Source of the DNA: an uncultured Colwellia sp.
Lineage (GTDB): Bacteria; Pseudomonadota; Gammaproteobacteria; Enterobacterales; Alteromonadaceae
Assembly (NCBI GenBank): GCA_913058245.1
Contig: CAJXQJ010000016.1
Coordinates: 1 to 64,000, forward strand
Length of the DNA: 64,000 nucleotides
Reading direction: 5' to 3'
Shown: positions 1-64,000 of the stretch, in pieces
Position numbering within the stretch: position 1 is the first letter of the stretch
Layout: every line of letters starts with the position of its first letter
The notes under the pieces: model-generated
Databases searched by the model: none
Told to the model about the DNA's origin: nothing
Seen by the model: only the letters and a program-made list of their open reading frames with translations
Made by a program: the position numbers and the translations under genes

Positions 1-926
1 TGGCTAAAGTTAATGCAGAACTAATTTGGTTTAATGGTGAACTCATGCCGTGGCAAAATGCTACCGTACATGTGATGAGCCATGCACTTCATTACGGTTC
101 TTCAGTTTTTGAAGGTATTCGTGCCTATGAAACACATAAAGGCACTTGTATCTTTCGTTTAGAAGAGCACATTAAGCGTTTATTTGATTCGGCTAAAATT
201 TACCGAATGAATATTCCATATTCGCAAGAAGAAGTTATTCAAGCGTGTAAAGATTCGGTAGCAAAAAATAACTTAAAATCAGCGTATTTACGTCCGTTGG
301 CCTTTTTAGGTGACATTGGTATGGGACTTCGTCCACCAATTGATGCTGTTGCTGATGTTATGATTGCAGCCTTTAGCTGGGAAGCTTATTTAGGTGCTGA
401 TGCTGTAGAGAATGGCGTTGAAGTGGGTGTATCAAGTTGGAACAGATTAGCACCTAATACTATGCCTACAGCAGCTAAAGCTGGTGGTAACTATTTATCT
501 TCACAGTTAATTTCTACCGAAGCTGCGCGTCATGGCTATGCTGAAGGTGTGGCTTTAGATGTTAACAATATGGTGAGTGAAGGTGCGGGTCAAAACCTAT
601 TTTTAATTCGCAAAGGCGTGATTTATACACCGCCAGGAACGGCTTCTATTTTACAAGGTTTAACTCGTGATACGGTATTTTTCCTTGCTGAGCAATTAGG
701 TTATGAGGTACGTGAAGAGCCAATTTCTCGTGAATCATTATACCTTGCAGATGAATTCTTTATGTGTGGTACAGCAACTGAAGTGGTACCGGTGAAATCA
801 GTTGATGGCATGCCAGTAGGTAATGGCTCTCGTGGACCTATTACAAAAGCTTTACAAGAAGCATTTTTTGGTATTTTTGATGGTACCACTGAAGTACCAG
901 AAGGTTGGTTAGACAACGTAGAATAA
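1..926 (+). CDS. ilvE: Branched-chain amino acid aminotransferase (5' edge cut by one base)
   Basis: PLP-dependent fold-type IV aminotransferase that makes Leu, Ile and Val from their 2-oxo acids and glutamate. The reading frame is open to the window edge and the second codon (GCT) begins at base 3, so the start codon lacks only its first base. Family hallmarks are visible: the WFNGEL start, HVMSHALHYGSSVFEG, the PLP lysine in PTAAKAGGNYLSS, and SEGAGQNLF. About 307 residues, close to the E. coli enzyme. The first gene of an ilvE-ilvD-ilvA series; in the usual ilvGMEDA order ilvG and ilvM would lie upstream, outside the window. An internal ATG at 45 is not the real start, because conserved residues precede it. 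Confidence 0.96.
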   Translation, partial: AKVNAELIWFNGELMPWQNATVHVMSHALHYGSSVFEGIRAYETHKGTCIFRLEEHIKRLFDSAKIYRMNIPYSQEEVIQACKDSVAKNNLKSAYLRPLAFLGDIGMGLRPPIDAVADVMIAAFSWEAYLGADAVENGVEVGVSSWNRLAPNTMPTAAKAGGNYLSSQLISTEAARHGYAEGVALDVNNMVSEGAGQNLFLIRKGVIYTPPGTASILQGLTRDTVFFLAEQLGYEVREEPISRESLYLADEFFMCGTATEVVPVKSVDGMPVGNGSRGPITKALQEAFFGIFDGTTEVPEGWLDNVE

Positions 927-956
927 CGTTAGATTAAATTCAGTGCTCGCTGAAGA

Positions 957-988
957 TAGCCTAGCTACGCGTTCTGCGTAGCGGGCTA
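957..988 (+). terminator. Hairpin after ilvE (possible weak terminator or processing site)
   Basis: GCTACGC (964-970) pairs with GCGTAGC (976-982) around a 5-base loop. The stem extends by TAGCC (957-961) with GGCTA (984-988) past small bulges. Only a short T-poor tail (AATTT) follows, so it may pause, process or stabilise the mRNA rather than terminate fully. It lies 30 bases after the ilvE stop. Confidence 0.5.
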
Positions 989-1077
989 ATTTAACCTATC
1001 GAATTTAGCTCTCCTACCGTTGTGTTTAGCCATGTTTACAAGCGTTTTCTTTAAAGCGGCTTGTGCTTACAGGTGCA

Positions 1078-1122
1078 AATTATTTTAAAAGAACATTCAA
1101 GCAGTGTTTTTTTAAAATAATT
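1078..1122 (+). promoter_or_regulatory. Inverted repeat in the ilvE-ilvD spacer
   Basis: AATTATTTTAAAA (1078-1090) is perfectly repeated in inverse at 1110-1122 with a 19-base spacer. Another hairpin, ACAAGC (1038-1043) with GCTTGT (1059-1064), lies just upstream. The 243-base ilvE-ilvD spacer is unusually long and structured for an ilv operon. It may hold an internal promoter or an mRNA control structure for ilvD. Function is inferred only. Confidence 0.35.
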
Positions 1123-1169
1123 CATTTCACATTTTATAGATTTAACTTAACGCATTTAGGGAATTTGTT

Positions 1170-3047
1170 ATGCCAAAATTACGCTCAGCAACCTCGACTC
1201 AAGGCCGAAATATGGCGGGCGCTCGTGCGCTCTGGCGTGCAACAGGCATGACAGATGGCGATTTTGGCAAACCTATTATTGCCGTAGTTAATTCATTTAC
1301 CCAGTTTGTTCCGGGCCATGTGCACTTAAAAGATATGGGGCAATTAGTTGCCGGCGCAATTGAAGAAGCGGGTGGTGTTGCTAAAGAGTTTAATACTATT
1401 GCAGTAGATGATGGCATTGCCATGGGACATAGTGGCATGCTGTATAGTTTACCGTCTCGTGATCTAATTGCCGACTCGGTTGAGTATATGGTTAATGCTC
1501 ACTGTGCCGATGCTATGGTCTGTATTTCAAACTGTGACAAAATTACCCCTGGCATGTTAATGGCGGCAATGCGCCTAAATATTCCGGTTATTTTTGTTTC
1601 TGGTGGCCCAATGGAAGCAGGAAAAACTAAACTTTCTGATCAAATTATTAAATTAGATTTAGTTGATGCCATGATCCAAGGTGCTGATCCAACTGTGTCT
1701 AACGAACAATCTGAGCAAGTGGAGCGCTCTGCTTGTCCTACGTGTGGCTCGTGCTCAGGTATGTTCACCGCCAATTCCATGAACTGTTTAGCAGAAGCTC
1801 TAGGCTTAGCCTTACCAGGTAACGGTTCTATGTTAGCGACCCATGCTGATCGTGAGCAGCTTTTCTTAAAAGCTGGCAAGCAAATAGTTGCGTTGACTAA
1901 GCGTTACTATCAAGACAACGATGAAAGTGCATTGCCACGTAATATTGCTAGCAAAGAAGCGTTGCATAACGCTATGTGCCTCGATATTGCCATGGGCGGT
2001 TCAACTAATACTATTTTGCATTTACTAGCTACTGCACAAGAAGCTGAGATAGATTACACCATGGCAGATATGGACAAGTTGTCACGCATTGTTCCGCAGT
2101 TATGTAAAGTGGCACCATCAACGCCGAAATATCATATGGAGGACGTTCATCGCGCTGGTGGTGTTATCGGTATACTAGGTGAGTTATCACGAGCGGGTTT
2201 ATTAAATACAGAAGTACCAAATGTATTAGGCTCTACTTTAGCTGATGTGATTGCTCAATATGATATTAAAGTGACTGATAATGAAGATGTGAAAAAGTTC
2301 TATCGCGCTGGCCCAGCCGGCATTCGTACGACTAGAGCTTTTAGCCAAGATTGTCGTTGGGATACTTTAGATGATGACCGTGAAAATGGCTGTATACGCA
2401 GCATTGATAATGCTTTTTCAACGGAAGGTGGCTTAGCTGTTTTGTCCGGTAATATTGCAGTTGATGGTTGTGTCGTTAAAACGGCTGGTGTTTCAGATGA
2501 TAATTTAACATTCACAGGTCCAGCCCATGTATTCGAAAGCCAAGATGAGGCGGTAGCGGGTATTTTAGATGGTAAAGTAGTTGCTGGAGAAGTGGTAGTT
2601 ATCCGTTATGAGGGCCCTAAAGGTGGCCCAGGGATGCAAGAAATGTTGTATCCAACCACGTATTTAAAATCGATGGGATTAGGTAAAGCATGTGCACTAT
2701 TAACTGATGGTCGCTTTTCGGGTGGCACGTCTGGTCTATCTATTGGTCACGTTTCACCTGAAGCGGGCAGTGGCGGAACTATCGCTTTAGTCGAGCAAGG
2801 TGACATTATTGAAATTGATATCCCTAATCGAGCAATTAAATTAAATGTAGATGAAGCAATATTGGCGGATCGCCGTGTGAAGATGGAATCCAAAGGCAAA
2901 AGTGCTTGGCGGCCTGCAGAGCGAATTCGCCCTATCAGTTATGCACTGAAAAATTATGCCATGCTAGCAACTAGTGCGGATAAAGGTGCGGTTCGTAATC
3001 GAGCCTTACTTGATGGTGAAGAGTTTGATGGTGATGCTCATGACTGA
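1170..3047 (+). CDS. ilvD: Dihydroxy-acid dehydratase
   Basis: Third step of valine/isoleucine synthesis: dehydrates 2,3-dihydroxy-isovalerate and 2,3-dihydroxy-3-methylvalerate to the 2-oxo acids. It is a [4Fe-4S] enzyme. The IlvD/Edd signature is present: CISNCDK with Cys122, and [19 protein letters not shown] with Cys189, Cys192 and Cys195. The C-terminal [21 protein letters not shown] block is also present. 625 residues, close to the E. coli 616. The start ATG at 1170 gives the family N-terminus ([27 protein letters not shown]). The stop codon overlaps the ilvA start, suggesting translational coupling. Confidence 0.97.
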
Positions 3048-4620
3048 AACTGAGCAGCAAGCATTGGTTCAAGCCAACACTACTCAAGAACAAGCGCTCG
3101 ATTATTTGCGTCGAATATTGCTTGCGCCGGTTTATGATATTGCAGTTGAGACTGAATTAACGCCGTTAACAAAATTATCGTCTCGTTTAGGGAATCAAGT
3201 TTTTCTCAAGCGTGAAGATCAACAACCTGTGCATTCATTTAAGTTACGTGGTGCTTATAATAAATTAGCGAATTTATCTGAAGCGCAATGTATTCATGGT
3301 GTTATTGCCGCATCGGCAGGTAATCATGCCCAAGGTTTGGCATTAGCGGCAAGTAAACTCGGTATCAAAGCAACCATTGTTATGCCAATTACTACTCCGG
3401 ACATAAAAGTTGATAATGTTCGACGTTTTGGCGCTGAAGTTCGTTTGGTGGGTAAAAGCTTTAATGAAGCACAAACAGCTTCTTTAGCCTATGCAAAAGA
3501 TGAACATAAAACCTTGATTCACCCTTTTGATGATGTTGATGTTATTGCTGGTCAAGGCACGGTTGCTAAAGAGTTGCTGCAACAACAAGCTAAAACCGAT
3601 GTGGTATTTATTCCCGTTGGCGGTGGCGGTTTGCTTGCCGGTATGGCGGTTTACTTAAAACAATTACAGCCAAATATTAAAGTGATCGGTGTTGAGGCAG
3701 AAGACTCTGCCTGTTTACAAGCGGCGATGATCGCTGGTGAGCCGGTTGACTTAGCACAAGTAGGCTTATTTGCTGATGGTGTAGCGGTAAAGCGTATTGG
3801 CGAACACACTTTTAATTTGATTAAGCATTATTGTGATGACGTTATTACAGTATCGACTGACGAGATTTGCGCTTCAATTAAAGATATTTTTGAGCAAACT
3901 CGTGTTATTTCTGAGCCCGCCGGTGCTTTGTCGCTTGCTGGCTTGCAAAAGTATTGTAAAAACAGTCCAGGAGATGAATCATTAGTGGCTATTCTTTCTG
4001 GCGCTAATATGAATTTTCATACTTTGCGCTACATTTCTGAACGCTGTGAATTAGGTGAACAAAAGGAAGCCGTTTTTGCGGTTAAAATTCCTGAAGAAAA
4101 AGGTAGTTTTAGAAAGTTCTGTCAATCACTTTCTGGGCGAGTTATTACTGAATTTAACTATCGTTACGTGGATAAAAGCACAATAACGGCAAAAGTTCAG
4201 CAAGCTAATATTTTTGTTGGTGCAAGGCTAGGTGGTAATGCTGATGATAGGCAACAATTGACGACAAGTTTGCAGGAAAAAGGCTATCAGGTAACCGATT
4301 TTACCGAAAATGAGTTAGCAAAATTACATGTTAGATACATGATAGGTGGTCAAAATACTCTATCTGCACAAGAACGAATTTTTCGCTTTCAGTTTCCCGA
4401 ATATCCTGGCGCATTAGAAAAATTTTTAGATACACTTGGTGAACGTTGGAATATCACTTTATTCCATTACCGAAATCACGGTGCCGCGTTTGGGCAAGTA
4501 TTAGCAGGATTTGAGGTGCAACAAGATCAAGAACAAGACTTCTTTAAGCACTTGCAAGATTTAGGTTATGAATGGCAGGAAGAATCTGATAACCAAGCTT
4601 ATCGAGCTTTTCTAACTTAA
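3040..4620 (+). CDS. ilvA: Threonine ammonia-lyase, biosynthetic
   Basis: PLP enzyme turning threonine into 2-oxobutanoate, the entry step to isoleucine. The catalytic domain has the PLP lysine Lys68 in [12 protein letters not shown], then SAGNHAQG and the Gly-rich VGGGGL loop. The C-terminal third holds two ACT-like regulatory repeats, as in the isoleucine-inhibited biosynthetic form, so feedback inhibition by isoleucine is expected from the family. I place the start at ATG 3040, overlapping the ilvD stop by 8 bases. A longer in-frame start at 2974 would lie deep inside ilvD. 526 residues, like E. coli IlvA (514). Confidence 0.95.
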
Positions 4621-4655
4621 GTTAACATGGTTATTCGATAGCTAACTATAAAAAT

Positions 4656-4677
4656 GCAGCATTTCGCTGCTTTTTTT
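4656..4677 (+). terminator. Intrinsic terminator after ilvA
   Basis: GCAGC (4656-4660), loop ATTTC, GCTGC (4666-4670), then seven T (4671-4677). The A-rich left flank (4651-4654) extends the stem. It ends the ilv operon 36 bases after the ilvA stop. Confidence 0.9.
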
Positions 4678-4734
4678 ATATGGAAAAATTTATATTTAGA
4701 TCAGATAAAATAATAATAAAAATAAGGAAGTTTT

Positions 4735-6207
4735 ATGTCAAATGATCAAACTAAGCAAGCAGATTTACCTCTGTTTTCATTAACTAGTACAGATAATTTA
4801 TCGCCAATCGCGATGAATGAACGCATTGATGCAATGGATATACTCCGAGGTTTAGCTTTAATCGGTATTTTGTTGATGAATATAGAGTGGTTTAATCGTG
4901 CTATCGCCGGTTTAGGCAGTCAAGATACTAGTTTGACGGGAATAGATCATGCAGTGGGTTGGTTCATTCGATGTTTTGTTGAAGGAAAGTTCTATACCTT
5001 GTTTTCATTACTTTTTGGTATGGGCTTTGCCGTGATGCTCATTCGAGCTAAAGAAGCTAAGCGCCCTTTTGGGGCTTGGTTTTCTCGAAGAATGTTAGCA
5101 CTAATTGTTTTTGGCCTTTTGCATATGGTGTTTTTATGGGGTGGTGACATTCTGCATGTTTATGGTTTTGCGGGGTTTCTATTACTGGGTTGGGTGACAT
5201 TATTAAAACGAGAGCGTTTTAAAATATATGATAATCCGAATGCCTTTTTTAAACTTTCTGTTGTCTGGCTCTCTGTGCCCATTTTTGTAGCGATTCTGGC
5301 AGGTATTAGCTATGGCGTAATGCAAGACAATGATGATTTAACCTTACTATGGCAAGAAGAAAGGCAGGTTACTGAGCGTGTTGAGGCAATTCATGCAGAA
5401 ACTGATGTTTTATTAGAAAAAAATAATGACGAAATTGCGCAACAGTATAGTACTGACTCAGAACAGTTATCTTTGCAAACCTCTATTGAGCAACAAGCAC
5501 AAGCTATTATCGTTCAGCAACAAGAATTAGCAGCCGATGAAGCAGAAGAGATAGCCGCCTTTACTCAAGGAAGTTATATAAAAGCAACTGAGTACCGATT
5601 AGGCTTTACGCTGTTTATGCTGATATTTGCCATACCATTTTCTTTTATGATGCTATTACCATTATTCATCTTAGGCTATTGGCTAGTATCAAGCGGTATC
5701 ATGAAGAATTATCGACACCACTCTGGTACTTTCAAAGCGGTGGCTTGGGTTGGTATAAGTATGGGACTAGTTATGGAAGTATCAGGGTTGCTAGTTACGC
5801 AACATCCTGTTGCCAACCAAGTTTCATTGCTCTTGGTGGTTGGTGAAACACTCTTTTACATTGGTCAACTCGTCATGACAGCGGGTTACTTTGGCTTAAT
5901 CATGTATCTACTAAATATTGGTAAGTGGTATAACAGGTTATCAATATTTGCGCCAATGGGTCGTATGGCACTCACCAATTATATTAGTCACTCAGTAATA
6001 TTAACCAGTATTTTTTATGGTTATGCGGGTGGTTACTTTGGTGAAATATCCCGTGCACCACAAATGTTGATTGTGTTTGCAATTATAATGTTTCAGTTAT
6101 TTCTTTCACGCTGGTGGTTAAATAACTACGCTTTTGGGCCACTTGAATGGCTGTGGCGCTGTTTGTCTTACAAGAAATTGCAACCAATGCGTATTACGGA
6201 AAATTAA
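4735..6207 (+). CDS. DUF418 family integral membrane protein (YeiB-like)
   Basis: Polytopic inner-membrane protein of unknown function. Near the N-terminus it has the family pattern DILRGLALIGILLMNI (about residues 34-50), followed by several hydrophobic segments. A C-terminal DUF418 region carries APMGRMALTNYISHS and a final FGPLEWLWR motif. Between roughly residues 210 and 280 there is a long hydrophilic Glu/Gln-rich stretch, probably an extramembrane, helix-forming loop. AAGGA lies a few bases before ATG 4735. It stands alone between the ilv terminator and convergent ubiK. Some relatives are proposed transporters, but I assign no substrate. Confidence 0.85.
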   Translation: MSNDQTKQADLPLFSLTSTDNLSPIAMNERIDAMDILRGLALIGILLMNIEWFNRAIAGLGSQDTSLTGIDHAVGWFIRCFVEGKFYTLFSLLFGMGFAVMLIRAKEAKRPFGAWFSRRMLALIVFGLLHMVFLWGGDILHVYGFAGFLLLGWVTLLKRERFKIYDNPNAFFKLSVVWLSVPIFVAILAGISYGVMQDNDDLTLLWQEERQVTERVEAIHAETDVLLEKNNDEIAQQYSTDSEQLSLQTSIEQQAQAIIVQQQELAADEAEEIAAFTQGSYIKATEYRLGFTLFMLIFAIPFSFMMLLPLFILGYWLVSSGIMKNYRHHSGTFKAVAWVGISMGLVMEVSGLLVTQHPVANQVSLLLVVGETLFYIGQLVMTAGYFGLIMYLLNIGKWYNRLSIFAPMGRMALTNYISHSVILTSIFYGYAGGYFGEISRAPQMLIVFAIIMFQLFLSRWWLNNYAFGPLEWLWRCLSYKKLQPMRITEN

Positions 6208-6224
6208 TATTTAAATTTGTTTAC

Positions 6225-6252
6225 AGGCCTATAGCTTATCGACTTTAGGCCT
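6225..6252. terminator. Bidirectional hairpin between convergent genes
   Basis: AGGCCTA (6225-6231) is inversely repeated as TAGGCCT (6246-6252) with a 14-base loop. It lies between the DUF418 gene stop (6207) and the convergent ubiK stop (6262). Short AT tracts flank both sides. Position supports a shared terminator; tail strength is modest. Confidence 0.55.
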
Positions 6253-6261
6253 TTAATTAGG

Positions 6262-6513
6262 TTATTCGGCGTTAAACTTAGCTTCTAATTCTGCAACTTT
6301 TGCCTCAAGTTCAGTTAATTTAGCGCGGGTTTTAATCAGAACTTGTGTTTGCACGTCAAACTCTTCGCGTGTTACTACGTCAAGTTGCGACAGTTTTCGT
6401 TGTAACACTACTTTAGTTTTGTCTTCCATTTCGTTAGCAAATTCTTTTAGTCCTGCAGGAATTGAATCTGTGACTTGCTTGGCGATATCTTCTATTTTTT
6501 GAGCGTTGATCAT
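6262..6513 (-). CDS. ubiK: Ubiquinone biosynthesis accessory factor UbiK
   Basis: Small 83-residue protein of the YqiC/BMFP family. The N-terminus is amphipathic (INAQKIEDIAKQVTDSIP). The C-terminal half is a coiled coil with heptad Leu/Val spacing (LIKTRAKLTELEAKVAELEAKF). In E. coli UbiK forms a complex with UbiJ that supports the Ubi metabolon; ubiJ lies about 6.6 kb away here (12847-13494). Single gene, convergent with the DUF418 gene and divergent from rep. Confidence 0.88.
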   Translation of the reverse strand: MINAQKIEDIAKQVTDSIPAGLKEFANEMEDKTKVVLQRKLSQLDVVTREEFDVQTQVLIKTRAKLTELEAKVAELEAKFNAE

Positions 6514-6699
6514 CTGAGTTCTCTGTATGGATAAGCAATGACGTTATTGTAACCAATCTTAGCAACATTGATAATTAATTCGCACATAAAGAATGTAAGA
6601 AAATGCCCTACTTGGAGAAAGTTTATGTTGTCTTGCGTTAAAAGCAGGTAAAATTGGCGGCCGATCATCTTATTCACGAAATTGAGTTACAGCGCAGCA

Positions 6700-8724
6700 A
6701 TGAAATTAAACCCAGGTCAAAATGAAGCAAAGAAATATGTTAGCGGTCCATGCCTAGTGTTAGCTGGGGCTGGTAGTGGTAAAACAGGGGTTATTTGTCA
6801 AAAAATTGCGTACTTAATTCAAAACTGTGGTTACAAAGCGAAAAATATCGCTGCGGTTACTTTTACTAATAAAGCTGCACGAGAAATGAAGGAACGTGTG
6901 GTTAAAATGATGGACAAGTCGTTAACACGTGGTTTAACGGTATGTACTTTTCATTCTTTAGGCTTAGATATTGTTCGTCGAGAATTAAAAACTTTAGGTT
7001 ATAAACCCGGCTTTACACTTTTTGATGACCAAGACACACTTGCGCTATTGAAGGAACTTACCCAAGAACAGCTTGATGGTGATAAAGATTTATTAAATAA
7101 GCTGCAGATGATGATTTCTAACTGGAAAAATGACCTGCTACTGCCTGATGCCGCTATTAAGCAAGCTGGAGATGCCGATGCTAGATTATATGCAGAGTTT
7201 TATGGCATGTATCAAAAGCATATGAAAGCTTATAACGCTTTAGATTTTGATGATTTGATTTTAATACCAACATTATTATTGCGCAATTACCCTGAAGTTC
7301 GAGCCCGTTGGCAACAAAAAATTCAGTATATGTTGGTGGATGAATACCAAGATACTAATGCGAGCCAGTATGAATTAGTAAAACTAATCACCGGTGAGCA
7401 AGGCTTGTTAACTGTGGTTGGAGATGATGACCAGTCAATCTACTCTTGGCGTGGTGCCAAGCCACAAAACCTAGTGCTATTGGGGCAAGACTATCCTAAT
7501 TTAAAATTGATTAAGCTAGAGCAAAACTATCGTTCAAGTGGCCGTATTCTAAAGTGTGCCAATATCTTGATAGCCAATAATCCACATGTTTATGACAAAG
7601 CACTTTTTAGTGAGCTTAACTACGGTGTTGAACTGAGAGTACTGCAAACAAAAAATGAAGAGCATGAAGTCGAGCGCGTTGTTGGTGAGCTGATTGGTCA
7701 TCGCTTTTTAAATAAAAGTAAATTTAAAGATTACGCAATTTTGTATCGTGGGAATCATCAATCTCGCTTACTTGAAAAAGCACTGATGACTAACCGTATA
7801 CCCTACAAAATTAATGGTGGTACTTCATTCTTTTCTCGCGCTGAAATAAAAGACATGATGGCTTTTTTACGTGTGCTTGTTAATCCTGATGATGACAATG
7901 CTTTTTTACGCATTGTTAATGTTCCACGTCGAGAGATAGGGCCAACTACCCTAGAAAAGTTAGGAAGTTACGCAAATATACGACAAATTAGCATGTTTGC
8001 CGCTAGCTTCGAGTTAGGGTTAGAACAGCATTTAACGGGGCGTGGTTTAGTCAGCGTGCAACGATTTACGCAATGGTTAGTTGAAACCGCAGATCATGCT
8101 GAGCGTGGTGAAACCTCAGCGGTATTACGTTCCATGGTTCGTGAAATTAACTATGAAGATTGGCTATACGATACTTCGCCTAGTGCAAAAGCAGCTGAAA
8201 TGCGTATGAAGAATGTAACTCAGCTATTTAGTTGGGTGACACAGATGTTAGAAGGCGATGATGATGAAGAGCCGATGACATTAGCGCAAGTTGTTACGCG
8301 TTTAACATTACGCGATATGATGGAACGTAATGAAGATGAAGAAGACACCGATCAAGTGCAATTAATGACTTTACATGCTTCAAAAGGCTTAGAATTCCCG
8401 TATGTATTTTTAATTGGTATGGAAGAAGGTTTATTGCCACACCAAACTAGTATGGATGAAGGCAACGTAGAGGAAGAGCGACGCTTAGCTTATGTGGGAA
8501 TAACGCGTGCCCAGCGAGAATTGATATTTACTTATGCACGAGAGCGACGCCAATTTGGTGAAGTGGCGCGAACAGAAGCAAGCCGATTTTTACATGAATT
8601 ACCGCAAGACGATCTAAGTTGGGAATTAACTCAAACCAAACAAAGTATCGAGAAGAAGCAAGCAACCGCAAAAATGGGTGTGGCTAATTTACGTGAAATG
8701 TTAAAAAAGAAGCAACAAAGTTAA
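6700..8724 (+). CDS. rep: ATP-dependent DNA helicase Rep
   Basis: SF1A 3'-5' helicase that helps restart stalled forks and clears proteins from DNA. Motifs in order: Walker A AGAGSGKT (residues 22-29), Ia [64 protein letters not shown]. The start at ATG 6700 gives [10 protein letters not shown], matching the Rep N-terminus, and 674 residues, nearly the E. coli length of 673. A TTG at 6682 would add six residues with no better ribosome site. Monocistronic, divergent from ubiK. Confidence 0.95.
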
Positions 8725-8738
8725 CACTATTTCCTTGA

Positions 8739-8760
8739 TTAGGTTCAATTACTAACCTAA
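8739..8760 (+). terminator. Weak hairpin after rep
   Basis: TTAGGTT (8739-8745) and AACCTAA (8754-8760) form a 7-bp stem with an 8-base loop, 15 bases after the rep stop. No T run follows, so at best a weak terminator. Confidence 0.35.
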
Positions 8761-8776
8761 GACAAACAGCTTTACA

Positions 8777-8805
8777 TTGACGGTTAATATTTAGACAGGT
8801 ATTTT
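8777..8805 (+). promoter_or_regulatory. Candidate sigma-70 promoter of the diguanylate cyclase gene
   Basis: TTGACG (8777-8782), a 17-base spacer and TATTTT (8800-8805) form a good -35/-10 pair about 37 bases before the start codon at 8842. Confidence 0.5.
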
Positions 8806-8841
8806 AGTGGGATAACTAAATCTTACATGTGACACAACGTA

Positions 8842-9837
8842 ATGACAAAACGCACTACATCAGAAACCATGCTACTGATTTTAAGTGCGTTATCTGCTTT
8901 ATTAATTTTGCCATTTGTATATTTACGTTATTCAGAAGGTGATTATCTTGTTGCCTTGATTGACGCTATAATTATTCTTATTTTAATCGCATTTTTCATC
9001 TTTGTTTATGTCACTCGTAAGGTTGAAAAAGCAAAGTTATTGCTGGCGTCTTTTTTAGCTGTTGCAATTGCATCGGTTGTCATTATAAGAGGGCTGGGAC
9101 ATATATATTGGCTATATCCGGCTATCATTGCGTTTTACTATATTCTGCCAGAACGCGTGGCTGGAGTGATATGCTTACTAGCTATTTCGGTCATTTCCTT
9201 TCAAATATATCCTCAACTTAGCATCATAGATTTTGTGACTATTGTTATGTCACTATTACTAACTTTATTGTTCTCTTTTATGATATTTAACAATTATCGT
9301 AAATCAAATGAAAAACTAACCTTATTGGCGACGATAGATCCTTTAACTTTGACGGGTAATCGTAGAGCACTCGATCTCAAATTAGCTGATATTCTTGCTG
9401 ACCAAAAGCGACAGTTTACTCAAGCATCACTTTTACTTTTAGATCTTGATCACTTTAAACGCATTAATGATAAGTATGGCCATGCTATAGGCGATCAAAT
9501 ATTGGTTGATGTTGTGCAAGCCCTATCAGAACATACACGGCCTTTAGATGCTTTATTCCGATATGGCGGTGAAGAGTTTATCATTGTGCCATTGAAGATA
9601 ACTTTGCCTGATGCAATAGCTGTAGCGGAGAAGCTCAGAGCACTAATAGCTAATCATCAGTTTGTTAAGGGTATTCAATTAACAATTTCTATTGGTGTTG
9701 CCCAATACCGTATGGATGAAAGTGCTGAAGCATGGATAGCTAGAGCTGATGCCGCACTGTATGTTGCGAAGGAAGATGGTAGAAACAAAGTTGTTGCTGA
9801 AGCTAAAAAAATACATTGCCCAACCCAGGAAAATTAA
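8842..9837 (+). CDS. Membrane diguanylate cyclase (GGDEF)
   Basis: Makes cyclic di-GMP from two GTP. The N-terminal half (about residues 10-155) has five to six hydrophobic helices and no recognised periplasmic sensor domain. The GGDEF domain follows, with GGEEF at 242-246 and a product-inhibition I-site RPLD at 233-236. The substrate-binding LDLDHFKRINDKYGHAIGD block is intact, so the enzyme should be active and feedback-inhibited. The usual D-LTGLPNRR entry reads DPLTLTGNRR here. A promoter-like pair lies just upstream. Signal and targets unknown. Confidence 0.9.
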   Translation: MTKRTTSETMLLILSALSALLILPFVYLRYSEGDYLVALIDAIIILILIAFFIFVYVTRKVEKAKLLLASFLAVAIASVVIIRGLGHIYWLYPAIIAFYYILPERVAGVICLLAISVISFQIYPQLSIIDFVTIVMSLLLTLLFSFMIFNNYRKSNEKLTLLATIDPLTLTGNRRALDLKLADILADQKRQFTQASLLLLDLDHFKRINDKYGHAIGDQILVDVVQALSEHTRPLDALFRYGGEEFIIVPLKITLPDAIAVAEKLRALIANHQFVKGIQLTISIGVAQYRMDESAEAWIARADAALYVAKEDGRNKVVAEAKKIHCPTQEN

Positions 9838-9855
9838 TCACTGTTTTAGATTGGT

Positions 9856-10620
9856 TTATAGATCGTATTTATTGATAATTTTTTGGTAAATGCCAGCGTC
9901 TTTAATTTCAGTTAACGCCTTTGCTAATTGCTGTACAATTTCTTTTGATGTATCTAAACCGGTGGCAATGTTTAATTCATTGGGGAAGTTTGTAATAGAT
10001 AAATAAGGGGTGATATTTCCTGGTTTAAAACCTGCTTTTTTGATATCTCTATCTAAGGCCATATAGTTGGTTAATACCAAATCTATGCGTTTATTAAATA
10101 ACATTGCCCACATATGTTTGCTTGTAACACTAAGCGATAGATTTTGATGTTCTTTAAAGCCATGTGTTTTTAGAAAGTGTGCAGAATGATAACCTCGAAT
10201 AGTACCTACGAAAAATGCTTGTGCATCATTAAGTGATGACAACTTAATACTTTTGTTATCTTTTAGGCCAACAAGCACTGCATAGCTTCTATAGGTTTCT
10301 CCAACCCATTGAAAACTCTTATCTCGATTTGGTGTTTTTAACAAAGAAAACATGAACGTATTTGCTTGTGTTTTAGTTGCTTGAAAGCTACGAGCAAACG
10401 GCCTAATTTGAATATTTCCAGTTAGGTTTGCTTGTTTAAGAACGGCCTCAACTATTTCAACTAAGGCACCGTCAACCTCACCCTGTTGATTAATAAAATG
10501 ATAAGGAGGGAGCTCTTCGGCGAGGAATGTAAGAGGTTGTTGGATAGCGAAAATTGTCTGTGTAAAAAAACACAAAGCTAAACACGAAACCTTTAATTTT
10601 AGCATTCGACTCACTAGCAT
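9856..10620 (-). CDS. Periplasmic solute-binding protein, family 3 type
   Basis: 254 residues with a signal peptide (hydrophobic CLALCFFTQTIF, likely cleavage near AIQQ) and the SBP_bac_3 pattern: an early EELPPYHFINQQGEVDGALVEIVEAVLKQ and a C-terminal LTEIKDAGIYQKIINKYD. This family binds amino acids or similar small ligands. No ABC permease or ATPase is adjacent, so it may serve a sensor or an unlinked transporter. An alternative start five residues in (10605) has a slightly better ribosome site. A paralogue of the same length is at 14418-15182. Convergent with the cyclase gene, 18 bases apart. Confidence 0.8.
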   Translation of the reverse strand: MLVSRMLKLKVSCLALCFFTQTIFAIQQPLTFLAEELPPYHFINQQGEVDGALVEIVEAVLKQANLTGNIQIRPFARSFQATKTQANTFMFSLLKTPNRDKSFQWVGETYRSYAVLVGLKDNKSIKLSSLNDAQAFFVGTIRGYHSAHFLKTHGFKEHQNLSLSVTSKHMWAMLFNKRIDLVLTNYMALDRDIKKAGFKPGNITPYLSITNFPNELNIATGLDTSKEIVQQLAKALTEIKDAGIYQKIINKYDL

Positions 10621-10645
10621 TTGATAACTACAGCAAACTGTTATT

Positions 10646-10684
10646 GGTTATAATATAACCTAACTGGTTTAACAGGTAAACCAG
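10646..10684. promoter_or_regulatory. Two adjacent inverted repeats
   Basis: GGTTAT-AAT-ATAACC (10646-10660) is followed by CTGGTTT (10664-10670) pairing with AAACCAG (10678-10684). They lie between the DUF1456 stop and the start of the solute-binding gene, both on the minus strand. They could end transcription of the first or regulate the second. There is no T run. Confidence 0.35.
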
Positions 10685-10753
10685 CTTCAAGTAACATATA
10701 AAAGAGGTAACACACTCAGCAAATAGTATTTATTGAATTAATTGCTGTGTACG

Positions 10754-11233
10754 CTACTCTTTGATTTCTTTAATGGTAGAACGATATTTTAAATGTAAGC
10801 CATTAAAAAACTTTGTTAAGGTTTCATCGTGACAAGGGCGGTAGTGCTTATGCTCTGGCTTTCTGAAAAAGGCACTGAGTTCATGCTTACTTAAAGTGAG
10901 CTCTGCTGCAGCAAGTAGATTAATAATATCGTCAGCCTTTAATGCCAACGCTATTTTCACTTTATTAAAAATAATATTGTTATTAACTTCTTGGTTTAAT
11001 TGCGCTTGCGCCCCTTCTTTTTTACCTCGACTTTCAATAATTAAGCCATCAAGGAAGCTTGCCAAAATATTATTAGGTAAGCGTGAAAACTTATGTTCTC
11101 CATTTTTTCGTAAGTAATTTTCAATTACTTCATCTGCTTGCTGACATTCGGCATGCTGAAACAATGTGGAAATTTTTTCACTATTTAAAGCGAAAATATA
11201 ACGAATGTGCTGAAAAACTTCGTTGTTGGTCAT
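10754..11233 (-). CDS. DUF1456 family protein (YehS-like)
   Basis: 159-residue cytoplasmic protein made of two similar DUF1456 repeats. The first is MTNNEVFQHIRYIFALNSEKI...FLDGLIIESRGK, the second FNKVKIALALKADDII...FFNGLHLKYR. Each half ends in a short helix with F-DGL/F-NGL. The family is widespread in proteobacteria, with no established function. It sits 55 bases downstream of ubiB, beyond a hairpin, so probably its own unit. Confidence 0.85.
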   Translation of the reverse strand: MTNNEVFQHIRYIFALNSEKISTLFQHAECQQADEVIENYLRKNGEHKFSRLPNNILASFLDGLIIESRGKKEGAQAQLNQEVNNNIIFNKVKIALALKADDIINLLAAAELTLSKHELSAFFRKPEHKHYRPCHDETLTKFFNGLHLKYRSTIKEIKE

Positions 11234-11254
11234 GTATATTCCTATTGAAAATAC

Positions 11255-11278
11255 TTGTTAAGCTATAAGCTTGAACAA
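11255..11278 (-). terminator. Candidate terminator of ubiE-ubiJ-ubiB
   Basis: TTGTTAAGCT (11255-11264) pairs with AGCTT-G-AACAA (11268-11278) through one bulge and a 3-base loop. Read on the minus strand it is followed by GTATTTTC. It starts 10 bases after the ubiB stop. Confidence 0.45.
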
Positions 11279-11288
11279 ATACCAGTGG

Positions 11289-12854
11289 TTATGTAAAAGT
11301 GATGGTTAGGCAAATAGCGATAGTTGCTATTAAGGATAGCTTCGTTATTTGTTTGCTATGCTGATTTTGTTGTTGATGAAGTTTATTTAACATTAATAAC
11401 TGCTGGCGTTGAGCTTCACGGTTAGTTTTAAGATAGTCATAAACTAAGTCTGGAATTTCAGGTAACTTTTCGTTCCAAAATGGTAAGTTGTCTTTTACTT
11501 TTGTAAATACCGCCTTAACACCCATTTGCTCTTTAACCCAGTTTTCCAAAAATGGTTTTGCTGTTTGCCATAAATCAAGCTGTGGGTACAATTGTCGGCC
11601 TAAGCCCTCGATATAAAGTAAGGTTTTTTGCAATAAGACCAATTGCGGCTGCACTTCCATATTAAAGCGTCGTGCAGTATTAAATAAATTTACTAACACT
11701 TGTCCAAAAGATATTTCTGAAAGTGGCTTGTTAAATATTGGCTCACAAACTGTGCGAATAGCAAACTCAAACTCATCAACACTGGTATCGCCGGGAACCC
11801 AACCGGAGTCAACATGTAGTTGTGCGACCTTACGGTAATCTTGATTAAAAAAGGCAACAAAATTTTCTGCTAAATAACGCTTATCTTCACGGTTTAAGGT
11901 ACCAACAATACCACAGTCAATAGCAATCCAAGTTGGGTCGTCAGGGTTCGTAGCATTAACAAAAACATTACCCGGGTGCATATCTGCATGAAAGAAACTA
12001 TCACGAAAAACTTGCGTAAAGAATACTTCAACGCCACGTTCTGCAAGAAGTTTCATATTTACGTTCTGCGTGGTTAGCATGTCAACTTCACCAACACCAA
12101 TACCGTAAATTCTTTCCATTACCATAACTTTTTTGGAGCTAAATTCGCTATAAACTTCTGGTACGTAGAGAACTTTGTCGCTTTCGCGACCTTGGCTGAA
12201 ATTTCTATTTAATTGAATGGCATTTGCTGCTTCACGGTTTAAATCTAATTCTTCTAAGATGGTTTTTTTGTATTCCGCAACAACTTCAACAGGGCGTAAT
12301 CTTTTGCCGTCAGGTAGCCACTTAGCGACAATGCCAGCGAAGCGCGACATTACTTTAATATCGGCTAAAATAGTTTTTTCAATATTTGGTCGTAGGACTT
12401 TTATGACGACTTCATGTTCTTCATCTTGGTGCAACATAGTTGCGGTATGAACTTGTGCTATAGATGCCGAAGCTAAAGGGGTAAAATCAAAATGTTGGAA
12501 ATGCTGGGTAAAAACGTCTTGTCCCATAGCATTAATGATTATTTTCTCAGCATCTTCGCCTGAAAAAGCAGGTACTTTGTCTTGAAGTAATGTCAGTTCA
12601 GTGGCGAAGTCATCTGGCAGTAAATCTCGTCGAGTTGACAGCATTTGACCAAACTTCACAAAAACTGGGCCAAGCGACTCTATGGCTATACGAAAGCGTT
12701 CAGCTTTGCTTTTATCTTTATGTTTATTTCTCAGCCAAAATAATGAAGAACGGGCAACCTTTACATACCATGGCAGGTATTTTTTGGGCAAAAGTTCATC
12801 TAAGCCAAACTGCAAAAATGTTTTTACTATTTTGTATAAACGCTTGCTACTCAC
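11289..12854 (-). CDS. ubiB: Ubiquinone biosynthesis protein UbiB (atypical kinase/ATPase)
   Basis: ABC1/ADCK/UbiB-family protein needed for ubiquinone production. It shows the KxGQ signature ([17 protein letters not shown]), the Ala-rich nucleotide loop ([10 protein letters not shown]), [11 protein letters not shown] and the metal-binding DCG in place of DFG (AIDCGIVG). The extreme C-terminus has one hydrophobic segment ([15 protein letters not shown]) for membrane attachment. The start is GTG at 12854, overlapping the ubiJ stop by 8 bases, which suggests coupled translation. 521 residues, slightly shorter than the E. coli 546. Last gene of ubiE-ubiJ-ubiB. Confidence 0.94.
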
Positions 12855-13494
12855 TGTTGGCCTTATTATGTTGTTTAGTTAAATGCTCAATACGACTACT
12901 GAGTTGCTCGACATGGCTAGAGGCTTGCTCAACACCTTGGTAGTAATGTGTTAGTTCGCTTTCGGTAACAAAAATATTTTTCTCGTGAATTAACCATTCA
13001 CTGGCATCAGATTGAACTTGTTGGCGAGCGAAGCTTAATTTTTTAGCTAAACTTTTTCCTAATTGACCAATCTTATAAGTTGGAATATCACCAATACGTT
13101 TCGCTAATTCACTGCGCCAGTCGATATCAAGAGTACTGGCTATATCGGCAAAGCGTTGGGCTATTTTAATATCACCTTCAATATCTAACTTATCTTGTTT
13201 AATTAAGTCAGTTAAGTTTTGCTGATCTTTTAACGTTCGTAAGGTTTCGATACTAGACGTTAAAGTGCAATCACTATCATTAACGCTGCTGCTAACATGT
13301 ATTTTTTCAGCGCTTATAAAGAAGTTTAATGGAAAACCCAATTCCGCTAACTTAACCGTTAAGGATTTTTCGTTTAACGAGATTAAAGCGCGTGTTCCAT
13401 GCAAGTTATATATTAACGCTTGGTTAAATAGTTTTTCTATCACTGCACTAAGAGCTTGAGCAAACATCAATTGTTGACTTATAGAGGATGGCAT
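12847..13494 (-). CDS. ubiJ: Ubiquinone biosynthesis accessory factor UbiJ (SCP2 domain)
   Basis: 215-residue lipid-binding accessory protein. It has an N-terminal SCP2-like domain (about residues 10-115: [39 protein letters not shown]...) and a C-terminal helical/coiled-coil tail ([25 protein letters not shown]). I choose ATG 13494, four bases after the ubiE stop. The longer frame from 13536 would overlap ubiE by 38 bases and adds residues unlike the family. Partner of UbiK (6262-6513) in E. coli. Confidence 0.9.
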
Positions 13495-13498
13495 AGTG

Positions 13499-14290
13499 CT
13501 AGAACTTATAACCTTTGTGGAGTGCAACAACACCACCCGTTAAGTTTTTATAACTGGTTTGCTCAAAACCGGCATTATCCATCATAGACTTTAAGGTTTC
13601 TTGATCTGGGTGCATGCGAATAGATTCAGCTAAATACTGATAGCTGTCGCCGTCTTTTGCGACAAATTCTCCCATTTTCGGTAAAATATTAAACGAATAG
13701 AAGTCATATGCTTTATTTACAAGTTCATGTTCAGGTTTTGAAAATTCCAAGACCAATAAACGTCCGCCAGGCTTTAATACGCGAAAAATAGAGCGTAAAG
13801 CCATATCTTTATCAGTGACATTTCTTAAACCAAAAGCAATAGTTACGATGTCAAAGGTGTTATCTTCAAAAGGTAAATACTGTGCGTTGGCTTGTACATA
13901 TTCAATATTTTGTACTAAACCGCGATCGCGTAATTTATCACGGCCAACGTTGAGCATAGAGCTATTTATATCAGCTAAAATAACTTTACCTTCACGGCCA
14001 ACTAATTGTGAAAACTTTGCAGTTAAGTCGCCAGTACCACCAGCTAAATCAAGTACCTTATTACCTGGACGTACACCACTTGCGTCAATAGTGAAGCGTT
14101 TCCATAGGCGATGAATACCAAAAGACATCAAGTCGTTCATCACATCATATTGTTGGGCAACAGAATGAAATACTCCGGCAACTTTAGACTCTTTTTCAGT
14201 TTTATCGACAGTTTGAAAGCCAAAATGAGTGGTGTTTTCATCGCTATTAGCGTTATTGCTTTGATGATTTTGATCGTGTGCTGACATCAT
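13499..14290 (-). CDS. ubiE: Ubiquinone/menaquinone C-methyltransferase UbiE
   Basis: SAM-dependent C-methyltransferase of ubiquinone (and, where present, menaquinone) synthesis. SAM motif I is [15 protein letters not shown]. The UbiE signatures [30 protein letters not shown] and the C-terminal [15 protein letters not shown] are present. An extra ~18-residue Asn/His/Ser-rich N-terminus ([20 protein letters not shown]) precedes the conserved domain. Two ATG codons in tandem (14290 and 14287) could each be the start. First gene of the operon; ubiJ follows four bases on. Confidence 0.95.
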
Positions 14291-14338
14291 GTGTTCACTA
14301 TTAACTAAAATTATCGTTAGTTTACCGCATTTTCTTTG

Positions 14339-14373
14339 ATTAATTAACCATTGAGATCAAGGTGATAATTAAT
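14339..14373. promoter_or_regulatory. Inverted repeat upstream of ubiE
   Basis: ATTAATTA (14339-14346) is inversely repeated as TAATTAAT (14366-14373), with an inner TTGA-GA-TCAA. It lies 49 bases upstream of ubiE and downstream of the solute-binding gene at 14418. It may be an operator or a weak transcription barrier. Confidence 0.3.
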
Positions 14374-14417
14374 AGATTTGAGCAGATGTTGTAAAAATTA
14401 TTATTAGGTCTTGTTGT

Positions 14418-15182
14418 TTAAGGTTTAAACCATTTATCTGCTATTGTTTTTATGCTGCCATTGGCGCGTAACTCATCGTATGCGCGTTGTATCTTTCGGC
14501 GAATACGAAGTGAAGTATCGTAACTGGCTGCGATATAAAGCTCATGTTTTTGCTGCGGAAAATCAAGCATTTTCGTTAAATCATACTGACTAACAGCCAT
14601 TGATTTTAAGCGCCAATTTAAAATTAAATTATTGGCGAGAAAGTAGTCCGCTCTTTGTTTGACAACCAAGGCAATTGATTGTTCTTTAGAGTCAGTAAAC
14701 AGGAAATTTTTTTCTGTTAAATTTGCGTAGTTTCGAAGCATAAGCTGATGATGGTCATGGCGATTAACGGCAATAACTTCATCAGTTATGTCATTAATTG
14801 AGTTGAGTACATTATTGTTACCTTCATAACTCCAGAGACTTGCCGTGCTATCACTTAGTTTTATTAACCAATGGAATTCTTTTTCTCGCTCAGCTTTTCG
14901 GACCATAGAGAGAATGAGGGTATTCGGTTTTGATTGCCCTATACGATAGGCACTATCCCAATTCATTGGCATAATCGAGTAATCGATATGCGCTTGTTTT
15001 AATGTCGCTTTTAAAACTTCAATACTATAGCCTTCAATAGGATGTTTTGGATTACTGTCAATTATTTGAAATGGTGGCATGTGCTCAGTTACAACCATTA
15101 GGTTTTCATTTCTTGCCAATGTTGATGTTGAGCACAGAGCAATTAATGATAAAAGTATAATGAATGAAGTTGAACGAAACAT
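14418..15182 (-). CDS. Periplasmic solute-binding protein, family 3 type (paralogue)
   Basis: 254 residues with a signal peptide (SFIILLSLIALCSTSTLA, cleavage before RNEN). The SBP_bac_3 layout is present: VVTEHMPPFQIIDSNPKHPIEGYSIEVLKATLKQ near the N-terminus and IQRAYDELRANGSIKTIADKWF at the C-terminus. It is clearly diverged from the protein at 9856-10620 but has the same length and orientation. No transporter genes adjoin it. Ligand unknown. Confidence 0.8.
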   Translation of the reverse strand: MFRSTSFIILLSLIALCSTSTLARNENLMVVTEHMPPFQIIDSNPKHPIEGYSIEVLKATLKQAHIDYSIMPMNWDSAYRIGQSKPNTLILSMVRKAEREKEFHWLIKLSDSTASLWSYEGNNNVLNSINDITDEVIAVNRHDHHQLMLRNYANLTEKNFLFTDSKEQSIALVVKQRADYFLANNLILNWRLKSMAVSQYDLTKMLDFPQQKHELYIAASYDTSLRIRRKIQRAYDELRANGSIKTIADKWFKP

Positions 15183-15295
15183 ATAGTATTTATTTTAACC
15201 TGATGAAAACTATCTCGGACAAATTATAGTCGATATTGGTTACAGGTAATTCGCAGGTTTGTTATTGTTTTGTAATCAATTGTGCAGTGTCTACA

Positions 15296-17395
15296 TTATG
15301 CGTTTGAATAATGTTCACGATTGCCAAGCCAACGGTCAATCAGAGCAATGGCTTGTTTTGGGTGCTTTTTCCAAATCAAATAGGCGCTTTGTTGAATTTC
15401 AGGAATTAAATGGGCATCTCGTTGTAAATCAGCAATTTTCAAATCAGCAAGTCCCGTTTGTTTGGTGCCAAGTAGTTCGCCAGGCCCTCGAATTTCCAAA
15501 TCTTTTTGTGCAATGACAAAACCGTCATTACTTTCCCTGAGTACATTTAAGCGTTTGGTTGCTGTTTTCGATAAAGGCGCCTTGTACATCAACACACAAT
15601 GGGAGGCAATGGAGCCTCGACCAACACGACCACGTAATTGATGTAACTGTGCAAGACCAAGGCGTTCTGGATTTTCAATGACCATTAAACTGGAGTTTGG
15701 TACATCAACACCTACTTCAATAACGGTAGTAGCAACCAGTAAATCAAGCTCTGCATGTTTAAATTGCTCCATTACCGCTTGCTTTTCGTCAGCTTTCATT
15801 CGGCCATGCACTAAGCCAATTTTTAACTCTTTTAATTGTTCTTGTAAATAGACGGCAGTATCTTCAGCTGCTTGGCATTGCAAAACTTCTGATTCTTCAA
15901 TAAGCGTACATACCCAATATGCTTGGCGGTTATCGTTGATACATCCTTGGCGAATACGCTCAATAACGTCATCTCGCCTGCTATCTGGTAAGGCAATGGT
16001 TTGAATGGGAGTGCGTCCCGGTGGTAGTTCATCAATAACTGAGGTATCAAGGTCAGCATAGGCTGTCATGGCTAATGTGCGAGGTATTGGGGTTGCGGTC
16101 ATAATTAACTGGTGTGGATAATTGCCCTGCCAAGCCCCTTTTTCTCGTAGTGACAATCGTTGATGGACGCCAAATCTATGTTGTTCGTCAATAATGATCA
16201 AAGCTAGTTTATTGAATTCTACTTGCTCTTGAAATAGTGCATGGGTACCAATAACCATTTGCATATCGCCATTTGCAATATGCTCTAGGGCAGTTCTTCG
16301 AGCTTTAGCTTTGGTTTTTCCCGCTAGCCAACCGACTGAAATTGATAGTGGCTCAAACCATTTCTGAAAGTTTATTGCATGTTGTTCTGCTAAAATTTCA
16401 GTGGGTGCCATTAGTGCTACTTGAAATCCCTGACCAATGGCTGTTAATGCTGCTAAAGCCGCAACTAAGGTTTTACCTGAACCGACATCACCTTGTACTA
16501 AACGCATCATAGGTAATGGCTTTTGTAGGTCTTGCTGGATTTCTTTGGTTACTCTTGCTTGTGCCCCTGTAGGTGAAAATGGCAATGAGGCAAGAAATTT
16601 TTCATTTAAGGCTTTATCTAACGGCAGTGGTACCACTGGATGTTGGTCGCTAGAAGCCCGCAATTTTAACATACTTAGGTTATGAGCCAGCAATTCCTCT
16701 TTAATTAATCGTAGTTGTGCAGGATGTTTCCCTTCTTCCATTAAGGTTACTGAGGTGTCTGGCGGGGGACGATGAATAAGTGCTAACGCATCTGCTAAAT
16801 CATATTGTTCGTGGCACACATCGGCAGGTAAAAGTTCTTCAACTTGACCACGTTGCAAGCGCTTTAAGGTTTGTTCTGTTAAGTTTCGCAATGAAATTTG
16901 TCGTAAGCCATCGGTGGTTGGATACACTGGTGTTAATGTTTCTTCGACAGGTGTTAAAGCTTGGTCTTGATCGAGTGGCTTATACTCTGGGTGAACAATT
17001 TCAAAACCACGCATACCACGATTAATTTCACCATAACAACGGATACTCAAGCCAATGGTTAAACTGTTCTTTTGGCTAGCAGAAAAATGGAAAAAGCGTA
17101 AATTAACACTACCAGTACCGTCATTAATGGTTACTAGCATCATTCTGCGTTTGCCTTGAATGATTTGGTTTTGGGTGATTTCACCAATAATATTAGTGTA
17201 GATACCAGGTATAAGATCGCGTACCGTAGTAACTCTGGTGCGATCTTCATACCGCAACGGTAAATGAAAAAGTAAATCTTGTAGGCTCACTAGACCTATT
17301 TTTTCCAGTTTACTGGCCATGCCGGGACCAACACCCTTTAACGTTGTTACAGGGATTTTGGCTAAGTTATTCAGCGCTTCGATTTGTCGTGGCAC
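15296..17395 (-). CDS. recG: ATP-dependent DNA helicase RecG
   Basis: SF2 branch-migration helicase that remodels stalled forks and recombination intermediates. An N-terminal wedge/OB region (residues ~1-160, IIGEITQNQIIQGKRRMMLVTINDGTGSVNLRFFHF) precedes the motor. Walker A is VQGDVGSGKT, motif II is IIIDEQHRFGVHQR, motif III MTATPIPRTLAMT, and motif VI QLRGRVGRG. 699 residues (E. coli 693). It follows trmH by 25 bases on the same strand, as in many gammaproteobacteria with the spoT-trmH-recG order. No clear terminator follows. Confidence 0.96.
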   Translation of the reverse strand: MPRQIEALNNLAKIPVTTLKGVGPGMASKLEKIGLVSLQDLLFHLPLRYEDRTRVTTVRDLIPGIYTNIIGEITQNQIIQGKRRMMLVTINDGTGSVNLRFFHFSASQKNSLTIGLSIRCYGEINRGMRGFEIVHPEYKPLDQDQALTPVEETLTPVYPTTDGLRQISLRNLTEQTLKRLQRGQVEELLPADVCHEQYDLADALALIHRPPPDTSVTLMEEGKHPAQLRLIKEELLAHNLSMLKLRASSDQHPVVPLPLDKALNEKFLASLPFSPTGAQARVTKEIQQDLQKPLPMMRLVQGDVGSGKTLVAALAALTAIGQGFQVALMAPTEILAEQHAINFQKWFEPLSISVGWLAGKTKAKARRTALEHIANGDMQMVIGTHALFQEQVEFNKLALIIIDEQHRFGVHQRLSLREKGAWQGNYPHQLIMTATPIPRTLAMTAYADLDTSVIDELPPGRTPIQTIALPDSRRDDVIERIRQGCINDNRQAYWVCTLIEESEVLQCQAAEDTAVYLQEQLKELKIGLVHGRMKADEKQAVMEQFKHAELDLLVATTVIEVGVDVPNSSLMVIENPERLGLAQLHQLRGRVGRGSIASHCVLMYKAPLSKTATKRLNVLRESNDGFVIAQKDLEIRGPGELLGTKQTGLADLKIADLQRDAHLIPEIQQSAYLIWKKHPKQAIALIDRWLGNREHYSNA

Positions 17396-17420
17396 AATGT
17401 GATTTCTCTATAAATATAGC

Positions 17421-18131
17421 TTATTCGTCATCAATGTTTTGCCATGCATCTTGTGTCATTTGCATTTGCTGCCACCATTGTTCAGAAGCAACTATTTGTC
17501 CATCTTCATCAATAGCAGGATAAGGTAAGCCTTTACGCTGACATGCTTTAGCAAATATTGGGTGACCACCTTCAAATAAAATACGCTGACGGCGTTCATG
17601 GCTAATACTAGGTTTATTATATAAACCGGCGGCCTGACGTTGGCGCTGTGCTTCATAAAGAACAACAGAACATGCAACTGATACATTCAATGATTGTACC
17701 ATTCCGACCATAGGAATAATGATATCTTGATCAGCAAGTTCTAATGCTTTTTCTGATGCACCAAATTTTTCTTGGCCAAGGATAATTGCCGTTGGCTTGG
17801 TGTAGTCAATTTCTCGAAAATCAACTGCTGTGTCAGATAAGTTAGTAACTAGCACCTGCATACCTTGCTTTTTTAACTCTGTAATTGCATCTTCGGTAGC
17901 GTTGTAATTATGAACATCAATCCAATTTTGACTACCAGCTGCACTGCCACCAGATACCCGCATTGTTTCGTTTTTCCATACGGCGTGTACATCACTAACC
18001 CCAATGGCATCGGCAGTACGAACTACAGCGGCTAAATTATGGTTTTTATGTACGCCTTCCATACATACAGTTAAATCGGGTTGGCGTTGATCTAACATGC
18101 TATTAATTCGTTGTAATCTATCTGGGGTCAT
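17421..18131 (-). CDS. trmH: tRNA (guanosine-18-2'-O)-methyltransferase TrmH
   Basis: SPOUT-class enzyme methylating the ribose of G18 in tRNA. Motif 1 has the catalytic Arg region (HNLAAVVRTADAIGVSDVHAVW). Motif 2 is AIILGQEKFGAS. Motif 3 is the trefoil-knot signature MVQSLNVSVACSVVLYEAQRQR. The C-terminal extension typical of TrmH (RKGLPYPAIDEDGQIVA) is present. 236 residues (E. coli 229). Positioned between the RidA gene (74 bases upstream) and recG. Confidence 0.95.
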   Translation of the reverse strand: MTPDRLQRINSMLDQRQPDLTVCMEGVHKNHNLAAVVRTADAIGVSDVHAVWKNETMRVSGGSAAGSQNWIDVHNYNATEDAITELKKQGMQVLVTNLSDTAVDFREIDYTKPTAIILGQEKFGASEKALELADQDIIIPMVGMVQSLNVSVACSVVLYEAQRQRQAAGLYNKPSISHERRQRILFEGGHPIFAKACQRKGLPYPAIDEDGQIVASEQWWQQMQMTQDAWQNIDDE

Positions 18132-18205
18132 ATACTTTTTCTAAGGTTGATTGAATCGGTGGCAGGTATTTAATCAAATAACCTGCCTATTTAACTAATG
18201 AGCGC

Positions 18206-18595
18206 TTAACTGAAGTTCGGTAATTCCATAACACCATCAATTTCAATGGCTACGTCTTTTGGCAAACGCGCTACTTGCACGGCCGCACGCGCTGGGTAAG
18301 GCTGCTCGAAGTATTGGCTCATAATTTCATTAACAGTGGCGAAGTTAGCTAAGTCTTGCAGGAAAATGTTGACCTTAACCATATCGTTAATATTGCCGCC
18401 TGCCGCTTCACATACAGCAACTAAGTTCTTAAATACCTGCTGGGTTTGCTCGGCAAAGTCTTCAGAAACGATTTCCATCGTTGCTGGTACTAACGGAATT
18501 TGCCCCGATAGATATACTGTATTGTTAACTTTTACGGCTTGACTGTAGGTACCAATTGCACTTGGTGCGTTATCTGTATTGATGATAGTTTTCAT
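18206..18595 (-). CDS. RidA family reactive-imine deaminase
   Basis: 129-residue RidA/YjgF protein that hydrolyses reactive enamine/imine intermediates such as 2-aminoacrylate. Signature stretches are [31 protein letters not shown] and the C-terminal [24 protein letters not shown], which includes the conserved Arg of the active site. The gene is inserted between spoT (21 bases upstream) and trmH. IlvA, a source of these intermediates, is encoded at 3040-4620. Family assignment is firm; I leave the symbol blank because several paralogues may exist. Confidence 0.92.
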
Positions 18596-18616
18596 GACTA
18601 TTTTTCCTAAGCTAGT

Positions 18617-20725
18617 TTATTTGTTACGAACAACGCGTTGTACGTCAACCATAACTTTAATTTTTCTAATAATATCAGCAAGGTGAATGCGATCCCGACA
18701 GGTTATTTCCATATCAATTAGGTATAAACCTGAATCTTTTTCACCTGAATTCAATGTGTGAACATTTGAACCGCCGCGCGCGATAACGTTAGTTAGGGCA
18801 GCTAATGCGCCTTTGTGATTAATGATTTCAATACGAAGTTTGGCAATAAAGTCGCGATCAATATCGGTATCCCATTTTACTGGGAATAAGCTACCTTGTT
18901 CATGGCCTTTATGGTTTCGACAGCCTTGCTGATGCACCATTAAGCCTTTACCTGGACTTAGATAGGCAACAATAATGTCGCCAGGAATTGGACGACAACA
19001 TTTACCATAGCTAACCATCATGCCTTCAGTACCTTTAATTGGCATTTTAGTTTTTGATTGCGTTGGTTGTAGATCAGACTCTTCGGAAAATTCATCTTTT
19101 AAACGCTTGGCAATACCAATACTTAAGGCGTTACCTAAGCCAATGTTAATCAATAAGTCTTCAACACTGTCATTACCTGAATCGCCAACAACTTGTGCGA
19201 GCTTTTCTTCAGCGATGTCTTCAAGTTTCGTTGCACCTAAGGCGTGGCTAAGTAATCGCCGACCTAATGCTAATGATTCAGTTTGCTCTTGAGAGCGTAA
19301 ATAAGTTCGGATTTGCAGTCGTGCTTTCGATGTTACAACGAAGTTTAGCCAAGTGGCGTTAGGTCTTGCTGCCGTGGAGGTCACAACCTCAATGGTTTGG
19401 CCTGAATCTAAAGGGTGGCTTAATGGGTAAGGTTTTCGGTCAACCTTCACACCGACACAGGAGTTACCAACATCAGTATGTACTGCGTAGGCAAAATCGA
19501 CAGCAGTTGCTCCCATCGGCAGCTCTATAATGCGCCCGTCTGGTGTGAATACGTAAATTTCTTCTGGGAATAAATCCGACTTTACGTTTTCGATAAATTC
19601 AAATGAGCTACCTGCACTTTGCTGTAACTCTAATAAACTTTGCATCCAGCGACGTGCTTTCATTTGCGCCGTGGTACCAGTGTCATCGCCTTCTTGTTTG
19701 TAAAGCCAGTGAGCTGCGACCCCTTTATCTGCCATTTGATCCATATCGTGGGTACGGATTTGAATTTCAACAGGAATACCATGCGGACCGATAAGAGATG
19801 TATGCAAAGACTGATAGCCATTGGTTTTAGGAATGGCGATATAATCTTTAAAACGAGTTTCAATAGGCTTATATAAATTATGAGCAGCACCTAAAGCACG
19901 GTAGCAATCATCAATTTTATCGCCAACGATAATTCTAAAAGCGTAAATGTCCATAACTTCGTTAAACATCAATTCTTTGTTTTGCATTTTACGATAGATG
20001 GAATAAAGATGTTTTTCTCGGCCAATAACTTGAGCCTTAATACCGCTTTCTGCTAAGCGACTGCATACTTCATCTTGAATGTTGTTGATAATTTCTTTGC
20101 GATTTCCACGGGCTTGCTTTACCGCTGATTTTAAGGCCCGTGAGCGCATCGGATAAAGGGCTTCAAAACCAAGTACTTCTAATTCATTTTTAACATCGTG
20201 AATACCTAAGCGGTTCGCAATTGGTGCGTAAATATCTAAGGTTTCTCGGGCAATACGGCGACGTTTATCTGGGCGTAATGATTCTAATGTCCGCATATTG
20301 TGCGTGCGGTCGGCCAACTTTATCAGAATTACACGAATATCCTGCACCATGGCTAATACCATTTTACGGAAGTTTTCGGCTTGCATTTCTTCTTTGTTGT
20401 CGAATTTTAGTTTGTCGAGTTTACTAACCCCTTCAACAAGCTCTGCAACTGTGTGTCCGAAAAGCTCTGCGAGTTCATCTTTTGTTGTTGCCGTATCTTC
20501 AATTACATCATGTAGTAGTGCTGCCATGAGGGTTTCATGGTCTAGGTTCATCTTCGCGAGATTAAGCGCAACAGCAACAGGGTGAGTAATATAGGGCTCA
20601 CCACTGGAGCGCATTTGGCCGTCGTGTGCTTCACGAGCAACGAGATAAGCTTGCTTCAATAAGTCAATCTGCACTTTTGACAGATAGCTCGACACATGTT
20701 CTTTTAATGGTTCAAAAAGGTACAC
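18617..20725 (-). CDS. spoT: Bifunctional (p)ppGpp synthetase/hydrolase SpoT
   Basis: RelA/SpoT homologue controlling the stringent response. Order: HD hydrolase (residues ~45-155, with ALLHDVIEDT and the Arg/Lys-rich DRTHNMRTL), synthetase (~240-350, FKDYIAIPKTNGYQSLHTS and VEIQIRTHDMDQMADKGVAAHW), TGS (~390-450, EEIYVFTPDGRIIELPMGATAVDFAYAVHTD), a Cys-containing helical/zinc-finger part (YGKCCRPIPGDIIVAY) and a C-terminal ACT domain. Both catalytic halves look intact. 702 residues, the E. coli length. It is separated from rpoZ by a strong terminator, so it needs its own promoter in the 209-base gap. Confidence 0.96.
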   Translation of the reverse strand: MYLFEPLKEHVSSYLSKVQIDLLKQAYLVAREAHDGQMRSSGEPYITHPVAVALNLAKMNLDHETLMAALLHDVIEDTATTKDELAELFGHTVAELVEGVSKLDKLKFDNKEEMQAENFRKMVLAMVQDIRVILIKLADRTHNMRTLESLRPDKRRRIARETLDIYAPIANRLGIHDVKNELEVLGFEALYPMRSRALKSAVKQARGNRKEIINNIQDEVCSRLAESGIKAQVIGREKHLYSIYRKMQNKELMFNEVMDIYAFRIIVGDKIDDCYRALGAAHNLYKPIETRFKDYIAIPKTNGYQSLHTSLIGPHGIPVEIQIRTHDMDQMADKGVAAHWLYKQEGDDTGTTAQMKARRWMQSLLELQQSAGSSFEFIENVKSDLFPEEIYVFTPDGRIIELPMGATAVDFAYAVHTDVGNSCVGVKVDRKPYPLSHPLDSGQTIEVVTSTAARPNATWLNFVVTSKARLQIRTYLRSQEQTESLALGRRLLSHALGATKLEDIAEEKLAQVVGDSGNDSVEDLLINIGLGNALSIGIAKRLKDEFSEESDLQPTQSKTKMPIKGTEGMMVSYGKCCRPIPGDIIVAYLSPGKGLMVHQQGCRNHKGHEQGSLFPVKWDTDIDRDFIAKLRIEIINHKGALAALTNVIARGGSNVHTLNSGEKDSGLYLIDMEITCRDRIHLADIIRKIKVMVDVQRVVRNK

Positions 20726-20862
20726 CCGATACTTCCTTAATGATAATTGTAATTCTGTCTAGTTCAGTAAAGTTAGAATACGACTATTTTGCCGCGATGC
20801 CAATGTTTTAGCATGCTAGCATAGGTTTTTGTTGCTAATGTGTTAAAAAACGTACAGATAAT

Positions 20863-20904
20863 AAAAAACGCGTAAATTACCGAAAAGTAATTTACGCGTT
20901 TTTT
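20863..20904. terminator. Perfect symmetric terminator between rpoZ and spoT
   Basis: An 18-base left arm (20863-20880; A-run then CGCGTAAATTAC) is exactly inverted at 20887-20904 (GTAATTTACGCG then a T-run), with a 6-base loop CGAAAA. Both strands carry an A-run before and a T-run after, so it can stop transcription both ways. It separates gmk-rpoZ from spoT. Confidence 0.92.
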
Positions 20905-20934
20905 GTTGCTGCTAACGTTAAACGTTAGTAAAAA

Positions 20935-21210
20935 TTATTGGTTACCACCAACAATTGCTGCAACAGCTGCTAATTCAGCAGAATCTTGCTGTATTTGCTC
21001 ATGACGTTCAGAATTGTCCATTACTTCAGTGGTAATAAGACCAGCTTCAATTTCACGTAAAGCTAATACTGTTGGTTTGTCATTTTCAACTTCAACCAAA
21101 GGATCTTTACCGCCCGTAGCAATTTGACGAGCACGACGAGATGCAATTAACACCAAGTCAAAACGGTTACCGACTTTTTCTACGGCACCTTCAACAGTTA
21201 CGCGAGCCAT
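20935..21210 (-). CDS. rpoZ: DNA-directed RNA polymerase omega subunit
   Basis: 91-residue omega subunit that aids RNA polymerase assembly and, in E. coli, contributes to a ppGpp site. The N-terminus [20 protein letters not shown] and the [12 protein letters not shown] helix are diagnostic. [11 protein letters not shown] follows. It sits 78 bases after gmk and before the strong terminator at 20863-20904, next to spoT. Confidence 0.97.
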
Positions 21211-21288
21211 TTGGTCACTCCAACAATTAAATTTAAATACAAAATAGTGGCGTAGTTTACTTGATCCTTACCTAGGTAAGCAAGCATT

Positions 21289-21912
21289 CTACGCTAATAA
21301 ATCTTCAAATAAGTTTTGATGTTGTTGAGCTTGTTGGCTACGTTTTAAACGCTGATTGTTAACTATGGTGGTTAAATCTGTTAGTGCTTGCTCGAAATCA
21401 TCATTAATTATGATGTAGTCAAATTCTTGGTAATGCGAACATTCGGCTTGTGCTTGTGCCATACGTCCTTGAATAACCTCTTCACTATCTTGCCCGCGAT
21501 TACGTAATCTATTTTCTAGTTCTTGCTTCGAAGGAGGGCTAATGAAAATTGTTGTCACATCTGGCTTTTTCATTCTTACTTGTTGAGCGCCTTGCCAGTC
21601 GATATCTAAAAATACATCAATACCTTGAGCTAATTGTTGATCAATGGCTACTTCACTGGTGCCATAGTAATTCCCAAAAACTTCAGCATGCTCATAAAAT
21701 GTTTTATCGGCAATAGCTTGTTCGAACTGAGCTTTGCTTACAAAGTGATAATGTTGACCATTAACCTCGCCTGGACGAGCATCGCGTGTAGTATGAGATA
21801 CTGATACTTGCATAGGTCGAGTGCTTGCTTGTTTAAGCAAAGCCGTAATTAAGCTAGATTTACCGGCGCCACTCGGGGCCGACAAAATGAATAGATTGCC
21901 TTTGGTTGTCAA
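21289..21912 (-). CDS. gmk: Guanylate kinase
   Basis: ATP:GMP phosphotransferase making GDP for nucleotide pools. P-loop [11 protein letters not shown] at residues ~11-21. GMP-binding [19 protein letters not shown] and the catalytic [10 protein letters not shown] block are clear. 207 residues, the E. coli length. First gene of the gmk-rpoZ pair; 130 bases separate it from the signalling gene at 22043 on the same strand. Confidence 0.97.
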
Positions 21913-22042
21913 AATTTATCCTCTGCCGCTGTTGCCATTGTGCGGGGTATAAAACTGAAAGTTAATTGCGCGCACTATACCCAAAATCACGGTTAAATTC
22001 GACCATAAAATCGTAGGTAGGGAGTAATTGCTGTTACCAGTT

Positions 22043-23017
22043 TTAAGAAATATCGAGAGATATTTGTTGATCGTCAATATTTAAATCAAGAAAGCTTACT
22101 GCATTTCGCGTGCTATTTTTTACAAGATAGAGGCGCTCATCAGCTTGTTGCATGATTTGTTCAACGGATAATTTTTCATTCGGAATAACTTGAATCGCGC
22201 CAATACTGACAGAAACACAGCTACCTAAACTAATAGCGTGATGAGGAATGGCTAATTGTTCAACACTATTTAGTGCTGAAGTTAAAACCTGTTTAGCGTT
22301 ATTTTGTTGAGCTGGAAAATAGAAATAAAACTCTTCACCGCCACAGCGAAAAATAGCGCCACCGTAATCAAATAAGGTTCTTCGGATAGTGTTGGCAACT
22401 TGCCGTAATACTACATCCCCTTGTTGATGGCCGTAGTGATCATTGTATTTTTTAAAGTGATCGACATCAATAATGCCATACACCATAGCGCTTTGGGCAT
22501 TTTTAGATGATAACCAATAATCAATGCTGTCTTGTTGCCATTTTCGTCGATTAGGTAATTCCGTTAAACTATCGAATAAGGCAAATTTTTGCAGTAAATT
22601 ACGTTGACGAACAATTTCTAAATGGGTGTTGACGCGCGCACGAACAATACCGTAATTAAAAGGCTTATGAATATAATCACAAGCCCCCATCATTAGGCCT
22701 TTTTCTTCATCTTCCGCGTCTTGTAAACCGGTAATAAAAATAACTGGGATGCTGGCAAGTGTTGGGTGCTGTTTGAGTTTTTCCATTAACTCAAAGCCGC
22801 TTTCCTCAGGCATGAGGACGTCGAGTAAAATTATGTCTGGCTTTTCATTTAATGCTCGCTCGAAACCTTGCTTAGCGGTTTTAGCGACTACAACATCATA
22901 ATGACCTTTAAAAATTGATGCCAACACTTTTAAGTTGGCACTTTCATCGTCAATACACAAAATAGTGTAGTTTTGCTCACCTGCTCGGCGATGTGACTCC
23001 TTAGTGAACGATTGCAT
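22043..23017 (-). CDS. Response regulator with GGDEF output (diguanylate cyclase)
   Basis: 324-residue cytoplasmic protein. It has an N-terminal receiver domain (residues ~17-135) with acidic pocket Asp23/Asp24, phospho-acceptor Asp66 (IILLDVLMP) and Lys in YIHKPFN, then a GGDEF domain with GGEEF near residues 226-230 (FRCGGEEFYFYF). Five residues before the motif there is no RxxD, so the usual I-site looks absent. The gene begins 31 bases after the 2231-residue kinase gene on the same strand. It is the probable final acceptor of that protein's phosphorelay, giving c-di-GMP as output. The pairing is inferred from position. Confidence 0.9.
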   Translation of the reverse strand: MQSFTKESHRRAGEQNYTILCIDDESANLKVLASIFKGHYDVVVAKTAKQGFERALNEKPDIILLDVLMPEESGFELMEKLKQHPTLASIPVIFITGLQDAEDEEKGLMMGACDYIHKPFNYGIVRARVNTHLEIVRQRNLLQKFALFDSLTELPNRRKWQQDSIDYWLSSKNAQSAMVYGIIDVDHFKKYNDHYGHQQGDVVLRQVANTIRRTLFDYGGAIFRCGGEEFYFYFPAQQNNAKQVLTSALNSVEQLAIPHHAISLGSCVSVSIGAIQVIPNEKLSVEQIMQQADERLYLVKNSTRNAVSFLDLNIDDQQISLDIS

Positions 23018-23048
23018 TTTACTACCTCTATCGCAATGGCGAGAATGA

Positions 23049-26000
23049 TTAATTCGCGTCTGCTATTGCTTGCTCTAAGCTCAATAATGCCGTTAAAGCA
23101 TCGTCAAAGTCAAAGTCGTTGACCAGTTTTTGAATATCAAGAATTTGTTGATGGTACTGAGTTTGATAACCAATATTCATTAATTGTGCAGTAATATCTT
23201 CTGCTTGAATATTGGCTGATGCTAAGCAAGGCTTTAATTCTTTTATAATTTTTGTCGCATCGTCAGCATTAAAACGCTGGTCACTTTTTGTTGTTTCAAC
23301 ATGCTGATAAATACGATTGAGCTGGGCTAAAATAAAATCTAAATGTGTAGTGACTTCATTTAGTTTTAGTTTTATATGTTGTCCGTTATGGTGTATTTCG
23401 CTTTCTAAGGCACTCGCTGATGCCGCTAGTTCATATGCGCCAATATATTGTGCTGTAGATTTTAACGAGTGTGCGGCACGGTAAAGATCGTCCTTTTGTC
23501 CTGAGTTATGTAAGCTTGTCATTTCTTGTGCGAGTGACTGGTATTTAGACCAAAAGTCATAAATTAACTCGGAATATAACTTTTCTTTACCGTGAATTTT
23601 TCTAATGGCCTCATCAACAGATAAACCGGTTTGCTGGCGTAGTTTTGTCAAGGTTGATGCTAATTCATCTGTTTGTTGCTGAGATGTGATTTTAGCCGCG
23701 TTATCGCTACCTTCTTTACCTAAATATTGGTTTAAAGTTTGGTAGAGTAATGCTGGTTCTATCGGTTTAGTTAAGTGCTGATTCATGCCAGCAATAACAC
23801 TTTTTTCAATATCCCCTTCCATGGCGTGAGCTGTCATAGCAATAATAGGTAAATCAGTCAGTTTTAGGGTTTGACGAATTTCTGTTGTAGCAGTTAATCC
23901 ATCCATTTCTGGCATTTGAATATCCATCAATACCAGGTCGAAATGTTGAGTGGCGACTTTCTCTAAAGCGACTAGGCCATTTTCGGCACACTCAACGCTA
24001 ATATTAGTATCGGCTAAGAATTCTTTTGCTACTTGCTGGTTGATCATGTTGTCTTCAACCAATAGCACTTTGTAGGCACTTAAATTAGGTGGTTCTATAG
24101 CTGGTAGGGTGTTTTCCACAGTAATGCGTTTACTCTCTTTACTTAATAATTCAACAATGGCGTCAACGAGTACTGATTGGTTTATAGGTTTTTCTAAAAA
24201 CTCATCAATACCAGAAAACTTAGCTAGCTCTTTTGCTTCATCTTTATCGTAGGCTGATACCATTAATATGTGAGGTAATTGACCATTTGCTTGCGCTTGA
24301 ATTTGCTTAGCTGCTTCAATACCGTCCATTTCTGGCATTTTCCAATCCATTAAGACCAAGTCATAAGGGCTGCCACTACGTTCTGCGGATAATACGGCAT
24401 TTACCGCTTGTTCGCCATTTTCGACACCATCTGCAGCAATTTCAATATGTGCGAGTGCTTCAATAAGCACTTTTCTGGCAATTTCAATATCATCAGCAAC
24501 CAATACTTTTAAGCTTGTGAGCATTTGACGATTGACCGTTTGGGTAATTTCCATTTCTTGTTCGGTATGTTCAAACATGGCAGTAAAACTAAATGTTGAC
24601 CCAACATTTACCTCACTAGTTACCGATATTTCACCGCCCATTAATTCAGTAAGCTGCTTACAAATAGCTAATCCAAGCCCAGTACCTCCATATTTACGAG
24701 TAACAGAAGCATCGGCCTGGGTGAATGATTGGAATAAGCTATTCTGTTGCTCTTTGGTCATGCCTATGCCGGTATCGTTTACAGAAAACTTCAAGGTACT
24801 GGTTTGGCTATTTTGTATTTGCATAGCAATACTGATGTGAATAGCGCCAGTTTGAGTAAACTTAACCGCATTATTAGCTAAATTAATAATGACTTGTTGC
24901 AGTCGTAGAGGATCACCTAATAGAAATTTAGGTACATCGGGTGCAACATCTATAACAAATTCTAATCCTTTTTCATGCACTTTGAAGGTACATACGTTTA
25001 CCACACGTTGTAAAATTTCGTGTAAAGAAAAGCGTATGTTTTCTAAGGTGAGTTTTTGCGCCTCAATTTTAGAAAAGTCTAATATGTCGTTAATTAAGCC
25101 AAGTAATGACTTAGAAGAATCTTGTATTTTTTCTAAATAATCTTGTTGAGTATTCGACAAGTTGGTACGCAACGCTAGCTGACTTAGACCAATAACCGCA
25201 TTCATTGGTGTTCGTATTTCATGGCTCATATTGGCCAAGAAGTTAGATTTTGCTTGGCTAGCTTGCTCAGCTTTAATTTTTTCTGCGGCAAGCTCTTTAG
25301 TACGTTCGTGAATTTGATTTTCCAAGTTACGACTGTAGCTTAATACTTGTTGATATAATTTTGCATTATCGAATGAAATTGCAGTTTGATCCGCTAATAA
25401 TTGCAAAACATTAATCCTGTCATCACTGAATGCACCTTCAATATCGTAGTGCTCTAGGTAAACAATGCCCTGTAGGTTCCCTTTAACGATACTTGGAATA
25501 CAAATAATGGACTTTGGCTGGTGATTTTCAAAATAAGGATCCGATAAAAACTGCTCTTGCGCACTAACTTTACTTAATACTTGCGCCCTTAATGTTCGCG
25601 ATACTAAATTAATTATGGAGTAGGGCAAGTGTTGATTTTTATTTGCTATACCGTCACTTGCAAGGGCTATTTCGACATTTAAAATACCATCACTTTGTAA
25701 TAATAACGCACCACTTTGAGCACCAGCATTTTCGATAATAATTACCATCATGCGATGTAAGAATGCGGTTAAGTCAACCTCACCACTTAAAGTTTCTGAA
25801 GCTTTTAATACTGATGCTAAATCAAGAACTTGAGTGTTATTGTCATGTTGATGATTAAGAGAGTTAACAGTGTCACCCTGTGTACGTTGAAACAATGTCG
25901 GGTATAATTGTGCTAACTGGCTTGCTTTATGGCTTGCCCCCCAAATTTGGAAGCTATTGTAAGCGTCTTGCAAGTATTCATTAGCCATGATCTTTTTATC

Positions 26001-29000
26001 AAGACTTAACCAATAAGTGCCAGCAAGTTCATTAGCAATGGCCAGTATATTATTGACTTTATATTTCTTTGCTAGCGCAATGGCTTGGTCATAATTTTGC
26101 CAGGCTGTCGGTTCATTCAATAGTGCTTGTAGCTCTGCCTGAACTAAAAATACTTTATAGGCATAGTTTTCTGGCGCACTGGCGGCCCACTGTTCAAGCA
26201 AAGCCAAGTTTTCTTTTAATTGTTTGAGATTGTTTTCAAATATGCCTTTTTCACTTTCACGACATAATTGATGGCTTTGCTGTGCAATAATCAAGCTAGC
26301 GTAAAATTGGAACTCGCCAAAATGATAAAGTGAAACTACTGAGCTATGGTATTGCTGCGCTAACTGCATTTGAGCAATTGCTTGCTTATTATCATTGATC
26401 AAATATGCTTGGATCATACGTGCAAGATGATAAGTAAATAAAGTCGTTACATTTTGAGTATCGTTAAGAATTTTTAGCTGTGCTGCTTCGTCAAAATGTT
26501 CACCTTGTAAATCTGAGCTGTTGCCATTTTCTTGCTGTAGATTTTCGATAAGTTGCTGCCAAACCTGCATCATAACAAGCTGATAATGCTGTTTTTTGCT
26601 TTTCATTACCGCCATATGTTGTGTAAATGTCGTTTGGCAATTTGTTAGGTCAGTACCACTTAATAACTCGTACATACTTTGAAATAACGCGGAATGGAAA
26701 GCGTACTCGATGCTGCCACATTCAATACCATGATAAAAATTTTGCGCCAGCGGTTTTACGGTATCTTTTAATGGTGATGTCCAATGGATAATGGAAGCAT
26801 TACGAGTAAACTCAATTTCAACTTGAATCGACTCTGATGGGTATTGCTGATTGACCACCCTTGCTAACGTGGCAAATTCTAACCCTTCTTCAAAACGACT
26901 AAATGCGCCACACAACAATAAACCATGAGTTACAAATACTTTTGCCGCTAGCGGAGATAAACCGGAGGTTAAGCAAAGTTCAAGTGATGCATAAGCAATG
27001 CGCATATACTCCATTGGGCTCAATAAATATGCCGGAGTTTGAATGGCATTTAGCGTATCTAATGCTAACAGCTGACTTTCATTGGTCATTGCTGGTAATT
27101 TGGCTAAGTCAGCAATGGTTTCCTTCTGGTAATGTTGTTCAATGGCTAAGTAATTGCCAGCGATCGTTGCTTCAGGCAAAGAAATACCAATCGTTTTTAT
27201 AATAGATATGCCTAAATCGAATGCTTGTTGCATTTTATTTTGCGCAATTAACGACAGCACTTGGATATTGGCAAATTTAGCTTGATCAATGACTTCGTTA
27301 AGTAAAGCACTGGTGCTTTGAAAATGTAAATTACCTTGGTTGTAGTCTTGAGTGAAATACAATACTTTAGCTTTGCCTAAAGCAAGACGGAAACATAGCG
27401 AATATTCCGATTGCCAGTGTCGTGCATCTAAATAATTTTCCGCCTGTTCGAAGTAGTATAAAGCACTGCTGTAATCATTAGCCTCTAATGCTTTATTGCC
27501 GGCAAGAAAATTAAACTGTGCCAATAATGTTTGCTTATCTTGTTCAAGATAAAGCGCCGCGGCCAAGTTAAGGTGTTCGATAAAAGCAAAAACTTGTTCT
27601 TCAACAGTTTTATTTCCTTCAGAATTTACCTCTGACGCGGATAAGTAATATTGGGCAACTTTATAATGAATAAGCGATTTAGGTGTTGGGTTAGTTAATA
27701 AATAGGCTGCTTGTTGAATTTTATCGTGAGCAAATTTAATTTGCTGTAAAGCATCTATTTTTTGATTGTTTGAATAGGCGATTAATAGGCCATCGGCAAT
27801 CAAAGGTCGTAATTCACGTTCAATTTCTTTACTGGTAATATCTAAGACATGAGCGAGTAATTGAATTGGAATTAAGCTACCGATACAAGCTGCGTGGTGC
27901 AAAATACTTTGGCCAACTTTGGATACGTGGGTTAAACGCAGCGCCATTAGCTCAATAACATTGTCTGTGGCGGAAAGTGCCTGTGACAACTTCTCATCCC
28001 ACTGCCATTGATTTTGTTTATTTTTCGCCAAAATACCTTGTTCAATAAGTGACTTTATAAATTCTTTAATAAAGAAAGGGTTACCCGCTGTTTTTTCTAT
28101 AACTATGTCCACTAGCGGCTGGATTTCATCCAATGCTAAGGCTAAAGATGTTGCAATAAATTGGCCTACGGCGGCTGTATCTAGCGGTAACAAATTTATA
28201 TGACTATGAAAAACGGCGGTATTCTTGGTATCAGTTAATAGCTGATTTAATGGGTGAGTATCACTGACTTCGTTATCACGATAGGCAAGAATGAGTAATA
28301 AATTACTAATGCTATTTTGCTCAATGAGATAATGTAACAATTGCACGGTAGCAACATCAGCCCATTGCATATCGTCAATAAATAATGCAGTAATTTTATG
28401 TTGTTGCCCTAAGGCGACTAAAAATTGCTCAATGGTATGATGAATGCGATGACGAGTTTCCGCAGGTGGTAATTCTGTTAACGGTGGCTGTGAGCCAATA
28501 ATCAATGAGAGTTCAGGCACTAAATCAATAATAACTTGGCCATTACCCTGTAGTGCATCAAGAAATATTTGTTGCCAGTTTTTTAAACTTTCGGCACTTT
28601 CACCTAATAATTGTTCAACAAGTTCGGTACAGGCTTGGGTAAAGGCAAAATAAGCACTTGGCTTTTTATACTGCTCATATTTTCCAGAGATACAGTAGCC
28701 ATGCTTTTCTATAATGGGTCGTTGAATTTCTTTTACTAGTCGAGATTTTCCAACTCCAGAATAACCACTAATAATACTAACCAAAGTACCTTGGTGTTCA
28801 ACAACTTGACTATAAGCATTAAGTAACGTTTGTTTTTCACTCGCACGGCCATACAAGTTCGCAGCGAAGACTAATTTATTGCTAAAGTCTTTTTCACCAA
28901 GTGGAAATAAAGTGACATCTGATTGCTTTTCATAAGCTTGTAAACAGCGAGTAAAGTCTTCTGCTATGCCTGTGGCTGTTTGGTAGCGCTGATTTGGATC

Positions 29001-29744
29001 TTTAGCTAACAAACGCGCCAGTATTAAAGAAATTTGTTTTGGTAAATCAGCATTATATTCATTGGCAAGCTTTGGTGTTTTAGCAATATGTGCGTGTACC
29101 AGCTCCATATCGTCTTGATATAGAAATGGCAAACGACCAGAAAATAATTGAAATAAACTGGCTCCAATAGAGTAAAAATCTGAATAAACCTCAACAGCGT
29201 GATTCATCCTCCCAGTAGCTTCAGGAGAAAGAGTTGCTAGGTATTGGCGATCAACACTGTTATTTGATGCGCGTTTATGTAAAGCAGATATTTTAGTAGC
29301 AAAATTTAAATCGTATATTTGAGCATCAAGCGATTGATTTACATAAATATTGCTAGGAGAAATATTATTTACAATAAAGCCAAGTTGATGCAACTGTGAG
29401 AATAATTGACAAACGCTGACGGATATCTTTAATTTTTCTAATAATGTCAGTGATTGCTGAGATAAATCGCACAGCGTATAAGTTTGCTTTGAAAATGGAA
29501 AAATTGCGTAACAATATTGATGGTCATCTAATTGATTAATTGGCGCAATAAGTTGGCTAATGGGTAACTTGCTTTGCAGCTTGGAAAATTTATTAAAACG
29601 GTTAATATTTTGATTATTAGCGTCTTTTTCAATTCTTTTGATAAGGAAGCTTTCTTTTTGTTCATTTTCAGCAATAAATACCTGAGTTGAACTCGATATT
29701 TCCTGTTGTTCCTTAACGACTGTATATCCGTGGAGATTGACCAT
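23049..29744 (-). CDS. Giant hybrid kinase: Ser/Thr-(pseudo)kinase, AAA ATPase, GAF, histidine kinase, two receivers, Hpt
   Basis: 2231 residues, uninterrupted. Approximate order: Ser/Thr-kinase-like domain 1-270 (Lys36; PSN with Asn132; [30 protein letters not shown]); AAA_16-type ATPase ~290-520 (Walker A GYSGVGKS near 328, Walker [11 protein letters not shown]); long helical repeat region ~620-1290; GAF ~1310-1470; HisKA with His near 1508 ([15 protein letters not shown]); HATPase ~1610-1735 ([18 protein letters not shown]); receiver 1 ~1748-1870 ([13 protein letters not shown]); receiver 2 ~1893-2015 ([13 protein letters not shown]); Hpt near 2090 (AAHSLKSTA). No transmembrane segment. 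The catalytic HxD of the kinase domain reads VNN (residues 125-127) and DFG reads DLN (145-147), so it may be catalytically dead. The REC-GGDEF gene follows. The family is known as trifunctional Ser/Thr-kinase/ATP-binding/histidine kinase; its signals are mostly unknown. Confidence 0.92.
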
Positions 29745-30166
29745 TTTGTTACATTAACCTTGCTAAATTTAAACGCAGAAGTGCTTTGTTTATGTGCCAA
29801 ATAAACTCGTTGAAACCATCTTGCATACTAGTTGATTTTTACATAAATATTAAGCCCTTATTTACGTATTGAGGACTGTATTAAAGAATGTCGGCTGCTA
29901 TTTAGCGACTCTTAAGAATAAAGTTAAGCGATTTTTAAACCTTGCCGTTATGATCAGAAGCATACGTCGAATGTAACAATAGTTGCTATTGCTACATTTT
30001 CTTTAGATAATGACAGCATAGTTTAGCTTTTTCGCTGACAAATAGGATTTGAATTTTTCTCTAAGGGAGCTATAGCGATACCTGTGCACATGCATAGACT
30101 AGCAATAATAAAAATATTTAAGCCATGGTAACAATGGATAAAAATAAAATTCTTGAAGGGAAATAA
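29745..30166. other. 422-base divergent intergenic region
   Basis: It separates the giant kinase gene (minus) from the TonB-dependent receptor gene (plus), so it should hold promoters for both. I see no convincing gene in either strand. The one clear structure is an imperfect palindrome at 29972-29996. A good Shine-Dalgarno sequence (GAAGGGAAAT) precedes the receptor start. Confidence 0.6.
29972..29996. promoter_or_regulatory. Candidate operator palindrome
   Basis: TGTAACAATAG (29972-29982), spacer TTG, CTATTGCTACA (29986-29996): 10 of 11 positions match in the inverted arms. It lies 170 bases before the TonB-dependent receptor start. Size and symmetry suit a dimeric regulator; a TTTTCTTT tract follows, so a hairpin role is also possible. 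Confidence 0.4.
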
Positions 30167-32422
30167 ATGTTCAGAACGACTCATCTTTCTGCAGCTATAA
30201 GTGCTGCGTGTTTAACCTTGTTACCGCTTTCTGCGTTTGCGGTATCTGCCAGTGAGAATGTTCAGCAGGCAAATATAGCTTCAAGTGAAGAAGATCTTGA
30301 AGTAATAGAAGTTTACGCGCAAAAACGTAAACAAAAAATTACCGATGTTAGCGTTGCCGTTTCTGTGTTTGACGGTGAAGAGATTGCCCGTCAACAGTTA
30401 AAAGACACCACACAATTATCATCTTTAGTACCTAATGTAAAAATTACTAATAATGCCGGCGAGGGTACACCTCCGGCTTTTAATATTCGTGGTGTTGGTA
30501 TGATCGATTACAATACCTCGACAATTTCACCTATTGCAGTCTATTCTGATGATATTGTTAGTGGCAGTGCCAATAACCTATCGGTAAATTTATTTGATTT
30601 AGAGCATGTTGAAGTCTTACGTGGCCCGCAAGGAACGTTATTTGGTCGCAATACTACCGGCGGTGCAATTTTATTACGCTCTAAAATGCCTGAACATGAG
30701 TTCGGTGGTTATATCAATGCCAGCGTTGCTGAGTTTGATACTTTATCGCTAGAAGGTGCGGTGAATATTCCTGTATCCGAAACCACAGCAATGCGCTTTG
30801 CAATGAGTCATCAAGATTACAACTTTTCTACAGAAAACCAAATGCCGGGACAGCCTGACGGCGGTCTAAAGCAAACCAATCTGCGTTTAATTGTCTTATC
30901 AGAGTTTGATGATTTGACCATTACCAGCAAATTTCATAAGGAAGATTGGTCTGGTAAGCCTAAACCAATTGCGAGTTTAGGCATTAACCGTACTGACGGT
31001 GGTGGCTTGTGTACGCCATCGCAAGCGGGTTCAAGCTTATGTGCTGACAATTTTGGCAACCAAGTTGGCGGTGATGATTTTTGGCATGTAAACGCAGATA
31101 CTGCTGACCGAAAGCATGATACCGATAGCTGGGGTGCTAGCGTTAAAGTCGAATGGCAATATAACGACGATATTTTATTAACCTCAATTAGCGGTTACCG
31201 CTCATTAGAACGCTTCCATTCATGGGACTCTGATGGACCGGGCAATTTTGTTGAAGGCTCGATGGGCACAGATAATACCTTGTTTAGCCAGGAATTGAGC
31301 TTAGGAATAGATTTAGGTGAAAGTTTCTGGACTACAGGGCTATTTTTTGTTGATGAAGATATTAAACAAAAAAATGATTTTGATTTATTCCGCGATTTCC
31401 GCGCGATTCCAGCTTTAGCGGCGGTGCCGGCACAATTTTTTTATGATAATGAATTAAATAATCGCTCTTTTGCTATTTACTCACAAGTTGAGCATCAGCT
31501 TGATGATGTATTCACGGTAACAGCAGGTATACGCTATACCGATGAAAAAACTGATTATCATGCTAATGCTGACCTTGATACTGTGGCTGGCTTTGTTCCT
31601 GATCTTTGGAATATCAGAGGGGCAGTAGAAGATGATGAAGTTTCTGGAAAATTAGCGTTAAACCAAAAGCTTAATGAAGACTCTTCGCTTTACTATAGTT
31701 ATTCTCGTGGCTATAAAAGTGGTGGTTATAACGCTGGCTACTCAACCAGCCCGGCACAAGCGGCAGAGTCAGAATATTCGCCAGAAAAACTTGATGCTTA
31801 TGAAATTGGCGGTTACTTTCAATTTTGGCAACAAGATGCCCGTTTACATGTAGCGGCTTTCTATTATGACTACAAAGATCAACAAGTATTTGTTAATCAA
31901 ACGCAGGGTGTAGCGGTTGATCATGTACTAAAAAATGCTGGTGACTCGACTATTTATGGTTTTGAATCTGAGCTTGTGGTAACACCCGATGTTGATTGGG
32001 AATTACGTTTAAATATTGGTTATTTACCAGAAGCCAACATGGGTGAGTTTAACCAACATGGTGTGGTGGTTGCAGATAATCGTTTACCGTTTTCTTCAAA
32101 GTGGAATATCAGTGGCGCCATTATTCATGAATCTGTTGTTATGGGTCGTGATTTAACGGCTCAGCTGAGTTTTGATTACCAGTCTGACTTCTACTTCGAT
32201 CAGGAAGAAAATGCTTATGTTGAACAAACCGACTTTATTGTTTTTAATGGTCATATTAGTTATGAAGTTAACAGTGCCTTAACCATGACATTGTGGGGTA
32301 AAAATTTAACTAACACTGAATATAGTGAGCTACGATTTAATTCGATTGCTGCTTTAGGTGCTGTGACAGAATTAAAAGCAAATGCTCGACAACTTGGTAT
32401 TGAAGCAAGTTATAAGTTTTAG
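30167..32422 (+). CDS. TonB-dependent outer-membrane receptor
   Basis: 751 residues. Signal peptide (SAAISAACLTLLPLSAFA, cleavage near AVSA), then a TonB-box-like LEVIEVYAQ and a plug domain (about residues 55-165: ITDVSVAVSVFDGEEI, VLRGPQGTLFGRNTTGGAILL). A 22-strand beta-barrel domain follows, ending in the terminal Phe needed for insertion (IEASYKF). It takes up a large ligand using energy from TonB-ExbBD. No Fur box is evident and the style (NTTGGAI, YSYSRGYKSGGYNAGY) resembles the many receptors for carbohydrate or organic ligands in Alteromonadales. Ligand unknown. Followed by a good terminator. Confidence 0.92.
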   Translation: MFRTTHLSAAISAACLTLLPLSAFAVSASENVQQANIASSEEDLEVIEVYAQKRKQKITDVSVAVSVFDGEEIARQQLKDTTQLSSLVPNVKITNNAGEGTPPAFNIRGVGMIDYNTSTISPIAVYSDDIVSGSANNLSVNLFDLEHVEVLRGPQGTLFGRNTTGGAILLRSKMPEHEFGGYINASVAEFDTLSLEGAVNIPVSETTAMRFAMSHQDYNFSTENQMPGQPDGGLKQTNLRLIVLSEFDDLTITSKFHKEDWSGKPKPIASLGINRTDGGGLCTPSQAGSSLCADNFGNQVGGDDFWHVNADTADRKHDTDSWGASVKVEWQYNDDILLTSISGYRSLERFHSWDSDGPGNFVEGSMGTDNTLFSQELSLGIDLGESFWTTGLFFVDEDIKQKNDFDLFRDFRAIPALAAVPAQFFYDNELNNRSFAIYSQVEHQLDDVFTVTAGIRYTDEKTDYHANADLDTVAGFVPDLWNIRGAVEDDEVSGKLALNQKLNEDSSLYYSYSRGYKSGGYNAGYSTSPAQAAESEYSPEKLDAYEIGGYFQFWQQDARLHVAAFYYDYKDQQVFVNQTQGVAVDHVLKNAGDSTIYGFESELVVTPDVDWELRLNIGYLPEANMGEFNQHGVVVADNRLPFSSKWNISGAIIHESVVMGRDLTAQLSFDYQSDFYFDQEENAYVEQTDFIVFNGHISYEVNSALTMTLWGKNLTNTEYSELRFNSIAALGAVTELKANARQLGIEASYKF

Positions 32423-32447
32423 CGAGTCATTGATTGCGTTAACCACG

Positions 32448-32476
32448 AAAAGCTGAGTATATCTCAGCTTTTTTTT
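32448..32476 (+). terminator. Intrinsic terminator after the TonB-dependent receptor
   Basis: AAAAGCTGAG (32448-32457), a short loop, CTCAGCTT and an eight-T run to 32476. It starts 25 bases after the receptor stop. Confidence 0.9.
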
Positions 32477-32606
32477 ACTTCTTTTTTAAGAGGTCAACCA
32501 GGATTACTGCTGGAATTATTGAACTAATGTAAAATATTTCAAAAGCATTTGATGTTATTAGCTTTTTTCTCTTATTGTTAATCTTTTTTTGTAGGTTTAC
32601 TTTACT

Positions 32607-32618
32607 ACAAGCGCTTGT
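32607..32618. promoter_or_regulatory. Perfect 12-bp palindrome, LacI-family operator-like
   Basis: ACAAGCGCTTGT is perfectly symmetric with a central CG step, the usual form of LacI/GalR-family operators (AANCGNTT core). It lies 50 bases before the start codon at 32669, a typical place for repression. No LacI-type regulator is encoded in the window, so the binder is unknown. Confidence 0.45.
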
Positions 32619-32668
32619 TACTTTAGCAATATTAATTGTACTTATAATAATAACGAGAGAGTCGCCTA

Positions 32669-33853
32669 ATGAAATGGAAGTTACTTTGGCCAGTTTTACT
32701 GACCCTATTGATCCCGCTTGTTGTCGCTTGGTTTATATACCCCAACCACCTACCACCTAAATTTGGCGTTTTTCCGCCGCAATTTGTTGCTAGTGCACCA
32801 GGGTTTAGTTTGCCGTACTTTTTAGTGATGCTGGCAGGTGTGATATATATTGGAGGTTTGATATTAGTACCAAAATACTTTGGTTTTAAAGGTGCATCAG
32901 TTGAGCCAAGGCCGAAATCAACAGTATCTTTGCCATGGTGGTTTTGGGCTGGCGGTATTGTTATGGGTTTCTTCTGGTGGTTGATGTGGACCCGTGTCAC
33001 TCCTTTTGGCAATTTAGTGCATTGGGCCTTTACGCCTTTATGGTGGGGTTTTATTTTCTTTCTTGATGGTATTGTTTATCAACGAAACAATGGCGCATCA
33101 TTATTTTCCAAAAAACCTTTAACATTGTTAATTGCCGCCGGAATTTCAATTGTAGGCTGGCTGTATTTTGAATATTACGACTATTTTGTTTTAGGGAATT
33201 GGTATTACCCTAATGCAGACAAAGTAGGTTGGTCTCAAACTGTAATAACGATTGAGTTTCTAATTACCTATTCAACGGTAACTCCGGTTTTATTTCAATG
33301 GTTTAATTTACTTCACACTTTTCCGAAAATGAAAGCAAGATATCAAAATGGCCCCAAAATGGCGCTTAATGGTAACCATATGATATTCATAGGTTCAGTA
33401 TTAATTGCAGCAATGGTGTATTGGCCATATGAGTTGTTTTGGGCTGTTTGGATTGGGCCATATGCGGTAATGACAGGTATTTTAATGCGCTTAAATATTT
33501 GGAACCCGTTTACCGACATTGCAAAAGGTAATTGGACTGCAGGTGTGCTAATTGGTGTTTCGTCGCTACTTAACGGACTATTTTGGGAAATGTGGAATTA
33601 TGGTAGTAGCGCCAATACGTCATTGCCCGTCACTAACCCTAATTATTGGATTTATGATATTCCTTACGTCAATGTTATTCATATTTTCTCTGAAATGCCG
33701 TTACTAGGTTATTTTGGTTATATTCCGTTTGGTGTGTTGGTTTGGCAAGTGTTTATTTGGAGTGGTAAGTTTATCGGCTTTGATTCTGATATTTTAATTA
33801 AACCTGTACCGCCTAAAGAAGATAGCGAAACAGCTGCAGCTATAACCCCGTAA
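32669..33853 (+). CDS. Trp-rich integral membrane protein of unknown function
   Basis: 394 residues, about nine or ten hydrophobic segments spread along the whole length, starting with LLWPVLLTLLIPLVVAWFI. It is extremely rich in tryptophan (26, about 6.6%), many at helix ends, with clusters PWWFW, FFWWLMW, LWWGF and FWEMWNYG. The C-terminal 20 residues are hydrophilic. I do not recognise the family. GAGAGAG before ATG 32669 is a usable ribosome site. It is followed within 5 bases by the HAD hydrolase gene, then by DUF1361, so the three are probably one operon. Confidence 0.75.
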   Translation: MKWKLLWPVLLTLLIPLVVAWFIYPNHLPPKFGVFPPQFVASAPGFSLPYFLVMLAGVIYIGGLILVPKYFGFKGASVEPRPKSTVSLPWWFWAGGIVMGFFWWLMWTRVTPFGNLVHWAFTPLWWGFIFFLDGIVYQRNNGASLFSKKPLTLLIAAGISIVGWLYFEYYDYFVLGNWYYPNADKVGWSQTVITIEFLITYSTVTPVLFQWFNLLHTFPKMKARYQNGPKMALNGNHMIFIGSVLIAAMVYWPYELFWAVWIGPYAVMTGILMRLNIWNPFTDIAKGNWTAGVLIGVSSLLNGLFWEMWNYGSSANTSLPVTNPNYWIYDIPYVNVIHIFSEMPLLGYFGYIPFGVLVWQVFIWSGKFIGFDSDILIKPVPPKEDSETAAAITP

Positions 33854-33858
33854 ACCTG

Positions 33859-34794
33859 ATGATAAATAATAATCATGATCCCTTACCTTCATGGCATGAA
33901 GGTAAGGTAAAACAACGTATATTAGAGTTTGTTGAACAAGTTACCACTCCTGAATCAGAGCATTTCGTTGTTGAAGAAGAGCGTATAGCAACTTTTGATA
34001 ATGACGGTACTTTGTGGGTTGAAAAACCGTTATTAGCTCAAATGGCGTTCTATAAAAAAGAGCTGTTAGATGCTGATGTGCTTGAAGATGCTTCAAAAAT
34101 AAAGCGAGCAGTGAATTGGAGCATTCGCGGCGTTAAAGATTTAGGTGGTTTAACTAAAATGCTAGTGGGGTATTTTCGCGCTGGCATTACAACTGATGAA
34201 TATAGAGAACGGGTTGCACAATGGATAGCAAAGGCAGAACATCCGAGGTATAAACGCAAATATACCGAGCTTGTTTATCAACCTATGCAAGAGGTATTAC
34301 AGTTTTTTACCGAGCATGGCTTTACTAACTATATAGTGTCTGGCGGCAGCGCTAACTTTATTCGTCCGTGGGCTGATGAGGTTTATAACGTACCTGAAAA
34401 TCGTATTATCGCCAGTAGTAGTCGAACTCGATTATCAAAGCGTGATAACGAGCTGGCAGTCAAACTAGAAGCGATGCCATTTTCTTTTGAATATCGCTCA
34501 GGCAAAGTTTTAGGTATTGAACGAAGATTGGCTAAACGCCCTATTGCAGCTTTTGGTAATAGTTTAGGTGATGTTGAAATGTTGCGATGGGCGCGAACTA
34601 CACAACAGTCATTATGTGTTCTTATTCATCATACCGATGATGTTAGAGAATATAAATATGGCCCTGATCCGCGTTTTCATTTTGGCAAAAGCACGTTGAA
34701 ATTTGCTCAAGAACTAAACTGGCAAGTAGTTGATATGAAAAACGACTGGCAAACACTGTTTAACTTTGAAACCTCAAGTAACAAGGAAGTTTAA
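33859..34794 (+). CDS. HAD-superfamily hydrolase (phosphoserine-phosphatase-like)
   Basis: 311-residue soluble protein. HAD motif I is FDNDGTLW (DxDGT, with the nucleophile Asp in the first position), motif II NYIVSGGS, and motif IV GNSLGDVEMLRW. A long helical cap lies between motifs I and II (residues ~55-145), as in C1-cap phosphatases. A C-terminal part ends KYGPDPRFHFGKSTL. Substrate unknown. The start at ATG 33859 lies 5 bases after the previous stop; its stop overlaps the DUF1361 start (TAATG), a mark of coupled translation. Confidence 0.85.
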   Translation: MINNNHDPLPSWHEGKVKQRILEFVEQVTTPESEHFVVEEERIATFDNDGTLWVEKPLLAQMAFYKKELLDADVLEDASKIKRAVNWSIRGVKDLGGLTKMLVGYFRAGITTDEYRERVAQWIAKAEHPRYKRKYTELVYQPMQEVLQFFTEHGFTNYIVSGGSANFIRPWADEVYNVPENRIIASSSRTRLSKRDNELAVKLEAMPFSFEYRSGKVLGIERRLAKRPIAAFGNSLGDVEMLRWARTTQQSLCVLIHHTDDVREYKYGPDPRFHFGKSTLKFAQELNWQVVDMKNDWQTLFNFETSSNKEV

Positions 34795-35408
34795 TGAACT
34801 CTGTTCCGGTGCACTTTACCGTTGTAATTAATTTTATACTTGCATTTATTCCATTTATATTGGCTTTTTACTTATTTAAAGTTAGCCACCATCGCACGGT
34901 ATTATGGTGGTTATTAACGCTGGTATTTATTGCTTTTTTACCTAACAGTGCTTATGTCTTAACGGATATTATTCATTTTATTGCAGCGGTAAAATCACCT
35001 AATATTTCAACGGCATATTTAGTCTTGGTGTTGGTGCCCTTTTATACCGTTTTTCTGCTGGTTAATTTTGAATTTTATGTTATTTCCATTCAATGGGCTG
35101 ATAAATATTTACAACAAGTTAATCAAGGTTTTTTAAGTAAAGCGTTTATACCTAGTATTCATTTTTTAGCGGCAATAGGAGTTTATTTAGGGCGTTTTCA
35201 GCGTTTAGAAAGTACTGATATTATTCATCACCCTATCATTGTTTTTAGGGACTTACTTGTCGATTTATCCGGTGGCAAAAGTCTATTAATTATTATTGGT
35301 TTATTTGTCTTATTTTATAGCTTATATGCAGTATTTAGCCGCATTAATCACGCAGTTTCGTTGAAGATAAATGACAAATTAGCTACACATCCAATGAAAA
35401 TAACGTAG
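34794..35408 (+). CDS. DUF1361 membrane protein
   Basis: 204 residues with six or so transmembrane helices. The family core FIAFLPNSAYVLTDIIHF is obvious, as are GVYLGRFQRLES and the following RDL segment. Function of DUF1361 is not established. It is coupled by a one-base overlap to the HAD hydrolase gene and ends the three-gene set that starts at 32669. Confidence 0.88.
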   Translation: MNSVPVHFTVVINFILAFIPFILAFYLFKVSHHRTVLWWLLTLVFIAFLPNSAYVLTDIIHFIAAVKSPNISTAYLVLVLVPFYTVFLLVNFEFYVISIQWADKYLQQVNQGFLSKAFIPSIHFLAAIGVYLGRFQRLESTDIIHHPIIVFRDLLVDLSGGKSLLIIIGLFVLFYSLYAVFSRINHAVSLKINDKLATHPMKIT

Positions 35409-35461
35409 GTATGATGGTGATAAAAAGTTAGTGGATAATTGTTTTAAAAAGGGAGTTTAAT

Positions 35462-35487
35462 AAAAAAGCCGCTATTGAAAGCGGCTT
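35462..35487 (-). terminator. Terminator of the aminotransferase gene (also reads forward)
   Basis: AAGCCGCT (35466-35473), loop ATTGAA, AGCGGCTT (35480-35487). Read on the minus strand it ends in a run of T (35462-35467), as needed for the gene at 35608-36795. Read forward it could weakly end the DUF1361 unit. Confidence 0.85.
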
Positions 35488-35502
35488 ATATTCAGAAAGT
35501 AT

Positions 35503-35577
35503 GGTCAGTTTTTTGTTCCTGACATAAACTTAGTACCTACATCAATGTGGCAATATCACAGTCACATGGATGTGAAA
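35503..35577 (-). repeat. 3'-UTR element, copy A
   Basis: Read on the minus strand this ~75-base sequence runs from TTTCACA to AAAAAACTGACC. It aligns over its length with 43782-43855 (about 57 of 76 columns identical by eye). The strongest block is TAGGTACTNAGTTT...GTCNGGAA...AAAAACTGACC. It contains a small hairpin TCACA-TCCA-TGTGA. It sits between the aminotransferase stop (35608) and the terminator at 35462-35487, in the sense orientation. Confidence 0.75.
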
Positions 35578-35607
35578 GAGCGATGAATAGCCATTAATAC
35601 GAATATG

Positions 35608-36795
35608 CTATAGCACTTTCGCAATTGATTGCGCTAAGTAATCAACATTACTATTAGCAATGCCGGCAATACTCATACGGCTAGAGCCGACCATGTAAAT
35701 ACTATACTCATCTTGCAATTGTTGTACTTGCTCTGGAGTTATACCTAAGAACGAGAACATGCCCTTTTGGCGAGGAATAAAGCTAAAGTCACGAGTTACA
35801 CCATTTTCAATGAGCTTATCAACTAGTAATTGGCGATTTCCATTAATGCGATCGCGCATTTCTTTTAATTCACTATGCCACTGAGTCCGTAACTCATCAG
35901 AATGTAAAATTGTTTCAACAACCGCTGCACCGTGTGCTGGTGGCATAGAATAAATACAGCGAATCACTGTTAACAATACTGAATTTGCAACATCAACACT
36001 GTGCGAGCTTTCACCAATAATGGTGCAAGCACCAATACGTTCACGATATAAGCCGAAATTTTTCGAACAAGAGCTACATACAATCATCTCTTTAACGCTA
36101 TCAGCCATTAAGCGTAAACCGTACGCGTCTTCATCTAGGCCTTCACCAAAACCTTGGTATGCCATATCAACAAGCGGCAGGAAACCTATGTCTTTAGCTA
36201 CTTCAGCTACTTGCTGCCACTGTTCTTTATTTAAATCCATACCACTTGGGTTATGGCAACAGGCATGTAGTAATACCGCATCTTCAGCTTTCACTTCTTT
36301 TAACGCTGCAAGCATGCCGTCAAAATCAAGATTTTTGTTTTCGTAATCGTAATATGGGTATGTTTTTACTGTTAAACCTGCGGCTTGAAATAAACCTGTG
36401 TGGTTTGCCCATGTTGGGTTACTTACCCAAATAGTAGTACCAGCTTTACATGAATTAATAAATTCAGCAGCAACGCGTAATGCGCCAGTACCGCCTGGTG
36501 TTGAAACTGTGCGAGCACGGTTTTCAATCAACACTTTATGATGACCGAATACTAACTTGCTCATTTCTTCGTTAAATAGCGGTGAGCCGGTTGGGCCAAT
36601 ATAAACTTTGGTATCTTCGGTTTCGAGTCGATGCTTTTCAGCGGCTTTTACACAATCTAAAACAGCGGTATGGCCTGCTTCATTTTTGTAAACACCAACA
36701 CCTAAGTCGATTTTTTGAGAATTTGAATCTTCACGATATTTAGCCAACAAGCCTAAAATAGGATCGGCAGGCAACGCCGTTAAGCTACCAAACAT
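35608..36795 (-). CDS. Aspartate/aromatic amino acid aminotransferase
   Basis: Fold-type I PLP enzyme that exchanges amino groups between aspartate or aromatic amino acids and 2-oxoglutarate. PLP Lys is in CSSCSKNFGLYRERIGA; HNPSGMD and the C-terminal SRMSIAG with the substrate-binding Arg are present. Starting at ATG 36795 (MFGSLTALPADPILGL) gives 396 residues, exactly the AspC/TyrB size. A longer frame from 36897 would add 34 residues that do not fit the family. AspC and TyrB cannot be told apart by eye, so no symbol. The 3' end carries a repeat element and terminator. Confidence 0.92.
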   Translation of the reverse strand: MFGSLTALPADPILGLLAKYREDSNSQKIDLGVGVYKNEAGHTAVLDCVKAAEKHRLETEDTKVYIGPTGSPLFNEEMSKLVFGHHKVLIENRARTVSTPGGTGALRVAAEFINSCKAGTTIWVSNPTWANHTGLFQAAGLTVKTYPYYDYENKNLDFDGMLAALKEVKAEDAVLLHACCHNPSGMDLNKEQWQQVAEVAKDIGFLPLVDMAYQGFGEGLDEDAYGLRLMADSVKEMIVCSSCSKNFGLYRERIGACTIIGESSHSVDVANSVLLTVIRCIYSMPPAHGAAVVETILHSDELRTQWHSELKEMRDRINGNRQLLVDKLIENGVTRDFSFIPRQKGMFSFLGITPEQVQQLQDEYSIYMVGSSRMSIAGIANSNVDYLAQSIAKVL

Positions 36796-37211
36796 TTCTG
36801 GGTTTACCTTTTTACGAAGAGAGGGAAGTAAGTGATTTAACACCTTTGTTAAGTCACTGGTATAATCCCTGTGATTAAAGGGCAAGCATAACGACAATAC
36901 GGCGAAAATTAAAGCATAAAGATTAAAATAATCAGTAGAAAATAGTAGAAATAAATCTAGCTGATAACTTAACGCTATTTATTGATTTTTTTGCTTTTTA
37001 ATGTGTTGATTTATATAGTTTTACTTTTTATATTTGATTGCCAGTGGAGTGTCAATTTAGCTGTAACTTATAGTTAACACTTAGTTTTATTTAATGGAAA
37101 GAAACTTATTCCCGAAAAAGACTAAAGCGGCAGATGAATATATTGTCTTCTCTTGACTTACTACAAAGTCAGGAGCTATGTTACAATAACTAACTTATCG
37201 TGACATGTTGG
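36796..37211. other. 416-base upstream region of the aminotransferase gene
   Basis: No gene is supported here; the open frame into 36897 is an N-terminal over-extension. On the minus strand TTGCCC with a TATACC-like -10 lies about 50-90 bases before the start. Contents of note: an imperfect inverted repeat (36831-36858) and a TyrR-box-like sequence at 37062-37079 (TGTAAC-N6-TTAACA, 10 of 12 against TGTAAA-N6-TTTACA). Neither has been tested. Confidence 0.4.
36831..36858. promoter_or_regulatory. Inverted repeat in the 5' leader of the aminotransferase gene
   Basis: AGTGATTTAAC (36831-36841) and GTTAAGTCACT (36848-36858) match in 10 of 11 inverted positions with a 6-base spacer. The pair lies between the likely -10 and the start codon. 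It could be an operator over the start site or a leader hairpin. Confidence 0.4.
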
Positions 37212-37955
37212 CTATTCTACTCTTTCAAGCAACAATACAAAACGGTCCGTTTTGCGTCTTAGTTTCGGAGAAAATACTGAAATATTGTGTTTATCCTGCT
37301 TATTTTCTAGAAGCTTTGAACGTTTAACTAAGCTAAAGCCATATTTTTTTAGGTCATCAATAACAAAATCAGCCTCAATTCTGTGCAAGGTTTTTGTGTC
37401 TTTTGAACCACGCCCTTTTGCTGCTTGGTGGTCAATAACCAGTAGTTTGCCACCTAGTTTCATCGATTTTGCCACTTGCGGCATAACTGTAGCCGTTGGA
37501 AAATCCCAGTCACCGTCAGTAAAGAACATATCGTGGTAACCCAGCACTAAAAAGGCACTGTCGTAGTAATTTTGCGGTAAATGTAAATTGCTCGCTTCGC
37601 TAAGCAGGTAACTAACATTAGGTAAGCGGTTGTTTGCCAGCCGTTTGTCTAGCTCATCACCAATAAAGCTCAGATATGCTTTAGGAATTTGTAGGGTAAT
37701 TTTACCGTTTTTACCAACAACATGTGCCAGAAGTTCCGAGTAATACCCACCGCCTGCCAGCAAATCTAGTACTTTGTCACCTTTTTCCACTCCCGTGAAA
37801 TTGATGATTTCAGTAGGCTTTCTATATTCATCAAGTTCAATGTCTGCAGCAGTCCTATCGGTTAGTTTTAGTTCGTTTGCCATTACCGGCAGCGTAAGAA
37901 AAAGTACCGCGCTAATAACAAAAAGACGTATTGGTAGGTTAGAAAGTACAGGCAT
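37212..37955 (-). CDS. Exported SAM-dependent methyltransferase-like protein
   Basis: 247 residues. It begins with a clear signal peptide (IRLFVISAVLFLTLPVMA, cleavage before NELK), then a Rossmann methyltransferase domain with motif I KVLDLLAGGGYYSELLA and an acidic motif region. The conserved LVIDHQAAKGRG and LHRIEADFVIDDLKKYGF are typical of a group of predicted exported methyltransferases (COG4798-like). SAM is not known in the periplasm, so the true ligand or location is unclear. Single gene. The short 3' spacer has a small GACTT/AAGTC hairpin but no T run. Confidence 0.8.
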   Translation of the reverse strand: MPVLSNLPIRLFVISAVLFLTLPVMANELKLTDRTAADIELDEYRKPTEIINFTGVEKGDKVLDLLAGGGYYSELLAHVVGKNGKITLQIPKAYLSFIGDELDKRLANNRLPNVSYLLSEASNLHLPQNYYDSAFLVLGYHDMFFTDGDWDFPTATVMPQVAKSMKLGGKLLVIDHQAAKGRGSKDTKTLHRIEADFVIDDLKKYGFSLVKRSKLLENKQDKHNISVFSPKLRRKTDRFVLLLERVE

Positions 37956-38053
37956 TAGTGATAATTCCTAATAATTTTTATTTTTAGAATTACTGGGTGT
38001 AGTTAATTGGATTTAAATGACTAGCCTTTATCTGTTTCAAATTATGTAACTTG

Positions 38054-38764
38054 TCAAATATTACCCGTTACTGACGCTATAAAGCCAATTATTGCACCGA
38101 AAACACCGCCCCAAACCACAAGCCAGCCTAAATGCTCGTGAATCATTTTTTGTACTATCTCTTTGACTAACTGTGGCGTTAATTCATTTAGCCGTTTTTC
38201 GATAATGTCACTGACTTTATCTCGCATACCAGCCATGACATTAGGCTGTTCTAATTCTTCTCGTAGAATGTGATTAAACTCTTCACTTTGGCTAATATCA
38301 ATTACCGAAGCGCGCATTTTTTCGATAAAAGGTTCACGCATCGGTTGCAAGGCTTCTGTGCCTCCAACCATAGCTAACATGCCACCAAATGAAGATTGTT
38401 CAACAACTGTAACCAAATTATCAAAGGCTGGAGACAAATCAACTTTGTTAATTACAGGGGCTAAATCAATCGCGGTTGCAGGGTTATCACTGCCAGCTAA
38501 AAAGCGATCAATGTTTTCCTCAGTGAAAAATTGTTCCATCATTAAATTACGTATGGCAATTTTAAAATCTTCAAAGCGTGCAGGAATAACGCCCGAGCCA
38601 TAAAGAAAAGGTACGCGCTCGAATAACATATGTATAGCTAGCCAATTGGTTATGGCACCTGATAAGGCAAATAAACCAACAGTGAAAAGAATGTTATTAG
38701 TCAAAAAATAGCCAAAAAAAACTGCTAAAAGGGCTGAAAAGTTAGTGATAACGCTCTTATTCAC
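38054..38764 (-). CDS. DUF445 family membrane protein
   Basis: 236 residues with two N-terminal hydrophobic segments (FSALLAVFFGYFLT and LFTVGLFALSGAITNWLAIHMLF) and a C-terminal one (LVVWGGVFGAIIGFIASVTG). The stretch between has long amphipathic helices. The GAITNWLAIHMLFERVPFLYGSGVIPARF block marks DUF445, whose function is unknown. Monocistronic, divergent from the cyclophilin gene. Confidence 0.85.
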   Translation of the reverse strand: MNKSVITNFSALLAVFFGYFLTNNILFTVGLFALSGAITNWLAIHMLFERVPFLYGSGVIPARFEDFKIAIRNLMMEQFFTEENIDRFLAGSDNPATAIDLAPVINKVDLSPAFDNLVTVVEQSSFGGMLAMVGGTEALQPMREPFIEKMRASVIDISQSEEFNHILREELEQPNVMAGMRDKVSDIIEKRLNELTPQLVKEIVQKMIHEHLGWLVVWGGVFGAIIGFIASVTGNI

Positions 38765-38966
38765 AAAAACTCCGTAATTTAAAAAGATTAAAATTTTATG
38801 TCGGGATATATGGTATCAATTGCTCGCGATTACGCCAATAATTGATTTTGCCGCAATCTTTTTAAGGAAAAACTAGCACCAATATCTATGATCTGATTTA
38901 CTAAAGAAAGTAAGGTGTAAGCAGCTAATACTGCTCTGAAAATAAATATAATAATCAAGGCATCAC

Positions 38967-39896
38967 ATGAAGTTAAAAAAAACCTTTTCTAGTTTGCTGC
39001 TGACGTTAAGTAGTTTGGCTATTGTTTCTAGCAATACTGTCAATGCTGAACAAAGTGTTCAAGAACAAATAATGGCAAAAGTTGCTGCTGAAAATGCTAT
39101 TAAAAACAAAGACGAATGGCGTAAAGTCGCGATTGAAAATATGGTGGTGATGACATTGCCACATGGGCAAGTTGTGCTTGAGCTTGCACCACAATTTTCT
39201 CCTAAACATGTTGAACAATTTACCCGTTTAACTAAGGCGAAACATTATGATGGCAATAAGTTTTATCGGGTAATTGACGGTTTTGTTGCGCAAGCGGGTC
39301 CTGTAGATGATAGCCCTGCCGATCGTGAAGTGCCTTTGCTTAAACTTGAAGGAGAATGGCACACAGATAAAGATTGGTCATTTACCTTAGTGCAAAACAA
39401 AGATTTATTTGCTGAAAAAACAGGGTTTAAAGATGGCTTTGCTTTAGCACATAATCCTAGTGAGAAAAAAGCTTGGTTAACTCATTGTCCTGGCGTTATT
39501 GCGATGGCGCGTGGCAATGATGCTGATTCAGCATCAAGTCACTTTTATATCACTAATGGTCAAGCGCCAAGATATTTAGATCGAATTATGACTATTTTCG
39601 GCCGAGTTGTTTATGGAATGAATCACGTACAAGCGATTACTCGCACAGCTACAATTGAAGGTGAAGAGGAAGTTGCCAGTTCAACACATACACCGATTGT
39701 TTCGATGAAAATGATGGCTGATTTACCACAAGAGCAACAGATTCACTTAGAAGTGAAAAATACTGAAAGCAAACTCTTCGCTACTAAATTAGAAGAGCGT
39801 ATTAAGCGTGAAAATGCTTTTTTCTTTAAGAAGCCGCCACCGGTGCTTGATGTTTGCCAAACGCCGGTTTTAACGCGAATAGTTAAAACTAAGTAA
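38967..39896 (+). CDS. Periplasmic cyclophilin-type peptidyl-prolyl isomerase
   Basis: 309 residues with a signal peptide (FSSLLLTLSSLAIVSSNTVNA, cleavage before EQSV). The cyclophilin domain starts near residue 50 (MVVMTLPHGQVVLELAPQFSPKHVEQFTRLT), continues with HYDGNKFYRVIDGFVAQAG and GVIAMARGNDADSASSHFYITNG, and ends with the IFGRVVYGMNHV block. It is longer than PpiA (about 190) through insertions and an ~80-residue charged C-terminal tail (LEVKNTESKLFATKLEERIKRENAFFFKKPPP). Likely assists folding of envelope proteins. Confidence 0.88.
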   Translation: MKLKKTFSSLLLTLSSLAIVSSNTVNAEQSVQEQIMAKVAAENAIKNKDEWRKVAIENMVVMTLPHGQVVLELAPQFSPKHVEQFTRLTKAKHYDGNKFYRVIDGFVAQAGPVDDSPADREVPLLKLEGEWHTDKDWSFTLVQNKDLFAEKTGFKDGFALAHNPSEKKAWLTHCPGVIAMARGNDADSASSHFYITNGQAPRYLDRIMTIFGRVVYGMNHVQAITRTATIEGEEEVASSTHTPIVSMKMMADLPQEQQIHLEVKNTESKLFATKLEERIKRENAFFFKKPPPVLDVCQTPVLTRIVKTK

Positions 39897-39906
39897 GAAG
39901 TATGGT

Positions 39907-40728
39907 TTAACTGTTAATATTTTTATATTTTTCTTTAGCCTTGCGGCCTTTGCGATAAAGTGCAGGCCGTAACACTCTTCTTAATGTAGGAAATAAATAG
40001 GATATAGTCGTTAGCCAACCACTGGCCTTTGGTAATGAAATTTCCACAGCTTCTCCAAGCGCACAGCTAATAATTGCATCTGCGACTTGTTGCGCACTGC
40101 TCATAGGCTGAGAAAATACAATATCTTCCACTAGATCTATTTCTGACATAATAAAACCGGTATCAATTGGGCCTGGCGATACTATACCAACATTAATGTT
40201 GCTACCTTCTAATTCGTCTGATAATGAATAAGTGAACGCTCGCAGACCAGCTTTGGTAGCGGCATAAGTGGCCGCACCTTGCAATGGAGTTCTACCAGCT
40301 AAAGAACCTACATTAACAATAGCGCCGCCTTGAGCTTTGCGCATATAGGGCAGTACTAGCGTAGATAGTTGAATGGGAGCTCGTAAATTAACATCAACCA
40401 TTTGTGCTAATTTGTCTGCCTGATTTAACTCAACATCGCCACGTTGATGAAATCCTGCATTGTTAATTAATACATCGATGGAGCCAAATTTTTGGAATGC
40501 TTTTAGCAATAACTCTTCATTAGCGTTGGCATCATTGATGTCCATAGCGACTGTGAGCACTGAAGTACATTTTTCAAGCTCTTTAGCTATTGTATCAAGC
40601 CCTTTTTGTCCGCGGGCGACTAATACTAGGTTGGCTCCTAGTCTTGCAAAAGCTTTAGCTGTGGCGGCGCCAACTCCGGCAGAAGCGCCCGTAATGATGA
40701 CCGTTTTACCGTTGAAATTACCATTCAT
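39907..40728 (-). CDS. Short-chain dehydrogenase/reductase
   Basis: 273-residue NAD(P)-dependent SDR. The cofactor motif TGASAGVG is at 13-20, then the NNAG motif (VLINNAGFH), the catalytic Ser in VGSLAGRTP and YAATKAG (YxxxK). The C-terminal ~50 residues beyond the core carry a basic, partly hydrophobic tail (YLFPTLRRVLRPALYRKGRKAKEKYK), which could bind membrane. Substrate unknown. It converges with the cyclophilin gene (10 bases) and diverges from the M16 peptidase gene. Confidence 0.85.
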   Translation of the reverse strand: MNGNFNGKTVIITGASAGVGAATAKAFARLGANLVLVARGQKGLDTIAKELEKCTSVLTVAMDINDANANEELLLKAFQKFGSIDVLINNAGFHQRGDVELNQADKLAQMVDVNLRAPIQLSTLVLPYMRKAQGGAIVNVGSLAGRTPLQGAATYAATKAGLRAFTYSLSDELEGSNINVGIVSPGPIDTGFIMSEIDLVEDIVFSQPMSSAQQVADAIISCALGEAVEISLPKASGWLTTISYLFPTLRRVLRPALYRKGRKAKEKYKNINS

Positions 40729-40870
40729 AAGAAAATTCCTCGCTATTGCCTGTCTTAAAGTTTGAGTTGTATCTATTCTGTTACAGAAAATATTGTAAAT
40801 TTATTGTTAAAGTGATGAAAAACACTAGCGAGTTTCATAAGATAGCAGCATAACAATAAAGGGATCGATA

Positions 40871-43759
40871 ATGAAAATTAAATATTTAGCAGCGGCCATT
40901 GTAGCTAGCTTGACTCTCTCAGCTTGTGTTGCGACACAAAACAATCAAAATTCAACACCAGAAAGTGCAGCTGTTGAAGTAAATCAAAATAAAGTATTTA
41001 GCCAAAACTATGTTTTTAAAGAGTTAGAGAATGGTTTACGAGTACTTATTGTCAAAACGGACTACCCTGATTTAGTGTCAGTGCAAATTCCGGTTTCTGT
41101 TGGTTCTCGTGATGAAGATGAGGCAGGCCGAACTGGCTTTGCACATTTTTTCGAGCATATGATGTTCAAAGGCTCTGAAAAATTCCCACAAGATGTCTAT
41201 GCCGACTTGTTTAAAAATGCCGGCGTAGATAACGGCGCATATACCACCAATGATTATACGAATTATCACTTAGACTTTTCTAAAGATCACTTAGATAAGG
41301 TTTTAGAAATTCAAGCGGACCATTTTAAAAACCTTAAATATACTGATGCACAATTTAAAACCGAAGCTTTGACTGTTAAGGGTGAATATTTAAAAAATAA
41401 CGCCAGCCCAATTCGTAAGTTATTGGCGGCAGTTCGCAAAGAAGCTTTTGATACTCATACCTATAAGCATACAACAATGGGCTTTTTTGAAGACGTTGAA
41501 GCTATGCCTGAACAATTAGCTTACGGTGAAAAGTTCTTTAAGCAATTTTACAAACCAGAATATGTTTCACTGGTAATCGTAGGTGATGTTGAGCCAGATG
41601 CAACTATGGCCATGGTTGAGAAGCACTGGGGTAACTGGAAAAAAGGCGATTTTGTTAATGATATAGCACAAGAGCCGGCACAAACTGCACCGCGTTATGT
41701 ACATGAAAAGTTTGATGGTTTACCTGGCCATTGGTTATTAGTTTCTTATAAAGGCACTGATTGGCAACCAAAAGAGAAAGATCGTGCAGCATTAGATTTA
41801 ATTTCAGAATTGTACTTCTCTAATAACTCAGCGTTATATCAGGAATTAGTTGTTGATAAACAATTGGCGAGCCAAATGTTTAACTATAACCCTGAAACTA
41901 AAGATGCTGGTTTGCGCCATGTTTTTATTAAGGTGAATGAAGAAAAAGACTTAGCAACCGTTCGTGACGCTATTAACCGAACTTATGCGCAAGCACGTAC
42001 AGAATTAGTCTCTTCAGAAAAATTAGATAACTTAAAATCAAATTTAAAATATAGCTTTGTGAATAGCTTAGATTCATCAGAATCAATCGCATCAACGTTA
42101 GCAAGCTATATGCATTTTGAGCGTGATCCTGAAACCATAAATCACTTATATAATAGCTTTGATAATATTTCTGCTGAAGACATTAAGCGCGTTGCAAATA
42201 AATACTTTATTGACGATAACCGCACCACGGTTACCTTATCAGCATTAGATAAAATTGATGCATTTGCGCAAGAAGTTGAATTAGATGCTGCTGTTGCAAA
42301 AATTGCGGCAGATAATGCACAACCTAAAACGGCACAATTTACCGTATTAGATAAAACTAATGACTCACCTTTAATTGATGTTAATTTCTTATTTTATACA
42401 GGTGCAGCAGCAGATCCAGTCGGTAAAAAAGGAGTCGCGGCATTAACTGTACAAATGCTAACGCGTGGTGGCTCAGCAACACATACCTATAAAGATATTC
42501 AAAAAGGGCTATATCCGTTAGCGGGACGTTTTTCTTCGCAACTTGATAAAGAAATGATGTCGTTTACTGGTCGCGTCCACAAAGATAATGCCGAACAATG
42601 GTATCAGTTAATTAGTGATCAATTATTGAATCCTGGCTGGCGAGAAGATGACTTTAAACGCCTGAAAAAGGAGTTGATTGACGGTATTAAGTCGGGTTTA
42701 AAATCTTCAAATGATGAAGAGCTAGGCAAAGAAGTGCTTTATAGCGAGCTTTACCAAGGCCATGCTTATGAAAACTTTAATAGCGGCGATTTATCTGATT
42801 TAGAAACAATTACTCTTGATGATGTGAAAGCTTTTTACGCTGCACAGTTAACGCAAGCTAAGTTGCATTTAGGTATTACAGGCGCTATGCCAAGTGACTT
42901 AAAAGCACAACTAATGGCAGACTTAACCGTGTTACCTGAAGGTGATGAAAAGCGCTTAACGATTGCGAAAGCACCGGTATTAAAAGGCCATCATGCAACA
43001 ATTGTTGAGAAAAATGCACAATCAACAGCGGTTTCTTTTGGCTTTCCAATTAACACTATACGTAACGATAAAGATTGGGCGGCACTTTGGTTAGTGCGTT
43101 CATACTTTGGTGAGCACAGAAGCTCAAACAGCTATTTATACCAACAAATACGCCAAGCACGTGGAATGAACTACGGTGATTATTCTTATATTGAGTATTT
43201 CCCGCGTGGTATGTTCCAAACCAAGCCTGATGCTAACTTAGGTCGTTCAAGCCAAATTTTCCAAGTATGGTTACGTCCATTACGTTCAAACAATGACGCA
43301 CACTTTGCAACACGTGCCGCGTTATATGAGCTGGACAAGCTAATTGAAAACGGCATGAGCGAAAAAGATTTTCAAGCAACGCGTAACTACTTAACAAACT
43401 ATGCACCACAATTAGTGGCTAGCCAAGATCAACAACTAGGTTATGCACTAGATAGCGAGTTTTATCAAACAGATGAGTTTGTTAAATATGTGCGTGAACA
43501 GTTTGCTAAATTAACTTTGGCTGATGTGAATCGTGTTATTAAAGAAAACTTGCAAACGGATGATATTCACTATGTGTTTATTTCCGGTGATGGTGAAGAT
43601 ATGAAAAAGCGCCTATTGTCAGAACAAGTTTCACCGTTGAAGTATAATTCAGAGAAACCTGCTGAGTTATTAGCAACCGATAAAGTAATCGAAAGCTATA
43701 AACTCACATTGCCAGCGAAAAACGTTGAAGTAATTGCGGTTGATTCAGTATTTGAATAA
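40871..43759 (+). CDS. M16 family metallopeptidase, lipoprotein
   Basis: 962 residues. Lipoprotein signal with lipobox LSAC, acylated Cys19. The N-terminal M16 domain has the inverted zinc motif HFFEH at residues 92-96 and the downstream Glu region (FKTEALTVKGEYLKN). A second, inactive M16-like half follows from about residue 510, with the Arg/Tyr signature (RQARGMNYGDYSYIEYFPRG). This is the pitrilysin-like two-domain form found in the envelope of many Alteromonadales. Its 3' UTR carries the repeat element at 43782-43855 before a strong terminator. Confidence 0.92.
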   Translation: MKIKYLAAAIVASLTLSACVATQNNQNSTPESAAVEVNQNKVFSQNYVFKELENGLRVLIVKTDYPDLVSVQIPVSVGSRDEDEAGRTGFAHFFEHMMFKGSEKFPQDVYADLFKNAGVDNGAYTTNDYTNYHLDFSKDHLDKVLEIQADHFKNLKYTDAQFKTEALTVKGEYLKNNASPIRKLLAAVRKEAFDTHTYKHTTMGFFEDVEAMPEQLAYGEKFFKQFYKPEYVSLVIVGDVEPDATMAMVEKHWGNWKKGDFVNDIAQEPAQTAPRYVHEKFDGLPGHWLLVSYKGTDWQPKEKDRAALDLISELYFSNNSALYQELVVDKQLASQMFNYNPETKDAGLRHVFIKVNEEKDLATVRDAINRTYAQARTELVSSEKLDNLKSNLKYSFVNSLDSSESIASTLASYMHFERDPETINHLYNSFDNISAEDIKRVANKYFIDDNRTTVTLSALDKIDAFAQEVELDAAVAKIAADNAQPKTAQFTVLDKTNDSPLIDVNFLFYTGAAADPVGKKGVAALTVQMLTRGGSATHTYKDIQKGLYPLAGRFSSQLDKEMMSFTGRVHKDNAEQWYQLISDQLLNPGWREDDFKRLKKELIDGIKSGLKSSNDEELGKEVLYSELYQGHAYENFNSGDLSDLETITLDDVKAFYAAQLTQAKLHLGITGAMPSDLKAQLMADLTVLPEGDEKRLTIAKAPVLKGHHATIVEKNAQSTAVSFGFPINTIRNDKDWAALWLVRSYFGEHRSSNSYLYQQIRQARGMNYGDYSYIEYFPRGMFQTKPDANLGRSSQIFQVWLRPLRSNNDAHFATRAALYELDKLIENGMSEKDFQATRNYLTNYAPQLVASQDQQLGYALDSEFYQTDEFVKYVREQFAKLTLADVNRVIKENLQTDDIHYVFISGDGEDMKKRLLSEQVSPLKYNSEKPAELLATDKVIESYKLTLPAKNVEVIAVDSVFE

Positions 43760-43781
43760 GTAGTATGTCGAATGATCACCA

Positions 43782-43855
43782 TTTCACAAATGTGTGACCG
43801 TGACATTGCTGATATTTAGGTAGGTACTTAGTTTTAGTCTGGAAAAAAACTGACC
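43782..43855 (+). repeat. 3'-UTR element, copy B
   Basis: It runs from TTTCACA to AAAAACTGACC and is homologous to 35503-35577 (minus). Hairpin TCACA-AATG-TGTGA keeps the stem of copy A while all four loop bases differ. It lies 22 bases after the M16 stop and 16 bases before the terminator at 43872-43898, in the sense orientation. The repeated position suggests a structured RNA segment of the 3' UTR. Confidence 0.75.
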
Positions 43856-43871
43856 TAATACCTTATTTATA

Positions 43872-43898
43872 AACACCACGCTTGTCGTGGTGTTTTTA
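43872..43898 (+). terminator. Intrinsic terminator after the M16 peptidase gene
   Basis: AACACCACG (43872-43880), loop CTTGT, CGTGGTGTT (43886-43894) with a T run to 43897. It ends the M16 transcript after the 3'-UTR element. Confidence 0.92.
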
Positions 43899-43981
43899 TA
43901 TCTAACGTATTAAAATGTTCAATTAACGTTAATCACTTTATGTGAGCAATAACTTTTGTTCATCAATTATTCAGCTTGAGT

Positions 43982-43990
43982 TGGTATGAT
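43982..43990 (+). promoter_or_regulatory. Candidate extended -10 promoter of the OmpA-like lipoprotein gene
   Basis: TGGTATGAT fits an extended -10 (TGnTATAAT) about 34 bases before the start codon at 44024. A perfect 12-bp palindrome, ATTAACGTTAAT, lies upstream at 43922-43933 and might be an operator. Confidence 0.35.
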
Positions 43991-44023
43991 GACAACAAAG
44001 CTAATCTCTTTAGGATATTTATC

Positions 44024-44677
44024 ATGCAGTTAAATAAATCCACGTTATCACTTAAAAAAACATTTATGGCATCGCTTATTACCCTTTCATTGGCAATTAC
44101 CGGCTGTGCTAGTACCAATGCAGAAAAAGGTGCGGCAATAGGCGCTATTACTGGTGCGGTGTTAGGTAAATCAACCAGCAACCATAAAAATAAACGCGCC
44201 GTTTGGGGCGCAGCTATTGGTGCTATTGCAGGAGCGGCCATTGGTGATTATATGGATAAGCAAGAGCAAGAATTTCGTGATGAGTTAGCTGGCTCAGGAA
44301 TAGAAGTAGTGAGGGAAGGCGATAATTTACGTTTAATTATGCCTGCCAATATAACTTTTGCTACAGGTCAGGCTTACATAACGTCAGGTTTTTACAATAC
44401 TTTGGACGACATTGCCCGCGTATTAAACAAGTATGAGAAAACTCTATTAAGTATTGAAGGTCATACTGACAGCCAAGGTGCAGAGCAATTCAACCAGAAT
44501 TTGTCTGAACAACGTGCCGGCAGTGTTAAGCAATATTTAACCAATAAAGACATTATTGCTAGCCGTTTAAAAACCATTGGCTATGGTGAAACACGCTCTA
44601 TTGCCGATAATGCCACTGCTAACGGTCGAGCGCTTAATCGTCGAGTTGAAATTCAGATCATTCCTAATCAAGCCTAA
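44024..44677 (+). CDS. OmpA-family lipoprotein with glycine zipper
   Basis: 218 residues. Lipobox ITGC, giving an acylated N-terminal Cys. A glycine-zipper region follows (GAAIGAITGAVLG and GAAIGAIAGAAIGDYMDKQ), then a C-terminal OmpA peptidoglycan-binding domain (ITFATGQAYIT, IEGHTDSQGAEQFNQNLSEQRA, GYGETRSIADN...NRRVEIQI). Known as a YiaD-like architecture; it ties the envelope to peptidoglycan. I choose ATG 44024, preceded by AGGA; an upstream ATG at 43976 would add 16 residues that spoil the signal peptide. Confidence 0.9.
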   Translation: MQLNKSTLSLKKTFMASLITLSLAITGCASTNAEKGAAIGAITGAVLGKSTSNHKNKRAVWGAAIGAIAGAAIGDYMDKQEQEFRDELAGSGIEVVREGDNLRLIMPANITFATGQAYITSGFYNTLDDIARVLNKYEKTLLSIEGHTDSQGAEQFNQNLSEQRAGSVKQYLTNKDIIASRLKTIGYGETRSIADNATANGRALNRRVEIQIIPNQA

Positions 44678-44703
44678 GTTGAAAGCTTAATAAAACCTTG
44701 AAA

Positions 44704-44733
44704 ATACCGCGAAAAAAATCGCGGTATTTTTTT
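44704..44733 (+). terminator. Intrinsic terminator after the OmpA-like lipoprotein gene
   Basis: ATACCGCG (44704-44711), A-rich loop, CGCGGTAT (44720-44727), T run to 44733. It isolates the next operon. Confidence 0.92.
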
Positions 44734-44778
44734 ATCCATTCCATCGCTCTTCACTAAATTCTCGTTCATAGCCGACAC

Positions 44779-44818
44779 TGTTCGCACATCAAGTTTTGCG
44801 AACACGTACTTGTTCGCA
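44779..44818 (+). promoter_or_regulatory. Candidate activator (UAS) sites for the sigma-54 regulator
   Basis: TGTTCGCA at 44779-44786, its inverse TGCGAACA at 44797-44804 (10-base spacer), and TGTTCGCA again at 44811-44818. The two direct copies are both TGTTCGCACA and lie 32 bases apart, about three helical turns. The group sits 46-85 bases before the GG of the sigma-54 core, where NtrC-family activators bind. Confidence 0.65.
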
Positions 44819-44846
44819 CAAGCATGAGTTATATTTTTTATATAAA

Positions 44847-44859
44847 TATCAATGAATTA
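44847..44859 (+). promoter_or_regulatory. IHF-site match
   Basis: TATCAATGAATTA fits the IHF consensus WATCAANNNNTTR at every position, with an AT-rich tract on its left (44831-44845). It lies between the activator sites and the sigma-54 core, where IHF bends DNA at such promoters. Confidence 0.6.
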
Positions 44860-44863
44860 TGTT

Positions 44864-44881
44864 TTGGCATTGTTTGTGCTT
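44864..44881 (+). promoter_or_regulatory. Candidate sigma-54 (-24/-12) promoter
   Basis: TTGGCAT-N-GTGCTT: invariant GG at 44866-44867 and GC at 44878-44879, exactly ten bases apart. It matches YTGGCACG-N4-TTGCW with a few changes. Transcription should start near 44891, leaving about 40 bases of leader before ATG 44934. Confidence 0.6.
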
Positions 44882-44933
44882 TATCGTCTAGTAAAGCACC
44901 CCTCATATGACAATAAGTTTCAGGGAAAAGAAA

Positions 44934-46208
44934 ATGTTAAAAGATACTTCTGGTCAAGATGTACAGATTGCTCAAACGGGCAAAAAAAAATCACTGATAA
45001 TTAAAGTGGCAATTGCAACGTTGGCAGTAGCAGCTATAGGTTTCTATATTGCACCTAAATTTAACAATATGTTTAGCTCAGATATGGCTATCTCGAAAGA
45101 GCGTTTACGTTTTGCTGTGGTAGAAAAAGGTAACTTGCAGAGAGACATTGGTGTGCAAGGCCGTATTGTTGCTGCCAATAGCCCAACGCTATACGCGACG
45201 GCTCCTGGTATTGTCAGCTTATTTGTTAAGGCCGGTGACACAGTTACTGAGAATCAAAAACTAGCTGAAGTTGATAGCCCACAGTTGAAAAACCAATATG
45301 AACAAGAATTGGCAACACTCGAGCAACTAGAATTAGCAGTTGGCCGCCAACGTATTGAAATGAAAACTACGCAGTTAAATAACCAGCAAACCATAGAAAT
45401 GTCAGCGGTAAATTTAGAGGCTGCAAAGGTGAATAAAGACCGTGCTGTCACCAGCATCAAAGATTCACTGATAAGTAAAAAAGAATATGAAGAAAAAGTG
45501 GCAGAGTTTAAACGCGCAAGTTTATCGCATGCACATGCTAAGCAAAGTTTTGATTTGCAAAAAGAGAGCATGGAATTTGAATTAAAAACCCGTCAATCAC
45601 AGCTTAATCGTCAGCAGTTTGTTGTTAATGACCTACAACGACAAGTGAACGAACTAACCTTATTCGCGCCAACTGATGGCATTATCGGTAGTGTCAATAT
45701 TCGCGAAAAAGACAGCGTTGCAAGTAATACCTCATTAATCACGGTTATTGATTTAAGCGCTTTCGAAGTAGAGGTGAATATTCCTGAAAGCTTTGCTGAT
45801 GATCTAGGTGTTGGCTTAGCGTCAGAAATTAGCTTTAACGGTGAGAAGCATGATGGCCAATTAGTGGCTATTTCCCCTGAAGTGACTAATGGACAAGTTG
45901 TTGGACGCTTACGTTTTAATGCTGAAACAGTCGCAAGTTTGCGTCAAAACCAGCGTGTTAGTGCTCGTATCTTAATTGAATCAAAAGAAAATATTTTAAA
46001 AGTTCGCCGTGGTGCATTTGTTGAAAGTGGCGGTGGGCGAATCATTTATCAAGTAAATGGCAGCAATGCAACACGCCAGAAGGTCACTTTAGGTGCCCGC
46101 AGTATTGGCGAAATTGAGGTGGTATCTGGCTTAAATGCTGGTGATGAAATTGTTATCTCAAGCATTGATGTCTTCAATAATCGCGAACAAATCTATCTGA
46201 CTAATTAG
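44934..46208 (+). CDS. Periplasmic adaptor (HlyD/MacA-like) of an ABC export system
   Basis: 424 residues. One N-terminal transmembrane helix (SLIIKVAIATLAVAAIGFYIAP), a lipoyl/barrel-sandwich part (YATAPGIVSLFVKAGDTVTENQKLAEVDSP), a coiled-coil hairpin (~residues 105-225) and beta-barrel/proximal domains (ATDGI-like LFAPTDGIIGSVNIREKDSVASNTSLITVIDL). It joins an inner-membrane ABC unit to an outer-membrane channel. ATG 44934 is preferred because AGGGAAAAG lies just upstream; ATG 44907 would add nine residues without such a site. Followed after 11 bases by the ATPase gene. The sigma-54 promoter lies upstream. Confidence 0.9.
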   Translation: MLKDTSGQDVQIAQTGKKKSLIIKVAIATLAVAAIGFYIAPKFNNMFSSDMAISKERLRFAVVEKGNLQRDIGVQGRIVAANSPTLYATAPGIVSLFVKAGDTVTENQKLAEVDSPQLKNQYEQELATLEQLELAVGRQRIEMKTTQLNNQQTIEMSAVNLEAAKVNKDRAVTSIKDSLISKKEYEEKVAEFKRASLSHAHAKQSFDLQKESMEFELKTRQSQLNRQQFVVNDLQRQVNELTLFAPTDGIIGSVNIREKDSVASNTSLITVIDLSAFEVEVNIPESFADDLGVGLASEISFNGEKHDGQLVAISPEVTNGQVVGRLRFNAETVASLRQNQRVSARILIESKENILKVRRGAFVESGGGRIIYQVNGSNATRQKVTLGARSIGEIEVVSGLNAGDEIVISSIDVFNNREQIYLTN

Positions 46209-46219
46209 GAGAAAAACAA

Positions 46220-46921
46220 ATGTTAAGAATGGAAAATGTCAGCAAAATATATCGTACAGAATTAGTAGAAACACATGCCTTACGTAAGGTGGATTTACAT
46301 ATTAAAAGTGGTGAATTTGTTTCCGTTACCGGCCCTTCAGGCTCAGGGAAAACAACCTTTTTAAATTTAGCCGGCGCATTAGAAACCTTCGAAGAAGGCG
46401 ATTATTTTCTAGATGGCCAAAACGTGAAAGGACTCAGTGATGACAAACTATCAGAAATTCGAAATCAAAAAATCGGATTTATTTTTCAAAGCTTTAATCT
46501 TTTGCCTGATTTACCCCTCTTTGACAATGTTGATGTTCCATTACGTTACCGGGGTATGAGTGCAAAAGAACGCAAAGAACGTATTGAGCATGCACTTGAA
46601 ACTGTTGGTTTAGCATCTCGTATGCAGCATTTACCAACGCAGCTTTCTGGTGGACAACAACAACGTGTAGCCATTGCTCGTGCTATCGCTGGTGACCCAT
46701 TATTTTTGTTGGCTGATGAACCAACCGGTAATTTAGATTCATTAATGGCACAGCAAGTCATGGAGCTTTTAGAAGATATTAATAGCAAAGGCACTACCAT
46801 TATTATGGTGACCCATGACGACCAACTAGCTCGTCGTGCCCATCGTAATATTCAAATTTTTGATGGCCAAGTCAGTGATATTGAAAAGTCAGTTGCTGAT
46901 GATGTTATTCGTAGCGCATAG
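46220..46921 (+). CDS. ABC transporter ATPase (MacB/LolD type)
   Basis: 233 residues. Walker A GPSGSGKTTF, Q-loop FIFQSFNLLPDLPLFDNV, signature LSGGQQQRVAIARAI, Walker B LFLLADEPTGNLDS and H-loop VTHDDQ are all intact. The family (type VII ABC) couples ATP hydrolysis to mechanotransmission by FtsX-type permeases for lipoprotein or peptide export. It lies between the adaptor and two permease genes with 9-11 base gaps, so one operon. Confidence 0.95.
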   Translation: MLRMENVSKIYRTELVETHALRKVDLHIKSGEFVSVTGPSGSGKTTFLNLAGALETFEEGDYFLDGQNVKGLSDDKLSEIRNQKIGFIFQSFNLLPDLPLFDNVDVPLRYRGMSAKERKERIEHALETVGLASRMQHLPTQLSGGQQQRVAIARAIAGDPLFLLADEPTGNLDSLMAQQVMELLEDINSKGTTIIMVTHDDQLARRAHRNIQIFDGQVSDIEKSVADDVIRSA

Positions 46922-46930
46922 GAGTTAATC

Positions 46931-48289
46931 ATGTTCAGTTATAATTTTCAGTTAGCGCTGAAAAGTTTGAAAGAACGACCTGCGCTAACCTTGCTCACCA
47001 TTCTCGCAATAGCCACGGGCTTAGGGTTATATACGACAGTAAAAACCATGAGTTATCAAAGTAGCCAAGTACCACTGGCGCATAAAAGTAAAAATATTTT
47101 TTTACTACAAATGGATAACCGTGAAATTACTGCTGATGCGGTAGAGCATCAAGCGCGTATGGTTGACACTACCTATAAAGATACATTAAACCTAATGCAG
47201 CTTGAAATGCCGGGCGTAAAGCAAAGTTTTAATTGGTCTACCTATGGTATTTTAAATGTTGAAGATGAAAACATTAATCCGTTGCAAACCACCGCTGCTG
47301 TGGTGAATAGCACCTTTTTCACTATGTTTGAAACACCATTTCTTTATGGAAATGGTTGGGATAAAGCCACTGAAGAAGGTGGTGAAGCAGTTATTATTAT
47401 TAGTAAGTTAATGAATGATAAGCTTTTTGGTGGCCGTAATAGCGTTGGTGAAAGCGTTCGTATCAACACCCATGTTTTGAAAATTATTGGTGTTTTAGAT
47501 ACTTGGTATTTAAACAGCAAATTTTACAACCGTAGTTTTTGGCCGGGTTATCCTGATAATTTCTTTATTCCTTATACTTTTGCAATGGATAACAATCTGC
47601 CACGCAGTGCTGGCTTTGATTGTTGGGCTGCTAATGCAGACATTTCTCGTTCGTTTCGTACTGAGAATAAAGGCCGCTTAATTAACTCTGAATGTGCGTG
47701 GGTAACGTTTTGGGCAGAAGTACCTGAAGCAAAAGTTACAGATTATCGTCAGCAAATTATGAGTTATATGGAGAGTGAAAAAGCCTTAGGGCGCTTCCCA
47801 CGGGAATTAGAAATGTACTTAACAAACCTCAACGATCAATATAATTATGTTAATGGTCGTAACCAGTTTCTTAATACTTTCTCTGTATTAGCGACACTAT
47901 TTTTTGCCGTATGTTTACTAAATGCGGTCGGGATTTTACTGGCTAAATTTATGCGCCGTAAAAAGGAAGTCAGTTTACGTCGAGCTTTAGGTGCGAAAAA
48001 GAAGACTATTATCATGCAACATTTACTTGAGGTGATCATTATTGGTTTCTTAGGCGGAGTGCTTGGTATTGTTATTTCTTACTTTGGCTTGCAGGGAATG
48101 TTGAATATTCGTATTTATTCATCGGATTACACAGTACGTGTTGAAGATATTCAGCCGTTATTTCAATTAAATTGGGTGATGATAGGTAATGCCTTTGCAA
48201 CAGGTATTGTATGCACCATAGTCGCCAGTATTTATCCCATTTGGCGCCTCTGTAATGTGCCGCCTGCTAGCCAATTGAAATCACAATAA
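46931..48289 (+). CDS. FtsX/MacB-type ABC permease, first
   Basis: 452 residues: an N-terminal transmembrane helix (PALTLLTILAIATGLGLYTTVKTM), a large periplasmic MacB_PCD domain (~45-310), then three C-terminal helices of the FtsX domain with the coupling segment KKEVSLRRALGAKKKTI before them. The periplasmic domain is unusually aromatic (SKFYNRSFWPGYPDNFFIPY, DCWAANADI). It probably pairs with the next permease. Cargo unknown. Confidence 0.9.
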   Translation: MFSYNFQLALKSLKERPALTLLTILAIATGLGLYTTVKTMSYQSSQVPLAHKSKNIFLLQMDNREITADAVEHQARMVDTTYKDTLNLMQLEMPGVKQSFNWSTYGILNVEDENINPLQTTAAVVNSTFFTMFETPFLYGNGWDKATEEGGEAVIIISKLMNDKLFGGRNSVGESVRINTHVLKIIGVLDTWYLNSKFYNRSFWPGYPDNFFIPYTFAMDNNLPRSAGFDCWAANADISRSFRTENKGRLINSECAWVTFWAEVPEAKVTDYRQQIMSYMESEKALGRFPRELEMYLTNLNDQYNYVNGRNQFLNTFSVLATLFFAVCLLNAVGILLAKFMRRKKEVSLRRALGAKKKTIIMQHLLEVIIIGFLGGVLGIVISYFGLQGMLNIRIYSSDYTVRVEDIQPLFQLNWVMIGNAFATGIVCTIVASIYPIWRLCNVPPASQLKSQ

Positions 48290-48299
48290 GGAGAAAAAC

Positions 48300-49517
48300 A
48301 TGGATATTAAACCTATTTTTCTTGGATTGAAGCAAAATAAATTTATGGCAATGTTGATGATAATTCAAATTGCTTTCACTATGGGGGTACTAAGTAGCTC
48401 TGTATTAGTTGCCACGACAACATTACAAGAGTGGAATGTACCTTCAGGTATCCCACATAACGATATCGTTCGTATTTCACCAGAATTTTTTGATGATAAT
48501 CAAGATGTTGGTCAAGCAATGTTTAATGATCTTAAACGAGTGAAAGACATTCCTGCTGTTATCAATGCCGCACCATCAAATGCAGTGCCTTTCACTGCTG
48601 AAAATATGATCGATGTCTATTTAGCAACAGAGGAAGACGCACAAGGTTTTAAAACCGTGGTATTTGAGTCAGACGAGCAGATTATTGATGTATTACAACT
48701 TTCCTTGATTGATGGTCGCTTAATTACCGCCAGTGATGTTGTAAAGGGTGAAATTGATTCAACACCACAAAGTGCATCTGAAGTGATGATCAGCCAAGAC
48801 ATGGCGAAAGTTTTATTTGGTGATGATTCAGCTATAGGTAAAACTATATGGTTAGCGAAAAGTGCCGACCCAGTAAAGGTTATTGGTGTTTATAGTAACT
48901 TTATGACTGGTGAACGATTAAATGGTCGTGGTAAATCGTATCATTCAATTATTCGCCCTCAGGTTAAGTGGAGTCTAAACCAACAGCCGCATTATCTAAT
49001 GCGAGTAGAACCAGGTACAGCTGTGGCGTTGCTGGAAGATATTATCGACGTATTTTACTTAGAACGTGGTCGTTATATTAATTCAAGTGAACTATTAAAA
49101 CGCACACAAAAGCGTATGTATGATGGTCGAGGCAGCCGCGCGTTAACTTTCTTAGTCTTGAGTTTAGTCTTATTAATTATTACCGGCTTAGGTATAACAG
49201 GGTTAACCGCTTTTCAAGTGACACAAAAACGTAAGCAAATAGGCACTCGCCGTGCGTTAGGTGCTAAGAAAAGCGATATTATGCGCTACTTTTTGACTGA
49301 AAACAGTGTCTTAACTTTAATCGGACTTGTCATAGGTGTTGCAGTAACTTTGTCGATTACCTTTGAATTATCAGAGCAAGCAGGACAAAACTTTTTCAAT
49401 TTAGGCGTGCTATTAATGACTGCACTGTTACTTTGGGTAGTGAATATATTAGCGGTTTGGTTTCCAGCTAAGCGTGCCGCCAATATCGCCCCAGCGATCG
49501 TAACGCGTGGTGCATAA
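48300..49517 (+). CDS. FtsX/MacB-type ABC permease, second
   Basis: 405 residues with the same layout: one N-terminal helix (FMAMLMIIQIAFTMGVLSSSVLVA), a periplasmic MacB_PCD domain (~50-270), and an FtsX domain with QVTQKRKQIGTRRALGAKKSDIM and three C-terminal helices. It is only distantly like the first permease, so the pair is likely a heterodimer. It follows after 10 bases. The last transporter gene; a long inverted repeat separates it from the regulator gene. Confidence 0.9.
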   Translation: MDIKPIFLGLKQNKFMAMLMIIQIAFTMGVLSSSVLVATTTLQEWNVPSGIPHNDIVRISPEFFDDNQDVGQAMFNDLKRVKDIPAVINAAPSNAVPFTAENMIDVYLATEEDAQGFKTVVFESDEQIIDVLQLSLIDGRLITASDVVKGEIDSTPQSASEVMISQDMAKVLFGDDSAIGKTIWLAKSADPVKVIGVYSNFMTGERLNGRGKSYHSIIRPQVKWSLNQQPHYLMRVEPGTAVALLEDIIDVFYLERGRYINSSELLKRTQKRMYDGRGSRALTFLVLSLVLLIITGLGITGLTAFQVTQKRKQIGTRRALGAKKSDIMRYFLTENSVLTLIGLVIGVAVTLSITFELSEQAGQNFFNLGVLLMTALLLWVVNILAVWFPAKRAANIAPAIVTRGA

Positions 49518-49527
49518 TGTTATTACT

Positions 49528-49571
49528 ATGTAGCTTAACTTATCTGATTGAATTTTAAAGTTAAGCTACAT
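49528..49571. promoter_or_regulatory. 14-bp perfect inverted repeat between transporter and regulator genes
   Basis: ATGTAGCTTAACTT (49528-49541) and AAGTTAAGCTACAT (49558-49571), a perfect match with a 16-base loop. It starts 11 bases after the permease stop and ends 40 bases before the regulator start. No T run follows, so it is more likely an mRNA hairpin or operator that sets the regulator-to-transporter ratio than a full terminator. Confidence 0.5.
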
Positions 49572-49611
49572 GCGTTAACATCAAGCTGTAAGAAAAATCG
49601 AAAGGAATGAA

Positions 49612-50958
49612 ATGAAAGCTCGAATACTCGTTATTGATGACAATCCAGATATTGCCCATGCGCTAAAGGTATTATTTACCATAAATAATCTGGAGAGTGA
49701 TCATTGCTTAACACCAGAGTCAGGGCTTTGCGCACTTGAAAATGCTCACTATGATCTCGTGATACAAGATATGAACTTCACCCAAGATACCACTTCAGGT
49801 GAAGAAGGTATTGAGTTGTTCAATGAAATTCGCGGCCGTTTCGCGGACTTGCCAATAATATTGATGACGGCATGGACGCATTTGGAAACGGCAGTAGAAT
49901 TAGTGAAGTCGGGTGCGAGTGATTATATTTCAAAACCTTGGGACGACGATAAGCTGATTGTAACGGTTAATAACTTAATTGAGCTCAGTGAATTACAGCA
50001 AGCTCATCGTAAAAGCGCACTGAAACATAACCGTCAGCAACGAGAATTGGCGCAGCAATATGATTTATGTGGTATTCGCTATCAAAGTGATGCCATGTTT
50101 AATTTATTACAGATCACAACACAAGTTGCACATGCTGATGTTTCGGTATTAATCACAGGTCCTAATGGTGCAGGGAAAGAGAAAATAGCTGAAATAGTGC
50201 AGGCTAACTCTAGCTGTAGCCAAGGACCTTTTATAAAGGTCAATGTTGGTGCTCTCTCGCCGGAATTGATGGCGGCAGAATTATTTGGTGCTGAGGCTGG
50301 TTCTTATACAGGCAGTACTAAACGTCGTATCGGTCGTTTTGAACTGGCAGACAAAGGTACCTTATTTCTTGATGAAATTGGTAATTTATCATTAGACGGT
50401 CAAGCTAAGCTATTAAGAGTACTTGAAACTGGTGAATTTGAACGTATTGGCGGTAGTGAAACTTTAAAAGTAAAAGTTCGTATTATTAGTGCAACTAATG
50501 CAGATATAAAAACTGCCATTGCCAATGGTGACTTTAGAGAAGATTTATATTATCGCTTAAATGTTATTGAATTACCTTTGCTGGCGTTGAATGAACGTAA
50601 AGCAGATATACTGCCTTTGGCCGAACATTTTTTAGGGGAAAAATATCAATTGACCGAGCAAGCAAGTTTAACGCTGAAGCATTATACTTGGCCAGGTAAT
50701 ATCAGGGAATTAAAAAATGTTATGCAGCGGGCGTCTTTGCTTGCGCGTGATACGGTTATTGATGAAAAAATTCTGGCGTTAAATGTTCAGTTACCTGAAT
50801 CAACTTCTCTATCGACGAATACTGAAGAGATCACCGCTCAAGATATCCAGCAAGCAATAGCTGATGCCGGTGGTGTTATTTCTGAAGCGGCTAAATTATT
50901 AGGGCTTAGTCGCTCCGCGCTTTATCGTCGAATGAAAAAATTTGAGATAGCCAGTTAA
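49612..50958 (+). CDS. Sigma-54-dependent response regulator (NtrC family)
   Basis: 448 residues. Receiver domain 1-125 with phospho-acceptor Asp53 (LVIQDMNFT) and Lys in YISKPWD. AAA+ sigma-54 interaction domain ~150-385: Walker A GPNGAGKE, Walker B GTLFLDEIGNL, arginine-finger region DFREDLYYRLNVIELP. The loop that touches sigma-54 reads GSYTGS at residues 230-235 instead of GAFTGA, keeping the key Thr. Fis-type HTH at the C-terminus (EAAKLLGLSRSALYRRMKKF). Coupled to the kinase gene by TAATG. It should activate the sigma-54 promoter at 44864. Confidence 0.93.
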   Translation: MKARILVIDDNPDIAHALKVLFTINNLESDHCLTPESGLCALENAHYDLVIQDMNFTQDTTSGEEGIELFNEIRGRFADLPIILMTAWTHLETAVELVKSGASDYISKPWDDDKLIVTVNNLIELSELQQAHRKSALKHNRQQRELAQQYDLCGIRYQSDAMFNLLQITTQVAHADVSVLITGPNGAGKEKIAEIVQANSSCSQGPFIKVNVGALSPELMAAELFGAEAGSYTGSTKRRIGRFELADKGTLFLDEIGNLSLDGQAKLLRVLETGEFERIGGSETLKVKVRIISATNADIKTAIANGDFREDLYYRLNVIELPLLALNERKADILPLAEHFLGEKYQLTEQASLTLKHYTWPGNIRELKNVMQRASLLARDTVIDEKILALNVQLPESTSLSTNTEEITAQDIQQAIADAGGVISEAAKLLGLSRSALYRRMKKFEIAS

Positions 50959-52271
50959 TGGTAAAACGTTCGTTATTTCTGCGCTTATATCTAACATGTA
51001 CTTTTATCATGCTGCTTTATGGTGTGATATTGGCAAATTTGCCTGGAGAATTTCATTTTTTTAGTGCGCCGGTGCTGTTAATTACACTTGGTTTTTTGAT
51101 GATATTGTTATTGTTATCAAAATGGTGTTTAGCACCACTTACTAAAACCCTTTCTGCAATAGATAATGGTATTGATGCTTTTAAAGATAACGATTTTAGT
51201 CTCACTATTCATAACCAAAACTACACGGAAGTCTCCAATTTAGTCAAAATTTATAATGAACTCGCCACCGTATTACGTAATGAACGTATGGATATTTTTC
51301 AACGTGAGTTACTGCTTGATACCGTTATACAAAGTACACCAGTTGCTATGGTGCTGGTTAATAGCAACAACAAAGTGGTTTATAGCAATTTAGCGGCCAA
51401 AGAAATGTTTCGCCAAACCCGTAAACTTGAAGGTGGCGACTTTTCACAATTAATAGCTAATCTTACACCGGTATTACAAACGGCGACAATTGAACGAAGC
51501 GAAGGGTTAGTTAGTGATGTATTAGACGACCAAGCATTGGTTTATAACATTAATTGCCAACAATTTACGCTCAATGGCCGTGAGCATCAGTTATATCTTT
51601 ATAAAAATATGACTAATGAAATCTCTCGTAAAGAAACTGATATGTGGAAACAAGTGATTCGATTAATTAGCCATGAATTAAATAATTCATTAGCGCCAAT
51701 ATCATCGCTTACGCGTTCTGCGCAAAAAATTATTGCTCAGCCTGAGCATCGCCACATGTTAAATGACGTGTTAGAAACCATTGGTAATCGAGCCAGTCAT
51801 TTACACGGTTTTATTGAGCAATATGCTAGTTTTTCTCGCTTACCTAAGCCCAACTTAAAAGCGGTTGATTTAAGCAGCTTTTTTCAACAAATTGAAACTC
51901 TAATTGGCGTAACTTGCTACTGTGATGTTGTGCGCGAACAAGCAATGTTTGATGCGGGGCAAATTGAACAAGTGATAATTAACTTAGTAAAGAATGCTAA
52001 AGAATCAGGATCGGCACATGAAGATGTTGGTTTTGAAATGAAACAGCAAGGTCGGCAATTAACTTTTAATATTTTTGACCGCGGTACAGGATTAAGTACT
52101 CAACAACAACAACAAGCGTTGTTACCTTTTTTTACCACGAAAGCAACAGGCACTGGCGTTGGTTTAGCGCTGTGTAATGAAATTGTTATTGGCCATCAAG
52201 GTAAGTTGCGGCTATATAACCGTACCCAAGGTGGCTTATGTGTTAGTTTTAGCCTAGAGTTGACAGACTAG
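50958..52271 (+). CDS. Sensor histidine kinase (NtrY-like)
   Basis: 437 residues. Two N-terminal helices (LFLRLYLTCTFIMLLYGVIL and APVLLITLGFLMILLLLSKW) with almost no periplasmic loop, then a HAMP-like linker, a PAS-type region (~120-215, DTVIQSTPVAMVLVNSNNKVVYSN), the phospho-acceptor His239 in SHELNNSLAPISSLTR and an HATPase domain with VIINLVKNAKESG, FDRGTGLS and GTGVGLALCNEIV. The short loop suggests sensing inside the membrane or cytoplasm. Cognate of the regulator with which its start codon overlaps. Confidence 0.92.
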   Translation: MVKRSLFLRLYLTCTFIMLLYGVILANLPGEFHFFSAPVLLITLGFLMILLLLSKWCLAPLTKTLSAIDNGIDAFKDNDFSLTIHNQNYTEVSNLVKIYNELATVLRNERMDIFQRELLLDTVIQSTPVAMVLVNSNNKVVYSNLAAKEMFRQTRKLEGGDFSQLIANLTPVLQTATIERSEGLVSDVLDDQALVYNINCQQFTLNGREHQLYLYKNMTNEISRKETDMWKQVIRLISHELNNSLAPISSLTRSAQKIIAQPEHRHMLNDVLETIGNRASHLHGFIEQYASFSRLPKPNLKAVDLSSFFQQIETLIGVTCYCDVVREQAMFDAGQIEQVIINLVKNAKESGSAHEDVGFEMKQQGRQLTFNIFDRGTGLSTQQQQQALLPFFTTKATGTGVGLALCNEIVIGHQGKLRLYNRTQGGLCVSFSLELTD

Positions 52272-52342
52272 CGCAATACAACAATTCACTATATCATCAG
52301 CTCTTGCGCTTATTACCTTATTAATACTTCCATATCAGCACT

Positions 52343-52828
52343 ATGAAAACGAAACTAATTACCCGACCTGGCTATGTTTTACTGCAACAAGAATTAGATA
52401 AACTTTGGCGAGAAGAACGGCCTGAAACAACGCGAAAAGTTTCATGGGCCGCTAGTTTAGGCGACCGAAGTGAAAATGCTGATTATCAATATAATAAAAA
52501 GCGTTTGCGTGAAATTGATCGCCGCGTTCGCTATTTGCGTAAAATTCTTGAAGAACTAAAGATTGTTGATTACGGTCCTCAACAAGAAGGTAAAGTATTT
52601 TTTGGCGCTTGGGTTAGCTTAGAAAATGATGATGGCGAAACGTTAAAGTTTCGCATAGTTGGTCCAGAAGAAATTTACGGTCGTAATGATTATTCCTCAA
52701 TTGATTCTCCCATATCACGGGCATGCTTGAAAAAACAAGTGGATGATGAGGTGGTGGTAAATACGCCTACAGGTGAGAAAATTTGGTATGTCAGTGACAT
52801 TGAGTATGAAAAGTCACTTGTTAATTGA
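52343..52828 (+). CDS. greB: Transcription elongation factor GreB
   Basis: 161 residues. N-terminal coiled coil with the tip acidic pair in GDRSENADYQYNKKRLREIDRR, and C-terminal FKBP-like domain (FFGAWVSLENDDGETLKFRIVGPEEIYGRNDYSSIDSPISRACLKK). GreB rather than GreA by the WREERPETTRKVSWAASLGDRSENADY start. It stimulates transcript cleavage by backtracked RNA polymerase. GNAT gene follows after 20 bases. Confidence 0.95.
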   Translation: MKTKLITRPGYVLLQQELDKLWREERPETTRKVSWAASLGDRSENADYQYNKKRLREIDRRVRYLRKILEELKIVDYGPQQEGKVFFGAWVSLENDDGETLKFRIVGPEEIYGRNDYSSIDSPISRACLKKQVDDEVVVNTPTGEKIWYVSDIEYEKSLVN

Positions 52829-52848
52829 AGATGTGTTTTGGATAAAAT

Positions 52849-53280
52849 ATGAGAGTTAAAACTCCAGTAAAAGCTGATTATGTCGAGCTAATTACTGTTT
52901 GGGAGGCCTCTGTTCGAGCGACTCATCAGTTTTTAAGTGAAGCAGATATTTTGTCACTAAAATCGTTAATTCTTGAGCACTATTTTGATGCGGTTGATCT
53001 TCGTATCGTTGAATGCGATAACGGTAATATCATTGGTTTTATCGGTGTTGCCGATGAAAATATTGAAATGTTGTTTGTGGCACCAGAGTTTTTTAAAAAA
53101 GGTGTTGGCAGTAAGCTGTTAAAGTACGCTATTGAGCACCAACACGCGAAAAAAGTTGATGTCAATGAACAGAACCCTGCTGCTGTTGGCTTTTATCAGC
53201 ATTTTGGCTTCAATATTGTTGACCGCTCAGCGCTTGATGGACAAGGACAAGCTTTTCCTTTGCTTCATATGCAGTTATAG
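52849..53280 (+). CDS. GNAT family N-acetyltransferase
   Basis: 143 residues. The acetyl-CoA motif A is LFVAPEFFKKGVGSKLLKYAI (residues ~75-95) and the N-terminal VWEASVRATHQFLSEADI is shared by a YafP-like subgroup. C-terminal FYQHFGFNIVDRS is motif B. Substrate unknown. Follows greB and ends in a convergent terminator. Confidence 0.85.
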   Translation: MRVKTPVKADYVELITVWEASVRATHQFLSEADILSLKSLILEHYFDAVDLRIVECDNGNIIGFIGVADENIEMLFVAPEFFKKGVGSKLLKYAIEHQHAKKVDVNEQNPAAVGFYQHFGFNIVDRSALDGQGQAFPLLHMQL

Positions 53281-53289
53281 CCAACTACT

Positions 53290-53319
53290 AAAAGGCCAAC
53301 ATACTCTATTGGCTCTTTT
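53290..53319. terminator. Bidirectional terminator between convergent genes
   Basis: AAAAGGCCAA (53290-53299) pairs with TTGGC-T-CTTTT (53309-53319) with one bulged T. A-run on the left and T-run on the right serve both strands. Confidence 0.75.
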
Positions 53320-53337
53320 ACAGGCGATTGGAATATA

Positions 53338-53574
53338 TTACTGCGCTATTTTTACGCGAATTTTATTTTTAGCAACTCTTGTTTCATGCAAGCTAGATAA
53401 AGCTTGTTTTGCTTCCGTCTCATTTGGCATTTCAACAAAGGCGAAGCCCTTTGATTTTCCAGTCTCTTGATCTAAAACTAAAGTACATTCCTTAACCGTA
53501 CCATGCTCAGAAAATAAGGTGCGAAGTTCTTGTTCGGTAGTTGAGCGTGAAAGGTTACGAGCTAAAAGTTTCAT
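53338..53574 (-). CDS. Small RRM-type RNA-binding protein
   Basis: 78 residues forming one RNA recognition motif: RNP2 MKLLARNL at the start and RNP1 KSKGFAFVEM in the middle, followed by KNKIRVKIA. Such single-RRM proteins occur in marine gammaproteobacteria and are often cold-linked. I choose ATG 53574, which matches the family start. ATG 53616 would add 14 residues. Binding targets unknown. Confidence 0.85.
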   Translation of the reverse strand: MKLLARNLSRSTTEQELRTLFSEHGTVKECTLVLDQETGKSKGFAFVEMPNETEAKQALSSLHETRVAKNKIRVKIAQ

Positions 53575-53792
53575 TTTGGTACCAGTAGTATGTGATTTCG
53601 AGCTTAATTGTCTCATAGATTGCTACCCAACAAGGTAATTTTGTCTATTTATCTGTATTTTTCTTGGTATTTTAGTACGTCTACAGGAATGTTTGCCTTG
53701 ATATCCAAGTTAATAGCAGACAATATTGATGATAAGATTGACTCAATATTTACACTCACCTATAGCGTCATTAAAATAAAAAAGGTTAGCTA

Positions 53793-54401
53793 ATGAATGA
53801 CTTATATGCTCAAGCCGTCACTGTATTTCTAGGCTTTTTCGCAATTATGAATCCAATTGCTAACACGGCTGTATTTGCTGGCCTTGTTGGTGAAAAAAGT
53901 AAAAGTGAACAAATTAAAATTGCTGCTAAGGCACTTATTATTACCTTTTGTGTGATCACATTGTTTTCGGTATTGGGCAAAGCAATATTTCACCTTTTTG
54001 GTATTACTATTTCAGCACTGAGGATTACTGGTGGTATTTTAGTGTTTCTTGTTGGTTATCATATGCTAAATGGTCAAGGCTCAAAGCTACATTCGGCTGA
54101 AAATCATGATGACTCCGATGTGGCTATTTCTCCACTGGCGGTGCCACTACTTGCTGGACCAGGAACAATAGCAACAGCAATGAATTTTTCATCATCAGGT
54201 GAAACGACAGGTATATTGATGACGATAGCTGTATTTGCACTACTTTGTTTTATTACTTTTTTCTGCTTTATATTTAGCTCTAAAATTATTAACATTATTA
54301 GTAAAGCGGGTATTAGCATTGTTACCCGTTTAATGGGACTTATTCTGGCCGTTATTGGTACACAAATGGTGATTGTTGGTATAAAGGCAATAAGTGCATA
54401 A
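53793..54401 (+). CDS. MarC family membrane protein
   Basis: 202 residues with six transmembrane helices. The MarC/UPF0056 blocks FLGFFAIMNPIANTAVFAGL, ALRITGGILVFLVGYHML and AVPLLAGPGTIATAM are all present. Inner membrane; molecular function not settled (once tied wrongly to multiple antibiotic resistance). AAAAAGG before ATG 53793 is a good ribosome site. Confidence 0.9.
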   Translation: MNDLYAQAVTVFLGFFAIMNPIANTAVFAGLVGEKSKSEQIKIAAKALIITFCVITLFSVLGKAIFHLFGITISALRITGGILVFLVGYHMLNGQGSKLHSAENHDDSDVAISPLAVPLLAGPGTIATAMNFSSSGETTGILMTIAVFALLCFITFFCFIFSSKIINIISKAGISIVTRLMGLILAVIGTQMVIVGIKAISA

Positions 54402-54413
54402 TTAACTATCTGT

Positions 54414-55835
54414 TTAAAACCAAATAGATAGCTCTGCTTCGTTTAAAGGAGCAAATTGGTGTTCATCATCGAAAAGTAGCGATAATGTGTAATTCTCTGA
54501 TTGAATTTCGACTTCATTATCTGATTCATAACTATTTTGAGGGATATATTTTTTGAGCTTCTCTCTCGGTGTACCGTAAATAAATTGTCCTAATGCCCAA
54601 GAATTGTCATGTGAAAACTGCTTACCTAGTAAACTATCTTGGCTTAAATGTACTTTTCTTAAATCAGACTTTTTAATTTCTAACATGAGAAATGGATTAA
54701 ATATTTCTAGTGTCGAATTTCTATCCAGTGTTATTTCGGCCATTGGTCTATCAAGCTTGGCGCGCAATAACTGTAAATCCACTTCTTGGTTAAGTTCAAG
54801 TTGCATATACATTTTTTTTACTAACTTAATTTGCTGCTTATGTTTTATTGTGGCGAATGTTGTGCCTGCTTGGTAATCATTTATTTCTAATTCGAAGCCG
54901 GCGAGTTCATAAGTATTTTCGTTGGTATGAAAATTTTTGCTGTGCTTAAAATTTAGTTTCAATGTTTTACCAGATTGTGAATAAACAAGCTGGTTATTTT
55001 TATTTAGAGGTTTATTGAGCTCTAGTAATTTTAGTGCTTCAGTCAATGACATGCTTATAGTTACTTTGTTATTGATTTTCCAAGCGTCATTATCAAACAC
55101 ATCATGTAAAGGAATTTTATTTAATGCTGTTTGTGATAATAAATGGGTTCTGGTCTGTATTTTAACTAATTGGTTTGATTGAAAGTGTAGCCAAAGGCGA
55201 CGTCCATAGCCGATGATCAATTCATCTTCCACAAGGTTAATTTTAGTACTAGGAATACCTAACTTAGTGATTACTTGTTGATATGAGTCTTTAAGTTGTG
55301 CACCGTATAATCCATTGTTAATTGATACCTCATTATTTTTTATTTTTACGTCTTTTATTGCTTCTGTTGGCTGTACTACCTCGAATACTGTTGTCGTTTT
55401 ATGATTTAATGCTGGATTTATTTTGTGCCCTAAATGGTTATATTTAGATAACTTTTTCTTTGAAATGTTGACTTCTTTACATTGTTTTATTAATTCTGCG
55501 GTATATTGAACATGATATCTGAGCTTGGTAGCGTCTGATGTTGTACGTTTAAAAGATTTCTTTAGTTTTACCGTTTTATCTATCAAAATTAATGCATCAG
55601 CGTTGGCTGATTTTGCTTTTATTTGAAGCTTCATCAGCAAATCTGCAATCGTTTTATCACCATTTGGCGTTAATGAAATGTCCTTAGCGCTGGCATTCTC
55701 TAATACGGTATAATCACAACTAGGGTAATAATCAAGAATAGGTGGTAGGGCTTTATCTAAAGAGGCTGCCTGTATTGACAAAGCGCAAATATAAGTAAAT
55801 ATAAAAACTAAAATATTTTTAATATAGTGATGCAT
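54414..55835 (-). CDS. Secreted or periplasmic protein of unknown function
   Basis: 473 residues with a signal peptide (ILVFIFTYICALSIQA, cleavage before ASLD). Residues ~35-125 contain NADALILIDKT and HVQYTAELIKQC, a pattern seen in small envelope proteins. Two later regions share a motif like G-LG-Y--V--LG-PS...L...L.F: about residues 175-235 (YGAQLKDSYQQVITKLGIPS) and 410-470 (ALGQFIYGTPREKLKKYIPQ), reminiscent of BamE-type folds. I do not recognise the family. Second gene of a pair with the lipoprotein at 55868, 32 bases apart. Confidence 0.65.
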   Translation of the reverse strand: MHHYIKNILVFIFTYICALSIQAASLDKALPPILDYYPSCDYTVLENASAKDISLTPNGDKTIADLLMKLQIKAKSANADALILIDKTVKLKKSFKRTTSDATKLRYHVQYTAELIKQCKEVNISKKKLSKYNHLGHKINPALNHKTTTVFEVVQPTEAIKDVKIKNNEVSINNGLYGAQLKDSYQQVITKLGIPSTKINLVEDELIIGYGRRLWLHFQSNQLVKIQTRTHLLSQTALNKIPLHDVFDNDAWKINNKVTISMSLTEALKLLELNKPLNKNNQLVYSQSGKTLKLNFKHSKNFHTNENTYELAGFELEINDYQAGTTFATIKHKQQIKLVKKMYMQLELNQEVDLQLLRAKLDRPMAEITLDRNSTLEIFNPFLMLEIKKSDLRKVHLSQDSLLGKQFSHDNSWALGQFIYGTPREKLKKYIPQNSYESDNEVEIQSENYTLSLLFDDEHQFAPLNEAELSIWF

Positions 55836-55867
55836 TGTAAGTCCTTTTAACTGTAGGTTTAAAACGA

Positions 55868-56962
55868 TTAAAATATCAAAGTTTTATCAATTTTAAGTTT
55901 ATCTGTTAGCTCAATTATGTCATTGAAATTATTGTTGAAAATCACTTCACTGTTAAATGCTGATGTTAATGATGGCAATTGGATTATCTCGATATCTAAA
56001 TACGTTAAAAGCTTTTTATTACGGTCTTTACTCTCTATTGGGTAATTTTTGAAATTGCCTTTAGGCTCTAGAATACTTTTTTCTAGGTTCTGCCATTTTT
56101 GATACCAGTTCGCATGCTTGTCTTTGTTTGTTAAGTTTTCGGCTAAGGCTACATTTTCGACGATATTTTGAAATTCGCTATAGTGATCTTGAGATTGAAT
56201 AAATTTTTTCTGCATCGATTCTTTTGCAAATTCTTGACGAACCAGTGACAGTAATTTTATGCTTTCGCTAGTTAGGTTGTCATTTAAGGTTTTCAACAAA
56301 TTGGCGCTATGGTATTGCGCTACATTGGCGAAATGGTGTCGAACTTTTTTCAACAATTGTTGCTGTTCTGCTAATGCCCGTTGCCAGTTGTATAAATTAG
56401 GAATGTTATGATTTTCCTCATCGAATATGAGTAGCAAATTGGCTGCTGTTTCTAATTCATTGTAGGCAATGCTGAGTTGTTCAATATTGTTATTAACTGT
56501 AATTAAATTCCAATCGCTTATTGATAACTTACTTTGTTGCTCAATTTTCTGCTGTAGTTCTTTTGTTTGAATGTTTAAATATTTTTCAATACTTAGTGTT
56601 GCTTTTAAAAGCGGGAGTAGCTCTTTTCCTGCTTTTATCAGTATATTTTTTGCTGCTGAATTGGGAATACTTCGATATGAGTTGTGGCTTGCGATATAGG
56701 CGGCGTAATTATTGCCTAGTTGCAGTTCATTTTCAGCTGTTTGTAAATGTAAATGTGCTTTTTCTACCTTAATGAACTCACTTTGAAACTTATCTGGGGC
56801 TATGCTAGTGAGAGTTTTCAATGCCAATGACAATTGCTTAAGGTTCTGCTCTGTTTTAGCTACTTCATAATCTGCCAAGGCTTTTTTATATTCTGGTGAG
56901 GTACATGAGACAAGAATCAATAGAGAAAAAACGACTACTATGTACTTACACCGATATAACAT
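55868..56962 (-). CDS. Predicted helical lipoprotein of unknown function
   Basis: 364 residues with a lipoprotein signal (YIVVVFSLLILVSC, acylated Cys). The rest is mostly long alpha-helix, rich in Lys, Gln, Leu and Asn, with TPR-like early part (LADYEVAKTEQNLKQLSLALKTLTSI) and coiled-coil-like middle (KELQQKIEQQSKLSI, QRALAEQQQLLKKV). No family recognised. It precedes the signal-peptide gene at 54414 by 32 bases and is probably co-transcribed with it. Confidence 0.65.
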   Translation of the reverse strand: MLYRCKYIVVVFSLLILVSCTSPEYKKALADYEVAKTEQNLKQLSLALKTLTSIAPDKFQSEFIKVEKAHLHLQTAENELQLGNNYAAYIASHNSYRSIPNSAAKNILIKAGKELLPLLKATLSIEKYLNIQTKELQQKIEQQSKLSISDWNLITVNNNIEQLSIAYNELETAANLLLIFDEENHNIPNLYNWQRALAEQQQLLKKVRHHFANVAQYHSANLLKTLNDNLTSESIKLLSLVRQEFAKESMQKKFIQSQDHYSEFQNIVENVALAENLTNKDKHANWYQKWQNLEKSILEPKGNFKNYPIESKDRNKKLLTYLDIEIIQLPSLTSAFNSEVIFNNNFNDIIELTDKLKIDKTLIF

Positions 56963-57063
56963 GAATTCTATCCTTGTCTCTTAAGTTTATGATATTCCTT
57001 TAGTTAATCTAAATGTTTTATTTAAGGAAAGCAAATTTGTGTTTATCAAGCTGACAAAAGAAG

Positions 57064-57762
57064 CTATAGCAATAGCTTTTCTAATGCTGGGTTTTCATGG
57101 CATTCATTGGTTTGGGCGAGCAATAGTTCTGCGGTAGCTATTGCATCATTAAGCGCGTTATGGGCGTAGTGATCAGGTAAGTTATATTTAGTACGTAGTG
57201 TTGATAACCTTAATTCTGAGGGATCATAGGCGACATCTTTTTTATCTAATCGTCTTTTGGCCACCATTAGGGTATCTATCATTGGAATAACCGGAGCCAT
57301 ACCATATAACTCGATACAGGCTTGGCGTAAAAACTGCCGTTCAATACGTGCAAAATGTACTAACATCACTTTTCCTGCCAGTCGTTGTAATAACTGCTCT
57401 ATAACCTGAGCTAGGGATTGACCTTGATCTTTTTGGTCATCAGTAATTTGATGGATACTGACATTATCGGGCGTCAGTCTGCCCCGACTGCTAATGATTT
57501 GATGGTAGCTGCTGCCAAGCTTTATTTGATTATCAATGAGATCAACACAACCCACACTGAGTAATTTGTCTTGTATTGCATCTAAACCTGTAGTTTCAAA
57601 ATCGACAGCTAAAATGGGCACTTGGTCAAAAGGTGTAAATAGTTGAGGAAAAGGCACACTGAGGAAATTATATAGCGGGCCTTTAGGGGCCTTTTTTAGC
57701 ATACGCTTTCGCTGAGCTTCATAGCCTATTAGCCAGCTGGCAAGTGGATGATTGTTTAACAT
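57064..57762 (-). CDS. DEDDh 3'-5' exonuclease (DNA polymerase III epsilon-like)
   Basis: 232 residues. Motif I is AVDFETTGLD, motif II region HQITDDQ with the conserved Asp, and motif III HNALNDAIATAELL (HxxxxD), giving the DEDDh set. The N-terminal 40 residues are outside the exonuclease core. It lies 13 bases after the cNMP/CBS/DUF294 gene on the same strand, an arrangement I recall next to acetate-type symporters in related bacteria. Role in DNA metabolism or signalling unknown. Confidence 0.85.
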   Translation of the reverse strand: MLNNHPLASWLIGYEAQRKRMLKKAPKGPLYNFLSVPFPQLFTPFDQVPILAVDFETTGLDAIQDKLLSVGCVDLIDNQIKLGSSYHQIISSRGRLTPDNVSIHQITDDQKDQGQSLAQVIEQLLQRLAGKVMLVHFARIERQFLRQACIELYGMAPVIPMIDTLMVAKRRLDKKDVAYDPSELRLSTLRTKYNLPDHYAHNALNDAIATAELLLAQTNECHENPALEKLLL

Positions 57763-57775
57763 AAATTTCCGCTAT

Positions 57776-59641
57776 TTAAAAAGTTGATTGTCGATTGTCT
57801 TGCATGGTTTTAATCACTTTAAATGCATCTTTTAAGTGTTCACGCTCAAGCTTTGAAATTTCTTTTGGCGACAGGTAATTATTGGGCTTTTGACTTAGTT
57901 GTAATTTATTCGCTTGATGCTCCATACGCAGCATACTTAAAAATTCATACGCATCAATAAGGTTTGCCGCGGAGGCTTTAGTTAATGATGGTGTACCGGC
58001 TGCTTGTTGAAGCCGTTCAATGGTGTTTACGGAAGCAACGCCTTCTGACAATGCATAAATACGGGCAAGATCAACTATTGGTGCTATACCATTGTGCTTT
58101 AGGTCTAGTGTTGCTTTATTTTCACCATCTTGTATCAATACGAAGTCACGAAAAAAACCTAATGGTGGTCTAAGTTGCAAAGCATTTCGAGATAAATGCG
58201 CAATAAACAAAGTACTGCGTTGAGTGGTTTTCAGCATTTTTTCACGCACAGTATTAAGTAATCGACTATCACCATGAACAGTCGTTAAGTCGAAGAAAAT
58301 ACTGCAATGCATAAGAGATTTTGGATCAGGGTGATTGATCCAATGAGCAAAATATTGTGCCCATTTTTCTTGTGTTTGGCACCATTTTTCATTAGTTGCC
58401 ATCACCTCGCCAGGGCAATAAATAAAGCCGCATGCGGCAAGGCCATCAGAAACAAATGTTGCGAGATCTTTAAACCAAGGCTGATGTTGTGGCTGTAAAT
58501 CATTTGAGATGATGATGGCGTTGTCTTGATCTGAATGGGCAAATTGTTCTTGTCGAGCTTGTGAACCTGCGGCTAGCCAAGCGTAAGGAACAGGAGCAGG
58601 GCCAAGTAACTTTTCCGCCATGGTGATTAAGCGTATGGTAAATGCCATAGTGATGGCGCTAATGCTTTTACCGACATGATCAGCAGTAGTGCCTAGCTTT
58701 GCCATACGAATTTGCAATTTAGGGATCATTTTACTAATTTCTGCTAACTCGCTTACGGATTTCGCTTTATGTATGACACTCGTGATGTTAACGGCATTTT
58801 GTCCTTCGTTATTCATAAGATCGGTAACTGTCACCATACCTTTTAGTTGATTATTGGCAGTTACGGGTAAGTGATGAATATGTTTTTGAGTCATCATCAT
58901 TAACGCATCATAGGCGGTGTTTTTAATGTCTATGGTGGTCATGTTATCAGTCATGATCGTTGTGACAGGCTGTTGAATATCAAGCGCTTGTGCAACACAG
59001 CGGCGGCGAATGTCTTTGTCAGTTACTATACCTAAAGGAATATCTTTATTGGCAATAACCAAACACGAAAATCCACGCTCGGTCATCAAAATGGCTGCTT
59101 GCTGGATGCTTGTATCAGGCGTAACCGTGACCACAGGACTATGATAAAAATTGGCAATTGAGCTATTAAGTAAAGAAGAGTTTAAAATGGCTTCTTCATT
59201 CACTTGCAGCATTTTTTTACTAAGTCGTTGCTCAGCGGTTTGCTGAAAAAAGGCGACAACATCAGGGAATTTAGCTACTAATTCTTCGAATTTTTCATAA
59301 TTAATGCTGTAAAGCAAGGTGTCTTCGTCTGTAGTCACTTTAATGGTATTACCATTATCGTCTTGGTTACCGATACAAAAAACCGTACAAATATCCCCCT
59401 CGCCATATTTGCCAATTAATTCATTATTTTCTGTGACATAGCTTAATGCGCCCTTGCGTAGTATGTATAAATTTTTCGCAACACTACCTTGTGGCGGTAG
59501 TGCTAAACCTCGTCGAACATAACAAATACTGATCTCTTTAACGATTTTTTCTATGGTAGAAGGCGGTAGCAAACCCATGGGAGGAATTGCTTGTAAAAAC
59601 TCACTGATTTCCGTTAGTGCCGAATCCATGTCATATCTCAT
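57776..59641 (-). CDS. cNMP-binding / CBS / DUF294 nucleotidyltransferase-like protein
   Basis: 621 residues, cytoplasmic. Cyclic-nucleotide-binding domain ~15-130, two CBS domains ~168-290 (VTPDTSIQQAAILMTERGFSCLVI; MTQKHIHHLPVTANNQLKGMVTVTDLM), a DUF294 nucleotidyltransferase-like domain near 355-375 (AAGSQARQEQFAHSDQDNAII, GS and D-x-D), and a C-terminal DUF294_C helical domain ~490-610. It resembles GlnD-type regulators and likely reads adenine nucleotides. An internal ATG at 59629 is an alternative start. It diverges from the DUF4212-symporter genes, which suggests control of that transporter. Confidence 0.88.
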   Translation of the reverse strand: MRYDMDSALTEISEFLQAIPPMGLLPPSTIEKIVKEISICYVRRGLALPPQGSVAKNLYILRKGALSYVTENNELIGKYGEGDICTVFCIGNQDDNGNTIKVTTDEDTLLYSINYEKFEELVAKFPDVVAFFQQTAEQRLSKKMLQVNEEAILNSSLLNSSIANFYHSPVVTVTPDTSIQQAAILMTERGFSCLVIANKDIPLGIVTDKDIRRRCVAQALDIQQPVTTIMTDNMTTIDIKNTAYDALMMMTQKHIHHLPVTANNQLKGMVTVTDLMNNEGQNAVNITSVIHKAKSVSELAEISKMIPKLQIRMAKLGTTADHVGKSISAITMAFTIRLITMAEKLLGPAPVPYAWLAAGSQARQEQFAHSDQDNAIIISNDLQPQHQPWFKDLATFVSDGLAACGFIYCPGEVMATNEKWCQTQEKWAQYFAHWINHPDPKSLMHCSIFFDLTTVHGDSRLLNTVREKMLKTTQRSTLFIAHLSRNALQLRPPLGFFRDFVLIQDGENKATLDLKHNGIAPIVDLARIYALSEGVASVNTIERLQQAAGTPSLTKASAANLIDAYEFLSMLRMEHQANKLQLSQKPNNYLSPKEISKLEREHLKDAFKVIKTMQDNRQSTF

Positions 59642-59707
59642 TTAAAAGTAAAATGCGTTTGTTGTATGTATTTAGGGACTTTAGCAACATGAAGTCAACT
59701 GTTTAGC

Positions 59708-59741
59708 CTAGCTCCTAGACTAAAGTTTAATAGGAGCGTAG
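59708..59741. promoter_or_regulatory. Inverted repeat in the divergent promoter region
   Basis: CTAGCTCCTA (59708-59717) pairs with TAGGAGC-G-TAG (59731-59741) with one bulge and a 13-base loop. It lies in the 286-base gap between the cNMP/CBS/DUF294 gene and the symporter genes. It could be an operator for both. Confidence 0.4.
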
Positions 59742-59927
59742 AAAAAAGGTTGCTAGTGTGTAGGTCAGAGTAGGTTAAGTATTCATTTCCCCGACGTTGG
59801 TCATACTAACAGGTCGAATTAATAGTCAACCTCTCTTTAAATAACAGGTGAAGTTAGCGTATAAAAATCATAAAACGCTGTGCCTAAAAGGCTTAATTGG
59901 CCTGATAGGAATAATTGCTAGGAGAGA

Positions 59928-60185
59928 ATGATGGAAGGTGAAGGTAATACAACATATTGGCAGGAAAATCTGCGCTTAATATTTATATGTCTTGCCATTT
60001 GGTTCGTAGTTTCGTTTGGTTTAGGTCTACTGCTTGTAGAACCGTTAAATGCGATACGTCTGGGTGGATACAAACTAGGCTTTTGGTTTGCACAACAAGG
60101 TTCAATTTACTCATTTTTAGGTTTGATTTTTTGGTATGGCGCCAAAATGAACAAGCTTGATAAAAAATACCATTCGGAGGACTAA
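59928..60185 (+). CDS. DUF4212 small subunit of sodium:solute symporter
   Basis: 85 residues with two transmembrane helices (LIFICLAIWFVVSFGLGLLLVEPL and GSIYSFLGLIFWYGAKMN). It matches DUF4212, the short protein always paired with the VC_2705-type symporter. TAGGAGAGA precedes ATG 59928; the next codon is also ATG. It ends two bases before the symporter gene. Confidence 0.92.
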   Translation: MMEGEGNTTYWQENLRLIFICLAIWFVVSFGLGLLLVEPLNAIRLGGYKLGFWFAQQGSIYSFLGLIFWYGAKMNKLDKKYHSED

Positions 60186-60187
60186 AG

Positions 60188-61924
60188 ATGGAAGAGTTAA
60201 AGCTTTATACATACATTGCCGTTTTTGGAACTTTCGCAGTTTATTTCGGTATAGCTTGGTGGGCCCGCGCAGGTTCAACTAGTGATTTTTACGTTGCCGG
60301 TGGCGGCATTACACCATTGCAAAATGGTATGGCAATTGGTGCGGATTGGATGAGTGCGGCGTCATTTATTTCAATGGCCGGTTTAATTGCCTTTTTAGGT
60401 TACGGTGGCTCTGTATTTCTAATGGGTTGGACGGGTGGTTATGTACTACTTGCTATGCTGCTTGCTCCTTACATGCGTAAGCATGGTAAGTTTACGGTGC
60501 CTGAATTTATTTCAGATCGTTACTATTCAAAAACGGCACGTATTGTTGCAGTAGTTTGTTTGATTATTGCTTCAGTTACATACGTTATTGGGCAAATGAA
60601 AGGTGTTGGTGTAGCGTTTTCTCGCTTCCTTGAGGTTGATTATGACCTAGGTTTAATTATCGGCATGGTAGTTGTTTGGGTATACGCAGTACTTGGTGGT
60701 ATGAAAGGTATTACTTATACACAAATCGCACAGTATGTTGTGATGATTTTTGCCTACACAATTCCAGCAGTATTTATTTCGCTACAATTAACGGGTAACC
60801 CTATTCCACAATTAGGTTTAGGTAGTACCTTAGCTGATGGAAGTGGTATTTATTTGCTTGATAAGCTAGATATGGTGGTCACTGATCTAGGCTTTAAGGA
60901 GTACACAACATCGAACATGGGCGGCACATTGAATATGTTTGCTTACACTATGTCTCTGATGATTGGTACGGCGGGTCTTCCTCACGTAATTATGCGCTTC
61001 TTCACGGTTCCATCAGTACAAGCCGCACGTCAATCTGCAGGTTATGCATTAGTATTCATTGCTTTACTTTATACAGTTGCTCCAGCAGTTGGTGCTATGG
61101 CTCGTTTCAATTTAATGAACACCATTGAACCAGCGGCAGGTCAAAATTTAGAATATGCTGAACGCCCACAATGGTTTAAAGACTGGGAAAAAACAGGTCT
61201 TTTACAATTTGAAGACAAAAATGGCGATGGCAAAGTTCAGTACACAGCGGACAAAACCACTAATGAAATGGTAAAAGTTGACCGTGATATTATGGTATTG
61301 GCTAACCCTGCTATTGCAAACTTACCTAACTGGGTTATTGCACTTGTGGCAGCGGGTGGTTTAGCGGCAGCGCTTTCAACAGCAGCCGGATTACTATTGG
61401 CGATATCCTCATCCGTTTCCCATGATTTAATGAAAGGGGTGTTTGTGCCTGATATGTCAGAGAAAAGCGAGCTGCTGGCGGGTCGAGTTACCATGACCAT
61501 AGCGATACTGTTTGCCGGATATTTGGGGATGAATCCGCCTGGATTTGCCGCGGGAACGGTGGCGCTAGCCTTTGGCTTAGCAGCGTCGTCAATTTTCCCG
61601 GCACTAATGATGGGTATATTCTCTAAGAAAATGTCAGGTAAAGCAGCGGTAGCAGGTATGATAGCGGGTATTGGTGTAACTATGTTGTATGTATTCCAAC
61701 ATAAAGGCGTTATGTTTATTCCTGGTACATCTTTCCTAGGTGATATGGGTCCAAATTGGTTCTTTGGTATTTCACCGAATGCCTTTGGCTCAGTGGGGGC
61801 TTTAGTTAACTTTGCCGTTGCTTTTGCAATGCTTAAAGTAACAGGCCCAGCGCCATCGCATATTCAAGACCTTGTTGATAATATGCGTATTCCAATTGGT
61901 GCTAATGCAGCGCATGATCACTAA
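60188..61924 (+). CDS. Sodium:solute symporter, acetate-permease (ActP) type
   Basis: 578 residues, about 13 transmembrane helices, SSS family. Visible blocks: GADWMSAASFISMAGLIAFLGYGGS, PEFISDRYYSKTARIVA, the central GTAGLPHVIMRFFTVPS and AALSTAAGLLLAISSSVSHDL. A hydrophilic loop near residues 318-375 includes an EF-hand-like DKNGDGK (Asp343, Asn345, Asp347, Gly348). Likely imports acetate or another short carboxylate with sodium. Transcribed with the DUF4212 subunit; the cNMP/CBS/DUF294 regulator is divergent. Confidence 0.92.
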   Translation: MEELKLYTYIAVFGTFAVYFGIAWWARAGSTSDFYVAGGGITPLQNGMAIGADWMSAASFISMAGLIAFLGYGGSVFLMGWTGGYVLLAMLLAPYMRKHGKFTVPEFISDRYYSKTARIVAVVCLIIASVTYVIGQMKGVGVAFSRFLEVDYDLGLIIGMVVVWVYAVLGGMKGITYTQIAQYVVMIFAYTIPAVFISLQLTGNPIPQLGLGSTLADGSGIYLLDKLDMVVTDLGFKEYTTSNMGGTLNMFAYTMSLMIGTAGLPHVIMRFFTVPSVQAARQSAGYALVFIALLYTVAPAVGAMARFNLMNTIEPAAGQNLEYAERPQWFKDWEKTGLLQFEDKNGDGKVQYTADKTTNEMVKVDRDIMVLANPAIANLPNWVIALVAAGGLAAALSTAAGLLLAISSSVSHDLMKGVFVPDMSEKSELLAGRVTMTIAILFAGYLGMNPPGFAAGTVALAFGLAASSIFPALMMGIFSKKMSGKAAVAGMIAGIGVTMLYVFQHKGVMFIPGTSFLGDMGPNWFFGISPNAFGSVGALVNFAVAFAMLKVTGPAPSHIQDLVDNMRIPIGANAAHDH

Positions 61925-61944
61925 AATTCTGTGATTGTTGAAGA

Positions 61945-61970
61945 TAAAGGCTCCATTGATGGAGCCTTTA
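61945..61970 (+). terminator. Terminator after the symporter gene
   Basis: TAAAGGCTCCAT (61945-61956) and ATGGAGCCTTTA (61959-61970), a perfect 12-base inverted repeat, 20 bases after the symporter stop. Its T run is short (CCTTTAC). Confidence 0.75.
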
Positions 61971-62038
61971 CTATTTAGTCTTTAACCTTTTTAAACATTT
62001 AGCCCTTAAAATTTTGATTTGCTGACAAAAGGATATTT

Positions 62039-62479
62039 ATGAACCGTCATACAAAACTAGCATTAATGGTAGCGCCCTTTCTTCTTATTGGTGGTTATAT
62101 TGCTTCAGATTTTTATATAGAAAATGAAGCAGGGAAACAGCGAATATTTAATATGGTTCCGTTTGGCCATTGTGATGTTATTAACCAAAAATGTATTCTT
62201 AAATCGGGTGATTTTGAGGTTAATATTTATGATGAAAAAAATACCACGACTTTAAATGCTACCTTTCCATTAGACAGTGCCACACTTTTTATGGTTGATA
62301 AAGCAGGACAAGCAACAGCCTATCCTCTTGGAATGAGTGATAGCCCTTATTATTGGCGCAGTGAAACACCGTTGAGAAGTCAAATTAGTCAAAAAGGTGA
62401 AAAATATAAATTACGGATGATTGCGAATATTAAAGGTGGTCAATATATTGCTGAGTTCTATACACAAACTGTAAAGTAG
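62039..62479 (+). CDS. Small membrane-anchored protein of unknown function
   Basis: 146 residues with one N-terminal anchor (LALMVAPFLLIGGYIASDF) and a periplasmic beta-rich part containing two Cys (HCDVINQKC) that could form a disulfide. No family recognised. AAAAGGA precedes ATG 62039. It stands alone between the symporter terminator and the sensory gene at 62770. Confidence 0.65.
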   Translation: MNRHTKLALMVAPFLLIGGYIASDFYIENEAGKQRIFNMVPFGHCDVINQKCILKSGDFEVNIYDEKNTTTLNATFPLDSATLFMVDKAGQATAYPLGMSDSPYYWRSETPLRSQISQKGEKYKLRMIANIKGGQYIAEFYTQTVK

Positions 62480-62769
62480 CCAAGGTAACTTACAATTAGG
62501 GTGTTTATTGCAAGTATTCTTTATGCAACTTAGTGAGTAGCTGAGTTTTAAGTCGATTCTATTACATTAATTCTGATTTATTACCCCGATAATTTTAGTG
62601 TTGATTGCTCATGAAAATATCATGGCTTTTACATCCTTTAGCACTCTAAAGTAAGTAGATATGATTTAGCTTTGTCGTATTGAGTATGCTTTGAACCTAG
62701 CTGCTCTTTCTATCGTCGTGTATTTTCTCTAAGATAGTCGTTATTTATCTCAATTACTTTATTGCAATT

Positions 62770-64000
62770 ATGCCAAATTTGTCTATTAAACAGAAAGTAA
62801 CACTCGCATTAATTATCTTCGTATTACTAACAGCCACTTTAGTTGGTATGTTGAGCCAATGGAGTGCCAGAAGCATTATTGAAGACAGAATGCTTGCACA
62901 AGAGCTACCAAATACGATTAAACAAATTAACGGAGAAATAGACAAAGAAATCTCTCTGATGCGTATTATTGCAGAGCAAATTGCGACAGATCCATTTATA
63001 AAAAACTGGTATGAACAAGGTCGTTCGAAAATTGGTGAACAGCAGTTATTAGAAAAGTTAACTGGCATTGCAAATAGCCATAAATTAAGTAAAACCTCTT
63101 TTGCTGATCGTGAATCCGGACATTATTGGAACCAAGATGGTTACCTTCGTCAATTGCAAAATGATAATGTGGACGGTTGGTTTTACGCCTATCGTGATAG
63201 TGGTAAAGATAGTTCGGTGAGCATTTACGCTTACCCTGATTCAGATAAAATAGATTTATTTGTTAATTACCAAGAAATTAATGGCAAAGGTTTAGCTGGT
63301 ATCGCAAAATCATTTGAAGATATTGTTAACCTATTAAGTAGTTTTAAACTAGAGCAAACTGGCTTTGTTTACTTAGTGGATGATAAAGGGATTATTCAGT
63401 TACATAAAGATAAGGGCCTTGTTGGGCAATCTATTGACAGCATCTACTCAAAAGATATTGCTGGTAATATTTTGCTTCAATCAGCATTCAGTCTTGATGA
63501 AGTACAGGAGAATAACCAAGACATATTGGTTGCGGCGAGCTTTATCCCTAGTGCACAGTGGTATGTGGTGGTACAAGTACCCAAAGCGGAAGTGTTTTCT
63601 TCATTAAATGAAACCAATACGCAGATGATCACTTGGTCTTTAGTGGTAACAACAATTGCGATTTTTGTAGCGCTATTAATTGCTAAGTCAATCACTAAAC
63701 CTATTAACTTACTTGCTGAATTATTTTTACAACTTGGTCAGGGTAAAGCCGATATATCTTACCGTATTCCTGAAAGTGGCCAAAAAGAGTTAGTTAATGT
63801 TGCGCTAGGTTATAACCAATTTATAGCTAAGCTTGAAGACGTATTTGCACAGGTCTCTCATACCACATTAGCCTTGCGAGAAACTGCCGATGCCTTACAA
63901 ACTAAAGCTGGGGAAACCATTACAAGTTCAGTAAATAATGATGAGCATTCACATCATATTTCCAGTGCCTTAGGCCAAATCAGTGAGACAGTGTCTGAAG
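62770..64000 (+). CDS. Methyl-accepting chemotaxis-type sensory protein (3' end cut by the window)
   Basis: 410 codons remain open to the edge. N-terminal helix (KVTLALIIFVLLTATLVGMLSQW), periplasmic Cache-type domain ~30-285 (NPxPSDWxY-like patterns: ESGHYWNQDGYLRQLQNDNVDGWFYAYRDSG; SIYAYPDSDKIDLFVNYQEI; SAQWYVVVQVPKAEVF), a second helix (LVVTTIAIFVALLIAKSI), HAMP (~303-355, TKPINLLAELFLQLGQGKADISYRIP) and the start of a signalling helix (LRETADALQTKAGETI). The signalling domain lies beyond the window, so a chemoreceptor is likely, but a histidine kinase is not excluded. Start at ATG 62770 has no strong ribosome site. Confidence 0.8.
   Translation, partial: MPNLSIKQKVTLALIIFVLLTATLVGMLSQWSARSIIEDRMLAQELPNTIKQINGEIDKEISLMRIIAEQIATDPFIKNWYEQGRSKIGEQQLLEKLTGIANSHKLSKTSFADRESGHYWNQDGYLRQLQNDNVDGWFYAYRDSGKDSSVSIYAYPDSDKIDLFVNYQEINGKGLAGIAKSFEDIVNLLSSFKLEQTGFVYLVDDKGIIQLHKDKGLVGQSIDSIYSKDIAGNILLQSAFSLDEVQENNQDILVAASFIPSAQWYVVVQVPKAEVFSSLNETNTQMITWSLVVTTIAIFVALLIAKSITKPINLLAELFLQLGQGKADISYRIPESGQKELVNVALGYNQFIAKLEDVFAQVSHTTLALRETADALQTKAGETITSSVNNDEHSHHISSALGQISETVSE

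Follow-up and report, generated by a model that had tools for sequence, protein, structure and literature searches.

REP and BIME repeats are short palindromes that occur in many copies, form two-orientation mosaics and lie mostly downstream of genes (PMC3733652). The same work (Di Nocera et al. 2013, PMC3733652) describes the CGTC class as having no transposase of its own and leaves open the way in which it moves. It also reports REPs that have entered other palindromes, with T. roseum, H. neapolitanus and A. variabilis as the examples, and the targeting of palindromes therefore has a precedent. REPs are also targets themselves, as IS1397, IS621 and ISPpu9 insert into them site-specifically (Tobes and Pareja 2006, PMC1525189). 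Here we describe three classes of short unit, BB, Q and E, two of which make up a pair of related blocks in a 64,000-nucleotide stretch of Colwellia DNA (the window). Double-hairpin elements are reportedly also known from mitochondria, through work on Allomyces.

The nearest known kind of BB, Q and E is the REP/BIME. Both are short palindromes in many copies, with mosaics of both orientations and, as in the CGTC class, no transposase of their own; BB, Q and E differ in that they have no unpaired GTAG or CGTC tag, carry two hairpins each, fall into three self-nesting classes and keep an NGGA loop, and in that BB starts exactly behind a terminator T-run. IS1397, IS621 and ISPpu9 are far longer and contain a transposase gene, whereas our units measure 49-51 nt and are gene-less. 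The RAYT/REPtron and IS200/IS605 systems are likewise stem-loop mobile DNA (Nunvar et al. 2010, PMC2817692), but BB, Q and E are not associated with Y1 transposases and no fixed tetranucleotide is common to the three classes. The mitochondrial double-hairpin elements (PMC2800124) are likened here by description: they too are two-hairpin, clustered and without a known mobiliser, but our units are bacterial-chromosomal, nest sequence-specifically and target terminators. The CsrB and CsrC RNAs (RF00018, RF00084) likewise have many GGA-loop hairpins, but the arrays described here fall below the gathering score, are of mixed strand and are known here as DNA only. A search of the open-access literature, mostly without subscription papers, gave no description of the BB/Q/E family. 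Three features appear to be new relative to the literature that we examined: a two-hairpin unit without a tag, classes of unit that nest in one another, and the placement rule for terminators.

The window copies and their units

Minus-strand positions 35503-35577 (copy A) and plus-strand positions 43782-43855 (copy B) are identical at 59 of 76 aligned columns, and the local score of 40.5 lies far above the 17.5 at most that 2000 shuffles reach; the similarity reported in the initial annotation is thus real, with 59 identical columns in place of its 57. The pair is the first listed (I1) among the inverted-repeat pairs of the window. Each copy has a stop codon on one side and a hairpin terminator on the other, and the genes before them, an aminotransferase (PF00155) for copy A and an M16 peptidase (PF00675/PF05193) for copy B, are unrelated, which agrees with the earlier statement that no gene duplication is involved. 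Elsewhere in the window, positions 23049-29744 (-) hold an open frame of 2231 aa, whose domains are protein kinase, AAA_16, GAF, HisKA, HATPase, response-regulator and Hpt.

From their sequence, both copies are best read as decayed nests in which a 49-nt Q lies within the linker of a 50-nt BB, and the full nests are wider than the blocks first aligned (35488-35584 for copy A, 43775-43870 for copy B). Next to copy A, a terminator hairpin (AAGCCGCT/AGCGGCTT, 35466..35487, +, assigned from sequence and gene positions) separates two convergent genes, those for DUF1361 (+) and the aminotransferase (-). Its tail is reduced to TT on the + side, and the BB begins at the next base. The first part of this BB (P hairpin and linker GGT, 35488..35505, +) is decayed; it was placed by eye against the BB consensus and was not reported as a model match. 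The Q follows within the linker, at GGT^AT (35506..35552, -), and is found by model R1 with 44.8 bits and E = 2.5e-8 (E = 1.1e-9 in a second model search). The second BB part (linker AT and bulged hairpin U, 35553..35584, +) matches positions 19-50 of model R2 with E = 2.1e-4 (9.2e-6 in the second search), and its loop CACATGGATGTG is intact.

In copy B, both BB parts are decayed, were assigned by eye and give no model match. The bulged hairpin U (43775..43806, -) has lost the TCC/GGA loop; the first part (P hairpin and linker) lies at 43853..43870 (-). Between the two, within the linker, lies a Q (43807..43852, +) that model R1 finds with 27.9 bits and E = 8.3e-4 (E = 3.7e-5 in a second search); R1, which detects both window Q parts, was built from other copies. 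The BB adjoins the 5' side of the M16 peptidase terminator hairpin (43871..43895, +, from sequence), where it stands behind a short T-run that lies on the other strand, and this hairpin is also present in most of 15 orthologous loci. The placement of copy A is the majority pattern for BB, and that of copy B, on the 5' side of the M16 terminator, the rarer one. When folded as single-stranded DNA, the window copies are weak (z about -1.5) relative to intact units (z -2.5 to -4.0).

The three classes were defined from sequence and then turned into covariance models. BB (50 nt) consists of AT, a hairpin P that is perfectly paired and has the loop GGA, the linker GGTAT and the bulged hairpin U, mostly with the loop TGGA and usually with an internal loop in which GA or GG faces ARGA; E (51 nt) consists of GAC, P, TAAT and U; Q (49 nt) consists of TG, P, TACTT and a hairpin with loop CTGGA. 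Each unit thus has a hairpin at either end, as do IS200/IS605-type elements. The stems covary, which supports the structured character proposed in the initial annotation. In Q, 96.5% of stem cells are paired and 29 cells show double changes (6.6 in shuffles, with none of 500 shuffles as high). In a less selected set, the P-loop is NGGA in 56 of 63 distinct P-hairpins, and at the variable pair in the second hairpin 67 of 74 cases form a standard pair. The BB and E alignments, whose rows were partly chosen for pairing, also beat shuffles on paired cells and double changes; a third measure for BB, further pair types, is no better than shuffles (353 of 500). Across 146 loci in a bulged-hairpin scan, an NGGA loop occurs in 96, six other loop types occur in 5 to 19 each, and loops reverse-complementary to or overlapping NGGA give 94 to 99.

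The letters of the GTAG and CGTC tags are present in the units, but they are paired and covary, and we rejected both assignments. In Q, GTAG lies in the 3' arm of P and changes with the 5' arm (variants GTCGG, GTTGG and GCAGG). In BB, which does not have the single 8-9 bp stem with unpaired CGTC, GTC belongs to the outer stem of U, which covaries (GTCAC/GTGAC, GTCAT/ATGAC) but forms its outermost pair in only 11 of 22 rows. BB and Q nest at one fixed point, with their GGA on opposite strands, and also occur separately. BB, Q and E further cluster into intergenic arrays with units in both orientations and linker modules, a BIME-like mosaic. Q units of 48-49 nt also follow one another in exact tandem, head to tail, at G079:C6, G041:C2, L082, L039 and L136.

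Distribution, target positions and empty sites

The initial annotation proposed a dispersed element and spoke of two copies; the former is borne out by more copies in the same genome and in relatives, and the latter applies to the window alone. In the own genome (G000; 2.96 Mb, 67% complete), copy A as a DNA query gives 28 matches at E <= 10, of which 15, the query itself counted, have E <= 0.002, and the models give 37 BB matches at E <= 0.1 and 14 Q matches at E <= 0.001. The copy A matches are mosaics of several short palindromes adjoining terminators and not one repeat. BB occurs in all 17 genomes of the window's genus, with 2 to 55 matches each among the best 150 or fewer scored candidates per genome. 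This genus is probably Cognaticolwellia, as its genome G218 and the genome of L054, Cognaticolwellia mytili, share one Y1 match at an identical position on the contig. Q, counted order-wide among the best 30 or fewer, is present in 17 of the 197 order genomes sampled and in 4 of 14 listed family members, the own genome among them. A pattern scan of named genomes gave at least 118 stretches, and the matches listed from them include Colwellia, Cognaticolwellia, Pseudocolwellia, Pseudoalteromonas, Psychrobium and Alteromonadaceae, as well as Nitrincolaceae MAGs labelled Oceanospirillaceae. With one BB/Q array as the query, a phage collection gave no match and plasmids gave a single weak 45-nt match, on a Saccharobesus plasmid, and we therefore rejected a phage or plasmid carrier.

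The positions of the copies are far from random, unlike the scatter that the initial annotation would have taken for a plain REP/MITE. Among 54 best-scoring BB loci (27 of 28 from the genus and 27 of 30 from the own genome), 38 have their first base immediately after the hairpin and T-run of a terminator; the same terminator criterion, the energy cut-off of which (-8.4, also used in the upstream test below) was chosen after the values were known, is satisfied at 831 of 127,760 window positions on both strands. The other 16 copies include 14 that follow another unit, as they score above shuffles for an upstream unit, and two without a terminator (L166 and L173) for which this score is not above shuffles. 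The open frames around the arrays are stop-to-stop frames and not curated genes; with that reading, the upstream frame points toward the terminator in 36 of the 37 arrays that have one, and on the downstream side of 38 arrays 21 have a convergent frame, 15 a codirectional one and 2 none. The position of BB is set by the terminator that it starts behind and not by the gene whose 3' UTR it occupies.

E and Q have targets of their own. E was studied in 61 full-length copies chosen from 102 + 31 matches, some of which are repeats from one MAG: CATC stands directly before it in 41 of the 61, the other 20 being without it, and C directly after it in 49. E thus mostly lies between the two C of CATC^C in hairpin loops, which belong to BB and Q; examples are TCACATC[E]CATGTGA, CCGACATC[E]CATGTCGG and GTACATC[E]CTGTAC. 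Of 34 distinct non-tandem contexts, 14 have E flanks that pair with each other over at least 5 bp, against a permutation mean of 3.4. For Q, the flanks of 109 of 157 matches were used, with partial, weak and E-interrupted ones left out; 47 have the BB linker as right flank (AC), 17 are in tandem or next to another P and 45 lie elsewhere, and the base at -1 is T in 96 of the 109. Among 36 distinct contexts outside BB, 10 have flank stems of at least 5 bp, where 2000 permutations average 1.1 and reach 6 at most, and the remaining 26 stay below this length. Within BB, flank stems of at least 4 bp occur in 1 of 42 (permutation mean 1.1). Because Q in BB shows no flank stems and 26 of the 36 other contexts stay below 5 bp, the targets of Q extend beyond hairpin loops; at L115, L119 and L136 Q follows, by eye, an A- or T-rich tail.

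In several genomes Q lies in the loops of unrelated GTAG- and CGTC-type REPs. These cases represent fewer independent insertions than copies, since a REP may have spread with its Q, and one RAYT locus alone holds three of them. They nevertheless allow filled and empty sites to be set side by side. The genome of L037 has an empty GTAGGTTGGACTTTAGTCCGACA alongside the filled GTAGGTTGGACTT[Q]TAGTCCGACA. Colwellia DT_19 has in its genome the empty counterpart GTAGGTCGAAGTTCACTTCGACA of the filled site L067, GTAGGTCGAAGTT[Q]CACTTCGACA, with nothing duplicated or lost, and an empty GTAGGTCGTGGTTTACCTCGACA that matches the filled site L062. The empty GTAG-REP pattern occurs 23 times in G197 and 34 times in G198 (the genomes of L037 and Colwellia DT_19) and 0 times in a third genome, and a control with the pattern reversed gave 0. 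In G200, the genome of L044, empty relatives of the CGTC-type loop at this locus occur at 8 places. No target duplication, as a MITE would leave, was seen between filled and empty REPs. We also note that in Alteromonadaceae MAG DT_4 (L033, L043, L074, L103, L132, L146 and others) Q and E lie within a larger repeat with ends like TATACCAATTG...CAATTGGTATA and a MITE-like look.

The orthologous sites of the two window copies, compared in 15 same-genus genomes, vary in what they hold. At the aminotransferase site, L263 and L265 have an E and the other 13 genomes give no model match, among them L268 with a clean terminator. At the M16 site, L290 has a pair of BB behind the opposite end of the M16 terminator, L286 has a weak Q remnant (E = 0.012), and the other 13 give no clear model match.

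Movement of the units and alternative readings

We consider it probable, at about 0.7, that copies A and B are decayed nests of related non-autonomous double-hairpin elements of ∼50 nt, putatively mobile and with hairpin-directed targets. In this order of events, a BB would go in directly behind an intrinsic terminator (hairpin and T-run) and a Q would afterwards go into its linker; the wider BB/Q/E family would pick sites adjoining or inside hairpins, with Q also entering GTAG- and CGTC-REP loops and sometimes sites behind T-runs. We infer a trans-acting enzyme that recognises GGA-loop hairpins, probably when replication or transcription exposes them as single strands, and that would join the unit to a hairpin-associated single-strand target without duplicating it. 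Such an enzyme would fit the GGA loops on paired stems, the exact 49-51-nt units, the absence of duplication and the types of target. No host function is necessary for explaining the pattern, and the elements may persist because terminator and repeat sites spare genes.

The first candidate for such an enzyme is a Y1 transposase: the units would be ordinary REP/BIMEs moved by a resident RAYT or another Y1 (IS200/IS605-like) enzyme, and their hairpin preference would be the known taste of this enzyme class for single-strand hairpins. We regard this as unlikely. Two-hairpin units and insertion without duplication suit the class, and Y1_Tnp (PF01797) is found in 88 of the 197 order genomes, in 13 of the 17 genus genomes and in 7 of the 9 genomes behind chosen loci; at L234 (Colwellia DT_19), a RAYT gene lies amid GTAG-REPs, three of which contain Q. 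Yet Y1 is present in 8 of 17 Q-bearing and 80 of 180 Q-less genomes, which is no association, and is absent from G041 (19 Q, 100% complete), G147 (8 Q, 100%) and G096 (30 Q, 93%), as well as from the genus genomes G220 (55 BB matches), G209 (32) and G206 (16), whereas G219 has Y1 and 2 BB matches. Five of these Y1-less, element-rich genomes (G041, G147, G220, G209 and G206) are 99-100% complete present-day genomes; PF01797 was also not found in the own genome, a 67% complete assembly. Proximity tells the same way: the Q and BB models match just two of the 39 Y1 loci searched with them, L234 with three Q and one BB and L249 with a Q end, and 12 genus Y1 loci searched with the BB and E models show no BB and two weak E. 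Several genus Y1 genes have their own GGGGTCAG repeats. An association of the kind that GTAG-REPs have with RAYTs is therefore not seen across the 197 order and 17 genus genomes, with L234 as the exception, and this survey for Y1 yielded no mobilising enzyme for BB, Q or E.

A structured RNA, one of the two readings in the initial annotation, would make the transcribed arrays CsrA/RsmA-binding hairpins that act as 3'-end sponges, which from the sequences at hand we hold to be very improbable. The CsrA SELEX consensus is RUACARGGAUGU, which resembles ACANGGATGT, the loops keep NGGA while the stems vary, and the arrays give sub-threshold Rfam matches to CsrB (E = 0.0092) and CsrC (E = 0.031). 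These scores are far below the gathering cut-offs (23.9 against 71 and 20.7 against 61), and unrelated RNAs match similarly, for example MicX with E = 0.01. Rfam recognised no family in the window, so that a known family can be set aside there, and eight array loci gave only sub-threshold matches. One transcript-borne RNA is also ill suited to the arrays because the GGA strands of BB and Q are opposed and 15 of the 36 arrays with a downstream gene are codirectional with it and hence behind a terminator. A single 3'-UTR RNA family is ruled out, as the block of ∼75 nt is a BB plus a Q, which nest at one fixed point and are found apart. Motif likeness and sub-threshold scores would lend a CsrA-sponge role weak support, and for the many arrays before codirectional genes that role is unlikely. 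Passive spread, in which the units ride on REPs or MITEs or arise by tandem slippage and terminators merely tolerate insertions, appears very improbable, even though Q and E do lie within the MITE-like repeat of DT_4, Q lies within REPs around a RAYT, and exact tandem units exist. Mere tolerance predicts any position up to the next gene, but 38 of 54 BB start at the base after the T-run and the paralogous empty sites are precise; exact junctions of this kind are hard to reconcile with it.

If the units are indeed mobile elements with hairpin-directed targets, a further step is tentative and, in our estimate, clearly short of even odds: that target structure places gene-less double-hairpin elements of ∼50 nt through an enzyme other than Y1/RAYT, in a mobility system that would be undescribed, would use terminator hairpins and hairpin loops, those of the units included, and would give self-nesting arrays at gene ends in Colwelliaceae and neighbouring orders. 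The mobile-element reading itself, if right, yields mobile units of very small size whose targets follow a clean rule that can be counted: either the first position after the T-run of an intrinsic terminator or the middle of a hairpin loop. The movement of gene-less palindromic repeats would then become testable. Nested units give a relative order of insertion within one genome. Annotators might mistake BB/Q nests for structured 3'-UTR RNAs, as happened with copies A and B.

Several Y1 loci show repeats of their own make-up. At L234:1000-2500, which encodes a 151-aa Y1 (RAYT), the Q-bearing GTAG-REPs all lie behind a sigma-factor-like gene, and this gene has a BB remnant behind its terminator. 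At L340, L343 and L345, genus Y1 genes are flanked by copies of the GGGGTCAG-type repeat, which resembles the GGGGWSAS motif of TIRYTs (PMC3733652). A tandem array of ∼117-nt units adjoins the Y1 gene at L346, with one 13-mer present at least 14 times. Finally, at L053, L030 and L071 E stands before CATCCTGAAC and not after GTTCATC, as if the CATC core had swapped sides, an exchange that may bear on the mechanism of joining.
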